From Sideroxydans sp. CL21 (GTDB lineage Bacteria; Pseudomonadota; Gammaproteobacteria; Burkholderiales; Gallionellaceae), in contig NZ_LR699166.1 of NCBI RefSeq assembly GCF_902459525.1, positions 1,314,501-1,378,500 of the forward strand: DNA of 64,000 nt, in the 5' to 3' direction. Shown here piece by piece: positions 1 through 64,000 of this stretch (positions are counted from its first letter, which is position 1; every line of letters starts with the position of its first letter). Position numbers and translations under genes: made by a program. A model generated the notes under the pieces. It saw nothing but the letters and a program-made list of their open reading frames with translations, did not search any database and was not told the origin of the DNA.

Positions 1-617
1 AAGGCACGGTGGCGCAGCGCGTGGCGACGGCGCTGGGCATGCATTATCTCGACAGCGGCGCCTTGTATCGTTTGCTCGGGCTGGCAGCACAAAAGCGCGG
101 CATCGCGCTGGAAGCAGAAGATCAACTGGCGGAACTGGCCGGACAGGTTGATATCCGCTTTGAGGGTGAGGATATTTGGCTGGATGGAGCAAAAGTGGGC
201 GACGAATTGCGCACCGAGGAAGCAGGGTCTGCGGCCTCTAAAATCGCAGCCTTGCCCAAGGTGCGTGCGGCGTTGCTGGACAAGCAGCGTGCCTTCCGGC
301 GCGCACCGGGGCTGGTGGCTGACGGACGCGACATGGCGTCAGTGGTATTCCCGGATTCGGCGTTGAAGATATTTTTGACCGCGAGTGCCGAAGCGCGGGC
401 CGAGCGCAGATATAAACAGTTGAAAGAAAAAGGGATGAGTGCTAATATCGCCGCCCTTTTGCAAGATATACAGGCGCGCGACAAGCGGGATACACAGCGT
501 AGCGTGGCCCCTTTGCAACAGGCGCAAGGTGCGAGCTTGCTGGATACGACTCCTCTGAACATCGAGCAGGCGGTTCAGGAAGTGCTTAGCCGCTACCGTG
601 CGTTGGAGTCCAAATAG
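1..617 (+). CDS. cmk: Cytidylate kinase, 5' end cut by window
   Basis: Phosphorylates CMP and dCMP to the diphosphates with ATP in the cytoplasm. The frame is open from base 3 (Gly-Thr-Val-Ala-Gln-Arg). This matches the residues just after the P-loop of Cmk, so about 20 N-terminal residues and the start codon lie outside the window. Visible family motifs are LDSGALYR near the new N-terminus, DGRD followed by VVFPD in the middle (the usual GT after DGRD-I is here MAS), and the C-terminal arginine-rich RD...R...PL region that binds nucleotide. About 204 residues remain of a usual 220-230. It lies 67 bases before rpsA, the standard cmk-rpsA pairing in proteobacteria. Confidence 0.95.
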   Translation, partial: GTVAQRVATALGMHYLDSGALYRLLGLAAQKRGIALEAEDQLAELAGQVDIRFEGEDIWLDGAKVGDELRTEEAGSAASKIAALPKVRAALLDKQRAFRRAPGLVADGRDMASVVFPDSALKIFLTASAEARAERRYKQLKEKGMSANIAALLQDIQARDKRDTQRSVAPLQQAQGASLLDTTPLNIEQAVQEVLSRYRALESK

Positions 618-684
618 AGCCTTTCTGTTTGGGTTGATTAACTAACCCCCGCTTATCACGGGATTGTCCTCAAGGTATACCAAA

Positions 685-2394
685 ATGACTGCAGTTGCTG
701 AAATGGAAAATTTTGCATCAATGTTTGAAGAGAGCCTGAACCGCAAAGAAATGCGCGCAGGTGAATTGATTACGGCCCAAGTCGTTCGCGTCGAGCAGAA
801 CGTGGTTGTGGTTAATGCCGGATTGAAGTCCGAAAGTTTTATTCCCGTTGAAGAATTCAAAGACGCATCGGGCGCAATCGAAGTTAAGGCAGGTGATTTT
901 GTTACCGTCGCCATCGAATCCCTGGAAAACGGTTACGGCGAAACGCGCTTGTCGCGCGAGAAGGCTAAACGCCTGGCTGCCTGGATCGATCTGGAACAAG
1001 CAATGGAAGAAGGCCGCATCGTTGAAGGTTATGTCAGCGGCAAGGTCAAGGGCGGTCTGACTGCCATGGTGAACGGCATCCGCGCATTCCTGCCCGGTTC
1101 GCTGGTGGATACTCGTCCGGTCAAGGACACCACACCATACGAAAACAAGACGATGGAGTTGAAGGTTATCAAGCTGGATCGCAAGCGCAACAACGTGGTG
1201 GTTTCCCGCCGCGCTGTGCTGGAAGCGTCGCAAGGTGCCGATCGCGAGTCCCTGCTGGAGAACCTGAAGGAAGGCGCAATCGTCAAGGGTATCGTCAAGA
1301 ACATCACCGACTACGGTGCATTCGTTGACTTGGGCGGTATCGACGGCCTGTTGCACATCACCGACTTGGCATGGCGTCGCGTGAAGCATCCTTCCGAAGT
1401 TCTGACAGTTGGCGATGAAGTTGAAGCCAAGATCCTGAAGTTCGACCAGGAGAAGAATCGCGTTTCCCTGGGCATCAAGCAAATGGGCGACGATCCGTGG
1501 AATGGTCTGGCACGTCGCTACCCGCAAGGTACACGTCTGTTCGGCAAGGTGACCAACCTGACCGACTACGGTTCCTTCGTTGAGATCGAGCAAGGTATCG
1601 AAGGTCTGGTGCACGTTTCCGAAATGGACTGGACCAACAAGAACGTGCATCCGTCCAAGGTTGTAGCGCTGGGCGACGAAGTTGAAGTCATGATCCTTGA
1701 GATCGACGAAGCTCGCCGCCGTATCTCCCTGGGCATGAAGCAGTGCAAGTCCAATCCATGGGACGACTTCGCGCTCAACCACAAGAAGGGCGACAAAGTT
1801 AAGGGCGCGATCAAGTCCATCACCGACTTCGGCGTGTTCATCGGTCTGGAAGGTGGTATCGACGGTCTGGTGCATCTGTCCGACCTGTCCTGGTCTATCC
1901 CTGGCGAAGAAGCCGTGCGCAACTACAAGAAGGGCGACGAACTGGAAGCTCTGGTTCTGGCCATCGACGTTGAGCGCGAGCGCATTTCGCTGGGCGTGAA
2001 GCAACTGGAAGGTGATCCGTTCGGCGGCTTCGTGTCCTCCGGTCATGACAAGGGTGCAGTGGTTACCGGCGTGGTCAAATCGCTGGATGCCAAGGGCGCT
2101 GTAGTGATGCTTGAAGGGGATGTCGAGGCTTACCTGAAGGCATCCGAAGTTTCCGCCGACCGCGTGGAAGACATCCGCAACCACCTGAAAGAAGGCGATT
2201 CCGTCAAGGCCGTCATCATCAACGTGGATCGCAAGAACCGCGGCATCAACCTGTCGATCAAGGCTTTGGACAAGGCGGATACGGCAGCTGCGATGCAGAA
2301 GTTCGCTGCTGAGAACACCAGCACGGCCGGTACGACCAATCTGGGTGCGCTGCTCAAGGCGAAGCTGGATTCCAACAAGGCTGAAGCCCAGTAA
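685..2394 (+). CDS. rpsA: 30S ribosomal protein S1
   Basis: Binds mRNA on the small ribosomal subunit and promotes initiation on structured or weak-RBS messages. The protein is 569 residues, close to the 557 of E. coli S1. It has six successive S1 (OB-fold) repeats from about residue 21 to 520; repeats 3 to 6 are easy to see by their [20 protein letters not shown]-type starts and RISLG(V/M)KQ ends. I chose the ATG at 685 ([10 protein letters not shown]) because it gives the normal family N-terminus. An in-frame TTG at 664 would only add seven odd residues. A short AAGG lies about 10 bases upstream. It follows cmk and precedes ihfB by nine bases, so the three are probably co-transcribed. Codon use is strongly biased, as expected for a highly expressed gene. 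Confidence 0.98.
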
Positions 2395-2403
2395 GGAGGA
2401 ACG

Positions 2404-2691
2404 ATGACCCGTTCTGATCTAATCGCCAGACTTGCGGAGCGTTATACGCAACTGCTCGGTAAGGATGCCGAGCTGGCAGTCAAAGTGATCCTCGATAGCA
2501 TGTCGGCGACCCTGTCGCGCGGTGGACGTATCGAGATTCGCGGATTCGGCAGTTTTGCCTTGAACTATCGTCCGCCGCGCTTGGGGCGCAACCCCAAGTC
2601 CGGCGACAAGGTTCAGGTGCCTGCCAAATACGTGCCTCACTTTAAAGCCGGGAAAGAACTGCGCGAACGGGTGGATTATCTTTCTGCCTGA
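2404..2691 (+). CDS. ihfB: Integration host factor subunit beta
   Basis: Nucleoid protein that pairs with IHF alpha and bends DNA sharply at specific sites, acting in replication, recombination and transcription. The 95-residue length and the HU/IHF fold are clear: the [10 protein letters not shown] core and the DNA-inserting beta arm with [12 protein letters not shown], including the proline that intercalates into the minor groove. The start is set by a strong AAGGAGG at 2394-2400 that overlaps the end of rpsA. It is the last gene of the cmk-rpsA-ihfB unit; a rho-independent terminator follows at 2712-2748. Confidence 0.97.
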
Positions 2692-2711
2692 TGTAGTTCG
2701 GAAGTAACTCG

Positions 2712-2748
2712 ATTGGCGGCCTGTCGCAAGATGTGCCGCCAATTTTTT
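2712..2748 (+). terminator. Rho-independent terminator after ihfB
   Basis: A perfect 9-bp stem (ATTGGCGGC at 2712-2720, GCCGCCAAT at 2735-2743) closes a 14-base loop and runs into six T residues at 2743-2748. Position and orientation fit the end of the cmk-rpsA-ihfB transcript. Confidence 0.85.
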
Positions 2749-2750
2749 AA

Positions 2751-2890
2751 GGGTGCCTCAAAAATCCAAATTTCGTCGCAATACTTACGTTACTCACAAA
2801 AAATTACTCCTTACATATCACGTATATGCTGCGTCGCAATTTTTTGTTCGCGCCTTGTCTTGCTTAGAACTTTGAATTTTTGAGGCATCC
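2751..2890. repeat. 140-bp palindromic (MITE-like) element with 20-bp terminal inverted repeats
   Basis: The ends at 2751-2770 and 2871-2890 are inverted copies of one another with two mismatches in 20 bases (core TGCCTCAAAAAT). Inside, a second, shorter symmetry is seen, with GTCGCAAT near both sides (about 2775-2782 and 2833-2840). No reading frame of note is present. Size, terminal repeats and lack of coding sequence fit a non-autonomous miniature element or a dispersed structured repeat. It separates the ihfB terminator from lapA. No other copy was noticed in this window. Confidence 0.6.
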
Positions 2891-2941
2891 TTTTCTGTTC
2901 ATGCTATCGTTGCGCACCGATTTAGAAGCGATAAAGTCATC

Positions 2942-3247
2942 ATGCGATACCTGATCTGGTCACTGCGTGCCGTGTTGTTCCTGCTGCTACTGGGCTTTGC
3001 GGTGAAGAACGACCAACCCGTCGTACTGCGATATTTTTTCGGCTATGAATGGCAGACTTCATTTGTCGTCGTGCTGCTGTGTTTTTTTGTGCTCGGTGTG
3101 TTCATCGGCCTTGTGGCAATGTTGGCCACGCTGCTTCGGCAACGCCGCGAACTCTCCGCGGTAAAACGTGAACTGCAGTTGAAAAACAAATTGTCCGAGA
3201 TCGATGCGCAGCGTTACCCCATCCAACCTCCCGAGATATTGAACTGA
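2942..3247 (+). CDS. lapA: LapA family lipopolysaccharide assembly protein
   Basis: Small inner-membrane protein of 101 residues with two hydrophobic segments (about residues 3-22 and 40-64) and a charged, coiled-coil-like cytoplasmic tail (RQRRELSAVKRELQLKNK). This is the LapA/DUF1049 layout. In E. coli LapA works with LapB in controlling LPS synthesis through LpxC turnover. Its stop overlaps the start of lapB (TGATG at 3245-3249), so the two are translationally coupled. The lapA-lapB-pyrF order is well conserved. Confidence 0.9.
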   Translation: MRYLIWSLRAVLFLLLLGFAVKNDQPVVLRYFFGYEWQTSFVVVLLCFFVLGVFIGLVAMLATLLRQRRELSAVKRELQLKNKLSEIDAQRYPIQPPEILN

Positions 3248-4422
3248 TGGATTTTGAACCCTGGATGTTGCTGGTGTTTCCCCTGTTTTTCGGCATGGGA
3301 TGGCTGGCAGCGCGTATCGATATAAAGGAATTGATCACGGAATCCAGCGCCTTGCCGCGCTCGTATTTCCAGGGACTGAATTTCCTGCTGAACGAACAGC
3401 AGGACCAGGCTATCGAAGCCTTCATCGAAGTAGTCAAGGTCGATCCGCAAACGGTCGAGTTGCACTTTGCGCTGGGCAGCCTGTTTCGACGTCGCGGAGA
3501 AGTGGATCGCGCTATCCGTATGCACCTCAATCTGGTTGAGCGGGCCGATTTGAGCGAAGACAAAAAACAGCAGGCCTTGTTCGAATTGGCGCAGGACTAT
3601 CTGAAAGCGGGCATTCTGGACAGGGCAGAAGAAGCTTTTCATAACTTGCATGGGACGCTGTATGAAAAGGAAGCGCTGGATTTCCTGCTGGAGATATACC
3701 AGAAAGAAAAGGACTGGCTCAAGTCCATCGATATCAGTCAGCGGCTGACCGCGCTGACCGGTGAGCCCCACGGCAAGGAAGCGGCCTTCTTTTTTTGCGA
3801 GCTTGCGGCAAGCGAGCTAACCGGCAAACAAACCGATGCGGCCATGGTACATCTGGAACAGGCGCTCAGCGTCAACCCGCAGAGCGTGCGCGCCAGCATC
3901 ATGCTGGGCGACATCGAGCTGGCGGCAGGCAATGTTTCGCGCGCCATCGAGACATGGAAGCACGTCGAACAGCAGGATGCGCAATATTTGCCACTGGTGG
4001 CCGAGCACGTGCTGCAAGCCTATCGCCAGAGCGGCGATGAAGCGGCAGGCGTGGCCTTGCTGCAGTCCTGGCTGCAAAAGTACCCTTCGCTGGACCTGAT
4101 GAACGTGTTGTTCAGCGTTCTCGTGCAGCGCGATGGGCCGGAAGCGGCTTATCTCATGGTGCGCAACGAACTGAAGCGAAATCCAACACTGCTGGGGCTG
4201 GATAAGTTGCTGGAAGCCCGGTTGCTGGATATTGCCGGCGAACGCCGAGCCGATCTTGTGCTGGTGAAGGACCTGATTTTCCAGCGTACGCGCGGGCTGG
4301 CCATGTATCGCTGCAAGCATTGCGGTTTCAAGGCACGTCAGTTCTATTGGCATTGCCCGGCCTGTCACAGCTGGGAGAGTTACTCGCCGAAGAGAAGCGA
4401 GGAGAACGGGGTGGCAATATGA
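3247..4422 (+). CDS. lapB: Lipopolysaccharide assembly protein LapB (TPR protein with rubredoxin-like zinc site)
   Basis: Regulates LPS synthesis in enterobacteria by adapting LpxC to FtsH and contacting the heptosyl/LPS machinery. The 391-residue protein has one N-terminal membrane anchor (about residues 5-20), a long series of TPR helices, and a C-terminal rubredoxin-like metal site with two CxxC pairs (CKHCGF and CPAC, near residues 356-376). All parts of the family are present and length is normal. It overlaps lapA upstream and pyrF downstream (ATGA at 4419-4422). Confidence 0.95.
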
Positions 4423-5120
4423 GCGATGCGAAAATCATCGTTGCGCTTGATTATTCACAAGCCGCACCGGCGCTGGCTTTGGTAAAACATCTGGACCCGG
4501 CGTTGTGCCGCCTCAAGGTGGGCAAGGAATTATTTACTGCTGCCGGGCCGCAATTGGTCGAGAAACTGCAGAAGCGCGGCTTTGATGTATTCCTCGATCT
4601 TAAATTCCACGACATTCCCAACACAACGGCGCAAGCCTGCAAGGCTGCCGCAGCATTGGGTGTGTGGATGGTGAACGTGCATGCGCTGGGCGGCAAGCGC
4701 ATGCTGGAAGCGGCGTGCGAAGCACTGGCGAATGTCGAACATCGCCCGAAGCTGATCGCTGTCACCATTCTTACCAGCATGGCACAGGAAGATCTGCACG
4801 GCATCGGTATCAATGCCAGTGCGGCGCAGATGGTGCCGCTTCTGGCCGGCCTCGCGCGCGACAGCGGCCTGGATGGTGTAGTGTGTTCCGCGCTCGAAGC
4901 ACCTATGCTGCGTCAGCAATATGGCAAGGATTTCTGCCTGGTTACCCCGGGTATCCGCCCGGCCAATGCGGCTGCCGACGACCAGTCGCGCATCATGACG
5001 CCGCGCGCGGCACTGGAAAGCGGGGCGAGCTATCTGGTCATCGGACGCCCGATTACACAGGCGCCGGATCCGCTATTGGCTTTACAGGAAATCATTCGAG
5101 AGATAGGAGAGTTGGCATGA
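4419..5120 (+). CDS. pyrF: Orotidine 5'-phosphate decarboxylase
   Basis: Last step of UMP synthesis: decarboxylates OMP to UMP. The protein is 233 residues, normal for the short bacterial group. The catalytic tetrad region [11 protein letters not shown] is intact (Asp-Lys-x-x-Asp), and the C-terminal phosphate loop VTPGIRP and VIGRPIT are present. I took ATG 4419, which overlaps the lapB stop and follows GAGGAGAA; the longer open frame from 4320 lies wholly inside lapB. It overlaps rfaE1 by four bases. Confidence 0.97.
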
Positions 5121-6055
5121 AGCTGCCATCGTTCGATAAGGCGCGGATATTGGTGGTCGGCGATGTGATGCTGGACCGTTACTGGTTCGGCGACGTGACA
5201 CGCATCTCGCCGGAAGCGCCGGTACCTGTATTGAAAGTGAGTCGTGTGGAAGAACGTCCCGGCGGCGCAGCCAATGTGGCCCGCAATATCGCATCGCTGG
5301 GGGCGCATTGCACTTTGCTGTCGGTGGTTGGCGCGGATGAGGCGGGGGATTGCCTGCAGCGATTGCTGACCGAGCAGGGCGGAGTCGAAGCAATGCTGCA
5401 TCGGGATGCCAGCATCTCGACTATTGTCAAACTGCGTGCCATTGCGCGGCAGCAACAATTGCTGCGCATCGATTTCGAAACGCCGCCCAGCCACGAGGTG
5501 TTGAATGCCAAGCTGGCAGATTTCCACACCAAGCTGCCGCTGGCCGATGTGGTGATCCTCTCGGACTACGGCAAGGGCGGACTGGCGCATATCGCCGAAA
5601 TGATCAAGTCGGCACGTGCGGCTGGCAAGCCGGTGCTGGTCGACCCCAAGGGCGATGACTATGCGCGCTATCAAGGCGCAACGTTGCTGACACCGAATCG
5701 CAGCGAGTTCCGGGAAGTGGCGGGAAACTGGAAGAGCGATGCAGAACTGAGCGCTAAAGCGCAAAAGCTGCGGACCGATTTGAAATTGGAAGCATTGCTG
5801 GTCACGCGCAGCGAAGAAGGCATGTCGCTGTTCCGCGAGCAGGATGTGTTGCACGAACCGACCCATGCGCGCGAAGTGTTTGATGTCAGCGGTGCGGGCG
5901 ATACCGTCATCGCCACGCTGGCGGTGATGCTGGCGAGCGGCGCCGACATGCCGGATGCCGTGCGCATCGCGAACCGTGCGGCGGGCGTTGTGGTGGGCAA
6001 GCTGGGCACGGCCGTTGTGTCGCGCGAAGAGATACTTCAGGATATGAAGAACTAG
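5117..6055 (+). CDS. rfaE1: D-glycero-beta-D-manno-heptose-7-phosphate kinase
   Basis: Phosphorylates heptose-7-phosphate at C1 in the ADP-heptose pathway for LPS inner core. The 312-residue protein is a PfkB-type sugar kinase: N-terminal GDVMLDRYW, substrate-binding [11 protein letters not shown] near residue 50, VDPKGDD and TPNRSEF in the middle, and the catalytic DVSGAGDT near residue 258. It holds only the kinase domain. The adenylyltransferase half present in enterobacterial HldE is absent, so RfaE2 must be encoded elsewhere. Start at ATG 5117 follows GATAGGAG and overlaps the pyrF stop. rfaD follows and gives the last step of the same pathway. Confidence 0.95.
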
Positions 6056-6067
6056 GATTCAGGATAC

Positions 6068-6122
6068 GGGATACAGGATACAGCAGAACTGCTTGTACCC
6101 TGCATCCTGTGTCCTGTATCCC
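6068..6122. repeat. Hairpin built of GGATACA repeats between rfaE1 and rfaD
   Basis: Bases 6068-6083 and 6107-6122 form a 16-bp inverted repeat with one mismatch around a 23-base loop. The arms are made of a heptamer-like GGATACA motif, and part of another copy lies just before (GGATTCAGGATAC). There is no T-run, so it is not a classic terminator. It sits in the only real gap of this part of the operon and may act as a processing or attenuation hairpin, or be a dispersed repeat. Confidence 0.5.
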
Positions 6123-6140
6123 GAAAACTGGGAGAAAAAC

Positions 6141-7142
6141 ATGTACTACGTAGTCACCGGCGCCGCTGGTTTTATCGGATCGAACCTGGTCAAGGCGCTG
6201 AACGAGCGCGGTGAGACCAACATCATCGCCGTCGATAACCTGGGGAACAATTCCGACAAGTTCAGGAATCTTGCCGATTGCGAGATCGCCGATTACCTGG
6301 ACAAGGAAGACTTCGTTGGACTCTTGCAGGACGGTTCCTTTGACGGCACCATTGCGGCGATATTGCATGAAGGCGCCTGCTCCGACACCATGGAACTCAA
6401 TGGCCGCTACATGATGGAGAACAATTACCGCTATTCGCTGGAAGTCCTGAATCACTGCCAGAACGAGGATGTTCCCTTTCTGTATGCCTCTTCCGCCTCG
6501 GTATACGGCGGCGGCGGAGTGTTCAAGGAGAGTCGCGAATTCGAGTCCCCGCTCAACGTCTATGCCTATTCAAAATTTCTGTTCGATCAGGTAGTGCGTC
6601 GTCGTTGGGCGCACCGCACATCCCAGATTGCCGGATTCCGCTACTTCAATGTGTATGGCCGGCGCGAGCAGCACAAGGGGCGCATGGCCTCGGTGGCCTA
6701 TCATTTCTTCAACCAGTACCGTGCTGACGGATTCGTGAAACTGTTCGAAGGGTGCGACGGTTATGAAAACGGCGGTCAGTTGCGCGATTTCGTCTCGGTG
6801 GAAGATGTGGTCAAGGTCAACATGTTCTTTCTCGATCACCCCAATAAATCCGGCATTTTCAATCTCGGTACGGGCAATGCGCAGAGCTTCAATGATGTGG
6901 CGGTAGCGACAATCAATACATTGCGTGCAGCGAAAAATGAAGCGGCATTATCGCTGGAGCAGATGCTTCAGCAACAACTCATTCGTTACATCCCTTTCCC
7001 GGATGCGTTGCGCGGCAAATATCAAAGCTACACACAGGCCGACATGGCTGCCCTGCGCGAGATTGGGTATACGCAACCTTTCCTGACCGTAGAGCAGGGT
7101 ACGGAGCGTTATGTGAATCAACTCTTGAAACAGTCAATCTGA
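6141..7142 (+). CDS. rfaD: ADP-L-glycero-D-manno-heptose 6-epimerase
   Basis: Converts ADP-D,D-heptose to ADP-L,D-heptose, the donor for the LPS inner core. The 333-residue protein is an extended short-chain dehydrogenase. It has the NADP-binding GAAGFIGSN at residue 7-15, the serine pair in [10 protein letters not shown], the catalytic YAYSK and the FNVYGRRE substrate loop. ATG 6141 follows GGAGAAAAAC and gives the exact family N-terminus. The longer open frame upstream runs through the hairpin repeat and is rejected. It is functionally paired with rfaE1 just upstream. Confidence 0.96.
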
Positions 7143-7203
7143 TATTGGCTGCAGCGTTTGTGTAATCTGGGGTAATTTTCGTTTACTTGAAAAGGAGAAA
7201 AGC

Positions 7204-7740
7204 ATGAAGAAGATTTTGTCATTACTGGTTTTGTTCTTTGCGTTTGCCAACATGGCATTCGCGGCAGTTAACCTGAACACGGCAACCAAGGAAGAGCTGG
7301 ACTCGGTCAAGGGCATAGGCCCGGCCAAAGCACAGGCAATCATCGACTATCGTACCAAGAACGGCTCGTTCAAGAGTGTGGACGATCTGAAGAACGTCAA
7401 AGGATTTGGCGACAAGACGGTGGCAAAGATGCGCTCTGAACTTTCAGTGAGCGGTGCCACAACGGTCAGCAAGGATGAAAAACCTGCAAAAACCGACAAC
7501 AAAATAACCAAGGGCGACAAGAAGGCCGACAAGGAAACCAAGGAAGTCGCAGCCAAAGAAGACAAGAAGGCCGATAAGAAGGCTGTAAAAGAAACCACGG
7601 ACTCTGCAGCCAAAGACGGTGCCAAGACAGACAAGAAAGCCGACAAGAAGGCGGCTGCCGAAGCCAAAAAAGCCGAGAAGGCAGCCAAGAAAGCCAAAAA
7701 GAAAGCAGATAAAGAAGCAAAGGATGCTGATAAAAAGTAA
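7204..7740 (+). CDS. comEA: ComEA-like helix-hairpin-helix protein with lysine-rich tail
   Basis: The 178-residue protein starts with a signal peptide (about residues 1-20, ending near AFAAV). A double helix-hairpin-helix domain follows (about residues 21-80) with the two hairpins [10 protein letters not shown] and NVKGFGDKT. This is the periplasmic DNA-binding unit of ComEA, which pulls incoming DNA through the outer membrane in natural competence. Residues 90 to 178 are a low-complexity tail of Lys, Ala, Asp and Glu with repeated KADKKA-type units, much like a histone H1 tail and unusual for the short betaproteobacterial ComEA. A good AAAAGGAG precedes the start. A terminator follows. Confidence 0.85.
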
Positions 7741-7767
7741 GCAGCAAACTTGTGCATGTCAATTCAG

Positions 7768-7802
7768 CCCGTTCGGTGATGAGCCGAGCGGGTTTGTTTT
7801 TT
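7768..7802 (+). terminator. Rho-independent terminator after comEA
   Basis: Stem CCCGTTCGG (7768-7776) pairs with CCGAGCGGG (7784-7792) through nine positions including one G-U pair, with a 7-base loop and the T-rich run TTTGTTTTTT at 7793-7802. Confidence 0.85.
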
Positions 7803-8118
7803 GTAGAATCGATCAGGAATGGGCTTGCCTGGACTGGGTTGGTGTCGGCAATGCAGCCCATCGTGAAAATTCCGGGGCTATTGAAATCCGGAAGCCTTCC
7901 CTTCAGTCATCGCAGCCGGGCTGGAGTGCAACCTCCTGCTCAGGGCATAATTTGTTTGTATCTCTTTTTGTACAAAGAAGAAATTATGCCGATACAACGC
8001 AAGGCGAGTATGGGAACATCCTGCCAGGATAATTCTGTTGCTAATATCCAGCCATAAATTCTGAATAATCATCTGAATATACAGGAAGTGCTTTGTTTAC
8101 TATTAACGCATCACGAGT
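7803..8118. other. Intergenic stretch before the two-component genes
   Basis: No convincing gene. A 23-codon open frame starts at ATG 7987, but no clear ribosome site or homology supports it. The last 60 bases are AT-rich and probably hold the promoter of the response regulator gene; no consensus pair is clear enough to name. Confidence 0.4.
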
Positions 8119-8829
8119 ATGGATTCTATGGTCTCAATTCTAATAGTTGATGATGATGAACAAATTCGCCAGCTTTTGCGGGAATACCTTGCGGGCTTTG
8201 GCATGTCCGTCACCGGCGTAACCGACGGCGCTGCCATGGAAGAATCCCTGGCAAAGAACTCCTTCGATCTCGTCATTCTCGATCTGATGCTTCCCGGGGA
8301 AGACGGACTTTCGCTGTGCCGCAGCCTGCGTGTCAAATCGGACATTCCCATACTGATGCTGACCGCGCGCGGCGAAGCCATGGATCGGGTTGTCGGGCTT
8401 GAAGTGGGTGCGGACGACTACATCGTTAAGCCGTTCGAGCCGCGCGAACTGGTGGCCCGCATACAGTCGATACTGCGCAGGTCGCGTTCGGGTCGGGGAA
8501 GTTTGACGGAGAAAAAGGAAGCGGAGTTCATGGGGTGGCGGCTGGATTTGATCTTGCGCCAGCTTGTTTCTCCGGATCAGATCGTGATCCCGCTGTCCAA
8601 TGCGGAATTCCGCCTGCTTGCCGTGCTGGTCGAGCATCCCAACCGGGTGCTGACCAGGGAATTCCTGCTTGATGAGGCGCGGGGCAGAGGCATGGAGCTT
8701 TTTGACCGAAGCATAGATATATTGATTTCCCGGGTGAGGCAGAAACTCAATGACGATCCGCGCACACCGTCGCTGATCAAGACTGTTCGGGGCGAGGGGT
8801 ACTTGTTCGATACGAAGGAAACCCGATGA
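8119..8829 (+). CDS. OmpR-family response regulator
   Basis: DNA-binding regulator of 236 residues. The N-terminal receiver (about residues 4-118) has the acidic pair VDDDE, the phosphate-accepting aspartate in VILDLMLPGEDG near residue 57, a threonine in MLTAR and the lysine in VKPFEP. The C-terminal winged helix (about 140-232) ends with the usual RGEGYLF. A second ATG at 8128 is also possible, and neither start has a strong ribosome site. It overlaps its kinase by four bases (ATGA at 8826). The RND efflux operon that follows is the natural candidate target, as in many TCS-efflux loci. That link is an inference. Confidence 0.93.
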   Translation: MDSMVSILIVDDDEQIRQLLREYLAGFGMSVTGVTDGAAMEESLAKNSFDLVILDLMLPGEDGLSLCRSLRVKSDIPILMLTARGEAMDRVVGLEVGADDYIVKPFEPRELVARIQSILRRSRSGRGSLTEKKEAEFMGWRLDLILRQLVSPDQIVIPLSNAEFRLLAVLVEHPNRVLTREFLLDEARGRGMELFDRSIDILISRVRQKLNDDPRTPSLIKTVRGEGYLFDTKETR

Positions 8830-9821
8830 AATCGGTTATTCCGGACTCGCTGTTTGTACGGCTTTTTTTGCTTTTGTTTGTCATCCTTTCCGTCAGCATT
8901 TTCGCAGGCAGGGAAATTTTCATCATGCTGGGTCTGGAGCATGCGCCTCCTGCCGTACATCGCGATCCATTCAGGTTGTATGCCATTCTTCTTGTCAGGC
9001 TAGGCGCAGTCGCATTGACCGCATGGGTTGCAGCCCGCTGGCTTTCATATCCCATCAAACGCATGGCAAATGCGGCTGAAGAACTGGGGAAAAACCTGAA
9101 TAGTCCCAACATTGAGGAAGCATCCGGTCCTTCCGAAGTCAGGCAGGCTTCGAAAGTATTCAACCAGATGAAAGCGCGCATCAATCTGCAGATGGAGGAG
9201 CGCAACCGGTTTTTGGCTGCCGTCTCGCATGATCTTCGCACTCCTCTCACGCGCCTTAAGTTGAAGGCCGAAAAGATGGATCAGCAAGAGTTGCAAGCCG
9301 ATATCCAGAAAGACATCAATGAGATGGCAAGCATCATCGATACGACGCTCGATTATTTGCGCGGAGACGAAAGGCCGGAAGCGGATTGCATGCTTGATAT
9401 CGGAGCGCTGGTGCATTCAATGGTGGAGGATGCAGAGGAGTGCGGGGAATCGATCACGGTGTCGGGTCATTCAAGTCCGATCAAGTTGCAGCCGCTCGCC
9501 ATTCGTCGTTGCCTGGGAAATTTGATTGAAAATGCCTTGCGCTACGGAGAAAGTGCCAGTATCTCCATAGGAGAAACGGACAGCAATGTCGTGATCACTA
9601 TTCATGATTCCGGCCCCGGCATTCCCGAGGATCAATTGGAATCGGTCTTTGCCCCATTCTACCGGCTGGATGCTTCGCGCAACCGGAATCACGGCGGTGT
9701 CGGTCTCGGTCTTTCCATTGCGAGAGATATGGCCAGGAAACAGGGAGGCGATATCACTCTGAAAAATGCGCAGGGTGGGGGATTGGTCGCAACATTGCTT
9801 TTGCCGAAACATCATTTGTAG
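8826..9821 (+). CDS. Sensor histidine kinase (EnvZ-like, short periplasmic loop)
   Basis: Membrane kinase partner of the upstream regulator, 331 residues. Two membrane helices (about residues 9-30 and 55-75) enclose only some 25 periplasmic residues, so it probably senses in the membrane or through a partner. A HAMP segment follows, then the HisKA box FLAAVSHDLRTPLTRL with the phosphorylated His near residue 137. The ATPase domain has the N box NLIENALRYG, the G1 box DSGPGIP and the G2 region GVGLGLSIA. All catalytic boxes are intact. The start overlaps the regulator stop, giving translational coupling. Confidence 0.93.
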   Translation: MKSVIPDSLFVRLFLLLFVILSVSIFAGREIFIMLGLEHAPPAVHRDPFRLYAILLVRLGAVALTAWVAARWLSYPIKRMANAAEELGKNLNSPNIEEASGPSEVRQASKVFNQMKARINLQMEERNRFLAAVSHDLRTPLTRLKLKAEKMDQQELQADIQKDINEMASIIDTTLDYLRGDERPEADCMLDIGALVHSMVEDAEECGESITVSGHSSPIKLQPLAIRRCLGNLIENALRYGESASISIGETDSNVVITIHDSGPGIPEDQLESVFAPFYRLDASRNRNHGGVGLGLSIARDMARKQGGDITLKNAQGGGLVATLLLPKHHL

Positions 9822-10156
9822 CATTCCAGATTTTGTCTGACAGGCAGAGTCTGAACTCAAGTTCTCTTGTATTTCTATATGGCTCGATATATATTTCGTA
9901 ATTGAACGAAATACATATTGACCATCAAATGGCCTTATGCCCCCATGGTTAAAAACTATCCCGGTTATTGGCGGCGCCGGCAAAGCAATTATCCATCCTT
10001 GGATGCCCGGGAAATTGCAACAGTATTTTTCTGGCCAGGAGGCTTTATTTGAACTTTGGGTGCGCATTTTTTTGGAAAAGCAGCGCCGCCCCGATGGACT
10101 GTCCCGGTTCATTTGGTCACTTCATTCAGGATAACCAGATAAGGTAAATTTTTTCG
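9822..10156. other. Intergenic region upstream of RND operon
   Basis: An AT-rich first half holds the inverted repeat at 9892-9913. A 65-codon open frame at 9937-10134 has no recognisable family, and I do not call it. The region most likely carries the promoter and control sites of the efflux operon. Confidence 0.45.
9892..9913. promoter_or_regulatory. Candidate operator palindrome TATTTCGT-N6-ACGAAATA
   Basis: Two perfect 8-base half-sites (9892-9899 and 9906-9913) with a 6-base spacer lie in an AT-rich tract between the sensor kinase and the RND permease, about 245 bases before the permease start. The symmetry and position suggest a binding site for a dimeric regulator. Which regulator binds is unknown. 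Confidence 0.4.
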
Positions 10157-13100
10157 ATGTGGATAGTTGAATTAGCTTTACGCAGGCCTTATACCTTTAT
10201 AGTTCTGGCGATCATCATTCTGCTGGCCACCCCGCTTGCGATTTTGCGCACGCCGGTAGATGTGCTGCCTGAAATAGATATTCCCGTCATCAGCGTGATC
10301 TGGAACTACAGCGGAATGGCGCCAAAGCAGATGGCAGACCGCATCACGTCGGTACATGAGCGTATCCTCACAACGACGGTCAACGACATCGAGCATGTTG
10401 AATCGCAATCCTTGAACGGCATTGCGGTGGTCAAGATTTTCTTTCAACCGAATGTCAACATACAGACCGCCATAGCCCAGATCGTGGCGGTCTCGCAGAC
10501 AGTTTTGCGCCAGATGCCGCCGGGAATGATGCCTCCGCTGATCATCAAATACACCGCGTCGAGTGTTCCCGTGATCCAGATCGGTATGTCGAGCAGGGAT
10601 GTGCCCGAACAGGGGTTGTTCGATCTCGCCACCAATACATTGAGACCCCAGTTGGTGACGATCCCGGGCGTTGCCGTTCCCTGGCCCTATGGCGGCAAGA
10701 TGCGTCTGGTGTCGGTGGATCTTGATATGCAGGCTCTCCTGGCAAAGGGCCTGACGTCGGCGGACGTGATCAATGCGGTCAACAGCCAGAACCTGATTCT
10801 GCCTACCGGCACCGCCAAGATAGAAGAGACGGAATATAACGTCAGCCTGAACAGTTCGCCGACGACGATCGAAGGGCTGAACAACATGCCCGTAAAGACC
10901 GCAGGGGGTGCAACGACTTTCCTGCGGGAGGTCGCCCATGTCCGCGATGGGTTCTCTCCGCAAACCAATATCGTCAAACAGAACGGCCAGCGCGGCCTGC
11001 TCTTGTCCATCTACAAGAATGGCGGAGCGTCGACCATCGACGTGGTCAACGACCTCAAAGCCAGGTTGCCGACTTTACTTCCACTGTTGCCCAAGAGCGT
11101 CGACGTCGCGCTGCTGGCAGACCAGTCGGTATTCGTCAAGACGGCGATCAAGGGAGTGACTCATGAAGCGCTGATCGCTGCAGGGTTGACGGCCTTGATG
11201 TTGCTGCTATTCCTGGGCAATTTGCGCACGACCTCGATCATCGCCATTTCGATCCCGTTGTCGATATTCACTTCGATCATATTGCTGCATGCGGTAGGCG
11301 AGACCATCAATATCATGACGCTGGGCGGCCTGGCGCTGGCGGTCGGCATTCTCGTGGACGACGCGACGGTGACGATCGAGAATATCGAGCGTCATCTGCA
11401 TATGGGTTCGGACCTTTATACGGCGATTCTCGACGGTGCGGGCGAAATCGCCATCCCTGCCTTTGTCTCGACCTTGTGCATCTGTATCGTGTTCGTGCCC
11501 ATGTTCTTTCTGGAAGGTGTGGCACGCTATCTGTTCGTGCCGCTGGCCGAAGCCGTGGTGTTCGCGATGCTGGCGTCTTATGTGCTGTCTCGCACACTGG
11601 TGCCGACTTTGGCCCTGCTGTTGATGGGACACCAGAATCGCACCGGCAGAATCGCACGGTGGGTATACAGCGTGCATGAATCGTTCAATCGGCGTTTCGA
11701 GAAATTGCGCAACGTTTACGTTCTTCTGATTAGCCATCTGCTGACGCACCGCCGCAGTTTTATCGCGGGGTTTCTCGGCTTTTGCCTTTTGTCCTGCGGC
11801 CTCTACCTGATGCTTGGACGCGACCTTTTCCCCACGGTGGACACCGGCCAAATCAAGCTGCACATGCGGGTGCCGACCGGAACCAGGATAGAGAACACCG
11901 CACTGATCTCCGACGCCGTCGACGGTGCGTTGCGTGAAATAATCCCCGCGAAGGAGTTGGCATCGATCATCGACAATATCGGTTTGCCCTATAGCGGTAT
12001 CAATCTTTCATACAGCAACTCGGGCACCATAGGCACGCTGGATGCAGATATTCTTATTTCGCTCAACCCGGATCACCGGCCAACCCGCGAATATATCGAC
12101 AAGATTCCGTCGGAACTCGGCAAGCGTTTCCCGGGTGTCGAGTTCTTCTTTCAGCCGGCCGATATCGTGGCCCAGATCCTCAACTTTGGCATTCCCGCGG
12201 CGATTGACGTACAGATATACGGCAACAATATTGCCGAGAACACTGTATTCGCCGGAAAACTCATGAACCGGATCAAGGCCGTCAATGGGGCCGTCGATGT
12301 GCATGTCCACCAGAGACTGGATGAGCCCGGGATCGCGCTGGAGATGGACCGTCCCCGCTTGCAGAGCATCGGCATCAGTCCCACCGACGTGGCCCAGAAT
12401 ATTCTGCTGCCGCTCTCGGGTAGCCAGCAGACGCAACCGGCTTTCTTTCTCAATCCGGCGAATGGCATTGTCTACAACATCCAGGTGCAAACGCCGCAAT
12501 ACAAGATCAGCTCTCTCGACGATCTGATGCATCTGCCGGTCAATATCCCCGGCGCAAAGGATAATGCGCCGCAGGTACTCAGCAATCTGGTAAAGGTCTC
12601 CCCGTACAGGGAGCCGAGTATCGTGACGCACAATAACATCCTGACGTCGGTCGATATTTACGCAAACGTGCGCGGGCGCGATCTCGGCTCTGCGGCCAAA
12701 GAAATTCAGGCGCTCATTGACGAGGCAAAGCCGGCCTTGCCGAAAGGCAGCCGCATCGCGATGCGGGGACAGGTGCAGACCATGCAGTCGTCATATATTG
12801 GTCTCGGCCTCGGCATTATTGGCGCCATCGTCCTGGTTTATCTGCTGATCGTGGTCAACTTCCAGTCCTGGATTGATCCGCTGATCATCATTTCCGCACT
12901 GCCGGCTGCCCTGGCCGGTATCGCCTGGATGTTGATATTGACCGGAACAGACCTGAGCGTGCCGGCGCTGACAGGCGCGATCATGACGATGGGCGTGGCT
13001 ACCGCCAACAGTATCCTTGTTGTTGCGTTTGCCCGGCAGCGTCTGGATGCCGGTCTTCCGCCGCTCTCCGCCGCCCTTGAGGCGGGCGCCACGCGGTTGC

Positions 13101-13345
13101 GCCCGGTTTTGATGACGGCTTTGGCGATGATACTTGGCATGATTCCGATGGCGATCGGTATCGGCGAAGGCTCGGAGCAGAATGCGCCGCTAGGCCGCGC
13201 TGTGATAGGCGGTTTGCTGTTTGCGACTATTTCGACCCTGCTTTTTGTTCCGGTCGTCTTTGCTTCTTTCCAGCAATGGCTGGCCGCGCGAAAAGCACGC
13301 AGTCAGGGCGACGGCGCTCCCACCACCACACCCGCTTCTGCATAG
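10157..13345 (+). CDS. RND efflux transporter permease, HAE1-type
   Basis: Inner-membrane proton-driven pump subunit of 1062 residues, the normal size for the family. It has the first membrane helix at the N-terminus, a large periplasmic loop, then TM2-TM6 with the essential aspartate pair in VGILVDDATVTIENI (about residues 400-401). A second periplasmic loop and the C-terminal helices with GLPPLSAALEAGATRLRP follow. The drug-type (HAE1) features are seen rather than the heavy-metal (HME) ones; substrate cannot be told from sequence. It is first in a three-gene operon with its adaptor (10 bases on) and outer-membrane factor, an order less usual than adaptor first. Confidence 0.95.
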   Translation: MWIVELALRRPYTFIVLAIIILLATPLAILRTPVDVLPEIDIPVISVIWNYSGMAPKQMADRITSVHERILTTTVNDIEHVESQSLNGIAVVKIFFQPNVNIQTAIAQIVAVSQTVLRQMPPGMMPPLIIKYTASSVPVIQIGMSSRDVPEQGLFDLATNTLRPQLVTIPGVAVPWPYGGKMRLVSVDLDMQALLAKGLTSADVINAVNSQNLILPTGTAKIEETEYNVSLNSSPTTIEGLNNMPVKTAGGATTFLREVAHVRDGFSPQTNIVKQNGQRGLLLSIYKNGGASTIDVVNDLKARLPTLLPLLPKSVDVALLADQSVFVKTAIKGVTHEALIAAGLTALMLLLFLGNLRTTSIIAISIPLSIFTSIILLHAVGETINIMTLGGLALAVGILVDDATVTIENIERHLHMGSDLYTAILDGAGEIAIPAFVSTLCICIVFVPMFFLEGVARYLFVPLAEAVVFAMLASYVLSRTLVPTLALLLMGHQNRTGRIARWVYSVHESFNRRFEKLRNVYVLLISHLLTHRRSFIAGFLGFCLLSCGLYLMLGRDLFPTVDTGQIKLHMRVPTGTRIENTALISDAVDGALREIIPAKELASIIDNIGLPYSGINLSYSNSGTIGTLDADILISLNPDHRPTREYIDKIPSELGKRFPGVEFFFQPADIVAQILNFGIPAAIDVQIYGNNIAENTVFAGKLMNRIKAVNGAVDVHVHQRLDEPGIALEMDRPRLQSIGISPTDVAQNILLPLSGSQQTQPAFFLNPANGIVYNIQVQTPQYKISSLDDLMHLPVNIPGAKDNAPQVLSNLVKVSPYREPSIVTHNNILTSVDIYANVRGRDLGSAAKEIQALIDEAKPALPKGSRIAMRGQVQTMQSSYIGLGLGIIGAIVLVYLLIVVNFQSWIDPLIIISALPAALAGIAWMLILTGTDLSVPALTGAIMTMGVATANSILVVAFARQRLDAGLPPLSAALEAGATRLRPVLMTALAMILGMIPMAIGIGEGSEQNAPLGRAVIGGLLFATISTLLFVPVVFASFQQWLAARKARSQGDGAPTTTPASA

Positions 13346-13354
13346 GACACAATC

Positions 13355-14530
13355 ATGACTGATCAGCGACATTCTCATCAGGGCTTGCCGGAAATTCATC
13401 TATACGGAGCTGCACAGGAAAGCAGCCGCCACCAGGTTGTCCGCACCGCGCGCTGGGTGACGATGGCTATTGTCGTTTTGCTGCTGCTGGGCTTGGGGTG
13501 GGCGCTGCTCGTCCGCCGGGCAAACGCGGAGTTGCTGGCGACGCAGGCTGCAGAAAGCGCCATTCTCCATGTACACGTCGTTCAAGCGAGTGCCAGCGGC
13601 TACGAATCAAAGTTGACCTTGCCCAGTGCATTGCAGGGTATATACGAGGCGCAGATATATGCGCGCACCAACGGGTATGTGAAGCAATGGTTCAAGGATA
13701 TCGGCCAGCCGGTGAAGAAAGGGGATCTGCTGGCGACACTCGACATCCCCGATGTCAACAAACAGGTCGAGGAAGCGAAAGCAAATTTCGATCTCGCAAA
13801 AATCGCTTACGAGCGCTGGGGCAAGCTGCGCGAGCACGATGCTGTCTCGCAGCAGGAATATGACGAGAAGACTGCGGCATATCAGCAGACCGAGGCGGTA
13901 CTCAAGCGCTTGCACGACCAGCAGAGCTTCAGCAATGTGCTGGCTCCCTTCGATGGCATTGTGACGCGCCGCAATATCGACAACGGCGACCTGATGAATG
14001 CCGGTAACGGCGGCACGGGCCAGACGATGTTCGCTGTTGCGCAGATCGACAGGCTGCGCCTTTATGCTTATGTGCCGCAAGACCGGGCAGAGCGGATACG
14101 CGTCGGCGACAGTGTGGACATTCTCCGCCCAGAGGCTGCCGACAAACCGGTCAAGGGAAAGATTGTACGTACTGCGGGTGCAATCGATCCGGCGACGCGG
14201 ACATTGCAGATCGAGATCCAGGTGCCGAATGCCGACCACGGCCTGTTGCCCGGTGCCTACGTAGACGTCGCGCTCACGCTGAAATTAAATCGAGGATTGA
14301 TCCTGCCGACCAATGCTTTGTTGATCAACTCTGCCGGCACCCGGGTTGCAATCGTTCAACCGGACAGCAAGGTGAGGTTGCAAGTCGTGACCCTGGGCAC
14401 CGACTACGGCCACGACGTCGAAATCAAAGCGGGCCTGACACCGGACGACAAAGTGGTGATGAATCCCCCGGACTCAATTAGCGACGGCCAATCAGTGGCG
14501 ATTGCCGCCGAAACTGCCAAAGGAAGCTGA
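13355..14530 (+). CDS. RND efflux periplasmic adaptor (MFP)
   Basis: Membrane fusion protein of 391 residues joining the permease to the outer-membrane channel. An N-terminal cytoplasmic stretch of about 27 residues precedes one membrane anchor (about residues 30-50); there is no lipobox. The barrel-sandwich halves (ARTNGYVKQWFKDIGQ and VLAPFDGIVTRRNID) flank a helical hairpin of about 70 residues rich in Gln and Glu. A beta-barrel and membrane-proximal domain follow. It lies 10 bases after the permease and 5 before the outer-membrane factor. Confidence 0.94.
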   Translation: MTDQRHSHQGLPEIHLYGAAQESSRHQVVRTARWVTMAIVVLLLLGLGWALLVRRANAELLATQAAESAILHVHVVQASASGYESKLTLPSALQGIYEAQIYARTNGYVKQWFKDIGQPVKKGDLLATLDIPDVNKQVEEAKANFDLAKIAYERWGKLREHDAVSQQEYDEKTAAYQQTEAVLKRLHDQQSFSNVLAPFDGIVTRRNIDNGDLMNAGNGGTGQTMFAVAQIDRLRLYAYVPQDRAERIRVGDSVDILRPEAADKPVKGKIVRTAGAIDPATRTLQIEIQVPNADHGLLPGAYVDVALTLKLNRGLILPTNALLINSAGTRVAIVQPDSKVRLQVVTLGTDYGHDVEIKAGLTPDDKVVMNPPDSISDGQSVAIAAETAKGS

Positions 14531-14535
14531 CAGCC

Positions 14536-15960
14536 ATGCGCCCCATTATGCTTCTGGTTGGCCTGCCGTTTCTGTGTGCGGCCTGTGCGGCTATCGGTCC
14601 CGACTACAAACGTCCCGCGATAACCGACATGCCCGTTGGCTGGAAGAGCGGGCAGGACTGGCAGCCTGCCAGTCCTGCCGATGCTGTTCCCAAGAAAGAA
14701 TGGTGGAAGGCTTTTGGCGACAAGCAGCTCGACGAACTTGAAGTCAATTGCCTTAAGGACAACCCGAGTTTGAAAGTGGCCGTGGCGCGTCTCGATCAGG
14801 CACTTGCACAAAGTAACGCGCACGCCGCGGCCATGTTTCCGACTGTCGCACTTAATGCGGACGCTTCGCGCACCCGCACTTCGGCGAATCGACCGCAGTT
14901 TGCTTACAATATTCCCAATAACAGTACAGTTCAGAACGACTTCAGGCCCAACGTGACTGTCAGCTATGAGGTCGACTGGTTGGGCCGCGTGCGCAGGGAT
15001 ATCGAGAGTGCCCGCGCCAGCGCCGAACAAGCGGCTGCCGATCGCGAAAATGTGCGACTGGTACTGACTGCCCAGGTTGCATCCGCCTATTTCCAGTTGC
15101 GCCAACTCGATGAAGAAGTCGGCTACGTTTCCGGCTCGATAGAACTGCAGGAAAAGGTACTCGGTTTGACCCGCATACGCCACGAATTCGGCGCGGCTGC
15201 CGAGAACGATGTGGTCTTCCAGAACGCCTTGGTCGAGTCGAGCATGGCTCAACTTGAATTGCTGAAGAATCAGCGCAAACAAAGTGAAGATACGCTGGCG
15301 ACTCTGACGGGCGTTCCGGCAGCAAGCTTTAAAATGAGCACCGGCATGCTGCCAGCCCAAACCCCGCCAATTCCTGTGGGTGTGCCGGCAAATCTGCTTG
15401 AGCGGCGGCCCGATATCGCCTCGGCAGAACGCGCGATGGCGGCTGCCAATGCCCAGATCGGCGTAGCCAAGGCGGCATATTTCCCATCGTTGATTTTGAT
15501 GCCTGCATTGGGAGGTTATGAATCGAATAGCCTTTCCAACTTGATTTCAGCACCCTCACTGATCTGGTCTGTCGGCGCACAAGCTAGCCAGACCCTGTTC
15601 GACGGCGGAAGAATCAGTGCAGGTGTCGATTTTGCGCAGGCGGGTTATGTCGCAGCCGTCTCCAATTACCGGCAAGCCGTACTGGTCGCAATACAGGAAA
15701 CCCAGGATGCACTGGGCAATCTGCAGGGTTTGGAGTCAGCTAGAAAAAAACAGGAAGAAGCGGTACGTGACCAGAACAAGGCGTATGAAATTACCTTGCT
15801 GCGTTACAAGGAAGGGCTGGACAATGCCCTGACGCTTGCCACCGTCCAACAAAACCAGTTATCTGCTTTGCGCGTCCAGTCACAGATACGCGGAGGCCAG
15901 TTTCAATCGGCAGTAAGTTTACTGAAGGCGCTGGGTGGGGGCTGGAAAGAAACGAATTGA
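14536..15960 (+). CDS. RND outer-membrane factor lipoprotein (NodT/OprM type)
   Basis: Trimeric outer-membrane channel of the tripartite pump, 474 residues. A lipoprotein signal is seen with the lipobox Cys at residue 17 (LCAAC), followed by the standard GPDYKRP motif. Two OEP repeats are visible, each with a long helical pair (VARLDQALAQSNA... and the second with ERRPDIASAERAMAAANAQIG). It completes the operon. No terminator hairpin is obvious after it, and the boundary of the accessory island begins 95 bases on. Confidence 0.94.
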   Translation: MRPIMLLVGLPFLCAACAAIGPDYKRPAITDMPVGWKSGQDWQPASPADAVPKKEWWKAFGDKQLDELEVNCLKDNPSLKVAVARLDQALAQSNAHAAAMFPTVALNADASRTRTSANRPQFAYNIPNNSTVQNDFRPNVTVSYEVDWLGRVRRDIESARASAEQAAADRENVRLVLTAQVASAYFQLRQLDEEVGYVSGSIELQEKVLGLTRIRHEFGAAAENDVVFQNALVESSMAQLELLKNQRKQSEDTLATLTGVPAASFKMSTGMLPAQTPPIPVGVPANLLERRPDIASAERAMAAANAQIGVAKAAYFPSLILMPALGGYESNSLSNLISAPSLIWSVGAQASQTLFDGGRISAGVDFAQAGYVAAVSNYRQAVLVAIQETQDALGNLQGLESARKKQEEAVRDQNKAYEITLLRYKEGLDNALTLATVQQNQLSALRVQSQIRGGQFQSAVSLLKALGGGWKETN

Positions 15961-16462
15961 AAATATCATCTTTCCTGATGGGCGAATGAAAACATGCAGG
16001 CGAATCCACCTATATCATTTACCTGGAATCTCCGTATCTGCGTGGGAAGCTCAGTTGCGTATTCCGGCCACTCGTGATCACCCGTTCCGGTAGGACGTGA
16101 TCAGCGATTCCGATTTGATCTGATCCCTCAATCCGCCGATCATGAGCACCGGAAATTACGGTCAACTGGTTTTGGGCATAAATGCAGCCATAGAATGAGT
16201 AGCGATCTAGTCAAGATGACAGGCCCAGTTTCGCCAGCAGCCGTTCACGAGTGGCTGCTTCGCGGCAGACAGAATGGCAACATGAATTACCGCTGTGTGC
16301 TGCGGAGCTTCGAATTGGGATAATCAATGTTCGCTCCCCGTAACATTGCCGCCAGTCAAAATTGCGAGGAGAATTCGGCAATAACGACCAACTGCAGACG
16401 TTCGAAGACGTTCTCCAAATTGGACTTTTGGCAAAATAAATAGTCGTACTTCATTAATCGGG
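15961..16462. other. Intergenic region holding the left island boundary
   Basis: About 500 bases without an intact gene. It contains the phased array at 16056-16135. On the minus strand at about 16215-16330 there is a short open frame ending in a run rich in Arg, Glu and Leu (RERLLAKLGLSS). It may be the decayed end of a lost gene, but I cannot name it. Confidence 0.5.
16056..16135 (-). mobile_element. IS21-like terminal array, left boundary of island
   Basis: Starting with TGCGTATTCCG at 16056-16066, three units of exactly 23 bases follow (16067-16089, 16090-16112, 16113-16135). On the minus strand each begins CGGA and carries a TGATCA-like core. The minus-strand end is CGGAATACGCA. IS21-family elements are known for several repeats inside each end and 5'-TG...CA-3' tips, and this fits. 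A diverged inverted copy lies at 20579-20632. No transposase gene remains next to it. The family name is an inference from architecture. Confidence 0.6.
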
Positions 16463-16990
16463 GTGTCGTTTTTGAATGCAATAAATCTGCGAAAACTTGC
16501 TGTGATAGGAGTTTTAGTCGTCGTTCCTCATCACGCTATGTGTCAGGAGGTCGCGGAAAATGAGGATCATTCTATCGTTCTACAAGTAGGCCCGGCAGTC
16601 GAACGAAATCTGAACAACAAAACATCCAACAACGGCGGCACTATTGCTGTTGAATTTACACCTATCGAAGATGTTCTCGAGATAGAAGTTGGTGCAACGT
16701 CGTTGAATTCCGCGGGCCAACGGGAGCTGGGTGGCGAGGTGTTGTTCAAGAAGCCTTACCACCTGTCCTCTACAACCGAAATCATGATCGGGGTCGGGCC
16801 ACAGATAGGTCGGAAATATCGAGGTGTAGATACTGGAACTTCATTCGGAGTAGCATTTGCCCTTGATTTAATGTTTTGGCCTACCAAGAACATCGGGTGG
16901 TATATCAGTCCAGAATTTGGATACGGAATCGGGAAAAGCAATGGCGAGCGATCTATCGGAGCCTCGGTTGGAATTGAGTTTGGCTTGTGA
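16463..16990 (+). CDS. Putative outer-membrane beta-barrel protein
   Basis: Unknown protein of 175 residues. It starts at GTG 16463 with a signal peptide (charged NLRK, then a hydrophobic run of about 13, then HHAMCQE). The mature part is made of short alternating strands (IVLQVGPAVERN, VGVG-type turns, FGVAFALDLMFW, ASVGIEFGL) and ends in a glycine-rich amphipathic strand, which suggests a small barrel in the outer membrane. I do not recognise a named family. Base composition is lower in GC than the efflux genes on both sides. First gene inside the island. Confidence 0.6.
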   Translation: MSFLNAINLRKLAVIGVLVVVPHHAMCQEVAENEDHSIVLQVGPAVERNLNNKTSNNGGTIAVEFTPIEDVLEIEVGATSLNSAGQRELGGEVLFKKPYHLSSTTEIMIGVGPQIGRKYRGVDTGTSFGVAFALDLMFWPTKNIGWYISPEFGYGIGKSNGERSIGASVGIEFGL

Positions 16991-17199
16991 GATAAGGCAT
17001 GCCTGGTCCGCTTTTAGGTGATGAGCAGACGGTGGTGTAAGTGAAGGTAAACAGGCAGAATGCGGCCAACAACAGCCGTTCGTAGGTGTCCTACAGTTCG
17101 TACAATCGCTGAAGATATATAGACCGTTTAGCATATTGCCTTACTGCGCTTTGCAGTCTAGAGTGCGCCCGTCTAATAATAGTCAATCGTTCAACGCCT

Positions 17200-18024
17200 A
17201 TGACTCCCGCTGAAAAACTAATGCACACTACTGTCCGGCTTGAATGCATGCTGGACGGCAATCGCACATCTACTGGAACTGGGTTCTTTTTCTCATTCAA
17301 AGTCGATGACAAAACACACGTCCCATTAATCGTCACCAACAAGCACGTAATAAATCAGTCGAAGGTCGGTACATTCGTTCTAACGAAAATGAACGATCAG
17401 GGTGAGCCAATCTTAGGTGCCACAGAGCGAATAGTTCTCGATAATTTTGAGAGTCTTTGGATAAAACATCCTGAAGAAAACGTCGATTTGGCGGCTTTTC
17501 CAATGGCTCCGCTTATTCATCAAGCCGAAGCAAAAGGCATCAAGTTCTTCGCTCCACCGATTGGAGAAGATCTACTTGCCACCCCTGAAAAGCTCGCCGA
17601 CCTATCTGGTCTCGATAACATAACCATGATTGGTTACCCGAACGGCATTTGGGATGAAAAGAACAACATGCCAATCGTGAGGCGCGGCATTACAGCTACG
17701 AACCCAAAGCATGACTACAACGGACTCCCAATATTCGTGATCGACTGCGCTTGTTTTCCTGGATCAAGTGGAAGCCCAGTTCTCATCTTTGACCAAGGCG
17801 GCTACCTTGATGCAAAAGGTAATCTCAACTTAGGTGGAGGTCGCGTCATTTTACTTGGTGTCTTGTTTGCTGGCCCTCAACATGTTGCCGAGGGAGAAAT
17901 TCAAACCATCGAGGTGCCATTAGCCCAAATGCCCATCAGCTTGTCCAAGATTCCGAACAACCTTGGTTTTGTCGTAAAGGCTCAAAAGATTGCGGATTTT
18001 AGGAAAATGTTTATACCAAAATGA
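17200..18024 (+). CDS. Trypsin-like serine peptidase domain protein
   Basis: Predicted protein of 274 residues with a chymotrypsin-fold peptidase. It has a glycine-rich first strand (STGTGFFFSF), the catalytic His in VTNKHVIN near residue 49, Asp in NVDLAAFP near residue 98, and the nucleophile Ser in FPGSSGSPVLIF near residue 191 with the usual GSSGSP box. So the triad looks complete. There is no signal peptide or PDZ domain, which sets it apart from DegP-type enzymes and suggests a cytoplasmic protease. ATG 17200 has no strong ribosome site. It overlaps a small downstream frame (ATGA). GC is well below that of the core genes, in keeping with transfer. Confidence 0.8.
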   Translation: MTPAEKLMHTTVRLECMLDGNRTSTGTGFFFSFKVDDKTHVPLIVTNKHVINQSKVGTFVLTKMNDQGEPILGATERIVLDNFESLWIKHPEENVDLAAFPMAPLIHQAEAKGIKFFAPPIGEDLLATPEKLADLSGLDNITMIGYPNGIWDEKNNMPIVRRGITATNPKHDYNGLPIFVIDCACFPGSSGSPVLIFDQGGYLDAKGNLNLGGGRVILLGVLFAGPQHVAEGEIQTIEVPLAQMPISLSKIPNNLGFVVKAQKIADFRKMFIPK

Positions 18025-18158
18025 ACGCGATGGGTTACGCTGAGACGGATGAAAGAATGAAATACGAAGGGCTGAAAACTGGTGCGGAGTGGACGCTTGC
18101 AGGTAATATCGTCGTAGGACAAAAACCGGCCAAGAACAGACAAGCCAAGCAGTTATAA
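18021..18158 (+). CDS. Small hypothetical protein coupled to the protease
   Basis: A 45-residue open frame whose ATG overlaps the protease stop by four bases (ATGA at 18021-18024), a usual sign of translational coupling. The product is basic and hydrophilic, ends in KNRQAKQL, and has no membrane segment or known family. The overlap and unbroken length support it; the short size keeps confidence low. It may instead be read-through sequence with no function. Confidence 0.35.
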   Translation: MNAMGYAETDERMKYEGLKTGAEWTLAGNIVVGQKPAKNRQAKQL

Positions 18159-18191
18159 AAACTCACCGAAATGTAATACTTAGGAGTCAAC

Positions 18192-18656
18192 ATGGAATCA
18201 CAATTCGTTGCTAATGTCCGAGAATCCGCAGAGGAATCATTCAGCTCTGGTTTATATTGCGCAGAAAGCGTTTTGCTTGCACTTGCCAAAGCTCAGGGCG
18301 TGAATTCTGAATTGTTGCCAAAAATGGCGACTGCTTTTTGCAGCGGCATGGCACGCACCAGCGGAACTTGTGGCGCTCTCACTGGTGCGATTATGGGTGT
18401 TAGCCTTGCTCTTGGCCGATCAAAAGCAGATGACTCGGTAAAGCCGTCATATGACGCTACTCAGCGCCTTATTGAAGAATTTGAACAGGAATTCGGAGCT
18501 CGTGATTGTCACGTTCTGCTAGGTTGCGACCTAAATACTCCGGAAGGACAAGCAACGTTTCGCGATAATCGTTTGGGGCAACAACGTTGTTTTAAATATA
18601 CCGGCAAGGCGGCTGAAATCTCCGCTCGCATTATTCAGAAACCAAATGAAAGTTGA
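18192..18656 (+). CDS. C_GCAxxG_C_C family redox-type protein
   Basis: Cytoplasmic protein of 154 residues with the cysteine pattern of the C_GCAxxG_C_C family. It shows YCAESVL near residue 22, FCSGMARTSGTCGALTGA near residues 50-67, and two or more cysteines in the C-terminal half (CHVLLGC and QQRCFKY). The family is thought to bind a metal or iron-sulfur centre and occurs mostly in anaerobes; its reaction is not established. The start follows TTAGGAGTCAAC. It lies about 30 bases after the small coupled frame, so it could belong to the same transcript. Confidence 0.8.
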   Translation: MESQFVANVRESAEESFSSGLYCAESVLLALAKAQGVNSELLPKMATAFCSGMARTSGTCGALTGAIMGVSLALGRSKADDSVKPSYDATQRLIEEFEQEFGARDCHVLLGCDLNTPEGQATFRDNRLGQQRCFKYTGKAAEISARIIQKPNES

Positions 18657-18855
18657 GTGACTGAAGTTGAGCGCATTGCCGACACTGGCATAAGTAATAC
18701 ATGACAGATGCAAATCGGCCAGGTGCTGACATTAGGATGCGGCGGCTTTACGGCGGGCAATTTGTCAACGTGATCGGCCGACGCCTGCCCATTTCGGTCA
18801 GTCGAAATTGTTAATGGTCATTCAACGAAAAGACTTCATCGTCAAAGGGGGCGGA

Positions 18856-19503
18856 ATGAAACGAAACGCATGGATTATTCTGGGCTACCTGGCTTTGATG
18901 ACAGCGGCGCATGCGGCAAGCTTTGATTGCAACAAGGCTGCCACCAAAACCGAAAAAATGGTCTGTGCCAGCCATGCATTGTCCAGGTTGGACGATGAGC
19001 TCGCCGATGTCTACAAGAAGGCGCTGGACAATCGGACAGACATCGCCAAGCGCGAATCCCTGATGGTGGAGCAGCGGCTCTGGCTCTCGAACATCCGCAA
19101 TGCATGTCGTGATGAAGACTGCGTGGATGAGGCTTATCGCATTCGCATCATTTATTTAAGTGGGCTGAATGCTGGACGTGAAGAGGAAAATTCCGCGGAG
19201 ACATTTGAGCTGGTCATGGAGCCACGAAAAGTAGAAGGGATAAAGAAAGATTTCCAGGACAGGATCGATCTCCGCGAAATTAATATCCATCTGCAAGACT
19301 GCCCGTTCATCCTTACAACCCCATGGGGTCGAGGTGAGGTAAATGTGGGATTATGTCACTATGGTTCGAAGCCAAATACAAAACTGACCATGCTGCTATG
19401 CAGCGAATCAATGGTTGGATATTTCGAAATCTCCCTGTCACCTTCTTGGGACTTGCTACAGGCTAAAAATTTCGCGAAGGCAAATTGCCTTAAAGGCGGC
19501 TAG
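18856..19503 (+). CDS. LprI-type (DUF1311) exported protein
   Basis: Protein of 215 residues with a signal peptide ending at AHAA (about residue 20). An LprI-like helical domain follows (about residues 21-105) with the family cysteines (FDCNKAATKTEKMVC, CRDEDC) and the RLDDELADVYKKAL pattern. In mycobacteria LprI inhibits lysozyme; in other bacteria the role is mostly unknown. The C-terminal half (about 110-215) has no recognised domain and holds three more cysteines. I chose ATG 18856, after AAAGGGGGCGGA, since it starts the signal peptide exactly. The next gene also encodes an exported protein and follows after 28 bases. Confidence 0.78.
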   Translation: MKRNAWIILGYLALMTAAHAASFDCNKAATKTEKMVCASHALSRLDDELADVYKKALDNRTDIAKRESLMVEQRLWLSNIRNACRDEDCVDEAYRIRIIYLSGLNAGREEENSAETFELVMEPRKVEGIKKDFQDRIDLREINIHLQDCPFILTTPWGRGEVNVGLCHYGSKPNTKLTMLLCSESMVGYFEISLSPSWDLLQAKNFAKANCLKGG

Positions 19504-19531
19504 AACTTGATGATTGCATGAGGTAAGGGTG

Positions 19532-20194
19532 ATGCAAAAGATAATGTGGGCACTAATGGTCTTAATGACAGCAATCTTCCACGAGGCATATGCGGCAGAT
19601 ACGTACAGCACGTGGGATGAGGAACTTCTTAAAAAATCCTTTGTGGCTGTGATTGGCCATGAAAAGCCAACGGAGGGTGCCGTGCTCGATAAGGCCCTTA
19701 CCGCAAATGACATGGGCAGAGCAAAGATGCCGAACCACAATCCATCCTTTCAGTTCTCGCAGCAACTTAGCAGCGTGTCATGTGAACTAGAACTGGCACT
19801 CATCTACAGAAATCTGTACTCAACTGACGGTGATGACGTCGATTCTGAGCGCCAGAGGCTACTCGATAAGTTGGAGCCATGGAGTTTTGGCGATGTAAAG
19901 CTGGGCGATGGCATCGTCAACCTAGGCATCATCAGCGAGAGTGAAATGCTGCCTCGGATTCAACAACTGGGTGCCTCATCATCGATCTTGATCGTCAAAT
20001 TTGCGCATCCAGCGTGGAAAGGAAACCGCGCATTGGTGTATGCGGAAGCTTGGTACGTTAACGGCAAGTACAAATCTGAGCTGCTCCACAAGAGCGGTGT
20101 CGGCGAGGGGATTGGACTATCGTTTAAGAGGCTTGATGGAGAGTGGAAGCTGACCGAACAACATACCCTGTGGCAAGGCGGCCCTTCGTTCTAA
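19532..20194 (+). CDS. Unknown exported protein
   Basis: Protein of 220 residues with a clear signal peptide (MQKIMWALMVLM... ending at AYA). I do not recognise a family. The mature part is mixed alpha/beta with no repeats, no membrane segment and one cysteine; it ends with a strand-rich region. The start at ATG 19532 follows GAGGTAAGGGTG and gives a clean signal sequence, whereas the longer TTG start adds six residues. Last gene of the island, probably co-transcribed with the LprI-type gene. Confidence 0.65.
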   Translation: MQKIMWALMVLMTAIFHEAYAADTYSTWDEELLKKSFVAVIGHEKPTEGAVLDKALTANDMGRAKMPNHNPSFQFSQQLSSVSCELELALIYRNLYSTDGDDVDSERQRLLDKLEPWSFGDVKLGDGIVNLGIISESEMLPRIQQLGASSSILIVKFAHPAWKGNRALVYAEAWYVNGKYKSELLHKSGVGEGIGLSFKRLDGEWKLTEQHTLWQGGPSF

Positions 20195-20715
20195 GCGCTG
20201 GATGGACACCAAGCCGCCTGTGTTGTTGGCAAGCACGCGATGAGTGCCCGCTTTCCTCCAACCGTAATGGCGGAAATGGGTAGCTTGCGGAATCAGGGTG
20301 AATGGCCGCTTTCGCGAAGCGAAAGATTAGAGCTCAACGGCAGGTAAGGGTTAGGAAGAGTCTTTTAGACTCACCAATTTTCATTGAATTGGAGGTCTCC
20401 TATTCTCCACCTCAAAGGTCGGGTATGGGTTGCGGTATCACACGCCTGTCTGGTTTCGGGCGTCGAAATTACTAGTTCGTCTGGCTCCTTGGGGGCGATG
20501 GCGGAATCCCGGGATGGGTGTTAGCCTCACCGCAATACGTCGGCAATGCACTCACAGTAGCCGACTGCGCAGAATAATCGGACTGAGTGATTACGTTGCC
20601 GGACTCAGTGATTAGATTCGACGGAATACGCAGTTTCAAATTGCATGGAAGTGAGATCGCAAAGGTGGTTGTAGCAATCTGACAGTTTGAAGCAGTTCAG
20701 GTTTGAGCCTATCAC
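20195..20715. other. Intergenic region holding the right island boundary
   Basis: About 520 bases without a supportable gene. A 61-codon frame at 20430-20615 is not believed. Short inverted motifs such as CTTTCGCGAAGCGAAAG (20310-20326) are present. The IS21-like end lies at 20579-20632, and the convergent efflux gene ends at 20716. Confidence 0.5.
20579..20632 (+). mobile_element. IS21-like terminal array, right boundary of island
   Basis: Two units beginning CGGACT and holding GTGATTA (20579-20599, 21 bases; 20600-20621, 22 bases) are followed by CGGAATACGCA at 20622-20632. The last 11 bases are an exact inverted copy of the left tip at 16056-16066. The inner units are related to the left ones but diverged. 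The flanks (CTCAGT on the left, GTTTCA on the right) show no target duplication. Confidence 0.55.
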
Positions 20716-22266
20716 CTACTTGGAAGTCGTTGTCGGCTGTGCAGTGCCAACGCCTGAAACAGCTGGTTGCACCTCGGCAGCTTGCACTTCGTTTTCCCAA
20801 CCTCCGCCCAATGCCTGAATCAAAGCCACGTTCGCCGTGAGTTGCTGTCCTTCGATCAGAAGATTCTGGTTGTTCGCCGTATAGGCGGTCGTCTGGGCGG
20901 TGATCACATTCAGGTAGGACACGGTACCGGACTTGTACTGGTTGGTTGCGAGGCGCAGCGATTCTTCCGCCGCCGCGACAGCTTCCTGCTGCAATTTCGC
21001 CTCTTCGAAGAGTGCGCTCAGTGCAGCAAGCTGATCCTCGACTTGCTGGAAGGCCTGCAGGCTGAGCTGCCGGTATTGAGCAACTGCCTGTTGGTATGCA
21101 TTCTCGCTTTGCGCGACCTGCGCTCGGCGCAAGCCCCCTTCAAACAGGGTTTCCGCCAGTGATGGCCCGACCGACCAGAAGGCATTCGGTGCGGAAATCA
21201 GGTTTGAAAAAGTGGCAGAGCTGCTCCAGCCGCGTTGTGCCGAGAGTGTCAGGCTGGGGAAGTAGGCCGATTTGGCCACGCCGATCAGTGCGTTGGCCGC
21301 AGCTACTTGTCGCTCGGAGGCTCCCAGGTCGGGACGACGCAGCAACAATTGCGACGGAAGTCCGGCAGGTATGGCATGGGGCGGCGGCAGGCTCGGCATG
21401 GGAGGCAGATTGAAATTGGCCGGGACTTCTCCGATCAGTACGGCAATCGCGTGCTCCAACTGCGGGCGCTGCACGTTGAAAGAGGCAAGCTGTACCCGCG
21501 CATTGGCCAATTGCGATTGGGCCTGGGCAACGTCGGCCTTGGTGGCAACACCGGCAACATAACGGTTCTGGGTCATTTGCAGGAATTTCTCATACGCCGC
21601 TACGGTATCCTGTGCCAGTGCGATCTGGCTGTCGACCTGGCGTATCTGGAAATAGTTTTGCGCCAGCGTGGTTTGCAGACTGAGCTGGGCAGCCAGGAGG
21701 TTGTCCTGGCTGGCCTCGGCATTGGCTTCATTGCTTTCGACCTGGCGGCGCACCTTGCCCCAGAAGTCAGGCACCCAGCTGGCGCTGAAAGCCAGTGATT
21801 TGCCTGCTATGACATTGGATGGCCCTGTCGCTCCTATCGTGGTGGTGGTGGCACCACCACCAAAGGACGAACGGGTGGATGAAGCTGTTACGCCCAGCGT
21901 GGGGTACTCGGCTGCACGCGCCACATCGGTGAGTGCCAGCGCCTGTTGATAGGCGTAATACGACGCGCGCAGACTCTGGTTGGCCTGAATTACTTTCAGC
22001 TCCAGCGCATTCAGCGTCTCGTCGCCGAAGATCGTCCACCACGCACCTTGTGCCGATACGGCGTGCGGTGCGGCCTGCACCCATCCCTTGTTTTCCTTGA
22101 ACTGTGCCGGTGATTTTATGTCGGGCCGCTCATAGTCCGGACCCACCGCACAGGCCGATAGCAACAGGCTGATGCCGAGGATGACTGGCTGACGTGACAA
22201 TTCGACACATGTCGATGCCGGTCGCCGGTTGGATAATAAAGCGGTAAAGGTTTTGATCGGACTCAT
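20716..22266 (-). CDS. RND outer-membrane factor lipoprotein (OpmB/NodT type)
   Basis: Outer-membrane channel of the second efflux system, 516 residues. The signal region is long; the lipobox Cys is near residue 39 (LLSACAVGPDYERP). Two OEP repeats are clear, the second with LLRRPDLGASERQVAAANALIG. A good ribosome site (ACAGGAAACC) supports the start. It is the last gene of the adaptor-permease-permease-channel operon, 18 bases after the second permease, the same order as muxABC-opmB of Pseudomonas. It has a proline- and threonine-rich C-terminal tail beyond the usual end. Confidence 0.93.
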   Translation of the reverse strand: MSPIKTFTALLSNRRPASTCVELSRQPVILGISLLLSACAVGPDYERPDIKSPAQFKENKGWVQAAPHAVSAQGAWWTIFGDETLNALELKVIQANQSLRASYYAYQQALALTDVARAAEYPTLGVTASSTRSSFGGGATTTTIGATGPSNVIAGKSLAFSASWVPDFWGKVRRQVESNEANAEASQDNLLAAQLSLQTTLAQNYFQIRQVDSQIALAQDTVAAYEKFLQMTQNRYVAGVATKADVAQAQSQLANARVQLASFNVQRPQLEHAIAVLIGEVPANFNLPPMPSLPPPHAIPAGLPSQLLLRRPDLGASERQVAAANALIGVAKSAYFPSLTLSAQRGWSSSATFSNLISAPNAFWSVGPSLAETLFEGGLRRAQVAQSENAYQQAVAQYRQLSLQAFQQVEDQLAALSALFEEAKLQQEAVAAAEESLRLATNQYKSGTVSYLNVITAQTTAYTANNQNLLIEGQQLTANVALIQALGGGWENEVQAAEVQPAVSGVGTAQPTTTSK

Positions 22267-22284
22267 GCCGGTTTCCTGTGCTGA

Positions 22285-25200
22285 TTAGTGTTGTGCTGCA
22301 TGACGATTGCGGCGCGCCCAACGGCTGCGACTCCAGTGGCGAAACTTGTCGAGTTGCAGGTAGATCACCGGGGTAGTGTACAACGTGATCAACTGGCTGA
22401 CGATCAGCCCGCCCGCGATCGAGATGCCCAGCGGCTGGCGCAGTTCCGCACCGTTGCCGCTGATGATGGCCAGCGGCAATGCGGTGAACAGTGCGGCAAG
22501 CGTCGTCATCAAAATCGGACGCAGGCGCAGCAGGCACGCTTCGTGGATGGCGTCGCGCGGGCTCGCTCCCGTCTCGCGTTCTATCTGCAGCGCAAAATCC
22601 ACCATCAGGATGGCGTTCTTCTTGACGATGCCGATCAGCAGGAACACGCCGATCAGCGCAATGATGGAAAAATCGGTATGGAACAGCATCAGTGCCATGA
22701 CCGCACCGACCCCGGCCGAAGGCAAGGTCGACAGGATGGTCAATGGATGGATGGTGCTTTCGTACAGCATTCCCAGCACGATATAGATGACCAGAACGGC
22801 GGTCAGGATGAACAGGGGCTGGTTGCTGAGCGTGTCCTGGAACAGTTTTGCCGTGCCCTGGAAACCGCCCTGGATTGTGCCGGGCAGGCCGATCTTGGCC
22901 ATCTCCACCGCGATCGCCTGTTGCGCCTGACCGAGCGAGGCTCCCTGGGTAAGGTTGAAGGAGATCGTGGAGGCGGCGAACAATCCCTGGTGGTTGACCT
23001 GTAGCGGTGTCGTATCCGGCTCGTAATGAGCCAGCGCGGCAAGCGGAACGGGCTGGCCGGCAGCGCTGATCAGGTAAATGTCATTCAGCGCATCGGGACG
23101 CTGCTGGTATTTTGCCTCGGCTTCCATCACGACGTAGTACTGGTTAAGCGGCGCATAAATGGTCGAGACCAGGCGTTGGCCGAAGGCATCGTTGAGCGTC
23201 TGATCGATGGTACTCACTGAAATTCCGTATTGGGCCGCCGCGTCGCGGTTGATGACCAGCTCGATCTGCAACCCCTTGCTCTGCTGGTCGGTGTTCACTT
23301 CGGTCAGGATGGGGATGTGGTTGAAGGCGGCAAGCACGCGCGGCTCCCAGTCGCGCAGTTCGTTCAGGTCGCTGGTTTGCAGGGTGTACTGGTAAAGCGC
23401 GGGCGAAGGGCGGCCTCCCGCACGTATGTCCTGCACGGGTGCCATGAACACTTGTGCCCCCGAAATTTCGGCGAGTTTGTGCCGCAACCGTGCAATGACC
23501 CCGGTCGCATCCGGACGCTTGTTGTAGGGCGCCAGAGTGATAAAGATGAAGCCGCCGTTGGTACTCCCGCCGCCGGTAAATGCCACCACATTTTCAATCG
23601 CCGGATCTTGTTTGATGATCTCGACGATGCGTTGAAGTTTTTGCGACATGGCCTGGAACGAAATCGCCTGGTCGGCCTGGATGGTGCCGATCATGACGCC
23701 CGTATCCTGGGTGGGAAAGAAGCCTTTGGGCACGATCTTGTACAGATAGACATTCAGCACTATGGTGCCGAAAAAAACCACCAGCATCAGCCGATGGTGT
23801 TTGAGTGCCCAGGTCAGGCTGCGGTCGTAACCATGCAGCAATCTTGCATAGCCGCGCTCTCCCCATGCCGCGATGCGTCCCGGCTTGTATGCGCCGCGTT
23901 GCTTGAGGAAACGTGAGGCCAGCATCGGCGTCAGCGTGAGCGAAACGATGAGCGAGATGAAAATTGCGATGGTGAGAGTGGCCGCGAATTCGCGGAACAA
24001 GCGACCGATGATGCCGCCCATGAGCAGCACGGGCAGGAACACCGCCGCCAGCGATAGTGTCATCGATATCACTGTGAAGCTGACTTCGCGCGCGCCGCGC
24101 AGTGCGGCCTGCATCGGCGGGACGCCTTCCTCGACGTGGCGCATGATATTTTCCAGCACCACGACGGCGTCGTCGACCACGAAACCGGTGGCGACGATCA
24201 GTGCCATCAGCGACAGATTGTCCAGGCTGTAACCCATCAGGTACATGACGGCAAAGGTGCCGACCAGCGAAATGGGCACGGCGATGGCCGGGATGAGCGT
24301 GGCGCGCCAATCGCGCAGGAACACGAACACCACCATCGCGACCAGCAGCACCGACAGGATCAGCGTGTGTTCGGAGTCCTTAAGCGAGGCACGAATGGTG
24401 ACGGTGCGGTCCGACATCATGTGCACCTCAACCGCCGGCGGCATCGACGCCTCGAACGCTGGTAGTGCCGCCTTGATGGATTCGACTGCCTCGATGATGT
24501 TGGCGCCCGGCTGGCGCGAAATGATCAGCTGTATCGAAGGCTCGCCATTGGCCATCCCCATGTTGCGCACGTTCTGGCTGTCTATGCCGACATGCGCAAC
24601 CTGGTCGAGCCGGACCGGGATGCCGTTGCGATAGGCCACGATCACCCGGTTGTATTGTTCGGGGAGCGTGAGCTGGTCGTTGGCCTGTATCTGCCAGCGA
24701 TGCAGCGCATCCTCGATCGCTCCCTTGGGCGCATTGATGTTGGCGGTGACGATGGCCTGCCGGACCTGTTCCATGCTCAAGCGCATGTTGTTGAGCTGGT
24801 CCACATCCAGATCGACGCGCACCGATGGCAAGGCGCCTCCGCCCACATTCACCAATCCGATTCCGGGCAGCTGGGAAATCTTCTGCGCCAGTATGGTCGA
24901 AGCGGCATCGTAAAGCTGGCTGCGCGACAGGCTTTTTGAGGTCAGCGACAGGATCATGATCGGTGCATCGGCCGGATTGACCTTGCGGTAAGTCGGATTG
25001 CCCGGCATGCCGGTGGGCAACATGGGCTGGGCCGTGTTGATGGCGGCCTGCACTTCGCGTGCCGCATCGTTGATGTTCTTCGTCAGGTCGAACTGGATGG
25101 TGATATTGGTTGATCCCAGCGAGCTGGTCGAGGTCATTTCCGTGATGCCCGCGATGCGTCCCAGTGCGCGTTCAAGCGGCGTCGCCACGGTTGCCGCCAT

Positions 25201-25374
25201 CACATCGGGACTGGCGCCGGGCAGGTTGGCATTCACGTTGATGGTGGGGAAATCCACTTGCGGCAGGGGCGACACGGGCAATAGCTTGAAGGCGATTGCA
25301 CCGAGCAGTACCACCGCTACCGCCAGCAATGTCGTCCCCACCGGACGGCGGATGAACATGGCGGAAAAGTTCAC
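22285..25374 (-). CDS. mdtC: RND multidrug permease, MdtC/MuxC type
   Basis: Second of two paired inner-membrane permeases, 1029 residues (E. coli MdtC is 1025). It opens with [20 protein letters not shown], the usual MdtC-like start. It carries the proton-relay aspartates in [15 protein letters not shown] and the C-terminal [20 protein letters not shown]. In MdtBC the two permeases form a mixed trimer. The start overlaps the mdtB stop by four bases, so equal production is likely. Known MdtBC pumps handle novobiocin, bile salts and similar compounds; this one's substrate is not known. Confidence 0.92.
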
Positions 25375-28300
25375 TGCTTTGTCTCCGATGCGGAGGCTGT
25401 GCCGCTGAAGCGTACTTTCCAGCGGGTAGCCAGCCGGTCAAATGCCAGGTAGATGACCGGCGTGGTGAACAGGGTGAGCAACTGCGACAGCAACAGTCCG
25501 CCGACCAGCGTGATACCCAGAGGCTGGCGCAGCTCGGCGCCCATGCCGCCGCCGACGATCAGCGGTATCGCACCGAACAGCGCGGCGAACGTGGTCATCA
25601 GGATCGGCCTGAGCCGCAGTTGTGCCGCCTGCAAAATGGCTTCGGCGGGTGGCAGCCCTTGCTGGCGCTGTGCATCCAGCGCGAAGTCCACCATCATGAT
25701 GGCATTCTTCTGGACGATACCGATCAGCAGGATGATGCCGATGATGGCGATCACCGTCAGGCTGTTGCCCGACAGCATCAGTGCCAGCAAAGCGCCGATG
25801 CCGGCAGACGGCAAAGTGGAGAGGATTGTGACGGGATGCACAAAACTTTCGTACAGTACGCCGAGCACGATGTACATGGTTGCCACCGCCGCCAGCAGCA
25901 GCCAAAGCTGGTTGGAAAGCGCCGCTTCGAAGGCAGCCGCTGCGCCCTGCATCTTCAGCGGCACCGAAGCGGGCAGATTCAATTGTTGCTGTACCTCGCG
26001 TATTGCCTGTACGGCAGCCCCGATGGAGACGCCGCGTGCGAGATCGAACGAGATCATCGCGGCTGGAAACTGTCCGAGATGGCCGATTTCCAGCGGCCCC
26101 GTTCTTTGATTGATGCGCACAATCTGCGACAGGGGCACGGCCTGTCCGCTGCTCGAAAGCAGGTAGATGCTGTTGAAGCCATCCAGCCCTTGCCTGTCTT
26201 TCGGATCAAGTTGCAGCACCACGCGGTATTGTGTCGACTGGGTGAAGATGATCGAAATCAGGCGCTGGCCGAAGGCGCTGTATAGCGCGCCGTCGATGGC
26301 GGCCACGCTGATCCCCAGCCGCGATGCGGTATCGCGGTCTATGTCCACGAATGCCTGCAGGCCGTTGTTCTGCAGGCTGCTGGTCACGCCGGTGAATTGC
26401 GGCATCGTGCTCAGTTTATCAAGCAGGGCGTTGTTCGATTTTTCGAGCTCTTCCATGCTGGTCGCGCTGATGCTGAACTGGTACGTGCTGCGGCTGACGA
26501 TGTCGTCTATGGTCAGATCCTGAACCGGTTGCAAGAAAGCCTCGATGCCTGAAATCGGCGCGGCTTCTTGCTGCAAACGGGCAATCACAGCGGCAACGCG
26601 ATCTCCGCGCTGCTCCAGGGGTTTGAGACTGATGAGCATGCGGCCGTTGTTCAGCGTGGCGTTGCTGCCGTCCACGCCGATGAACGACGAGATGCTTTGT
26701 ACCGCAGGGTCCTTGAGCATTGCATCGACCAAAGCTTGCTGGCGCCGGTTCATTTCCTGGAACGAAGTGCTTTGCGGCGCAACGGTGATGCCGCGTATCA
26801 GCCCGGTGTCTTCCACCGGAAAGAATCCTTTGGGAATCGCGATATACAACAGCACCGTCAACACCAGTGTGCCGAACGCGACCCAGAGTGTAAGCGGTTG
26901 GTGACGCAACACCCAGCGCAAGCCATCTCCGTAAGCGGCTATCAGACGGTCGAACATGTGCTGGCTCCAGCGCAGCAATCGTCCCTGTTTATCTTCCGGC
27001 GTATGGCGCAGCAGTCTTGCACTGAGCATGGGAGTGAAGGTCAGCGACACTGCAGCGGAGATCAGGATAGCCACCGCCAGAGTGACGGCGAACTCGCGGA
27101 ACAAGCGTCCGACCACATCGCCCATGAACAACAAGGGGATCAGCACTGCGATCAGCGAAAAGGTCAGCGAGATGATGGTGAAGCCAATCTGCTTGGCGCC
27201 TTTGAGCGCGGCTTGCAAGGGCGGTTCGCCCTGCTCGATATAGCGGGCGATGTTTTCGATCATCACGATCGCGTCGTCGACCACGAAGCCGGTGGCAATG
27301 GTCATTGCCATCAGCGTGAGGTTGTTGATGGAGAAACCGACCAGATACATCACGCCGAAAGTACCGATCAGCGACAGAGGCACGGCCATGGCGGGAATGA
27401 AGGTGGCACGCGCATTGCGCAGGAACAGGAAGATCACCATTACCACCAGCGCAACCGACAGCATAAGCTCGAACTTCACGTCGGCAATCGCCGAACGTAT
27501 GGTCACCGTGCGGTCGGACAGCACCGTCAGGTCGGTGGCGCCCGGCAGAGTTTGCCGCAGTTGCGGCAGGATTTTCTGGATGTGGTCGACCACCGCGATC
27601 ACGTTGGCTCCCGGCTGGCGCTGCACGTTGATGACGATGCCAGGCTTCCGGTTGACCCAGGCGGCAAGCAGCGAATTTTCCGGCCCCTGCACCACGGTTG
27701 CGACATCGCTCAGCCGTACCGGGGCGCCCTTGTTATAGGAAATGATGAGATCGCGATAGTCCTGCGCCGATTGCAGCTGGTCGTTGGCATTGATGGTCAG
27801 CGACCGATTCGGGCCGTCGAAGCTGCCCTTGGGTGTGTTGACGTTGGCGGCAACGATGGCTGTCTGAATGCTGGCCAGGCTCAATCCCTGTGCCGCCAGC
27901 ATGCTGCCGTTGGCTTGAACCTGTATGGCCGGGCGTTGGCCGCCGCTTAGCGTCACCAGTCCCACGCCCGTCACCTGCGAGAGCTTTTGCGCAAGCCGGG
28001 TATCGGCAAGATCCTGCAACTGGGTGAGCGCCAGCGTGTCCGAGGTCAATCCCAGCGTGATGACCGGCGCATCGGCCGGATTGACCTTGGCATAGATCGG
28101 CGGCCAGGGCAGGTCGGTGGGTAAAAATGTGGTTGCGGCATTGATGGCCGCCTGCACTTCCTGCTCGGCGACATCAAGCGGAAGATTGAGGTCGAAGCGC
28201 AGGTTGATGACCGACGCACCGCCCGAACTGCTGGACCACATCTGCGACAGTCCCGGCATCTGGCCGAACTGGCGCTCCAATGGCGAGGTGATGGAGGAGG

Positions 28301-28610
28301 TGATCACATCCGGGCTCGCTCCCGGGTAAAGCGTGGAGACCTGGATGGTCGGATAGTCCACTTCCGGCAGTGCGGATTGGGGCAACAAGCGGTAGCCGAC
28401 AAAACCGGCCAGTAGTACCGCCACCATCAGCAATGAGGTGGCGATGGGGCGCAGTATGAAAAGACGCGATGGGCTGGGTTCTCCGATTGTCGAATCTTCA
28501 ACCGATTCATCGACAGGCTGCGCCGGAGTTTCATTTGCTGGGTGTTTGGGTTCATCGCCGCGGGTTGTTCCGGATGCGCCGGAATCGTCCGGCGTGTTCG
28601 AGCCGGTCAT
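25371..28610 (-). CDS. mdtB: RND multidrug permease, MdtB/MuxB type, with N-terminal extension
   Basis: First paired permease, 1079 residues against 1040 in E. coli MdtB. The excess is a hydrophilic, Pro/Glu/Ser/Thr-rich N-terminal stretch of about 45 residues before [18 protein letters not shown]. The rest is standard: two large periplasmic loops, [14 protein letters not shown] in TM4, and [17 protein letters not shown] near the end. It overlaps the adaptor gene upstream (ATGA) and mdtC downstream. An internal start nearer the first helix was sought, but no methionine precedes the helix closely, so the extension is probably real. Confidence 0.92.
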
Positions 28611-29926
28611 GGGCTGGTTCCCTTGTTTGGTTGACCGTTGTGCATCCCTTCAGGTTTGCCGTCTTTCGCGCGATTTTTCGGGTCGGCAGGCGCTGCATTA
28701 TTGGAGCCATATTGGGCGACGACTTGTATGGTGCTACCGGCTTTGAGCCTGTCGAGTCCGTCGGTAACAACGCGCTCACCGGCCTTGAGTCCGGTGCTGA
28801 CAGCGGTGTAATCCTGATTGACCGCGCCCGTGGTAACAGGACGCACCGACACTTTGTTGGCATCGTCGATCACATAGACATAATTGCCGGAGGATCCCGA
28901 TGCAATGGCTGCCGAAGGTACGACGATCGCACTGGCCACAGTATCGACGAGCAGGCGCACGTTAACGAACTGGTTGGGGAACAATGTCAGGCGTGAATTT
29001 GCAAATTGGGCCTTGATCATTACGGTACCGGTGGCGGTGTTGATCTGGTTGTCCACCGCAATCACCTTGCCGCTGTCGAGCAGGGTCGTACGGCGCTGGT
29101 CCCAGGCCTGCACCGGCAATTTGGCGCTACGCATGCGGTCGAGCACTGCGGGTAACTGATTTTGCGCAATCGCAAATGTTGCCGTGATCGGCTGTACCTG
29201 GGCGATCGTGACAATGGGGGGAGAAGCCGAAGCCGTGCCGGAAAGTGCACTGACTCCCCCGCCGATCGCCCCGTTCGTTCCGACCATGTTGCCCACATCG
29301 ACCTGACGCAGGCCGACAATACCCGATCTGGGTGACGTGATGCGCGTCCATTCAAGTTGCAATTGCGCGTTTTCAAGCGCTGCCTTGTCGGAAGCCACTG
29401 TGCCTTTCAGTTGCGCCACCGTGGAGCGCTGGTCCACTACCTGTTGAACTGCAATGGAATCCTGGATCAGCAGCGTTTCATAACGCTCCAGGTCGGATTG
29501 TGCACCGGAGAGCTGGGCTTCATCCCGCAACAACTGTGCTTGCGCCTGATCGACCTGGATGCGGAAGGGCCGCGGGTCTATGGTGGCCAGCACCTGCCCC
29601 TCCTTGACCGTCTGTCCTTCGCGAAAATCAACGCTTTGCAGCAACCCCGCCACACGCGGCATGACGTTGACGTAATTGAGCGGTATGACCGTGCCTTGAA
29701 TGTCTATCCATACCGGCATGGATTGCTGTTTTGCGGCCGTTGCCGTTACCGGGATGGGGGGGATATTCGCACCCGGCGCACTCTCGCCTTCCTTTGCGAA
29801 ACTGTAAACTGACGTACCCAGTATCAGCAGGACACTGGCAGCTGCGAGAGTCCAATAGCGATTGAAAATTCTGGTCAGGCCATGCAAAGATTGACGTAAT
29901 TCAGGGTGTCCGGATTTGAGAGGCAT
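28607..29926 (-). CDS. mdtA: RND periplasmic adaptor, MdtA/MuxA type
   Basis: Membrane fusion protein of 439 residues from ATG 29926. An N-terminal membrane anchor lies at about residues 25-43. The barrel-sandwich halves follow ([19 protein letters not shown] and [16 protein letters not shown]) around a helical hairpin. The beta-barrel and membrane-proximal parts end in [10 protein letters not shown]. The tail is charged and proline-rich (about 30 residues). The open frame runs further to 30100, but the added part overlaps the next gene and does not look like protein, so I use the internal ATG, which has only a weak ribosome site. First gene of the four-gene efflux operon. Confidence 0.9.
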
Positions 29927-29967
29927 AAGTGAATTCTGGGTATGAAAGTAAGCTTGATGCGATGTGC

Positions 29968-30480
29968 TTATTGTACCGAAGGCGGCGCTGGAGGTGGCGG
30001 ATTGTATGCCGGCGCAGGTTGCGCAGGCGGTGGAACGTAGCGTGCCCGCGACCGATAGCCGGATGAACTGGGGAGCTGATTGCCTTTGGCATACATACAT
30101 TGTTCGTAGGAAATATCGTAACGCCGCTGTGCTTCGCGCTCGCTGTAGCGGGCTTCATTCGAGCCTATCGATGCACCGCTCAGGAGACCAATGGCCGCGC
30201 CGGTTCCCGCCCCGTTGTGGCCGCCTCCGATGACGGCACCCGCAACGGCGCCGATTGCAGTGCCGGCAGCCATGCTTTTTACTTCGCTGTCAGTGCCGGC
30301 CTCGCTGGCCGATTTTCCGATGGATTGCTGCGCAAATTTCCTGCACTCGCGATCTTCTGCAACAAACAGGTCGAACGGTTTGCCAGGAGCGGGCATCACC
30401 GCAACACTGGGGCCGTTGGGAACACTTGTGCACCCGGCAAGCACTGACAAGAAAATCACTGCAAGAATTGGATATTTCAT
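29968..30480 (-). CDS. Glycine-zipper outer-membrane lipoprotein
   Basis: Lipoprotein of 170 residues: the signal peptide ends in a lipobox with Cys near residue 17 (VLAGC). A central glycine zipper (about residues 80-115, AGTAIGAVAGAVIGGGHNG) of the YMGG/2TM type follows, then REAQRRYDISYEQCMYAKG and a tail very rich in proline. Such proteins sit in the outer membrane; their role is usually unknown. The ATG at 30480 follows GAGGCAG. It lies 41 bases before mdtA on the same strand and could be part of that transcript. Confidence 0.75.
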   Translation of the reverse strand: MKYPILAVIFLSVLAGCTSVPNGPSVAVMPAPGKPFDLFVAEDRECRKFAQQSIGKSASEAGTDSEVKSMAAGTAIGAVAGAVIGGGHNGAGTGAAIGLLSGASIGSNEARYSEREAQRRYDISYEQCMYAKGNQLPSSSGYRSRARYVPPPAQPAPAYNPPPPAPPSVQ

Positions 30481-30567
30481 TCGAATCTGCCTCAATGTTG
30501 CTTGTGCGGGGAAACAACACAAAATCTTATTCCTTCGTTTCGATCAATGCTGTCGTGCATGACGCGC

Positions 30568-31050
30568 TTAATGCGGTGCCGCCTGCGGTGGCGGAAGAGA
30601 CTGGGTGGGTACCGGCGGTTGTGCAGGAACCATGCGCCAAGCTTCGGGGCAACTGGGTGCATACGGGTAATAAGTCTTCAGCGAATCGCAGTAATACCAA
30701 TACTGCAAAGCCGGTTGCGCCTGGACGGCTGTCTGGGGCGCCGGCGTGGGCAGTTGCTGGGTTACGACTACGACAGGAGGCGTATAGGGATCGGGATAAG
30801 GGTATACCGGTGCCGGGTAGAAATACCACATACCGGCTGCAACCCACCACCATCCGAACCTGCCGTCATGACGGTCATGCACCCAGTTTCCGCCGCGCCA
30901 GATTTCCACAGTATGTCTGTCCCCGTGCCAACCTTCACCGCCGCGGTGATATTCTCCGCCTTCAAAGTGCCTATCACCGTGTTCGGCATAAGCAGGTAAG
31001 GACATGGCGATCAAGCTGCCCGCAATGACTCCTGAAATGTATTTGTTCAT
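30568..31050 (-). CDS. Unknown exported Trp/Tyr/Pro-rich protein
   Basis: Protein of 160 residues with a signal peptide (ISGVIAGSLIAMSLPAYA). The mature part starts with a His/Gly/Arg-rich section and has a WWW triplet followed by a Tyr-Pro-rich stretch. The C-terminal part has a cysteine pair (YCDSLKTYYPYAPSC) and a proline-rich end. I know similar layouts from betaproteobacterial proteins of unknown role that sit beside glycine-zipper lipoproteins. ATG 31050 is favoured over GTG 31059 by the spacing of GAAGG. Same strand as the next gene, with 87 bases between. Confidence 0.65.
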   Translation of the reverse strand: MNKYISGVIAGSLIAMSLPAYAEHGDRHFEGGEYHRGGEGWHGDRHTVEIWRGGNWVHDRHDGRFGWWWVAAGMWYFYPAPVYPYPDPYTPPVVVVTQQLPTPAPQTAVQAQPALQYWYYCDSLKTYYPYAPSCPEAWRMVPAQPPVPTQSLPPPQAAPH

Positions 31051-31882
31051 GATTTTCACCTTCGTTCAGATTGCTATATTGATTCCCTGAAATTTCATAA
31101 GCGCGCCATCGGTTTTTGTCACAATTTCCGATGCGGGAATTCAATCCTCACAGTACTGAGTGGGCAGCTCGCCCGTAAGAATGGAGATGTCAGCGTCATT
31201 GTTGTCGTCACCAGCTGTTTGCTCCGGTAAGCAAATGGTTGCGGCCAGTAAAATAATCCCGGTCCGGCCGAATGTCCTGTGGCGAAGCCCGGAGAAATGC
31301 AATGTCGCACTTTTACCTGCGCAGGCATGCAATTCCGTTCGTTTGCTCCGGGACCGTAGATGATTCATGACCTTGACATGCGCATCTCGCAAGCGCGGGC
31401 CTATTCCTTGTTGGTTCGTACAACGATCTGCAAGCCTCGTGATGCACATATCCAGCTGGCCCGGACAGTCCGCAGTCTGTGCCTGGCAAAGATGAATCTG
31501 GCCATGTTGATTTTGAAGTCCTTGAACAATCTGCCCTTTATTGCGGAATTTCTTTCCACTACAAACGATTTGCATGGCATGTCGGGTTACTCCTGTTTAG
31601 GTTTGTTGCATCAAGCCTTCATTTATCGGAAAGCAGCTTTCATATCGTTTTTCGGCAGCGCGAGCGTATGAGTTAGCATGATGCGAAATTTAATCCGATC
31701 GAGTATCTGCAGTGTGTCTGCTCTGTATACGGCGGCATTTTTTTGTAACCCGATTGATACAAAAGACGGCTGCAGTGACAATCCCGCAGGCCGACTGGTG
31801 TCATTTCATGCAAGGCCGCGATTGAAGCGAAATTAAGATGTGGGGCGATATATAATCAGCCCATGATTTTGGTGGATAAACT
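31051..31882. other. Intergenic region of about 830 bases between divergent genes
   Basis: Divergent promoters for the minus-strand envelope genes and for prc must lie here. A TATAAT hexamer at 31851-31856, 27 bases before the prc start, is a good -10 candidate, though no matching -35 at 17 bases is seen. One doubtful minus-strand frame is listed separately. A 51-codon plus-strand frame from 31681 has no ribosome site. Confidence 0.4.
31141..31575 (-). CDS. Doubtful hypothetical open frame
   Basis: Open frame of 144 codons in a region with no other gene. The product is basic and cysteine-bearing in its first half. It has a short hydrophobic run (GIILLAATICL, about residues 105-115) and an acidic tail with DDNNDAD. 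No family is recognised, no clear ribosome site is seen, and overlapping open frames exist on the other strand. It could be a decayed gene or chance. Confidence 0.2.
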   Translation of the reverse strand: MQIVCSGKKFRNKGQIVQGLQNQHGQIHLCQAQTADCPGQLDMCITRLADRCTNQQGIGPRLRDAHVKVMNHLRSRSKRTELHACAGKSATLHFSGLRHRTFGRTGIILLAATICLPEQTAGDDNNDADISILTGELPTQYCED

Positions 31883-34051
31883 ATGAAAAATAAATTGATG
31901 TGGGTATTTCTTGCATTTGCAATAGCGACGCAGGCGGCAGCGCTTGATGCATCGCGGACAGCTTCGCCGCTTGAGCCCCTGCAAGTGGAATCTCAGGCCG
32001 CGCATTTGTCCGCTGAAATCCTGACTCGTTACCATTACAGGCGTATACCGCTTGACGATGCATCGTCTTCGAAAATATTTGACTACTATCTGAAGGCGCT
32101 GGACGGTGAAAAAATTTACTTCCTGCAGGCTGACGTCGACAGTTTCGCAAATGCCCGAACCAAACTTGGTGACGCCATTCTCGACGAAGACCTGAGTATT
32201 CCTTTCGGCATTTTCAATGTTTACCAGCAACGGATTACTGCACGCATTGCGTATGCCCGTTCCTTGCTCAAGAAGGGATTTGATTTCGAGCGCAAGGAAA
32301 GTTACCAGTACATGAGAGAAAAGGCGCCTTGGCCAAAGACTGAAGACGAAATGAATGATTTGTGGCGCAAGCGCGTCAAAAACGACTGGCTGCGGCTCAA
32401 GCTTGCCGGCAAGGATCCCAAAAGCATCGCGGACACTTTGGACAAGCGGTACGAAAACATTCTGAGCAGTATAGCCAAGGTCAAAAGCGAAGATGTGTTC
32501 CAGATATTCATGAACGCCTATGCCACGTCGATAGACCCGCACACAAACTATTTCGGGCCACGTGCGTCGGAAGACTTTGATATCTCGATGAGCTTGTCGC
32601 TAGTCGGTATAGGTGCGGAGCTGCAAACCAAGGATGAATACACGACCATCCGCGATCTATTGGCGGGGAGTCCGGCAGCCCTGTCGGGAAAACTGAAAAT
32701 CGGCGATCGCATCGTGGGTGTCGGGCAGGGAGATAACAATCCCATTGTAGATGTGATGGGCTGGCGTATTGACGACGCTGTGGCATTGATACGCGGTGCG
32801 GAAGATTCAGTGGTGGTGCTTGATGTGCTCCCCGCGGGCGCAGGCCCCGACGGCAAACATAATCTAATTCGACTGGTCCGGAAGAAAATCAGCCTCGATA
32901 AGCAGGCAGCCAAAAAATCCATAATGGAGGTTAAGGACGGTAATGCAACTCGTCGTATCGGAATCATTACCTTGCCGGGGTTCTATCAGGATATTGCCGC
33001 CCGCCAGAGAGGCGACAAAGATTTCAAAAGTGCAAGCAGGGATGTATTGCGCCTGTTGGCAGAACTCAAAAAAGACAAGGTTGACAGCGTGCTGGTGGAC
33101 CTGCGTAACAATGGCGGAGGTTCACTGGATGAAGCTATCGAGTTGACGGGATTATTCATAGACCAGGGGCCTGTATTGCAGCAACGCGACGCCAAAGGCG
33201 AGGTGACGGTAGACAATGACAATCACCCGGGCGTTGCATGGGATGGACCGCTTGGCGTTTTGATCAATCGCGGGTCGGCGTCGGCTTCCGAAATTTTTGC
33301 CGCCGCGATACAGGATTACGGTCGCGGTCTCGTGATCGGCGAAACCAGTTTCGGCAAAGGGACTGTGCAGACTGTTCTGGATCTGGACAAGCTCGAAAAA
33401 AGCGACAAACCGAAATTCGGCGAACTCAAGATGACGATCGCCCAATTCTTCCGCATCAATGGCGGCACCACCCAGATGCGCGGGGTGATACCTGATATCA
33501 GCCTCCCAATGATCTCCGATGCCGAGGATTTCGGCGAATCCAGCTATGACAATGCCCTGCCATGGTCGCAGATCAAACCGGCTGCTTATAAGTCTGCCGG
33601 AAGTTTGACGGGCATCATGCCGCAACTGACGGCGATCCACGATGCACGGGTAAGCAAGGACAAGGATTTCAAGGCGTTAAGGGAAGATATCGCCGAGTTC
33701 AACACCCAGCGCAAGAAAAACCTCATTTCCCTGAATGAAACCGACAGGCGCAAAGAGCGTGCAGTGCAAGAGGCACGGATACTTGCAAGAGAGAAAAACG
33801 ATGCGGCAGAAAAAGGCGGCAAGTCGGCTGACAAGGAAGCGCTTGTCGCCGACAGTGCTGCATTTGAAGACGACGGCTTGCAGTCGAACGAACGCAACCT
33901 GGCTGCCGACCTGGCAATCGAGAAGGCCAGAAAGAACGCAAAGGATGTATTGCTTAACGAAGCGGTGCATATACTCAGCGATGAAGTCGGCCTGCTGAAA
34001 GCCGATGCCAAGCTCGCTTCAACCGTGCTTCCCAGGCAGGAAATGCACTGA
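31883..34051 (+). CDS. prc: Carboxy-terminal processing protease Prc (tail-specific protease)
   Basis: Periplasmic S41A protease that cleaves proteins near nonpolar C-termini. In E. coli it acts on penicillin-binding protein 3 and peptidoglycan hydrolases. The 722-residue protein has a signal peptide (ending TQAAALD), a helical N-terminal domain, and a PDZ domain at about residues 235-320 (DLLAGSPAALSGKLKIGDRIV). The catalytic core has the Ser in NRGSASASEIFAAA near residue 470 and the Lys in SFGKGTVQ about 25 residues on. A C-terminal DUF3340-like charged helical region follows. All active-site residues are present. Neighbours read towards it from downstream. Confidence 0.95.
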   Translation: MKNKLMWVFLAFAIATQAAALDASRTASPLEPLQVESQAAHLSAEILTRYHYRRIPLDDASSSKIFDYYLKALDGEKIYFLQADVDSFANARTKLGDAILDEDLSIPFGIFNVYQQRITARIAYARSLLKKGFDFERKESYQYMREKAPWPKTEDEMNDLWRKRVKNDWLRLKLAGKDPKSIADTLDKRYENILSSIAKVKSEDVFQIFMNAYATSIDPHTNYFGPRASEDFDISMSLSLVGIGAELQTKDEYTTIRDLLAGSPAALSGKLKIGDRIVGVGQGDNNPIVDVMGWRIDDAVALIRGAEDSVVVLDVLPAGAGPDGKHNLIRLVRKKISLDKQAAKKSIMEVKDGNATRRIGIITLPGFYQDIAARQRGDKDFKSASRDVLRLLAELKKDKVDSVLVDLRNNGGGSLDEAIELTGLFIDQGPVLQQRDAKGEVTVDNDNHPGVAWDGPLGVLINRGSASASEIFAAAIQDYGRGLVIGETSFGKGTVQTVLDLDKLEKSDKPKFGELKMTIAQFFRINGGTTQMRGVIPDISLPMISDAEDFGESSYDNALPWSQIKPAAYKSAGSLTGIMPQLTAIHDARVSKDKDFKALREDIAEFNTQRKKNLISLNETDRRKERAVQEARILAREKNDAAEKGGKSADKEALVADSAAFEDDGLQSNERNLAADLAIEKARKNAKDVLLNEAVHILSDEVGLLKADAKLASTVLPRQEMH

Positions 34052-34080
34052 CGCGGGTTTGCCACACCCGTTGTTATTCC

Positions 34081-34116
34081 AAGGCCGCGCCGCATACCGG
34101 ATTGCGGCCTTTCTGT
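34081..34116 (+). terminator. Probable terminator after prc
   Basis: An 8-bp perfect stem (AAGGCCGC 34081-34088, GCGGCCTT 34104-34111) is followed by a weak T-rich tract (TCTGTT). It lies between the convergent ends of prc and the hydrolase gene and may serve one or both. Confidence 0.5.
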
Positions 34117-34152
34117 TGCCCTGAACGACTATATCCAGTGAAGTGGTTGCAC

Positions 34153-34929
34153 TCACTTTCCCGCCGTTTGATGCTCTGATTCAAGCCATTCCTTTGCTTG
34201 TTGCGCCACCCAGAATCCGTCATCCAAAGGCAAGTCGTGCCCCGCAACCGGATGCAATCTGATCGGGCAGTCCCATAGCCTGGCGAGAGTTTGCGAGCAT
34301 TTCACACTGACCAGCCTGTCTTGTTGCGCGGCGAGCAACAATAATGGCACAGGTGGTTTTGTTTGAGCGGCACGATATGAGATGGCGGCCTGCAACTGCC
34401 GCAGGATATTGGCGCGTGTGACGGGACATTCGCATGCATAGGATGTCCACTGTTCCAGGAGTTTTGCCCGTTGCAGTTCGCTGCGCTCCAGTGTGCTGGT
34501 TAGATGCAGTATCAGCTCTTCGCGCTGGAATTCGGAACCCGAAATCAGAAAGCGCAACAGGGCCGGATAATTTGCGGGGCGCAGGCGTTGGTAAAAGGGA
34601 TTGTGCGGAGCCAGACTGGTATTGATCAGCACCAGTCTGTCGATTTCATCCGGATGCCGTGCACTCCATTCCACTGCGGCCATCGCACCCAGGGACAAGG
34701 CAAGCACATGGTAAGGTGGCGCATAGCCCAGTTTCGCAAGCTGCATGCGACAATGGTCCGCCATCTCCCCCACGCTGCCGGGGCTGGCCTGCGCATGCAG
34801 TCTGCCGTTGCCGGGAAAATCCAGGGTCACCACATTTTGTGCGCCGGTGACATTCTGGAACAGCATGGGAAACTCGCCCCAGTGGCGTGTCTCACGCATC
34901 AGGCCGCGCAACAGTACCCATGTACTCAT
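34153..34929 (-). CDS. Alpha/beta hydrolase
   Basis: Predicted serine hydrolase of 258 residues. The fold is shown by LDFPGNGRLH after the third strand, the nucleophile elbow LALSLGAMAAVEW (Ser near residue 89), LVLINTSLAPHNPF, an acid in AAQQDRLVS and the catalytic His in AGHDLPLDDG. It resembles BioH/esterase-type enzymes; the substrate is unknown. ATG 34929 overlaps the stop of the carboxypeptidase gene (ATGA), so the two are coupled and may act in one route. The longer open frame upstream lies inside that gene and is rejected. Confidence 0.85.
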   Translation of the reverse strand: MSTWVLLRGLMRETRHWGEFPMLFQNVTGAQNVVTLDFPGNGRLHAQASPGSVGEMADHCRMQLAKLGYAPPYHVLALSLGAMAAVEWSARHPDEIDRLVLINTSLAPHNPFYQRLRPANYPALLRFLISGSEFQREELILHLTSTLERSELQRAKLLEQWTSYACECPVTRANILRQLQAAISYRAAQTKPPVPLLLLAAQQDRLVSVKCSQTLARLWDCPIRLHPVAGHDLPLDDGFWVAQQAKEWLESEHQTAGK

Positions 34930-35936
34930 GGCCTGTACCAGCGCGCTACGGCGCGTTCCTGCAAGCGGAGGCGGGTGGGACCCTTCGCCAGCCATTTGTC
35001 GTGGCCGCTTGCGGCACGCATCAGAAAATCCAGCCAGACAGTATGTCTGCGCAACACCCGATGCAAGCGATGCTCTACGGAGGGATTGAACATGCCGTGC
35101 CGGGAGAATAACTGGAGCGGATTTTTCTTCACCCACAGCCAGGAGCCCATCTCCAGTGTCAACGGCAAAAAGGTCTTGCTCTTGTCCCGCAGCGCTTGCA
35201 GATACAGGTAATCCCAGACGTCACCATGGGTGCGGTACTGGATGCTTTGCGGCTCGAACAGGTATCTGTTGTTCGGGTAGGTTGTTTCAAACAGTTCTTC
35301 CAGCCTCAGGATATCGGCCAAATGATCGATGGGATGCACGCTATGTGCAAGGGGAAACCATATCCGGTCGCGTGTGCCGAATCCGGAATGACAGTCCACT
35401 GCAATGCTGAATGGACGCGTCAGCAATTCATCGGTCACGGTCCGGCATAACGCCAGGTTTTCGACCTCCATTTCGGCGCCGGCTGTACCGCGATACCAGG
35501 GCAAGTGAGGGCTGATCCGGTGTCCTCCCAGCAGGAATGGAACATCACCTGCCGCCTCTATCGGCGCATTGCGCATCAGGTCCACTCCGCGCGGATTGCT
35601 GCGGGTGGATTGCCACATGCCGCCGGGATTGACCAAGGGCATGAATACCAGCCGGACATCCTGTAACAAATGATGCAGGCTGTTGTCCCATTCCAGGCGG
35701 GTGAGCAAGCTTCGTAAAAAATACAGCAATACTTGTGTGCCGATACGCTCCAAACCGTGGACGCCGCCAAAAAATCCGATGCTGGGCAATTTTGGGTCGG
35801 GATTCCCCAGGGTGAGCTGGTAAACCGGAAAGCGCTTGTCTCCCGCGCTGACCTCGCAAGCAATTTGCGCTTCCAGATGGCCTCGGCCAAGTTCCAGAAT
35901 GCGTTCAAGCTCGTTCAGTTCGGGCAGGGCGGACAT
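34926..35936 (-). CDS. M14-family zinc carboxypeptidase
   Basis: Metallopeptidase of 336 residues. Zinc ligands are seen in GGVHGLERIG (HxxE near residues 59-62) and DCHSGFG (third ligand His near residue 179). The catalytic Glu is in LTLEMGSW near residue 262, and an Arg-rich substrate region (NPRGVDLMRN) is present. No signal peptide is present from ATG 35936, so it is probably cytoplasmic and could act on cell-wall peptides or modified amino acids. The open frame extends to 36143, but that part is not protein-like. Coupled to the hydrolase downstream. Confidence 0.85.
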   Translation of the reverse strand: MSALPELNELERILELGRGHLEAQIACEVSAGDKRFPVYQLTLGNPDPKLPSIGFFGGVHGLERIGTQVLLYFLRSLLTRLEWDNSLHHLLQDVRLVFMPLVNPGGMWQSTRSNPRGVDLMRNAPIEAAGDVPFLLGGHRISPHLPWYRGTAGAEMEVENLALCRTVTDELLTRPFSIAVDCHSGFGTRDRIWFPLAHSVHPIDHLADILRLEELFETTYPNNRYLFEPQSIQYRTHGDVWDYLYLQALRDKSKTFLPLTLEMGSWLWVKKNPLQLFSRHGMFNPSVEHRLHRVLRRHTVWLDFLMRAASGHDKWLAKGPTRLRLQERAVARWYRP

Positions 35937-36262
35937 GGTATTCGAATCTTTACTAGGTGTTGTAGACGCTGGCGCTAGTGTACCGGAATGTGCCCAACGA
36001 GTTGTTTTGAATATCAGGGCATAGATCGTTCTCCGCCGGCAGCAGTTGTTCCCCTGGTATGACTGCAGATTGCTGAGCACACGGTACACGTCGTCGTGCC
36101 ATTCATTCGTGTGGATACCGAACTGATATAAGTTCGGTCGCATGGTAGAAAATGGTCAGTGTTCCATCTGTGTGCGGTCGAACGTAGAATGGAAAATTGC
36201 GCAATCAGTTCGCCAGCCAGCTTTCATGGGAACCCATGGACAAACAATCAGGACAGCCTCTT
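35937..36262. other. Intergenic region
   Basis: About 325 bases between two minus-strand genes. Nothing beyond the presumed promoter of the carboxypeptidase gene is seen. The open frame running through it upstream of ATG 35936 is judged non-coding. Confidence 0.4.
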
Positions 36263-37216
36263 TCAGGGAAGTGTTCTGGCCACACGGAAACCGACAAAGC
36301 TGAAGCGCTCATCAGGTTTGTTGACGCACCTTCTGGCGGCACGCACAAGATTCGGACTGCTGTTCCAAGAGCCGCCGCGAAGCACCCGCCTGGAGGCATC
36401 GCCTTGCCATGCGGTGCCGTCCAGCGGAGCGTTTTTATAGCTGTCGTGATAGCTGTCCTCGGTCCATTCCGTCACATTTCCCAACATGTCATACAGTCCG
36501 AATGCATTTGGCTTGAAGCTGCCTACTGGTGCGGAATAGGCATAGCCATCCGTGCAATTATGCAACAACCAGAAAGAAGCGCCGGGTACCGACGCTTTTG
36601 CTGTCATGTCGGCGACATTTGCATATCCGCACGCTTCATCCGGATTGTCGCCCCAGTAACGTGAGGTGACGGAACTTCCACGGGCGGCATATTCCCACTC
36701 GGCTTCTGTTGATAGCCGGTATTGTTTTCCCGTCTTGAGTGACAGCCATGCCGTATAGGCTTTGGCATCGTTCCAGCTGACACATGAGGCGGGGTGATTC
36801 GTGGTTTGCAAAAAGCCAATATCGCGCCAGTTCCGCCCGCTGTCTTCCTCAAATCTGCTGCCTTTCAGCGCCACGCATTTGTCGCCGGTGATGTATTTTG
36901 ATTTTATTACGAATGTTGAAAACTGCCCCCGTGTGATCTCCGTTTTACCCATGGCAAAGGCGGTCAATTTGACATGATGCACGGGGCCTTCGTCGTCATT
37001 CCTTGAATTTTCGGAATTGGGCGAGCCCATGTCGAAACTTCCCTCAGGGATGGCCACCATATCGGGGCAGTCCGGACAGTCGTGAAAGATCGAGCCTGCT
37101 TTGGGTATGCGTGAGAATTTAGTTGCTGCGGCAAGATGCGTATCGGCAGACCAGGCAAAATCGGGCATCAGCACCAAACAGCAGGCAACGATGGTGAATC
37201 CGGTTAGTGTACGCAT
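36263..37216 (-). CDS. Formylglycine-generating-enzyme-like (SUMF1 fold) exported protein
   Basis: Protein of 317 residues with a signal peptide (ending FAWSAD) and a full SUMF1/FGE-sulfatase domain from about residue 48. Motifs are CPDCPDMVAIPEGSFDMGS at the start, EITRGQF, CVSWNDAKAYTAWL, RLSTEAEWEYAARG, GNVTEWTEDS and RGGSWNSSPNLVRAARR. The cysteine pair that true formylglycine enzymes use after GGS is missing (NSSPN stands there), so it is probably not a sulfatase activator. It may have a binding or structural role like other members of this fold. It stands alone, with 540 bases of non-coding DNA upstream. Confidence 0.88.
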   Translation of the reverse strand: MRTLTGFTIVACCLVLMPDFAWSADTHLAAATKFSRIPKAGSIFHDCPDCPDMVAIPEGSFDMGSPNSENSRNDDEGPVHHVKLTAFAMGKTEITRGQFSTFVIKSKYITGDKCVALKGSRFEEDSGRNWRDIGFLQTTNHPASCVSWNDAKAYTAWLSLKTGKQYRLSTEAEWEYAARGSSVTSRYWGDNPDEACGYANVADMTAKASVPGASFWLLHNCTDGYAYSAPVGSFKPNAFGLYDMLGNVTEWTEDSYHDSYKNAPLDGTAWQGDASRRVLRGGSWNSSPNLVRAARRCVNKPDERFSFVGFRVARTLP

Positions 37217-37758
37217 TTTGGATGCCTTGCTGGCAGGTGATTAAATTTGGACTAAATCTTGAGCAACTTTAACTTTGAATCGGGTGGATGTGATCCTATG
37301 AAATAGTCATCGATATTTCTGTGCGGTGACGTACATATGAGCAAAGCGAGATAACTTTCTTCACTAACATTCTTCGTCTGCTTATGCTCTGATTGCGTGG
37401 CAATTCGATATTGAAGATGATGGGCATCATCGAATCATTCGGGGATGAATGGCAGGCGCCATGTGCTCGGAAAATCACATGCAGGACCGGATGCAAGCTC
37501 GACCACAGTCATTAGCGAAACGAGTAAATGATCACAGGGGCATCAATCAGATGTCGGATAGCAAAGGTTATATAACCATATGTAGAGGCTCAGACTTGAT
37601 CTGAACAGTGTTTCAACTTCATTTCCAGGTTGGGCAGGAAACATGCAGCTGACGGCCTCGCGGTGGTGAAGCGGGATGGGTAGACACCATTGCCGGGTTG
37701 GAGGACTACCTCCAACCTGGACGGTCATGCACGGACGCTTTTGTAACTCACGTTAAAG
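37217..37758. other. Intergenic region with palindromes
   Basis: About 540 bases with no gene. It has a perfect 12-base palindrome GGTTATATAACC at 37566-37577, which could be an operator, and a 12-bp hairpin at 37693-37720. Small open frames here (37296-37496 and 37543-37728, minus) have no support. Confidence 0.45.
37693..37720 (-). terminator. Hairpin downstream of the cytochrome operon
   Basis: CCGGGTTGGAGG and CCTCCAACCTGG form a 12-bp stem with one G-U pair and a 4-base loop, about 40 bases after the last gene of the minus-strand operon. No T-run follows on either strand, so it may protect the transcript end rather than end transcription by itself. Confidence 0.45.
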
Positions 37759-38526
37759 TTAAGGTTTGACTTGAGTGATCAGCAGATGGCCGGAAGAGTC
37801 TTTCAGAGTAACCTTGTGCAAGTCAATGACTAACGTATCTTCCTTGGCAACGGCATGGTTAACATGAGCAACGATATCCATCGAGAAATGTTCGTAATTG
37901 GCAACTGATGAATTGATGGCGGCAATTGTTTTGCTGTCCGCGCAACGTAGTGCGCCAAATGCACTGGCATCGGAATAATGATAGTGGTAACGCGAGTTAT
38001 CGAAATAAAAGCGTGCCCCCTTCATAAACAGTCGGTTCACGACAGGAAATGACCGGCTCGTCTTGTCATAGGAATCCAACGCAATGTCGTCGACCTTGAT
38101 CAATAAATCCGGTTTGGTTTTGGCAATCTGAATCAACCGATCGATCACCTTCTTTTGCTCATTGCTCGCTTGTACGGGATTGGGTTGAATGATGTTTTCC
38201 GTGTTTTCGGTCAAAATCTCGCTGTAGTCAACCGGTGCTCCGGAGTAGGCGTAGTAATACACTTTTAACAGTACCGACGAGTCCAGCAATGCCAAGCCAT
38301 CCTGCAGCTTTAACGAACCTTCAGTCAGGGTTTTATCTGATGCTGCAATTGAGGCTTTGCTTCCGGGCGTATCCGCCAAACCAGGAGCATTCTGGTTCGA
38401 AGCCGTTGGCGTAGCCTGGGCGGTTAAAGATGTTATCGCTGCCACAACGATGGCAACGGCCATTGTTGTGGCCAATCGTTTAATAACAAATTCCAGAATA
38501 TCGTGAAATGCATTCTTGTCCATCAT
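37759..38526 (-). CDS. Unknown exported protein of the cytochrome operon
   Basis: Protein of 255 residues, not recognised. One N-terminal hydrophobic segment (about residues 18-38, then AQATPTASNQ) is a signal peptide or anchor. The rest is soluble: a linker with LTEGSLKLQDG, a tyrosine-rich VYYYAYSG, and a helical and strand mix ending in VTLKDSSGHLLITQVKP. No haem motif and a single cysteine. ATG 38526 has AGGA 8 bases upstream, better than the one at 38532. It follows the cytochrome b gene by 27 bases, so it is likely a partner or assembly factor of that complex. Confidence 0.7.
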   Translation of the reverse strand: MMDKNAFHDILEFVIKRLATTMAVAIVVAAITSLTAQATPTASNQNAPGLADTPGSKASIAASDKTLTEGSLKLQDGLALLDSSVLLKVYYYAYSGAPVDYSEILTENTENIIQPNPVQASNEQKKVIDRLIQIAKTKPDLLIKVDDIALDSYDKTSRSFPVVNRLFMKGARFYFDNSRYHYHYSDASAFGALRCADSKTIAAINSSVANYEHFSMDIVAHVNHAVAKEDTLVIDLHKVTLKDSSGHLLITQVKP

Positions 38527-38553
38527 GATCATGGTCCTAATGTGATTGAGCGG

Positions 38554-39195
38554 TTAGACGTTTGTTGAAGAGGACGAAGCATGAACCGAGGGTTCTTCAT
38601 CACTGTCTTCCCAGCCTGTAATCATGGATTTGATATAGGCCAATGGAGTATGGCCGGTGGTTGTCAGGTAAAGGTGGGCAATAAAGAAAATCAGCATCAT
38701 GTAAGCCGCGGCAGTGTGAATCCAGGCCACTTCGGTGAGTGTCAATCCGAACGGCTGCAGTTGAATCCAGTCGTAACTGAAAATCAGCAGCAGCATTCCG
38801 CTAACCCAGATCAAAGGGTTGATCATCAGCTTCAGCCATAGATACGCAAGCCGTTGCAATGGGTTGTGCTTGTGTTGCAACGTTTTGTGGAAGGGGTGAT
38901 CCTCACCGAGGAACATGCCCCATGCGTAATGCCGCGCAACAAGGACGACCTTCTGGAAGGTCGGGATGTATTGCTTCCATTCACCTGTTGTGAAATGCCA
39001 GAAAATTGCAAACATCCAGAGCGTGACCAAAAGCCAAGCGGAATAGCCGTGGATCAGCAGCGCTGTCTTGAAAGTAAATCCTCCAAGGTAACCGTGGATT
39101 TCAAAACCCGTGATCAACATGGTGATGACAAGCGCTGCCTGACTCCAGTGCCAGAATCGCTCGAAACGTTTGAACAGATATATACGAGTTGACAT
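38554..39195 (-). CDS. Cytochrome b561-like membrane subunit
   Basis: Di-haem b-type membrane protein of 213 residues with four hydrophobic helices (about residues 15-35, 45-68, 120-142 and 152-175). Candidate haem ligands are HW in FWHWSQ (near residue 16), HGY near 49, HF near 67 and the pair HTAAAYMM and HLYLTTTGH near 160-177. This is the pattern of the b-type subunit of Ni-Fe hydrogenase and formate dehydrogenase. It has a strong ribosome site (AAGGGG) and starts 16 bases after the octaheme cytochrome gene, so it should pass electrons between quinone and that cytochrome. Confidence 0.88.
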   Translation of the reverse strand: MSTRIYLFKRFERFWHWSQAALVITMLITGFEIHGYLGGFTFKTALLIHGYSAWLLVTLWMFAIFWHFTTGEWKQYIPTFQKVVLVARHYAWGMFLGEDHPFHKTLQHKHNPLQRLAYLWLKLMINPLIWVSGMLLLIFSYDWIQLQPFGLTLTEVAWIHTAAAYMMLIFFIAHLYLTTTGHTPLAYIKSMITGWEDSDEEPSVHASSSSTNV

Positions 39196-39211
39196 TACGA
39201 CCCCTTATTAG

Positions 39212-41002
39212 CTATGACCGACGACGAAACCACAGGATGGTGCGAATCAGACCGTGAATAAGCACACCGGCGAGAGCCAATGCGGCTGCGAGCAGACCAA
39301 TGCGTTCAATCCAGGGTTGATGATCTTTAAAGCGTCCCGGCATATAGACACCGTCTATGCCTTGGAGGCGTCCGCTGTTTGCGTGGCACTGTGCACAACC
39401 CAGCGCTTTTGTCCTGGGCGCAACCATATGGGATATTGGCCAATACATTTGAGTTTGAACAAATCCATATTGCCCCGAGTAAGGCAGTTTGGCGGCCTTC
39501 ATTCCAGCCGTGATCGCTTTCTGCCAATCGTAAGTCATGGTGAAAGAATCCTGATCGAAGCCAAAGGAGTGAAAGACCGCAAGTATGCCGGTTTGCGTGT
39601 CATAGGGCTGGTTGTTCCGGGATATCTTGAAAGGCCATATCTTCGATTGACCGTCGATCGCACTGCCTTCTATATCATTGACACCTACTACCCCGTTTCG
39701 ATCTGGCTGTATCTTGTCGCCAATATGCATCCAGCGCTCGGTGCCGTTGAACCAGCGATATTCGGGGACCACGTTATCCTCCCACAGGAAACTGCCTTTG
39801 ACCCCCCAGTAGGTGTTCCTGCCGTTCTCATCTTCAATCACCAGGGGAGCGCCGTTAGGTGAAAGTTTGCCGGCTGTCGCATAGTTCCAGTTCATTTTCG
39901 TGGGCTTGCCCCCGCGCGCAAACTCGGGGATATGGCAAGTTTCACAGGCGATATCACGGGTATGCATATTGAGTGTGGAGGCAATCTGCTTCGAAGTCAG
40001 CCCATCCCCGTGATGTGGAGCTTGACCATGGCAGGATTGGCAGGCCGTAGCATTGCCGTTGTGATCAGAACCCGGCATGAACGCGGCTTGTTTTGGATTG
40101 GCGTCAATGGCGTAATGTTCGCCGGTGACGTGGTGATTGCTGGTTTGATGGCATTGTTGGCAAGGGAAGTTCAATCCCTTCGTATCCATATGCACATCGA
40201 GTTCATGTGATGGATCAAGAAGCGAGCTATCCAGATCACCGTGTTTGACTCCGTCGCCACCGCCTCCATAGAAATGGCAACCACCGCAGTTGGCACGGGT
40301 CGGTGAGCTAATACTCTGGGCAATCTTTGCCAGATTCTGGGGTAGGACATAAGGCTTGTCGGTACCATAAACCTCGTTACATCCCGGGCGCACCGCGATT
40401 TTTTCCATCGCTGGATTACCGCCTATAAAAGGAATCTTGCGATAGTCCCTGGTCTGGTCGTGGCACACCAGGCAATCGACCTGATTCTCGGTACGTTGAT
40501 CAAAAGGAATGAATTTATTCGGATCGGTACTTCCATAGCCGACATGGCAAACCGTGCAAAACTGCTCGTTGCTGATCGGGCTAACGCAGAAGGTGTTATA
40601 GACCTGGCTCTTGCCGACCATTTGTTTGGTCTTGGGATTCCATGCTTTCCAGGTCCAGTGGATGGTGGACATGACCTGCTTGCCTGCTTCAGTGTGGCAA
40701 CTCAGGCAAGCTTTGGTGACTTGTTCGGGCGATGTAAACGGCCCTTGGAGTTGTTTGAAGTGTTTATGATCCTGAGGAGCTTTCTTTCCAACAGGTGCGT
40801 CGACTTCCTGCGGGATGATATGTTCAAGCGAAGCTTTACTCTGGGACGAAGATTGGGCGTAAAGCGCGGTTTGTGCAGGTTCGGTGCCGACTGCGGAGGC
40901 AGAGCTTGCGAACAAAATGGCTACGAGTGCCACCAGGCCGCTGCCTAACCATCCGTTCAGGCTGTTGAGAGAGTAATTGGATGGGTGTTTGTCAAATGCC
41001 AT
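39212..41002 (-). CDS. Octaheme c-type cytochrome, tetrathionate reductase (OTR) family, membrane-anchored
   Basis: Periplasmic multihaem protein of 596 residues with eight CxxCH sites at about residues 99, 149, 177, 239, 281, 321, 353 and 536. This is the count and spacing of the octaheme tetrathionate reductase family. In the Shewanella enzyme the active haem has a lysine ligand and a nearby cysteine. Here a lone Cys near residue 139 and a Lys near 226 stand at the matching distances. The enzyme can reduce tetrathionate, nitrite and hydroxylamine in vitro; the true substrate is unknown. A signal peptide is at about residues 18-38 and a C-terminal helix (about 566-588, then FRRRS) anchors it. 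ATG 41002 follows CAGGAGACG. Confidence 0.9.
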   Translation of the reverse strand: MAFDKHPSNYSLNSLNGWLGSGLVALVAILFASSASAVGTEPAQTALYAQSSSQSKASLEHIIPQEVDAPVGKKAPQDHKHFKQLQGPFTSPEQVTKACLSCHTEAGKQVMSTIHWTWKAWNPKTKQMVGKSQVYNTFCVSPISNEQFCTVCHVGYGSTDPNKFIPFDQRTENQVDCLVCHDQTRDYRKIPFIGGNPAMEKIAVRPGCNEVYGTDKPYVLPQNLAKIAQSISSPTRANCGGCHFYGGGGDGVKHGDLDSSLLDPSHELDVHMDTKGLNFPCQQCHQTSNHHVTGEHYAIDANPKQAAFMPGSDHNGNATACQSCHGQAPHHGDGLTSKQIASTLNMHTRDIACETCHIPEFARGGKPTKMNWNYATAGKLSPNGAPLVIEDENGRNTYWGVKGSFLWEDNVVPEYRWFNGTERWMHIGDKIQPDRNGVVGVNDIEGSAIDGQSKIWPFKISRNNQPYDTQTGILAVFHSFGFDQDSFTMTYDWQKAITAGMKAAKLPYSGQYGFVQTQMYWPISHMVAPRTKALGCAQCHANSGRLQGIDGVYMPGRFKDHQPWIERIGLLAAALALAGVLIHGLIRTILWFRRRS

Positions 41003-41692
41003 TAACGTCTCCTGAATCATGCGTGATTTGAATTGCCGTGTAATACATGGGCCCAAAATATCGGGCATCGAGCAATGATTGTTTACTCAAGGCTTTACTT
41101 CCGTCAGAAGTAACTGGCATCCATGCATATGTATCGCCTTTCTTCTTGCGAATAACTGTGTATACGATTGATGTTCATTGAATTCATTTATTTTTCTTCC
41201 TGATTGACGGTGGCTTTTTTTAATGTAGATAATCATTCCACTACTGTCTGTGCTAAATGTCACACAACCGTTGAATGCCTGACAGAATCAATCAAACGCT
41301 CGACAACATTGTCGTCATCCAGAACTTGATCATCAGGATTGATGGAGTCAACAAAGGTACTTCATGAGCTGCTGCCGTCATGCAACGGAATCACAAATGA
41401 GATCGGGGGTTAAGCGTTATGGACAGGCTTTATTGAATACATATTCAGAATATCGGCTGGCTGTGTTGGAACAAGCAAGGGTGCATTCGGTTTATGGTTT
41501 GGCTGCCGCCGTGCTTTCTGGTCATTAACGCACTACCCCCTCATCGAGTGGACTTATTCAGCATTTCCATAGATGTCATAAAGACCTTTTTGACGTTCTG
41601 TCATTCAAAACATCAGTAGCGTTGATTGATGCTGCAAATCATGCAACTATTCTTCAGGCAGAATAAGAAAATATTGTTATAGGGGGGAGTTA
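41003..41692. other. AT-rich intergenic region between divergent genes
   Basis: About 690 bases. It holds the promoters of the octaheme operon (minus) and of the GAF-GGDEF gene (plus), and one possible small gene at 41364-41528. No IS or repeat was recognised. Confidence 0.4.
41364..41528 (+). CDS. Possible small protein
   Basis: A 54-codon frame preceded by AAAGG seven bases before the ATG. The product starts with MSCCRHATES, is basic in the middle, and ends in a helical part (YSEYRLAVLEQARVHSVYG) with a small hydrophobic tail. No family is recognised. The ribosome site and protein-like composition favour it; the short length does not allow more. Confidence 0.35.
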   Translation: MSCCRHATESQMRSGVKRYGQALLNTYSEYRLAVLEQARVHSVYGLAAAVLSGH

Positions 41693-42685
41693 ATGAACAA
41701 TTCTGTTATTGCATGTCCCATACCTTCGAATGAGTCCCAGCGACTCAAAGCAGTTAAATCCTACGAAATTTTGGATACCCCACCAGAGGTTGATTTTGAT
41801 ACGCTTACCCGAGTTGCTACTCAAGCAATAGGAACACCGGCTGGAGTAATCGGACTGATGGATACCAACCGATTATGGTTCAAGTCACAGCTTGGGCTTG
41901 GTGTGCCTCAACTTGATCGCCAGATTGCTTTTTGTGCGCATGCGCTCATGAAACCGGGGGAAGCGCTTATCGTGGAAGATTTGCAGCAAGATCCAAGATT
42001 CAAGGACAACCCCTTGGTAACGCAAGCGCCGCATCTGCGATTCTATGCTGGAGCCCCACTCATTGATCGTGATGGATTCGCGCTTGGCACTATCGCCGTT
42101 GTAGATATTCAGCCACGAAAATTTTCGCCAACTCAAGTTGAGTTATTACGTGATCTTTCTACTTTGGTAATTACTGCTTTGGAGAATAGGCAGCGCGCCA
42201 AATTATTAGGCCAGTTAGCCATGACGGACCATCTTACTGGCCTACCTAACCGGGTTCAATTCGAACGAACACTAAACTCTGAATTGGCACATGCTCGACG
42301 AAAAAGCGAAACTTTCTCTGTTTATTTCATGGACCTGAATGATTTTAAGATTATCAATGACACTTATGGCCACTCTGCGGGTGATGAAGTGCTGTGCGAA
42401 GTCTCACGACGCATGGGAAAAGAAATTCGTGCAGAAGATTTATTAGCGAGATTTGGTGGCGATGAATTCGGAATTTTAATGCGACAAAGCGACGATAATA
42501 CTTCCGAATCACTTGCCGATCGCATTGTGAATGCTGTGCAAATTCCCATCACACTTTCCACTGGAAAAAATGTGTCAGTGGGTATTTCAATTGGCATGGC
42601 TACCTATACTGACTCGGTCGAAACAGTAGCTTCACTATTAGAACTAGCTGACCAAGCACTCTACAAGGCAAAGAAATATAAGTAA
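41693..42685 (+). CDS. GAF-GGDEF diguanylate cyclase
   Basis: Cytoplasmic enzyme of 330 residues that should make cyclic di-GMP from two GTP. A GAF domain lies at about residues 25-165 (typical phytochrome-related GAF with FCAHALMKPGEALIVEDLQQDPRF and FYAGAPLIDRDG). A GGDEF domain lies at about 172-330 with TDHLTGLPNR, MDLNDFKIINDTYGH and an intact signature FGGDEFGIL near residue 260. An RxxD-type inhibitory site is not evident five residues before the signature. The gene follows GGGGGGAG at good spacing and has clearly lower GC than the flanking cluster. Confidence 0.93.
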   Translation: MNNSVIACPIPSNESQRLKAVKSYEILDTPPEVDFDTLTRVATQAIGTPAGVIGLMDTNRLWFKSQLGLGVPQLDRQIAFCAHALMKPGEALIVEDLQQDPRFKDNPLVTQAPHLRFYAGAPLIDRDGFALGTIAVVDIQPRKFSPTQVELLRDLSTLVITALENRQRAKLLGQLAMTDHLTGLPNRVQFERTLNSELAHARRKSETFSVYFMDLNDFKIINDTYGHSAGDEVLCEVSRRMGKEIRAEDLLARFGGDEFGILMRQSDDNTSESLADRIVNAVQIPITLSTGKNVSVGISIGMATYTDSVETVASLLELADQALYKAKKYK

Positions 42686-42993
42686 TTAATTTTTCCTACA
42701 ATATCGAAAAGGTTGGGTTATGAACGGCCGGTATTGAGGAGAAAGCGCCGGAGGAGTTTGCCCAGTTAAACAAGCAGAATGCGGCCAATACCAAACTAAA
42801 TTTCTGGTCATGTCAATTTGACTACATTGCTATTCCCGCAAAGGAAATTAAAAATGACAAGAAGTTATGAATGAGTTCGTAATCCAAAGTCTATTTATAC
42901 TATTTGGCACCAACAGCAAACACAAAACCGTCCAAAATTGTAATTCAACCATAAATTCCGGACGCCTCTAAAATTATATTAGTCGTTTGCAGG
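42686..42993. other. AT-rich intergenic region with a gene remnant
   Basis: Lies between the diguanylate cyclase and gnd. The left half holds the remnant at 42724-42870; the right half is AT-rich and without features. Confidence 0.4.
42724..42870 (+). pseudogene. Possible 3' remnant of a lost gene
   Basis: A 48-residue open frame without any start codon. It reads like a protein end (APEEFAQLNKQNAANTK, then a stretch with FWSCQFDYIAIP and a lysine-rich tail). Bases 42767-42788 match 17048-17069 in 21 of 22 positions and in the same reading phase (NKQNAAN versus NRQNAAN). The parent gene is not known to me. It could instead be part of a short dispersed repeat. Confidence 0.35.
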
Positions 42994-44016
42994 TCATGTG
43001 TTTTCCTGGTGTTTCTCGTGATGACCGCCAAATTCGTACCGCAGTGCGGACAGCAATTTGTCGCCGTAGTCTGCTTCGCCGCGCGACGTGAAACGGTTGA
43101 ATAGCGCGGCAGTCAGCACCGGGGCTGGCGTGCCGGATTCGATTGCAGCGATGCTGGTCCAGCGGCCTTCCCCGGAATCGGAAACGCGTCCACCGAATTG
43201 TTTGAGGTCGGCATCGCTGTGCAGCGCGTGCGCGGTCAGATCGAGCAACCATGAACTGACCACGCTACCACGCCGCCACAGCTCGGCCACTTCGGCGACA
43301 TCGATTTCGTAACGGAATGCTTCCGGATCGCGCAACGGTGTCGTCTCCGCATCCGCCTGCCGCGCCACTCCACCCACGTTGGCGTGGCGCAGCAGATTGA
43401 AACCCTCGGCGTACGCAGCCATCATTCCGTATTCGATGCCGTTATGCACCATCTTGACGAAGTGCCCGGCACCTTCCGGTCCGCAGTGCAGGTAGCCGAT
43501 CTCTGCCGGACCGGGTTGGCCTGTGCGGCCCTCGGTGCGCGGCGCGGTTTCCACGCCCGGTGCAAGCGAGGAAAAGATGGGTTGCAGATGTGCCACCGTT
43601 GTTTTCTGTCCGCCTATCATCAGGCAATATCCGCGTTCCAGTCCCCAGGTGCCGCCGCTGACGCCGACATCGACGTAATGAATCGACTTGCTGTGCAGAC
43701 TCTTGGCCCGCGCGATGTCATCCTTGTAATACGAGTTGCCGCCATCGATGATGATGTCCTCCGCATCCAGCAATGCGGCCAGTTCGGTGACGCCGGCATC
43801 CACTACGGCTGCCGGCAGCATCAGCCATATGGCGCGCGGCGAACTCAGTTTGCCGACCATATCCCGCATGCTGGTGGATGGGGTAGCACCTTCCTGCGCC
43901 AAGGCCTGCACCGCCTCGCTGCTACGGTCGAACACCACGCATTGATGGCCGGCCTTCTGCAAACGACGCACCATATTTGCGCCCATGCGTCCCAACCCTA
44001 TCATTCCGATCTGCAT
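42994..44016 (-). CDS. gnd: 6-phosphogluconate dehydrogenase (decarboxylating), short type
   Basis: Oxidises 6-phosphogluconate to ribulose 5-phosphate and CO2. The protein is 340 residues, the short GntZ/YqeC type rather than the 470-residue enterobacterial form. Motifs are the Rossmann GLGRMGANM near residue 7, the substrate-binding GVSGGTWG, and the catalytic HNGIEYGMM, which follows a lysine in GHFVKMVHN. The ATG at 44016 follows TTTGGAGGAAAT. Cofactor preference (NAD or NADP) is not settled here, though short forms often use NAD. It is the last gene of the zwf-pgl-gnd set. Confidence 0.94.
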   Translation of the reverse strand: MQIGMIGLGRMGANMVRRLQKAGHQCVVFDRSSEAVQALAQEGATPSTSMRDMVGKLSSPRAIWLMLPAAVVDAGVTELAALLDAEDIIIDGGNSYYKDDIARAKSLHSKSIHYVDVGVSGGTWGLERGYCLMIGGQKTTVAHLQPIFSSLAPGVETAPRTEGRTGQPGPAEIGYLHCGPEGAGHFVKMVHNGIEYGMMAAYAEGFNLLRHANVGGVARQADAETTPLRDPEAFRYEIDVAEVAELWRRGSVVSSWLLDLTAHALHSDADLKQFGGRVSDSGEGRWTSIAAIESGTPAPVLTAALFNRFTSRGEADYGDKLLSALRYEFGGHHEKHQENT

Positions 44017-44033
44017 ATTTCCTCCAAATGAAA

Positions 44034-44750
44034 TCAATAAAATTCCGGCATCGCAGCACGGTCAATATGCCATTCGGACAATCCGACCCGGGCGGCGGGT
44101 AATGATGCACCGTCGTTAATCGCTTGCAGCGCAGCGCGCTTGCCTGCTCCCGTGACCAGAAATATTCGATGCTGTGCCCGCTGCAGTGTATGCAATCCAA
44201 GCGAAACACGCTGCGGCGGCGGCTTGGGCGCATCGAAGACGGCTACAGCGGCATCGCTCAACTCGGTTGCCGGATTTCCCGGGAACAGGCTGGCGGTGTG
44301 CCCATCTTCGCCCAGGCCAAGCAACACAAGGTCCAGCGGGGCATAATCATTCAGCAGCATGGCATAATTTCTTGCCGCATCATATGCGCCGTATTCCGCG
44401 GCGATGGTATGAATATTCGCCGGCGGAATGGCCACATGGTCGAGCAGGGTGGCATACGCCATCGTGTCGTTGCGCTGCTTGTCGCCGCGGGGCAGGCAAC
44501 GTTCGTCGCCAAAAAAAACTTGAACGTGCGCCCAATTCACCGGCAGGTAGCGCAACTGTTCGTAACAACGACGCGGCGTTTCACCCCCGGCCAGTGCGAG
44601 ACGAAATTCGCCCCGAATTGCGATGGCCTGCGCCGCAAGGTCGGCAACGCGTTCTGCCACGCAGGTTGCCAGAGCAGCATCGCTTTCATGGATTGCAAGT
44701 TGTGCGGGCTGGAACGTCATTTCCCTCGCTTCATCTTCCGGTTCTTGCAT
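44034..44750 (-). CDS. pgl: 6-phosphogluconolactonase
   Basis: Hydrolyses 6-phosphogluconolactone in the oxidative pentose phosphate pathway. The 238-residue protein belongs to the DevB/NagB-like family: ALAGGETPRRCYEQL, FFGDERCLPRGDKQRN and LLGLGEDGHTASLFPG, with the active His in the last motif. Its start overlaps the zwf stop (TGATG); a second ATG at 44720 gives the shorter, more usual N-terminus, so the true start is not certain. It lies 17 bases before gnd. Confidence 0.94.
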   Translation of the reverse strand: MQEPEDEAREMTFQPAQLAIHESDAALATCVAERVADLAAQAIAIRGEFRLALAGGETPRRCYEQLRYLPVNWAHVQVFFGDERCLPRGDKQRNDTMAYATLLDHVAIPPANIHTIAAEYGAYDAARNYAMLLNDYAPLDLVLLGLGEDGHTASLFPGNPATELSDAAVAVFDAPKPPPQRVSLGLHTLQRAQHRIFLVTGAGKRAALQAINDGASLPAARVGLSEWHIDRAAMPEFY

Positions 44751-46255
44751 CAGTAAGCCTGTGTATCCGATCCGCCCGCATCCAGCGAATGACGCCAGAA
44801 CTGGTCTTCGCGATCAAACAGGCAATACGTGCCGCGCGGCCCCCAACTGCCGGCAGGATAGGTATTGATGAATTCGCGCTCCATCGACCATACCTTGAGA
44901 ACCGGATCGACCACATGCCACGCTGCCTCCACCTCGTCTATGCGCAGGAACAGGGAATGGTCGCCCATGATTACATCGAGCAGCAAGCCTTCGTAAGCAT
45001 CGTAATCCTTTTCGCCTTCCTTGCGGTAAGTCGCATCCAGGCTGATGGTACGCGTATGCAAATCCAGTCCGGGGACTTTGACCTGCATTTCCATTTTCAG
45101 GCAATCGTCGGGCTGGATGCCCAGCATGATCCAGTTGGGTTGGGGCGGCCCCTGCCTTGTGTGCCGCAACAGATCCTGCGGGGGATTCTTGAAGCGGATG
45201 CAGATTGCCGAGCTGTTCTGGGCAAGGCGCTTTCCGGTACGCAAATAGAACGGGACTCCCGCCCAGCGCCAGTTATCTATGAACAATTTCATGGCGGCGT
45301 AAGTTTCAGTCGTGCTGTCCGGAGCCACATTTTTCTCTTCCAGATAACCCGGAACTGCTTTGCCGTCGATGCTGCCGCCGGCATACTGGCCGCGAAACGC
45401 GTGGGCATGCACCGCATTCTGGGTGATCGGGCGTATGGCCTTGAACACCTTCACTTTCTCGTCGCGCAAATGCTCAGCCTCCATGGATAGCGGCGGCTCC
45501 ATCGCCACCAGGGCCATGAGTTGCAGCAAGTGGCTCTGGATCATATCGCGCAATGCACCCGAGCCCTCGTAATAGTCCGCGCGGCCATCCACGCCCAGTG
45601 TTTCGGAATGGGTGATCTGCACATGATCGATGTAGTGATTGTTCCACAAGGGCTCAAGCAACAGGTTGGCAAAGCGGAACACCATGACATTCTGCACGGT
45701 GCCTTTGCCCAGATAGTGATCTATCCGAAATATCTGAGGCTCGTTCAGATGCCGATACAGGCTGGCCTGCAGCGTCTGTGCGCTCTGCAAGTCGTAGCCG
45801 AAGGGTTTTTCGATGACCACGCGCCGCCAGCCATTTTTCTCCTTGAGCAGACCAACGTTGCCCAGCTTGTCGACGATACCGGGATAGTCGGTCGGTCGCA
45901 CCGCCATGTAATAAACGATATTGGGCGGAAGATCAGGACCGTCATCCAGCAATTTCTGCAGGCGAGAGTAGGCAGTGTCGTCGTCCGGAGGAATTGCAAA
46001 ATAATACAGGCGCCCGCAAAAGCGCTGGAGCGCTTCCTCATCGATATCGTGCCCGTGCAGTTCGCGCAATATGCCGCTGACAAATTCCAGCCAGTCCGTT
46101 CGTTCGCGCGGCGTGATGTCGCATCCGAGAATGACCATATGATCCGGCAGCCGCTGTGCCGTTTCCAGGTGAAACAGCGCCGGGATCAATTTGCGGCGGC
46201 TCAAATTGCCTCCGGCACCGAAGATGGTCAATGTGCAGGAATCCAGCGTTTTCAT
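44750..46255 (-). CDS. zwf: Glucose-6-phosphate 1-dehydrogenase
   Basis: Oxidises glucose 6-phosphate to the lactone with reduction of NADP. The 501-residue protein shows the nucleotide fold TIFGAGGNLSRRKLIPALF (here GAGGNLS in place of the commoner GASGDLA), EKPFGYDL, and the active site FRIDHYLGKGTVQN with the catalytic His nearby. ATG 46255 is preferred over 46264 because AAAGGA lies nine bases before it. It is placed between the glycogen debranching gene and pgl, all on the minus strand with tiny gaps. Confidence 0.96.
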   Translation of the reverse strand: MKTLDSCTLTIFGAGGNLSRRKLIPALFHLETAQRLPDHMVILGCDITPRERTDWLEFVSGILRELHGHDIDEEALQRFCGRLYYFAIPPDDDTAYSRLQKLLDDGPDLPPNIVYYMAVRPTDYPGIVDKLGNVGLLKEKNGWRRVVIEKPFGYDLQSAQTLQASLYRHLNEPQIFRIDHYLGKGTVQNVMVFRFANLLLEPLWNNHYIDHVQITHSETLGVDGRADYYEGSGALRDMIQSHLLQLMALVAMEPPLSMEAEHLRDEKVKVFKAIRPITQNAVHAHAFRGQYAGGSIDGKAVPGYLEEKNVAPDSTTETYAAMKLFIDNWRWAGVPFYLRTGKRLAQNSSAICIRFKNPPQDLLRHTRQGPPQPNWIMLGIQPDDCLKMEMQVKVPGLDLHTRTISLDATYRKEGEKDYDAYEGLLLDVIMGDHSLFLRIDEVEAAWHVVDPVLKVWSMEREFINTYPAGSWGPRGTYCLFDREDQFWRHSLDAGGSDTQAY

Positions 46256-46273
46256 ACCGGACATCCTTTCAGT

Positions 46274-48337
46274 TCATGCGACAGATTTTGCTTGTTCATG
46301 CCGATCTTCCTTTTCATTTTTCGATTGGGCGCGACGAAGTTTCAACCAGGCGTCCAGCGTGCAGGCGACCGACCATGCCTGAGCCGGACAGCCCCGCGCC
46401 GTGTGCGGCGCATCACCGTCGAATATTTCGCTCACCGTGCCCAGTCCGGCTTTATTGAGATGGTCCTGCATTCCTTCAAGTCGTGACAAAGCTCGTTCTG
46501 CATTGCCGCTGACCCGGTATTCCGCCAAAGCATAATGTCCCAGCAGCCATGCCCAGACCGTACCCTGATGGTAGGCACTGTCGCGCGACCAGACATCGCC
46601 CTGATAATACGGACGGTAATCCGGACTGGCGGAATCCAGGGAACGCAAACCGAAAGGAGTAAGCAGGTGTTGCGCGCAGACGGCAACGACGTCCTGCCGT
46701 GCTTGGGAATCCAGCGGAGTAAACGTCAGGCTGACTGCCAGAATCTGGTTGGGTCGGATGTCATCGTCATTGCCATCGGGGCCGTCAATAACATCGAATA
46801 GTCCGTTGTGTTTCGACCGGACAAATCTCCGGAATTCAGCTCGGGTCTTTGCAGCCATCGCCGAATATTCCTTCGCGCGCGCTTCATCGTTCAGGATATG
46901 GGCGAAATACTCCATCGTCTGCAATGCGTTGTACCAGAGGGCATTTATTTCCACCGGTTTGCCGATCCGCGGCGTGATGACATTGTCGCCCACCCTCGCA
47001 TCCATCCAGGTGAGTTGCATGCCAGTTTCTCCCGCGCACAGCAGGCCGTCTGAAGGATCCATGCCGATGCCGTGGCGTGTTCCATTGCGATAATGTCCGA
47101 TGATCTGCTGCAATATTGGCCATGCATAAGCCAGCGACGGCAAATCCTTGATGACTGAGAAGTACGCGTGCCAGGCCTCGATGAACCACAGTGCCGCATC
47201 TACCGTGTTGTATTGGGGCGCCTCGCCATTGCCCGGAAAGAAATTGGGCAGCATGCCGCCGTCCACCAGCGGCAGGTGGCCCAGCAGCAGGCTGCGTGCC
47301 TGCTGGTAACGTCCGGTTGCCAGCAGCAGTCCGGGCAGCGCAATCATGCTGTCGCGCCCCCATTCACCGAACCACGGGTATCCTGCCACGATGGCATCGC
47401 GCGCATGGATATCATCCTGCTCATGGCGAATCACAAAACTGTCCGCTGCCAGGATCAGCTGGTCTATCCATGCGGGTGCCTGCATCAGTTCCGGCACGGT
47501 GATTTTCGCGCGGGTCAGCATGGCAAGGTCGCGTGCCTGAAAGCGCCGCATCGAGTCCTCCATGTAATAGGCCGGTTCATCTTCTTCGATGGAGGCAGTC
47601 AGTCCGACCCAGTGCCCGGCATGAATGGGGAAGGTCATGTGACCGACGCATAAATGGCGATCAAGGCTGGACAGGCCGCGCTCGCGCTCCGCCGGCAGAT
47701 CGAAATCTTCGATCCAATAATCGGCACGTTGTACCTCGCCGCAACGGGAATGAAAATGCAGGGTGGGGCAGCCGGGATAACTGATATCCAGTTCGTGGTC
47801 GCTGGTCTGGAAAGAAGGGGAACTGTTTTCAAACCCGGTGATGCCGTGATGATCGCGAACATTGGCCAGCAACCGTACACGCAATTTGACGCCGCGTTCC
47901 GCCGGATTCTCCAGCAAGCGCCAGGCTATGCTGGTGCTGTGTCTGCCGTGCTCCATCCAGATACGTGCCTCGATCAGCAGGTCATCCAGACGGTAATGCC
48001 AGACCGGCATGCGCCCGTCCAGTCGAAACGATTCTATGGAAAGATGCCCCCGCGGTTCCACCACGCCGCTGCCCCAGCGATTGGTGTGTAAATGTATGAC
48101 GCGATCACCGTCCAGCAATTCGGCATCGGCCTTGGCAAACAACAGATTGCGCTGCAAATGCGATTGAAACGGGGCGATCAGCAAGCCGTGGTAACGCCGG
48201 GTCAGTGTGCCCGCAACCGTCCCGCCGGCGTAGCCTCCTTTGCCGTTGGCAAGCCACCATTCATGCTGTTCTGCAAGTTCGAGCGTGCCGCAGATTTCGC
48301 GATCCAGATGCACTATTTGTGGAAGTGATTGTTTCAC
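46274..48337 (-). CDS. Glycogen debranching enzyme (amylo-alpha-1,6-glucosidase)
   Basis: Removes alpha-1,6 branch points left by glycogen phosphorylase. The 687-residue protein has the N-terminal GDE domain (ANGKGGYAGGTVAGTLTRRYHGLL near residues 31-54) and a C-terminal (alpha/alpha)6 barrel of GH133 type. The barrel shows YPWFGEWGRDSMIALPGLLL, NALWYNALQTMEY and QGDVWSRDSAYHQGTVW. The start is GTG 48337 with a perfect AAGGAGG upstream. It lies nine bases or so before zwf, tying glycogen release to glucose 6-phosphate oxidation. Confidence 0.93.
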   Translation of the reverse strand: MKQSLPQIVHLDREICGTLELAEQHEWWLANGKGGYAGGTVAGTLTRRYHGLLIAPFQSHLQRNLLFAKADAELLDGDRVIHLHTNRWGSGVVEPRGHLSIESFRLDGRMPVWHYRLDDLLIEARIWMEHGRHSTSIAWRLLENPAERGVKLRVRLLANVRDHHGITGFENSSPSFQTSDHELDISYPGCPTLHFHSRCGEVQRADYWIEDFDLPAERERGLSSLDRHLCVGHMTFPIHAGHWVGLTASIEEDEPAYYMEDSMRRFQARDLAMLTRAKITVPELMQAPAWIDQLILAADSFVIRHEQDDIHARDAIVAGYPWFGEWGRDSMIALPGLLLATGRYQQARSLLLGHLPLVDGGMLPNFFPGNGEAPQYNTVDAALWFIEAWHAYFSVIKDLPSLAYAWPILQQIIGHYRNGTRHGIGMDPSDGLLCAGETGMQLTWMDARVGDNVITPRIGKPVEINALWYNALQTMEYFAHILNDEARAKEYSAMAAKTRAEFRRFVRSKHNGLFDVIDGPDGNDDDIRPNQILAVSLTFTPLDSQARQDVVAVCAQHLLTPFGLRSLDSASPDYRPYYQGDVWSRDSAYHQGTVWAWLLGHYALAEYRVSGNAERALSRLEGMQDHLNKAGLGTVSEIFDGDAPHTARGCPAQAWSVACTLDAWLKLRRAQSKNEKEDRHEQAKSVA

Positions 48338-48464
48338 TATTGCCTCCTTGCACTGTTCATGCCTGTCGTATCGGGCTTGGTGATTACGCGGCAGAATTCG
48401 CTGTTGAACGTTGCCTTCAGTTTTTAATTACTCGCGTTGTTGACAGCCGCATATCGGCAAGGCT

Positions 48465-49415
48465 TTAAAGCTTTTCCATCAGCATTTTTTCCAGCTTGAT
48501 CTGATCCGCAGTGAAACCGCGTATACCTTCGGCAAGCTTCTCGGTGGCCATGGCATCCTCGTTCATTGCCCAGCGAAATTCGGCTTCGGTCATCGGCATC
48601 GGTCGTACTTCGGTCACGCCCGTGTCGGTCAGCTTGCGCGGCAGCAAGCCTTGTGTGGCCTCCAGTTTTTGCAGAAAAACCGGGGCGATGGTGAGACGGT
48701 CGCATCCGGCCAGGGCCAGAATCTCGTCCATGTTGCGGAATGACGCACCCATGACGATGGTCTGATAACCGTGCGCCTTGTAGTACGCATAAATTTTGCG
48801 TACCGAGAGTACGCCGGGATCAGATTCCGCCTCAAAATCCTTGCCGCTGTGCGCCTTGTTCCAGTCAAGAATTCGCCCGACGAAAGGAGAGATCAGTGTG
48901 ACGCCGGCTTCCGCACAGCAACGCGCCTGGGCAAAGCCGAATAGCAACGTAAGATTGCAGTTGATGCCCTCGCGCTCAAGGATTTCAGCCGCTCGAATGC
49001 CCTCCCACGTGGAGGCTATCTTGATCAGCACACGGTTGCTGGCTATGCCCGCGGCGCTGTAAAGACGGATCAGTTTGCGTGCCTTGCTGACTGTGGCGGC
49101 CGTATCAAAGGAAAGTCGCGCATCCACTTCGGTCGAGATGCGACCCGGAACATACTTGAGTATTTCCAGTCCGGCATCCACCGCCAGTTTGTCCATGGCA
49201 TCGCGTGCCTGTTGCTCGCGGTCGCTGCTTTGCGATTTTCCCCATGCGATCGCATCGGTGATGAGCGGAACATATTCCGGCAGGGTTGCCGCCTTGAGCA
49301 GCAGGGACGGATTGGTTGTTGCATCCTGCGGTCGATGATGACTGATTGCGTCGATATCGCCCGTGTCTGCCACGATGACAGTCATGGATTCAAGTTGTTC
49401 AAGAAGATTGGCCAT
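48465..49415 (-). CDS. tal: Transaldolase
   Basis: Moves a dihydroxyacetone unit between sugar phosphates in the non-oxidative pentose pathway. The 316-residue protein is of the TalB type: [13 protein letters not shown] near residue 32, the Schiff-base lysine in [17 protein letters not shown] near residue 131, and [10 protein letters not shown]. All key residues are present. It stands between glgP and the debranching gene in the same direction. Confidence 0.95.
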
Positions 49416-49473
49416 ATTGATTCCTGGAATATTGGGGTACAGAACTCTCGCTTCGTTTTCAATGCCGTTGTTG

Positions 49474-49491
49474 TTGAAGGCATGCCTTCAA
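49474..49491. repeat. 18-base perfect palindrome over the glgP stop codon
   Basis: TTGAAGGCATGCCTTCAA is a perfect palindrome with no loop, covering the stop of glgP (49488-49490) and the first bases of the glgP-tal gap. No T-run follows. It may be a protein-binding site or a short transcript-end structure. Confidence 0.4.
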
Positions 49492-52031
49492 TAAGCAATG
49501 GTCAGATGCTTTTCCGATGCCAGGCGCACATGCTCTTGTTGCCGGGTTGCTCGTCCCTTTGGGGCCGGTTCAACGCGCCAGATTTTCTCGGCGTAATCGC
49601 CGATGCTACGGTCGCTGGAGAACTTTCCCATATGCGCAACGTTCAGGATTGCCTTGCGTGCCCATTCGTCCGGCCTGTTGTAAAGGGCATCGACTTTTTG
49701 CTGGCAGTCGATATAGGCGGCATAATCGGCCAGCAGCAGGAAGCGGTCACCTCCCTGTGTGAGATCGTCCACAATTTTGCGGAAGCGTCCCGGTTCTTCG
49801 GGCGAGAAATAGCCAGAGCCGATCATATCCAGTGCCTGTTGCAGTTCGCTGTTGGCGTGGTAGTAATCCCAAGGGTTGTAGCCGTGCCGTTGCAGGTTGG
49901 CAGCTTCCCCGATGTTCAGCCCGAAGATGAAGATGTTATCCCACCCGACTTCAGCCCCGATCTCGACATTGGCGCCATCCATGGTGCCGATGGTGAGCGC
50001 CCCGTTGAGTGCCATTTTCATGTTGCCGGTGCCGGAGGCTTCCGTTCCCGCAGTCGATATCTGCTCGGATAAGTCGGTGGCGGGAATGATGTCTGTTGCG
50101 ATTGCAACGTTATAGTTGGGGATGAATACCACTTTCAGCAAATCATGCATGGCGGGATCGTTGTTGACGAAGTCGGCCACGTCGTTGATCAGTTTGATGA
50201 TGAGCTTGGCTGTGGCATAACCCGGCGCGGCTTTGCCGCTGAAGATGACGGTGCGCGGCACAAGGCCTTCAGTCTTTCCGGCACGGATGCGGTTGTACCG
50301 GGTGACGACATGCAGCAGGTTGAGCAATTGGCGTTTGTATTCATGGATACGCTTGATTTGCACGTCGAACAGGGAGTCGGGATTAACCTCGATTTTCAGG
50401 TGGTCGCGGATATAGGCCGAAAGCTTGACCTTGTTGGTTTGCTTGACGGACATGAATGCCTGCTTAAAGGCTTCGTTCTCCGCGAGCGGTACCAGCCTTT
50501 CCAATTCCTCCAGCCCGGTTTTCCATCCCTCCCCGATGTGCTGGGTTATCAGGGCGGACAACGCCGGGTTAGCCTGGTTGATCCAGCGGCGGGGAGTGAT
50601 GCCGTTCGTGATATTGATGATCTTGCCCGGGTAGATTTTTTCGAAATCGGCGAAGGTGGTATTTTTCATGAGTTCGGTATGGATCTGTGCCACGCCATTC
50701 ACCTTGTGACTGCCAACGATGGCCAGATGCGCCATTCTGACTCGCTTACCCATATCTTCGTCTATGATTGAGATGCGCCGCAACAATTCAACGTCACCCG
50801 GATTCCGGTGCATCACATCGTGCAGGAATCGGTGGTTGATTTCATAAATGATCTGCATATGGCGTGGCAGCACTCTTTCAAACATCGCCAAAGGCCAGGT
50901 TTCCAGCGCTTCCGGCATCAGCGTATGGTTGGTGTAGGAAAAAGTGCGCACCGTGATGTTCCATGCCTTGTCCCAGTCCAGATGATGAATGTCCATCAAC
51001 AGGCGCATGAGTTCTGGGATGGAAATGGAAGGATGAGTGTCGTTCAACTGGATGGCTGCCTTGTCCGGCAGAAGATCAAAATCCTTGTGATATTTCTGAA
51101 AGCGGAAAATGATGTCCTGCAGAGAGGCGGTAACGAAAAAATACTGCTGCTTGAGTCTGAGTTCCTTCCCCATCGCGGTCGTGTCGTCCGGATAGAGCAC
51201 CTTGGACAGACTCTCCGATTCGCTTTTATCCCCGACAGCCTTGATATAGTCGCCATTGTTGAAATAGCGCAGGTCAAAATCGCGCGTCGCCTTGGCCGAC
51301 CACAGACGCATGTTGTTGACCGTGTTGTTGCCGAAGCCGGGAACAGGCGTGTCATAGGCCATCGCCATCACTTCCGTGGTGTCCATCCAATGGTGGCGGT
51401 AGGCACCGTCATCGTCTTTGCAATGAATGACATGACCGTAAAAATTGACCTTGTAAAGCAGGTCCGGGCGGGGGAATTCCCACGGATTCCCATACCGCAG
51501 CCAGTTGTCCGGGCGTTCGACCTGGGATCCGTTTTCGATATCCTGGTGGAACATGCCGTATTCGTAGCGGATGCCGTACCCGTAACTGGGTATGCCGAGT
51601 GTGGCCAGCGAATCAAGGAAGCAGGCTGCCAGACGTCCCAGGCCGCCGTTGCCGAGGGCCGCATCTTCCTCGATCTCGCGAACGGCATCGAAATCCACAC
51701 CCAGTTCAAGCATTACGTCACGGCAATTGTCGAAAAACCCCATGTTGAGCAAACTATTGGCAAGCATCCTCCCGGTCAGGAATTCCATTGAGAGGTAATA
51801 GACCCGCTTGACATCATCACGATAGTACCTGCGCTGGGTCTCCATGCAATGCTCTATCAAACGGTCGCGTGCGGCAAATGCAACAGCGTGAAACCAGTCG
51901 CGTACCGAAGCGTTGAGAGGCTCTTTTCCAACGGCGTAGGTGAGTCTGTTGACGAGGGAATGCCGCAATGATTGCTTGTCGAAACCGAGGAATTCGTGCT
52001 GCGGTGCGCTGTGCTTTATATTTTCAGCCAT
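49488..52031 (-). CDS. glgP: Glycogen phosphorylase
   Basis: Releases glucose 1-phosphate from alpha-1,4-glucan ends, using pyridoxal phosphate. The 847-residue protein is full length and shows NGGLGRLAACFLDS near residue 135, the phosphate-binding QLNDTHPSISIPELMR, and the C-terminal PLP site in TGNMKMALNGALTIGTMDGAN with the lysine that binds the cofactor. ATG 52031 follows GGAGGCAACC; the open frame beyond is not protein-like. First gene of the glycogen-to-pentose cluster. A glucan synthase is not in this window. Confidence 0.96.
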   Translation of the reverse strand: MAENIKHSAPQHEFLGFDKQSLRHSLVNRLTYAVGKEPLNASVRDWFHAVAFAARDRLIEHCMETQRRYYRDDVKRVYYLSMEFLTGRMLANSLLNMGFFDNCRDVMLELGVDFDAVREIEEDAALGNGGLGRLAACFLDSLATLGIPSYGYGIRYEYGMFHQDIENGSQVERPDNWLRYGNPWEFPRPDLLYKVNFYGHVIHCKDDDGAYRHHWMDTTEVMAMAYDTPVPGFGNNTVNNMRLWSAKATRDFDLRYFNNGDYIKAVGDKSESESLSKVLYPDDTTAMGKELRLKQQYFFVTASLQDIIFRFQKYHKDFDLLPDKAAIQLNDTHPSISIPELMRLLMDIHHLDWDKAWNITVRTFSYTNHTLMPEALETWPLAMFERVLPRHMQIIYEINHRFLHDVMHRNPGDVELLRRISIIDEDMGKRVRMAHLAIVGSHKVNGVAQIHTELMKNTTFADFEKIYPGKIINITNGITPRRWINQANPALSALITQHIGEGWKTGLEELERLVPLAENEAFKQAFMSVKQTNKVKLSAYIRDHLKIEVNPDSLFDVQIKRIHEYKRQLLNLLHVVTRYNRIRAGKTEGLVPRTVIFSGKAAPGYATAKLIIKLINDVADFVNNDPAMHDLLKVVFIPNYNVAIATDIIPATDLSEQISTAGTEASGTGNMKMALNGALTIGTMDGANVEIGAEVGWDNIFIFGLNIGEAANLQRHGYNPWDYYHANSELQQALDMIGSGYFSPEEPGRFRKIVDDLTQGGDRFLLLADYAAYIDCQQKVDALYNRPDEWARKAILNVAHMGKFSSDRSIGDYAEKIWRVEPAPKGRATRQQEHVRLASEKHLTIAY

Positions 52032-52377
52032 GGTTGCCTCCATTAAGGATAAGCGCATAAATGCCGGAATTAATGTTGCCTTGTACCGGTGAATGAGTTT
52101 TGCAAGGTGTCGCTCAACAGCCAATTGGTGAACCAGGATCTGACCGGGCCAAGTCATGCCAGAGTTCGAATCAATTCCGGACTGCGAGCGACACACGTGA
52201 GTAATATAAGCATTACCGTGTGACTACGTAATTAATAAAAATTCATTTTGCAGGCAATTGCAGAGATGTTTGCGCGACAGTGTCTGCAGCGGTTTGATGC
52301 CGGACGAGTATTGGCCTGACGCAGATTGCACAACCGGATGCCGCGACTTTTTGGCCCCGCTCAAATGGCGGACAAGC
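52032..52377. other. Intergenic region upstream of glgP
   Basis: About 345 bases. It contains an AT-rich tract at 52222-52250 that shares AATTCATTTT with another AT-rich tract at 53592-53616, perhaps similar promoter parts. No gene is seen. Confidence 0.35.
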
Positions 52378-53040
52378 TCAGAAGTTGTAAACTCCACCCA
52401 GGGAAATCATCCTCATGCTAATGCCGGGAACGAGCTCTCCCAGATCTTCATACTGCATACGTATGACAATTCCATTTCCCACGTCGTACTGACCGCCGAT
52501 ACCGTACATCCGGTTGTTCTTGGAGCCGCTTATTGTGGGCAAAGGGTTGCCGGAATTGTCCGTTGAAGAGTAGTTCATCGAATTTCTATCCACTCCGAGC
52601 TTGAGGGAAACGGAGGCTGCATCGTTGATTGGATAAGACCCCACGGCAGCAAGTTGTAATGAGTTTGTATCAAATGAATATGATGCCAACACTGGCGGAT
52701 ACCCGTAGCCGTATCCGTACCCATATCCGTAGCCATATCCGTAACCCCCGTAGCCGCATCCTCCATAGTCGCAGCTATTGCTCGAACTGGACAGCATTGC
52801 ATAGCCTGCTTCAACTGCGAACATCGAACTGATGTTGTACCCTCCCACAATGCGAAGACCGGAGGTGCTGGGATAAATCGAGCCGCTAAATGTAGCGGAT
52901 GCGATATCAACTCCAATATAAAACTTTCCCGAAAGGTCGGTTGAAACCGGGGAGCCGTCAAAGTCGTCTCCAAATTCATCCGCGGTGGCCGGGCAGGTCA
53001 TCAATACTGACAGCAGTGCAATCGCCACAAGATTTTTCAC
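52378..53040 (-). CDS. Outer-membrane beta-barrel protein with Gly-Tyr repeat loop
   Basis: Protein of 220 residues with a signal peptide (KNLVAIALLSVLM ... ATA) and an OmpA-like eight-strand barrel pattern: GKFYIGVDIASATFSG, VGGYNISSMFAVEAGYAML, a central loop, LQLAAVGSYPI, MYGIGGQYDVGNGIVIRMQYEDLG and a final strand ending in phenylalanine (GGVYNF). The central loop, about residues 88-111, is an alternating Gly-Tyr run coded by a hexanucleotide array, with two nearby cysteines. GTG 53040 is chosen because GGGAG lies just before it. ATG 53082 overlaps the upstream stop (ATGA) and would also be possible. Confidence 0.75.
   Translation of the reverse strand: MKNLVAIALLSVLMTCPATADEFGDDFDGSPVSTDLSGKFYIGVDIASATFSGSIYPSTSGLRIVGGYNISSMFAVEAGYAMLSSSSNSCDYGGCGYGGYGYGYGYGYGYGYGYPPVLASYSFDTNSLQLAAVGSYPINDAASVSLKLGVDRNSMNYSSTDNSGNPLPTISGSKNNRMYGIGGQYDVGNGIVIRMQYEDLGELVPGISMRMISLGGVYNF
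52702..52743. repeat. Tandem hexanucleotide array coding Gly-Tyr repeats
   Basis: Seven copies of the 6-base unit NCCRTA (with R = A or G) lie in a row inside the barrel gene and code for alternating Tyr and Gly on the minus strand. The unit is a multiple of three, so gain or loss of copies would change loop length without breaking the frame. Confidence 0.7.
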
Positions 53041-53078
53041 GGTGCTCCCGTTATTTGGTATTACTGTTAAAGAATCGC

Positions 53079-53360
53079 TCATGACAAAAGTACGCGTCCG
53101 GTATCTGTATCAATCAGCACTTCCCTGATGGCGTCGCCATGCCTGATTTCAATCAGGTAGGCAGTGCTGCCCGGCATCAACTCAAGCTTGCCGTGATGCC
53201 GGGCAGGTTTGGAAGTGATTTGTTCCGTTGCCGTTACGAGCGCAATCCTGTTCCTGAATAAAATATTGTCTTCAATTTTAAAATTCCCGTCGACAAAACC
53301 GATTGCGGCCGTCAAGGCAATGATGCGCGCGGCGTCCAAAGAGATTCTCAGTCGTGTCAT
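53079..53360 (-). CDS. Small PepSY-like domain protein
   Basis: Protein of 93 residues. The first part (RISLDAARIIALTAAIGFVDG) looks like a helical start, and the end has the PepSY pattern of a strand followed by an acidic turn (YLIEIRHGDAIREVLIDTDTGRVLLS). PepSY domains are thought to bind or inhibit peptidases. The ATG at 53360 follows CTGGAGGCAAATC. No signal peptide is evident, which is unusual for the family. It overlaps or abuts the barrel gene and should be co-transcribed with it. Confidence 0.65.
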   Translation of the reverse strand: MTRLRISLDAARIIALTAAIGFVDGNFKIEDNILFRNRIALVTATEQITSKPARHHGKLELMPGSTAYLIEIRHGDAIREVLIDTDTGRVLLS

Positions 53361-53803
53361 GATTTGCCTCCAGACAGAAAGATATATGCAGTGCCGACGT
53401 AGCAACACACACTGGCAATTCGAGGAGGTGCATTGTTGGCGGTGTATTCATTTTGCTTTTCTGGACTAGTTCATTGCATTACTGATCGTGTGGCCGGGTG
53501 AAGCCGTTAATCATTCATTTTGGAATTTCTTTCCAATTGGAAAAAACAATTTCATGCTTACGGGGCATTTAAGCATGATCGCGTAATTGAAATGCATTAA
53601 TTAAAATTCATTTTCGGAAGCAGTTTCACGGCCTGGACAAGGAGGAATGTGAGTGCCTGCGTGCAAGCACCGTTCCAGCACGGGAGTCGGAATGCATGCA
53701 TTCTTTTAAGCGGGGTTCGGCATTAATCTTCTCTGTCGTCTTTCAAACGGGGAGATGCCGCATTGAAGTAGAATCGGAATTAATCCTGACCTGATCAATT
53801 GCC
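53361..53803. other. Intergenic region between divergent genes
   Basis: About 440 bases, AT-rich in the middle, with two divergent promoters expected. No open frame of note and no clear repeats. Confidence 0.4.
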
Positions 53804-54556
53804 ATGACTATCGCCAATCTCGCGCCTGCCTATACCGATCCCTCCCATCTTGCGGATGCCGTGAAAAGCCACGGCTTTGGTGTATTGAGTCCGTCAGGTC
53901 TGGCGACTTTTCTGAACTTTCCGTTGTCGGCGCTGGATGACCTGAAAATGGACTGGGACGATCTGCCGCCCGATAATTTCCTCAAGGACGGCGGGCGTTA
54001 TCGTCGCCGCAGGCATTCCAGTTTCATCGTGAACGGCGGTGATATAAAGCAAGTCGCGCATCGGGCGCATTACCAGCCGATGGAATACAACGCGCTGCAC
54101 GGCGGTATGCTGCGCATGTTCGAGCCGGTAAAGCCAGGCTTTGTGTCGCAACCGGTGATTTCAAAATTGTTGCTGGCTATCGCGGAAGTCTGCACCGCTG
54201 TCAAAGGCGAACATCCCTGGCATGTGGAGTTGCACCAGTTTCGCATCGACACCAGCAATGGCATCGGACGGCCGACACCTGAGGGCGCACATCGCGACGG
54301 CACGGATTTTGTGGCCATCCTGTTTGCGGGGCGCGAGAACATTCGCGGCGGTGAGAGCCGCATCTTCGAATTCAATGGACGCCATGGGCAGCGCTTTACG
54401 TTGAGCGAGAAATGGACGCTGCTGCTGCTGGATGATCAGCGCGTCATTCATGAATCCACGCCCATCCAGCCGATGGGCGAAGGCGGGCATCGTGATACGC
54501 TGGTGCTGACGTTCCGGGCGGGCGGTTTTCTGGAGCCCGGCAATCTGACTGTATAG
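53804..54556 (+). CDS. 2-oxoglutarate/Fe(II) dioxygenase family protein
   Basis: Predicted amino-acid-type hydroxylase of 250 residues. The iron ligands can be seen: HxD in EGAHRDGTDF near residue 164 and the distal His in QRVIHESTPI near residue 213, with an Arg about ten residues on (GGHRDTLVLTFR) to bind 2-oxoglutarate. The overall form matches the 2OG-Fe dioxygenase family that includes isoleucine hydroxylase. The substrate is unknown. It lies 10 bases before the alanine dehydrogenase gene, so the two are an operon and may treat the same or linked amino acids. Confidence 0.85.
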   Translation: MTIANLAPAYTDPSHLADAVKSHGFGVLSPSGLATFLNFPLSALDDLKMDWDDLPPDNFLKDGGRYRRRRHSSFIVNGGDIKQVAHRAHYQPMEYNALHGGMLRMFEPVKPGFVSQPVISKLLLAIAEVCTAVKGEHPWHVELHQFRIDTSNGIGRPTPEGAHRDGTDFVAILFAGRENIRGGESRIFEFNGRHGQRFTLSEKWTLLLLDDQRVIHESTPIQPMGEGGHRDTLVLTFRAGGFLEPGNLTV

Positions 54557-54566
54557 GAAGGCGATT

Positions 54567-55679
54567 ATGAATATCGGTGTTCCCAAGGAAGTAAAGCCGG
54601 ATGAGTACCGGGTCGCACTGGTACCGGCCGGCGCTGCCGCGCTGGTGGCGGAAGGACATTCTGTCCATGTCGAGAGCGGTGCCGGACTGGGCAGCTCCTT
54701 TAGTGACGAGCAGTATTTGGCCGCAGGGGCGCATGTCGTCGCCGATGCCGCGGCTGTCTGGGCGGTGGCGGATATCGTCGTCAAGGTAAAGGAACCTGTA
54801 CGTGCGGAATGGCAGCACATCCGCGCGGGACAAACGATATTCGCCTATTTTCATTTCGCGGCAGATCGCGAACTGACACAGGCACATCTCGACTCCGGTG
54901 CGACCTGCATCGCATACGAAACGGTGCAGTTGAGCACGGGCGAGCTGCCCTTGCTCACGCCGATGTCGGAAGTGGCCGGATGCATGGCGGTACAGGAAGG
55001 GGCCAAATATCTGGAGAAGTTCTACGGCGGGCGCGGCGTCCTTCTTGGCGGAGTCCCCGGCGTCCCGCCCGCGCACGTGGTGGTGATCGGTGGCGGCGTG
55101 GTGGGCAGCAACGCGGCAAGAACGGCGGCCGGCCTCGGCGCCCAGGTCACCATTCTGGATTTGTCGCTGGAGCGACTGCGTTATCTCAGCGAAGTGTTGC
55201 CGGCCAATGTGCAGACACTGTATTCGAATCGCCACAACCTGCTGGAGCAGATCGCCACGGCCGACCTGGTCATCGGCGGTGTGCTCATCCCCGGAGCGGC
55301 GGCGCCGAAACTGATACGCCGCGAAGACTTGAAAACGATGCGTGAAGGCTCGGTCATCGTGGATGTGGCGGTGGATCAGGGCGGATGCGTCGAGACGACG
55401 CATCCGACCACACATCATGATCCGATCTATATTGTGGACGGCGTGGTGCATTATGCCGTGGCAAACATGCCGGGCGGAGTGCCCCGCACTTCGACTCTCG
55501 CGCTCACCAATTCAACTTTTCCCTATCTTCAGCAACTGGCCGGGAAAGGCTGGCAGCAGGCGCTGCGCGACAGCATCCCGTTGCGCCGCGGATTGAATAT
55601 CGTCAATGGCAAGATAAGCTATCGCGCGGTGGCCGACTCTTTCGGTATGCCTTACGCCGCAGTGGAAAGTTTTCTCTAG
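54567..55679 (+). CDS. ald: Alanine dehydrogenase
   Basis: Oxidatively deaminates L-alanine to pyruvate with NAD, reversibly. The 370-residue protein has the full family set: [20 protein letters not shown] at the start, KVKEP with the catalytic lysine near residue 74, [10 protein letters not shown] with the catalytic His near 95, the Rossmann motif [16 protein letters not shown] near 176, and DVAVDQGGC and [12 protein letters not shown]. The ribosome site AGGAAGG is strong. It follows the dioxygenase gene at 10 bases. Confidence 0.95.
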
Positions 55680-55856
55680 CGGGTGCGTGCGAAGTCGCCA
55701 GATATGCGCAGCAGTAATACCCACTTTTACCATTTCGACGACAAGGTTTAAGTCGATAGAGAAGCCGGTTCTATGCTTATAACAACAGACCAGTTCATTA
55801 AACGGCAGAGGTTGGTTAGACTTGCCCCATCGTAAATTCATCCCGGGCAAAAAATC

Positions 55857-56831
55857 ATGACGAAAAATTTTGCAGATAACTCGTTGTCTATAGGACATAC
55901 ACCGCTGATTCGTCTGAACCGTGTGAGCGACGGCGCCAACGCGACCATTCTGGCCAAGATCGAGGGCCGCAATCCGGCGTACTCGGTCAAGGATCGTATC
56001 GGCGTCGCCATGATCGACGATGCCGAGAAGCGGGGCTTGTTGGGTCCAGGCAAAGAGCTTGTGGAACCCACCAGCGGCAATACCGGCATCGCGCTGGCTT
56101 TCGTTGCCGCCGCGAGGGGAATCCCGCTTACGCTGACGATGCCGGAAACCATGAGCATAGAGCGGCGCAAGCTGCTGGTTGCCTATGGGGCGAAACTGGT
56201 ATTGACCGAAGGTGCCAAAGGCATGAGCGGCGCGGTTGCCAAAGCCAAAGAGATCGCGGCTTCCGATTCGAAGTATGTACTGCTGCAGCAGTTCGAGAAC
56301 CCGGCCAATCCGGCCATTCATGAAGCGACGACCGGCCCCGAGATATGGGACGACACGGACGGCAAGGTCGATATTTTCATTTCGGGTGTCGGCACGGGCG
56401 GTACCATCACCGGCGTGTCGCGTTACATCAAGCAGACGCGCGGCAAGGCAATCAGGTCGGTGGCGGTGGAACCTTCGGCCAGCCCGATTCTGACGCAGAA
56501 GCGCGCGGGTCAGGAGTTCAAACCCGGACCGCACAAGATACAGGGTATCGGCGCGGGTTTTGTGCCCGGCGCACTGGATCTGTCGCTCGTGGATGACATC
56601 GAACAGGTGAGCAATGAAGACGCGGTGCTGTATGCGCGCCGCCTGGCGCGAGAAGAGGGCATCATTTCCGGCATCTCCAGCGGTGCCGCTGTGGCAGTTG
56701 CTGTGCGTCTGGCCCGGAAGGCGGAGAACGCAGGCAAGACCATCGTCGTGATATTGCCCGATTCCGGAGAGCGCTATCTCAGTTCAATTTTGTTTGAGGG
56801 GCTTTTCGACGCATCAGGCATCGCTATCTAG
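55857..56831 (+). CDS. cysK: Cysteine synthase A
   Basis: Makes L-cysteine from O-acetylserine and sulfide with pyridoxal phosphate. The 324-residue protein shows the lysine that binds the cofactor in [11 protein letters not shown] near residue 43, the substrate loop [11 protein letters not shown] near 70, [14 protein letters not shown] and the C-terminal [11 protein letters not shown] and PDSGERYLS. Its length and C-terminus are those of the CysK group. A strong terminator follows, so it is separate from cysM. Confidence 0.95.
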
Positions 56832-56850
56832 ACAGATATTGCAGTGCAAA

Positions 56851-56891
56851 AGGGCGCGCCAGCATTTATCATGCTGGCGCGCCCTTTTTTT
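56851..56891 (+). terminator. Strong rho-independent terminator between cysK and cysM
   Basis: A perfect 15-bp GC-rich stem (56851-56865 with 56871-56885) with a 5-base loop is followed by TTTTTT. It ends 11 bases before the cysM start. Confidence 0.92.
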
Positions 56892-56902
56892 CAGGACTGA
56901 AC

Positions 56903-57790
56903 ATGTACAAGACGCTGGACGACCATGTTGGCAATACGCCGCTGGTCAAACTCAAACGCATTCCGGGCAACACCTCGAATATCGTTCTCGCAAAACTGGA
57001 AGGGAACAACCCGGCCGGTTCGGTTAAGGACAGACCGGCGCTTTCCATGATCCGTCATGCCGAAGAGCGAGGCGACATCAAACCTGGCGATACGCTGATT
57101 GAAGCAACCAGCGGCAATACCGGCATCGCGCTGGCGATGGCGGCGGCCATGCGCGGCTACAAAATGATCCTGGTGATGCCGGAAAATCAGAGCGTGGAGC
57201 GACGCCAGACCATGCGCGCGTTCGGCGCGGAACTGGTGCTTACGCCGAAGGCGGGCAGCATGGAAATGGCGCGCGACACGGCGGAGAAGCTTCGCGATGA
57301 AGGCAAGGGCATCATCCTCGACCAGTTCGCCAACCCGGACAATCCGCTGGCGCATTACGAAGGAACCGCGCCGGAGATATGGCGCGACACGCAGGGCGGC
57401 ATTACGCATTTCGTGAGCAGCATGGGTACGACCGGTACCATCATGGGTTGCTCGCGATTCTTCAAGGAAAAAAATCCCGGCATCCAGATCGTCGGCGCGC
57501 AGCCGGAAGAAGGCGCGCAGATTCCCGGTATCCGCAAATGGCCGGAAGCCTATCTGCCCAGGATATACAGCCCGCAAAACGTGGACAAACTGGAGTACGT
57601 CGGGCAGCGGGATGCAGAAGAGATGACACGCCGCCTGGCGCGTGAAGAAGGTATCTTTTGCGGCATTTCGTCCGGTGGTGCGTTGAGCGTGGCACTGCGC
57701 ATCTCGCAACAGGTGACGAACGCAACCATCGTATTCATCGTCTGCGATCGCGGTGACCGTTATCTTTCCACCGGGGTATTTCCTGCCTGA
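56903..57790 (+). CDS. cysM: Cysteine synthase B
   Basis: Second cysteine synthase, which can also use thiosulfate to give S-sulfocysteine. The 295-residue protein has the CysM-type start (DDHVGNTPLVKLKRIPGN), NPAGSVKDRPALSM with the cofactor lysine near residue 41, [31 protein letters not shown] and CGISSGGALSVALRIS. It is shorter than CysK at the C-terminus, as usual. In many betaproteobacteria cysM follows comEA; here it is far from it. The start is only 11 bases after a terminator, so its promoter must lie within cysK, or it depends on read-through. Confidence 0.94.
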   Translation: MYKTLDDHVGNTPLVKLKRIPGNTSNIVLAKLEGNNPAGSVKDRPALSMIRHAEERGDIKPGDTLIEATSGNTGIALAMAAAMRGYKMILVMPENQSVERRQTMRAFGAELVLTPKAGSMEMARDTAEKLRDEGKGIILDQFANPDNPLAHYEGTAPEIWRDTQGGITHFVSSMGTTGTIMGCSRFFKEKNPGIQIVGAQPEEGAQIPGIRKWPEAYLPRIYSPQNVDKLEYVGQRDAEEMTRRLAREEGIFCGISSGGALSVALRISQQVTNATIVFIVCDRGDRYLSTGVFPA

Positions 57791-57795
57791 GGCGC

Positions 57796-58890
57796 ATGAC
57801 TTTCCTGCCTGCACGAATTTCAATTACTTTGGCGTGCATTTTATTGGCCGCCGCACTATGGGCTTCACCGATAGCGTTTGGCGAAGAGATGGCTGGCCAG
57901 ATGCCGGAGTTGGTGGGTCCCGTACCCGAGTTGGTAGGGCCGATGCCTGAGATTGTAGGGCCTGCGCCTGAGATGGTGGGGCCGCCCGCCCCGCCTGTGG
58001 TCGCAGAAGATTCCCCGAATGTGCTGGATACACCGCGTAACTATCTGTCGGACGAGCTTGTTGGGCTGGTCAGCCACATTGACCGCTTTTTTGGTGATGA
58101 CCGCCATTATCAGGAGACCAACGACAGCACATTCCTGCTGAACGTCAATCGGGTGGCGGGATACAACCCCCAGCAACAATCGATGTTGTCGTTCATGGCC
58201 AACGTGCATCTACCCATTGCGGAACGGAAACTGCACTTGTTGGTGGAAACGAACCCCGACAAGAACGCCGTCGTCGACCCGACGCAGATATTGCAGCAGC
58301 CGCAGCAACCGAACCAGCCTGCATCGCAACAGCAGAGTTTCGGTGCGGCGTTGCGGTTCATGCAGCAGGAAGCCGAGCATTGGCACTTGAGCGCGGACGG
58401 CGGACTCAAATTTCAGGGATTGGGCACGACCCCTTTTGCGCGCGCGCGCGGCAGTTGGGAAGGGTCTCCGCTCGAACAATGGCACGCGAAGCTGGCGGAG
58501 ACCACCTTCTGGTTCAACACCATCGGTGTCGGCGAGACAACGCAGCTGGATATCGAGCACACCTTCAGCGAGAGCATCCTGTTTCGTGCCACCAGCGTTG
58601 CCAACTGGCTCAAGAACACGCAAAACTTCGACCTGCGGCAGGACTTGTCGGTATTTGATACCCTGGACGAACGCACCGCCGTGATGTACCAGGCAAGTGC
58701 GATCGGCGTAAGCCAGCCGGTAACGCAGGTCGTGGACTATGTCGTCCTGATGCAATATCGCTATCGATTGCATCGAAAATGGATGTTCCTGGATTTGAGC
58801 CCGCAGCTGCATTTTCCGCGCGAAAGGGAGTTCCGGCCCAGTCCGCAGCTAGCGTTGCGGCTGGAGGTCATGTTCGACGAAGTGAAGTGA
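57796..58890 (+). CDS. Unknown envelope protein with MPE-x-VGP repeats
   Basis: Protein of 364 residues with a signal peptide (about residues 1-30). Four repeats of a heptapeptide follow (PELVGPV, PELVGPM, PEIVGPA, PEMVGPP; about residues 36-65), rich in proline. The mature part has a helical start (YLSDELVGLVSHIDRFFGD), a Gln-rich stretch (about residues 158-177) and many alternating strands ending in LALRLEVMFDEVK, suggesting an outer-membrane barrel-like protein. No family recognised. It starts five bases after the cysM stop. Confidence 0.65.
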   Translation: MTFLPARISITLACILLAAALWASPIAFGEEMAGQMPELVGPVPELVGPMPEIVGPAPEMVGPPAPPVVAEDSPNVLDTPRNYLSDELVGLVSHIDRFFGDDRHYQETNDSTFLLNVNRVAGYNPQQQSMLSFMANVHLPIAERKLHLLVETNPDKNAVVDPTQILQQPQQPNQPASQQQSFGAALRFMQQEAEHWHLSADGGLKFQGLGTTPFARARGSWEGSPLEQWHAKLAETTFWFNTIGVGETTQLDIEHTFSESILFRATSVANWLKNTQNFDLRQDLSVFDTLDERTAVMYQASAIGVSQPVTQVVDYVVLMQYRYRLHRKWMFLDLSPQLHFPREREFRPSPQLALRLEVMFDEVK

Positions 58891-58920
58891 GATCGCGTTA
58901 TTGCCGGTGGTGCGCGACGG

Positions 58921-59442
58921 TCAATGAGTGAATAATTCTGCCGAGCCGGGTTTTTGTGCTATCGCCTGTTCGATATCGGCTTGCGTCAGGGGGCCGTCAT
59001 GGTGGCCGATGAGTCTGCCGGAAGGAGAATAGAGGAAGCTGGTGGGCATCCCTTTCATTTCGCCGAAATCGCTGGCAATGTCCTCGTTGCCCAGGACGAT
59101 AGGATAAGAAACAGACGTTGACCTAACCGCATCCATGACCTCCTGGTTTTTCCGGTACATTACTGCAACTCCGATCACCAGCAAGTCCTTGTGCTGTTTC
59201 TGCAAGGTATCAAGGCCCGGCATTTCCTGCAGGCAAGGCTCGCACCATGGTGCCCAGAAATTGACCAGCACCCATTTGCCCTTCAACTCGGAGAGTTTGT
59301 AGTGCGTTCCGTCCTTGTCCTTCAAGCTCCAATCATTTGCCAGGGCAATGTGGACCGTACACAGCGAAAGAAAGAGCGCAAGCAGCACTCCTTTATATTT
59401 AGCTGGAGATCCCCGTTTTGATTGCGCGTTCATTTGCGTCAT
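58921..59442 (-). CDS. TlpA-like periplasmic thioredoxin
   Basis: Thiol-disulfide oxidoreductase of 173 residues from ATG 59442, with a signal anchor (about residues 17-33) and a thioredoxin fold. Seen are GKWVLVNFWAPWCEPCLQEMPGL with the CxxC pair near residues 67-70, and the cis-proline in GMPTSFLYSPSGRLIG. Such proteins reduce cysteines in cytochrome c maturation or other envelope targets. A second ATG at 59433 is possible. The upstream gene on the same strand encodes a barrel with a cysteine-rich N-terminus. Confidence 0.9.
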   Translation of the reverse strand: MTQMNAQSKRGSPAKYKGVLLALFLSLCTVHIALANDWSLKDKDGTHYKLSELKGKWVLVNFWAPWCEPCLQEMPGLDTLQKQHKDLLVIGVAVMYRKNQEVMDAVRSTSVSYPIVLGNEDIASDFGEMKGMPTSFLYSPSGRLIGHHDGPLTQADIEQAIAQKPGSAELFTH

Positions 59443-59539
59443 TACCGTCCGATTGAGGTTTTGTCCGAAAGTTTGTCTCACATTCACCGTCACGGCTTAG
59501 ATCGGTATCAACTGGAGAGAGTTGAAGTGATCACGTCGG

Positions 59540-60532
59540 TCAGAACATGTAGGTCATGCCTGCATTGCCCAGCCACTGAGGCACCAACTGGTTACCGTTA
59601 GAAAATCGGTATGCCGGAATATAAATTGAAGCGTTGGCCTGCAAGTGTCTGGTCAAGTTCACCATCACACCAGGTGCGATGTACAAATTCTTGTAGCCGC
59701 TATTCACGTTACCGTAAATGGCGTCTCCCCCGCCTTGGTCGCTTCCTCGCCACTGGGCGCTGATTTGCAGCATGGGAATCAGCTTGGTGGCACCCGTTAA
59801 ACCGTTATAGGTCACCCCTGCCGTGATATTGAGACTGTCTCCGGGCTTGTATGTCTGGTAGGTGTTCAGCGCGTGCCGATAAGTTCCCTGTGAAAACCAG
59901 CCAAACGCCTTGCCGAGATACCCCATTTTGTAGCCGCCGAGCAGTAAGTCAGTGGTCCCGGTTCCCGGCTCTGTATCGCGATCCAGCAAAGGCGATGCGG
60001 TAGTGGTACCTGTCGGCAATTTCAAGCCGAAGGTGAGCCCGCTGGACATGTCGGCATCAAACCCGGTGTACATTCCCATCACGCGGATATCGGAAAGTCT
60101 GCGGACATTCGCGTTTTGAATGCCGGGTGTCACACCTGCAGCCGCATCGGTGATACCCGGCGTGCCATTGGTGTCGGTGGTGAAAGATCTTTGCCAAAAA
60201 GGCACCATGGCCATGATTCCCCAATCCCTGTTGAACATATGCTGCCCGTAAAGATTGTAGTATTCGGTTTTTATCTGCTGGTCCGGGTTGAGTGCGCCTG
60301 CCGCATTGCTTGAGCCGCTGTGGTTCTGATTCTGATTCATGTACGCGTATTGCAAAGAAACCTGGTCGTTCATGCCGGATACCGGCAAGCCTGGCAGGCC
60401 GACATCAAAAATTCCGCATCCGCAAGCGCATGCAAAGACCGGAGCGGGCACGAGCGCAACTCCAAGGAAAGCCATGGAACGAAATATTTTATGTGATGAT
60501 TTTGTTTTTTCGGTCACGCGAAATTGTTGCAT
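59540..60532 (-). CDS. Outer-membrane barrel protein with N-terminal CxCxC motif
   Basis: Protein of 330 residues. A long signal peptide (hydrophobic MAFLGVALVPAPVFA) is followed at once by the cysteine cluster CACGCGIFDVG. The rest is a series of amphipathic strands (VSLQYAYMNQNQ, WGIMAMVPFWQRSF, SGLTFGLKLPTG, FGWFSQGTYRHAL, NLYIAPGVMVNLTRH) ending in phenylalanine (GMTYMF), typical of a 12- to 16-strand outer-membrane barrel. The cysteines look fit to bind metal or be kept reduced by the TlpA-like protein coded next. The open frame upstream of ATG 60532 is not coding. Confidence 0.75.
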   Translation of the reverse strand: MQQFRVTEKTKSSHKIFRSMAFLGVALVPAPVFACACGCGIFDVGLPGLPVSGMNDQVSLQYAYMNQNQNHSGSSNAAGALNPDQQIKTEYYNLYGQHMFNRDWGIMAMVPFWQRSFTTDTNGTPGITDAAAGVTPGIQNANVRRLSDIRVMGMYTGFDADMSSGLTFGLKLPTGTTTASPLLDRDTEPGTGTTDLLLGGYKMGYLGKAFGWFSQGTYRHALNTYQTYKPGDSLNITAGVTYNGLTGATKLIPMLQISAQWRGSDQGGGDAIYGNVNSGYKNLYIAPGVMVNLTRHLQANASIYIPAYRFSNGNQLVPQWLGNAGMTYMF

Positions 60533-61132
60533 GCTGAATTCCCCTATTTTTATTTTATAGATTGAGTGAGGTTTCCCACTCGGGGAATTATAGAAGTTCA
60601 TTTTCCGGCGAAGGTGCGACATATTGTCGCAGGTGATATCGAGCCCTGATCGGCTTGATCCCGAAAGCGGTTTTGACCGGCGCTGAATGAATATCTCACG
60701 ATGAATACAGTCGGAACGCCAATTATCCCTTGATAAAAAACAAGGATTCAAATCCCACTCCGAGGCTGATGGTTTTTGAATTTTCATCGCGATGGCGCGT
60801 AGTGTAAAAAGAACGTTAATAAAATGTATGCAAATATCCCGACACGATAAGCAAGGCTATTGTAATGATATAGCTTGTTGCATGAAACTCCGCCAAACGT
60901 GTGGTCCGCGGCGCATCGAAGCCTTGCACCGACAATGTTTGCTGTGTCATCTTTCAAGTCATTTGAAACTCCTGCAGCCATAACACACCATCCTGTTACC
61001 GGAAAGAGTCATGCGGCGTTATCTTCGGGACAAAGCGGTGAATAGCATATGTGAGAAATATTTTTGTATTAATATTGGCAGGGCTTAATGGGGATGGTTA
61101 AGTCGACATAAAACTCGATACTGGGGAGCTTC
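60533..61132. other. Intergenic region between divergent genes
   Basis: About 600 bases with two divergent promoters expected. A small inverted repeat TTTCAA-N5-TTGAAA lies at 60952-60968. A 63-codon frame at 60792-60983 is not supported. No repeats or RNA genes seen. Confidence 0.4.
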
Positions 61133-62005
61133 ATGGGAATTCGATTTAAATTCAATTTCGTTTTGATTGCCGTTTTCATTGTCGGGTTCGCTACTGCCGG
61201 CGCGATTTCATTTCAGCTGTTGCAGGATAATGCACGCGATGAGGTGCTTAGAAATGCTTCACTGATGATGGAATCCGCCTATTCTGTGCGCACCTATACG
61301 GTTGAACAGATCCAGCCAAAGCTGATCGGTCAGCTCGATCAGGTTTTCATGCCACAGACAGTTCCGGCATATGCTGCCACTGAAACTTTCATCGAGCTCA
61401 AGAAAAAATATCCGGACTTTAGTTATAAGGAAGCCACGCTTAACCCGACCAATCTTCGCGACAGAGCCAGCGATTGGGAGGCGGATATGGTCAACCAGTT
61501 TCGCCAGCGCGATGACGTCAAGGAAATCGTCGCCGAAAGGGACACTCCGACGGGACGCCAACTTTACATTGCCAAACCGATCAGAATCACCAATCCTGCC
61601 TGCCTTCAGTGCCATACGTCTGCCGAGTCTTCACCGCCAAGCATGGTTAAGATCTATGGGACAGCCAACGGGTTTGGCTGGCAACTGAATGACATAGTGG
61701 GTGCCCAGGTTGTGACTGTTCCAATGGATGTTCCCATGAAGAAGGCCAAGAAGACATTTGAAACTTTTATAGCTTCTTTATTTGCAGTCTTCATTGTGAT
61801 TTTTATCATCTTGAATCTGATGATCAGTTATCTCATCATCAATCCGATTCGCCACATATCACGCTCGGCGGACAAGATCAGCAATGGCGAGTTCGGCGAA
61901 CCCGAGCTATCCGAATCGGGCAAGGATGAAATGGCGGTTCTGTCGAGTTCGTTCAACCGTATGCGCCGCAGCCTTGAAAAAGCCATACAGATGATTGAAG
62001 AATGA
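61133..62005 (+). CDS. Haem c sensor protein (DUF3365/Tll0287-like) with HAMP domain
   Basis: Membrane receptor-like protein of 290 residues. The first helix is at about residues 7-28. A periplasmic DUF3365 domain follows (about 40-185) with a single haem c site CLQCH at residues 157-161. The second helix is at about 206-232 (long and phenylalanine-rich), then a HAMP segment (INPIRHISRSADKISNGEFGEPEL) and a short coiled end, with no output domain. This suits a redox or gas sensor that passes its signal to a separate protein. The downstream kinase-cyclase gene starts about 43 bases on and is the likely partner. Confidence 0.88.
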   Translation: MGIRFKFNFVLIAVFIVGFATAGAISFQLLQDNARDEVLRNASLMMESAYSVRTYTVEQIQPKLIGQLDQVFMPQTVPAYAATETFIELKKKYPDFSYKEATLNPTNLRDRASDWEADMVNQFRQRDDVKEIVAERDTPTGRQLYIAKPIRITNPACLQCHTSAESSPPSMVKIYGTANGFGWQLNDIVGAQVVTVPMDVPMKKAKKTFETFIASLFAVFIVIFIILNLMISYLIINPIRHISRSADKISNGEFGEPELSESGKDEMAVLSSSFNRMRRSLEKAIQMIEE

Positions 62006-62048
62006 TTTTTGGCATCATTTCTCAAATATGGGGCAGATAGAACAAGGG

Positions 62049-64000
62049 ATGAATAAACCAAGTGGCGAATCTGCCAATGTGCTGGCTCTTCCGGAGCATC
62101 ACAATATCCATGAATACCTGATTCAAAAGACCCTCGGGGGTGGCGCGTTCGGCATCACTTATCTGGCTAAAGATACGAATCTTAATCTGGAGGTCGCCAT
62201 CAAGGAATACATGCCCGTTGATCTTGCGGTCCGGGATGGCGAGTTTCATGTCACGCCCAACAGCGAAAAATCATCTGAATTATTCCAGTGGGGACTTGAA
62301 AGATTCATTGAAGAGGCAAGAGCCTTGGCCAATTTTCGTCACCCCAATATCGTTCGGGTGCTGCGCTACTTCAAGTCGTACGGAACAGCCTATATTGTGA
62401 TGGAGTATGAATCGGGCGAATCCCTGAAACAATGGATGCCGGCACACCATCCCATTGAACCAAACGACCTTCTCGCCGTCGTAAATCCGCTGCTTGACGG
62501 GCTCGAGCTGATACACAAAGGAAATTTCCTCCACAGGGATATCAAGCCGGACAACATATATATCCGTCACGATGGAACCCCCGTTTTGCTCGACTTCGGA
62601 GCCGCTAGGCAGGTGCACTCCGGCCGGGACCTGACGGCAATATTCAGTCCGGGCTTTGCCCCTTTCGAGCAATACCATTCGCATGGCAATCAGGGGCCCT
62701 GGACGGATATATATTCTTTGGCTGCGGTCATGTACTGGATGATCGGCGGCGAGAAGCCCACGGATGCTGCCGCTCGTCTAAAGAATCACGCGATGGTCCC
62801 TGCCGTCGACATTGATCGACATAATCTTTTTGCAGCCGCTTTTCTGGCTGCGATCGACTCGGCCCTCGAACCGGATGAAGCCTTGAGACCACAAACCATC
62901 TCCGACTTTAGAGCGCGGCTCAATAATGCATCGATTGAATCAGGAACAGCTGCCGCGGATGCCAATAGAACCCATCTGAATCTGCACATAAACCAGAACA
63001 TCAAATTCAACACCGGTTTTCAGAATGAAGCAAATAGTCGACGCAACTTTATTTGTTCCTTGATGTTTCTCGATATCGTTGCTTACTCTAAATGTTCTGT
63101 AGACGAGCAGTTTTCTCTGAAATCGGAATTCAACCAAATCATCGCCACAAAACTGTCTCACATCCCGCAAGATTCCCGCATCACGCTCGATACGGGCGAT
63201 GGCGCTGCAATCTGTTTTATGGGCGATCCCGAAGAAGTCCTGCATGCCGCAGAAGAGATACAGGGGCTGCTATTGGCGCAGCAGCGTTTGCAGGTGCGCA
63301 TGGGATTGCATATCGGGCCGATACGGGTGCTTAACGATTTGAACAACCGGAATAATCTGATTGGTGACGGAATCAATGTGGCTCAACGGGTCATGAGTTT
63401 TGCCGAAAACAATCAATTGGTCGTCTCGCGTGCATTCTATGACGTGGTGTCATGCCTGACAGATAATGCGGCTAAACATTTTCGTCATTTGGGCGAGCAT
63501 CGTGACAAGCATGATCGCGCGCACGATTTGTATGAAGTGATTTCGGGCGCCGAGGAAACCGATCCGTTTGACAAAACCATTGCGTTGTCCAAATCGGAAA
63601 AGGGGGCCTTAAAACCCATCGATGTCAAAGACATTGAAATGCTGGAAACCGAATTGTGTCGGCTGATCGGTCCGCTGGCACTGGTATTGGTCAAGAAAGC
63701 CTCTGCCAGAGCAAAATCTTTTGAAGATTTGCGTGAAATCGTAAGCCAAAGCATTACTGACCCGATTTTGAAGCAGTCTTTTATGTCGACCTCGGGGCGA
63801 CAGGCTGCTTCCAATACAGCTCCCTTTCGGGATGGAGGGGTAAGTTCGACAAAAAGCAAAAGCAAAATGATTGAAAAAGATACTCAACCCGAGATCCATT
63901 TGATCGGTTCTGAGGAGAAAACGATTAACGAAGACCGAGTCGCCAGACTTGAACAATTGTTTGTCCAATTTATCGGTCCCGTCGGGCGCATCCTGATCAA
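62049..64000 (+). CDS. Ser/Thr protein kinase fused to class III nucleotide cyclase, 3' end cut by window
   Basis: Open to the window end, at least 650 residues. A Hanks-type kinase (about residues 20-280) has GGGAFG, the ATP lysine in VAIKEY near 51, HRDIKPDN with the catalytic Asp near 163, and DFGAARQ near 181. The APE motif is replaced by FAPFEQY, as in one bacterial kinase group. A class III cyclase domain (about 330-490) keeps both metal aspartates (FLDIVAYS near 341, TGDGAA near 384) and the Asn-Arg pair in GDGINVAQRV near 441. A repeated segment then occurs (LCRLIGPLALVLVKKAS near 540 and LFVQFIGPVGRILI at the end). ATG 62028 in the same frame is an alternative start. Confidence 0.9.
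   Translation, partial: MNKPSGESANVLALPEHHNIHEYLIQKTLGGGAFGITYLAKDTNLNLEVAIKEYMPVDLAVRDGEFHVTPNSEKSSELFQWGLERFIEEARALANFRHPNIVRVLRYFKSYGTAYIVMEYESGESLKQWMPAHHPIEPNDLLAVVNPLLDGLELIHKGNFLHRDIKPDNIYIRHDGTPVLLDFGAARQVHSGRDLTAIFSPGFAPFEQYHSHGNQGPWTDIYSLAAVMYWMIGGEKPTDAAARLKNHAMVPAVDIDRHNLFAAAFLAAIDSALEPDEALRPQTISDFRARLNNASIESGTAAADANRTHLNLHINQNIKFNTGFQNEANSRRNFICSLMFLDIVAYSKCSVDEQFSLKSEFNQIIATKLSHIPQDSRITLDTGDGAAICFMGDPEEVLHAAEEIQGLLLAQQRLQVRMGLHIGPIRVLNDLNNRNNLIGDGINVAQRVMSFAENNQLVVSRAFYDVVSCLTDNAAKHFRHLGEHRDKHDRAHDLYEVISGAEETDPFDKTIALSKSEKGALKPIDVKDIEMLETELCRLIGPLALVLVKKASARAKSFEDLREIVSQSITDPILKQSFMSTSGRQAASNTAPFRDGGVSSTKSKSKMIEKDTQPEIHLIGSEEKTINEDRVARLEQLFVQFIGPVGRILI

Follow-up and report, generated by a model that had tools for sequence, protein, structure and literature searches.

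A 4.6-kb cargo element with IS21-type ends and no transposase gene in Sideroxydans sp. CL21, and related elements with other cargo

Introduction

Mobile insertion cassettes have been described mainly for insertion sequence (IS) families other than IS21 (IS231/IS4 and Xanthomonas elements). They consist of IS ends without a transposase gene around unrelated genes, and a cognate transposase acting in trans is needed to activate them (PMC3129680). A literature search, with most subscription journals outside its reach, found no mobile insertion cassette based on IS21. Two other arrangements bring together IS sequence and passenger genes. The transporter IS (tIS) retains its transposase gene. Its IS-type ends enclose passenger genes (PMC3129680, PMC9330008). 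In the composite (two-IS) transposon, IS sequence is found at both edges of the cargo. Finally, members of the IS21 family have multiple repeats at each end (PMC10122671). Their termini are TG...CA, the repeats point inward, and autonomous copies give rise to target duplications of 5-6 bp.

Here, we report on a segment within a 64,000-nucleotide stretch (the window) of the 3.77-Mb, single-contig genome of Sideroxydans sp. CL21, which belongs to the iron-oxidising family Gallionellaceae. An earlier note on this DNA had described the segment as low-GC cargo with IS21-like ends, with five or six genes unlike the core, placed between two convergent efflux operons. The segment (16056-20632; 4,577 bp; from here on, the 4.6-kb element) is indeed flanked on either side by an RND efflux operon, and the two operons are convergent. 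It contains five genes, all on the + strand (Table 1). Its TG...CA termini and the offsets of its repeats equal those of the IS21 family, and the 5-6-bp target duplications of that family are found at its sisters. However, compared to an autonomous IS21, it is without istA and istB and has unrelated passenger genes between its ends. It resembles a tIS in having IS-type ends around passenger genes, but has no transposase gene. As in a composite transposon, IS sequence is present at both edges; however, each edge is an end of ~100 bp, one per polarity, as in a single IS. The closest likeness is to mobile insertion cassettes, from which the 4.6-kb element differs by its IS21 basis, its asymmetric multi-unit ends and the piecewise exchange of cargo. 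To belong to that class, an element has to be mobilised in trans, and such mobilisation is putative here.

Results

The 4.6-kb element has IS21-type ends and no istA or istB

The leftmost 11 bp of the element, TGCGTATTCCG (16056-16066), recur as an exact inverted copy at 20622-20632, in agreement with the earlier note. The inward-pointing units that it placed behind these tips are also present, four on the left and two on the right. They are of the form NTCCG-N-TGATC, resemble transposase sites and have offsets of 6/29/52/75 in the left end and 6/28 in the right end. Taken by itself, the 11-mer is no rarer than expected by chance, with four copies in 3.77 Mb vs two for the reversed control; all four copies are ends belonging to three elements of the same kind. 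Tiling of the window on both strands gave 1,162 stretches of 110 nt, of which a single one contained four units; the mean was 0.03 units and the maximum elsewhere was two. Moreover, when the 100-bp ends are aligned with each other in inverted orientation, the score is 25.5, and the maximum reached by 3,000 random pairs is 21.

The same offsets (6/29/52/75 and 6/28) separate the units from the tips in autonomous IS21 of Aeromonas, Thiohalocapsa and Wenzhouxiangella. Because the unit arrays match the spacing in autonomous copies, the ends of the 4.6-kb element are of the IS21 type, as the earlier note had suggested. This end type lies ~245 bp ahead of istA in IS21 of Aeromonas, Marinobacter and Cupriavidus, and a scan of ~85,000 species genomes returned many IS21 of 2.4-2.9 kb with the order end, ~245 bp, istA, istB and opposite end. 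The tip is a common IS21 sequence and not a private signature of the 4.6-kb element. Using nine IstA proteins as well as IstA and IstB of locus L099 as tblastn queries against the whole window, we found no IstA- or IstB-like stretch, and the description of the segment as lacking a transposase therefore stands.

Just inward of the left end, a subterminal block at 16204-16427 has further copies that are not accompanied by an IS21 tip, at three sites elsewhere in the genome and also in congener G029 (loci L013, L014, L015, L051:15554-15608 and L053:4550-4600). This block is an intergenic repeat of its own.

Composition and cargo of the 4.6-kb element

The GC content is 48.7% within the 4.6-kb element, compared with 54.3% and 59.3% over the 10 kb on either side, and the comparison of codon use proposed in the earlier note points in the same direction, with GC3 values of 0.37-0.58 for the genes inside vs 0.60-0.78 for the flanking efflux genes. 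Inside the element, GC3 is uneven (0.37-0.47 in the left and 0.56-0.58 in the right cargo genes). The cargo was therefore probably not gained in a single event. The translation of cargo gene 2 contains all of the catalytic-triad-like motifs TNKHV, VDLAAF and GSSGSP. For cargo gene 5, searches of Pfam, NCBIfam and PADLOC gave no match.

Table 1. Features of the 4.6-kb element and its immediate flanks (positions in the window)
Feature	Position	Strand	Description
Left flanking pentamer	16051..16055	+	TCAGT; absent from right side
Left end	16056..16147	+	Terminal TG; four inward units with 23-bp spacing, starting at 16062, 16085, 16108 and 16131
Left terminal and subterminal block	16056..16391	+	90% identical to E2
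Cargo gene 1	16463..16990	+	175-aa exported protein; a small barrel according to the earlier note; without family match
Cargo gene 2	17200..18024	+	274-aa Trypsin_2 protease; PF13365, 1.4e-9; PADLOC PDC-S45, 7.9e-112
Central module in common with E2	18127..18722	+	95% identical
Cargo gene 3	18192..18656	+	C_GCAxxG_C_C family; PF09719, 3.2e-27; TIGR01909; frame intact
Cargo gene 4	18856..19503	+	LprI-type exported protein; PF07007, 2.9e-6
Cargo gene 5	19532..20194	+	220-aa exported protein; no family assigned
Right end	20589..20632	-	Terminal CA (TG on - strand); two inward units, 20610-20626 and 20589-20604
Right flanking pentamer	20633..20637	+	GTTTC; no target duplication of left side

The same ends enclose other gene sets

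The earlier note had also proposed a search for the same ends around other gene sets, and four such elements were found. Two are in the host genome, i.e. E2 (G000 C1:317584-319810; 2,227 bp) and E3 (G000 C1:3399696-3406576, L012:2197-9077; 6,881 bp), and two are in congeners (G008 and G029). E2 and the 4.6-kb element are 90% identical over 336 bp on the left and 141 bp on the right, and 95% identical over a 597-bp central module. In E2, this module also holds the C_GCAxxG_C_C gene, but with a different gene on either side; moreover, its reading frame is broken in E2 and intact in the 4.6-kb element. E3 carries genes for a 133-aa LRAT-like protein, an AAA/DUF4143 ATPase and a 1,377-aa NACHT protein. 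The G008 element (contig C16; 2,036 bp) has a single gene of 545 aa, and the G029 element (contig C16; 2,407 bp) has DUF7387/HicB-like, DUF4258 and DUF2283 genes. None of the four contains remnants of istA or istB.

Among 158 family members searched, the end type is present in just five genomes; G104 adds a solo end. In a plasmid search, the right end had no match and the left end matched only one distant IS21 end (Bradyrhizobium). No viral contig had the strict end pattern. Candidate pairs in Mesorhizobium, in Aidingimonas and on one G029 contig were rejected, their "right ends" being without units or target duplications.

Two further observations concern related ends. In Rhodocyclaceae bacterium GS29 (L095:1-3096), a related IS21-type end lies beside two small genes and a DUF262-type gene that matches NsnA (4e-30). 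Neither istAB in the examined DNA nor a right end was found at this locus, which is possibly another cargo element. In three Gammaproteobacteria, left and right IS21-type ends lie only 98-131 bp apart (L102:2056-2186, L132:1403-1500 and, with 120 bp, L085), and these pairs are candidate IS21 miniature elements.

Evidence for movement

All four sisters are flanked by target duplications of 5-6 bp (E2, AACCC; E3, CCAAA; G008, AATGA; G029, GGATGA). Duplications of 5 or 6 bp also flank ten autonomous IS21 copies with this end type, and the chance of one such match is ~0.0012. Because the four sisters carry these IS21-sized duplications around other cargo, it is well supported that transposase-less IS21 cargo elements, as a class, have moved as units by the action of an IS21-type transposase.

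By contrast, the pentamers that flank the 4.6-kb element differ from each other (Table 1). The empty site that the earlier note had looked to, with 16055 joined to 20633, was not found in 33 congeners; these are too divergent for a firm comparison, and the two efflux operons are never adjacent in the matches. In all, empty sites were sought in the genus for three elements, and no clean one was found. Thus, the proposal of unit movement by a non-autonomous element is well supported for the class, while for the 4.6-kb copy we can only infer it, because neither a target duplication nor an empty site was found. As for the flanks, native DNA to the left of E3 can be aligned with congener G025 exactly as far as the insertion point; on the right of the 4.6-kb element, the short motif TGCAATTTGAAAC is kept in G019 and stops at the boundary.

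Possible sources of transposase

No matching autonomous helper was found in the host genome. The host has eight identical IS21 copies of 2,694 bp (L047:466-3159 and seven others) with the ends TGTGAACTTTCGG, and 5-bp target duplications are visible at the copies compared. Their termini read TGTGAACTTTCGGCG, and the units are absent from them. This IS21 is unrelated and was recently active, and because of the different ends we rejected the eight copies as likely helpers.

The closest autonomous relative found, when istA was sought beside 111 genome matches, is an IS21 of Azonexaceae (SSSZ01000044). Over 63 bp, one of its ends shares 87% identity with the left end of the 4.6-kb element. Next to this end lie an istB of 252 aa and an istA of 513 aa, both intact; the opposite end of this IS21 was not found. 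In G086, from the host's family, a 78%-identical istB lies beside the same end type, with istA present only as a 48-aa remnant. Congener G021 has a complete autonomous IS21 of 3.1 kb with the same unit spacing and a different unit sequence. As far as these searches show, a helper lineage is present in the neighbourhood and absent or decayed in the host genome.

Some IS21 copies were of note in their own right. The autonomous G021 copy, in which both istA and istB are intact, fills a whole contig from tip to tip (C5, L205; 3,114 bp) and is probably a collapsed multi-copy element. In Marinobacter persicus, an IS21 with an internal deletion measures 1,692 bp (L118:2175-3866), and in Aeromonas rivuli, istA is split by about 3 kb in an IS21 that has kept its 5-bp duplication (L101:782-6253).

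Discussion

Based on these data, we suggest that the 4.6-kb element is probably a non-autonomous transposable element of the IS21 family that functionally would be a mobile insertion cassette. In this model, passenger genes would take the place of istA and istB between asymmetric four-unit and two-unit TG...CA ends. A related autonomous IS21 would provide the IstA transposase and its IstB ATPase in trans; these would bind to the 21-23-bp units, bring both ends together and insert the whole segment, with a target duplication of 5-6 bp as the outcome. The helper may belong to the IS21 lineage that is found in Azonexaceae and, as a remnant, in G086. Elements of this kind would also exchange cargo piecewise, as the 597-bp module with its differing neighbours suggests. 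The 4.6-kb element would have moved in the same way, with its duplication later lost by decay, by deletion of adjacent DNA or by recombination between elements. Most likely, it is either an older copy that has lost its duplication or a recombinant between elements, with adjacent deletion as another possible route; ISPve1, a member of the IS21 family, has been reported to delete DNA adjoining its insertion (PMC9330008).

The main alternative, which we regard as possible although clearly less likely, accepts that the class is real and holds that the 4.6-kb segment itself never was one moving unit. Instead, recombination or deletion would have joined ends from two IS21-derived elements. The missing target duplication, which sets this copy apart from all four complete sisters, fits such a history, as do the mosaic cargo, in which one module is 95% identical to that of E2 and has unrelated neighbours, the uneven GC3 and the deletions reported for ISPve1. 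However, both ends match the two ends of one sister, E2, at the same 90%, and no partner with a reciprocal flank was found among the copies examined. The earlier note had offered two decayed IS copies as an alternative; the similarity to a single element also argues against two such copies that are unrelated.

Decay in place is improbable. In this scenario, an autonomous IS21 decayed, host or island genes were later inserted in place of istAB, and the cargo never transposed. Both an IS21 with an internal deletion, i.e. that of M. persicus, and a partial IS21 in the host's own family (G086) are known. On the other hand, four cargo-bearing sisters keep their target duplications and none has remnants of istA or istB, and it is unlikely that five independent loci would all have kept both ends. 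Finally, a plain low-GC genomic island with tips that match by chance would fit the frequency of the 11-mer alone and the fact that low-GC cargo between operons is common, but is refuted by the four-plus-two unit arrays, which have the exact IS21 spacing, are unique in the window and have homologues at the ends of the sister elements.

Returning to the preferred reading of a non-autonomous IS21 element, several of the passenger genes resemble defence genes. The protease of the 4.6-kb element matches PDC-S45 (8e-112), which PADLOC lists only as a candidate defence family. In E3, the ATPase matches PDC-S01 (1.7e-169; PADLOC), and the NACHT protein scores above the NCBIfam cut-off for antiphage EruA (1047.9 vs 1000 bits). 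The 545-aa protein of the G008 element has a weak match to PDC-M14A, and E2 has no defence match. With only five complete elements, an enrichment in defence genes cannot be claimed. Moreover, ends of this kind are absent from the examined DNA around more distant protease relatives (32-38% identity) in other members of the order, and the protease gene is therefore not tied to this vehicle. It is a tentative and rather doubtful idea that Gallionellaceae carry transposase-less IS21 shuttles with cargo that is swapped piecewise and preferentially consists of single-gene anti-phage systems, and that ordinary resident IS21 can spread them. If true, an IS21 in the cell would spread defence genes that it does not itself encode.

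The movement of small defence and accessory genes is usually ascribed to phages, plasmids, integrons and large transposons. The elements described here are 2-7 kb in size, consist of IS21 ends and passenger genes only, and are inserted at several sites, with target duplications in the sisters. Across elements, the cargo includes defence candidates and toxin-antitoxin-like genes as well as an antiphage NACHT gene. Annotation that relies on transposases misses such elements, because they have none. The ends reported here permit a direct search for them and a test of their mobilisation by resident IS21.
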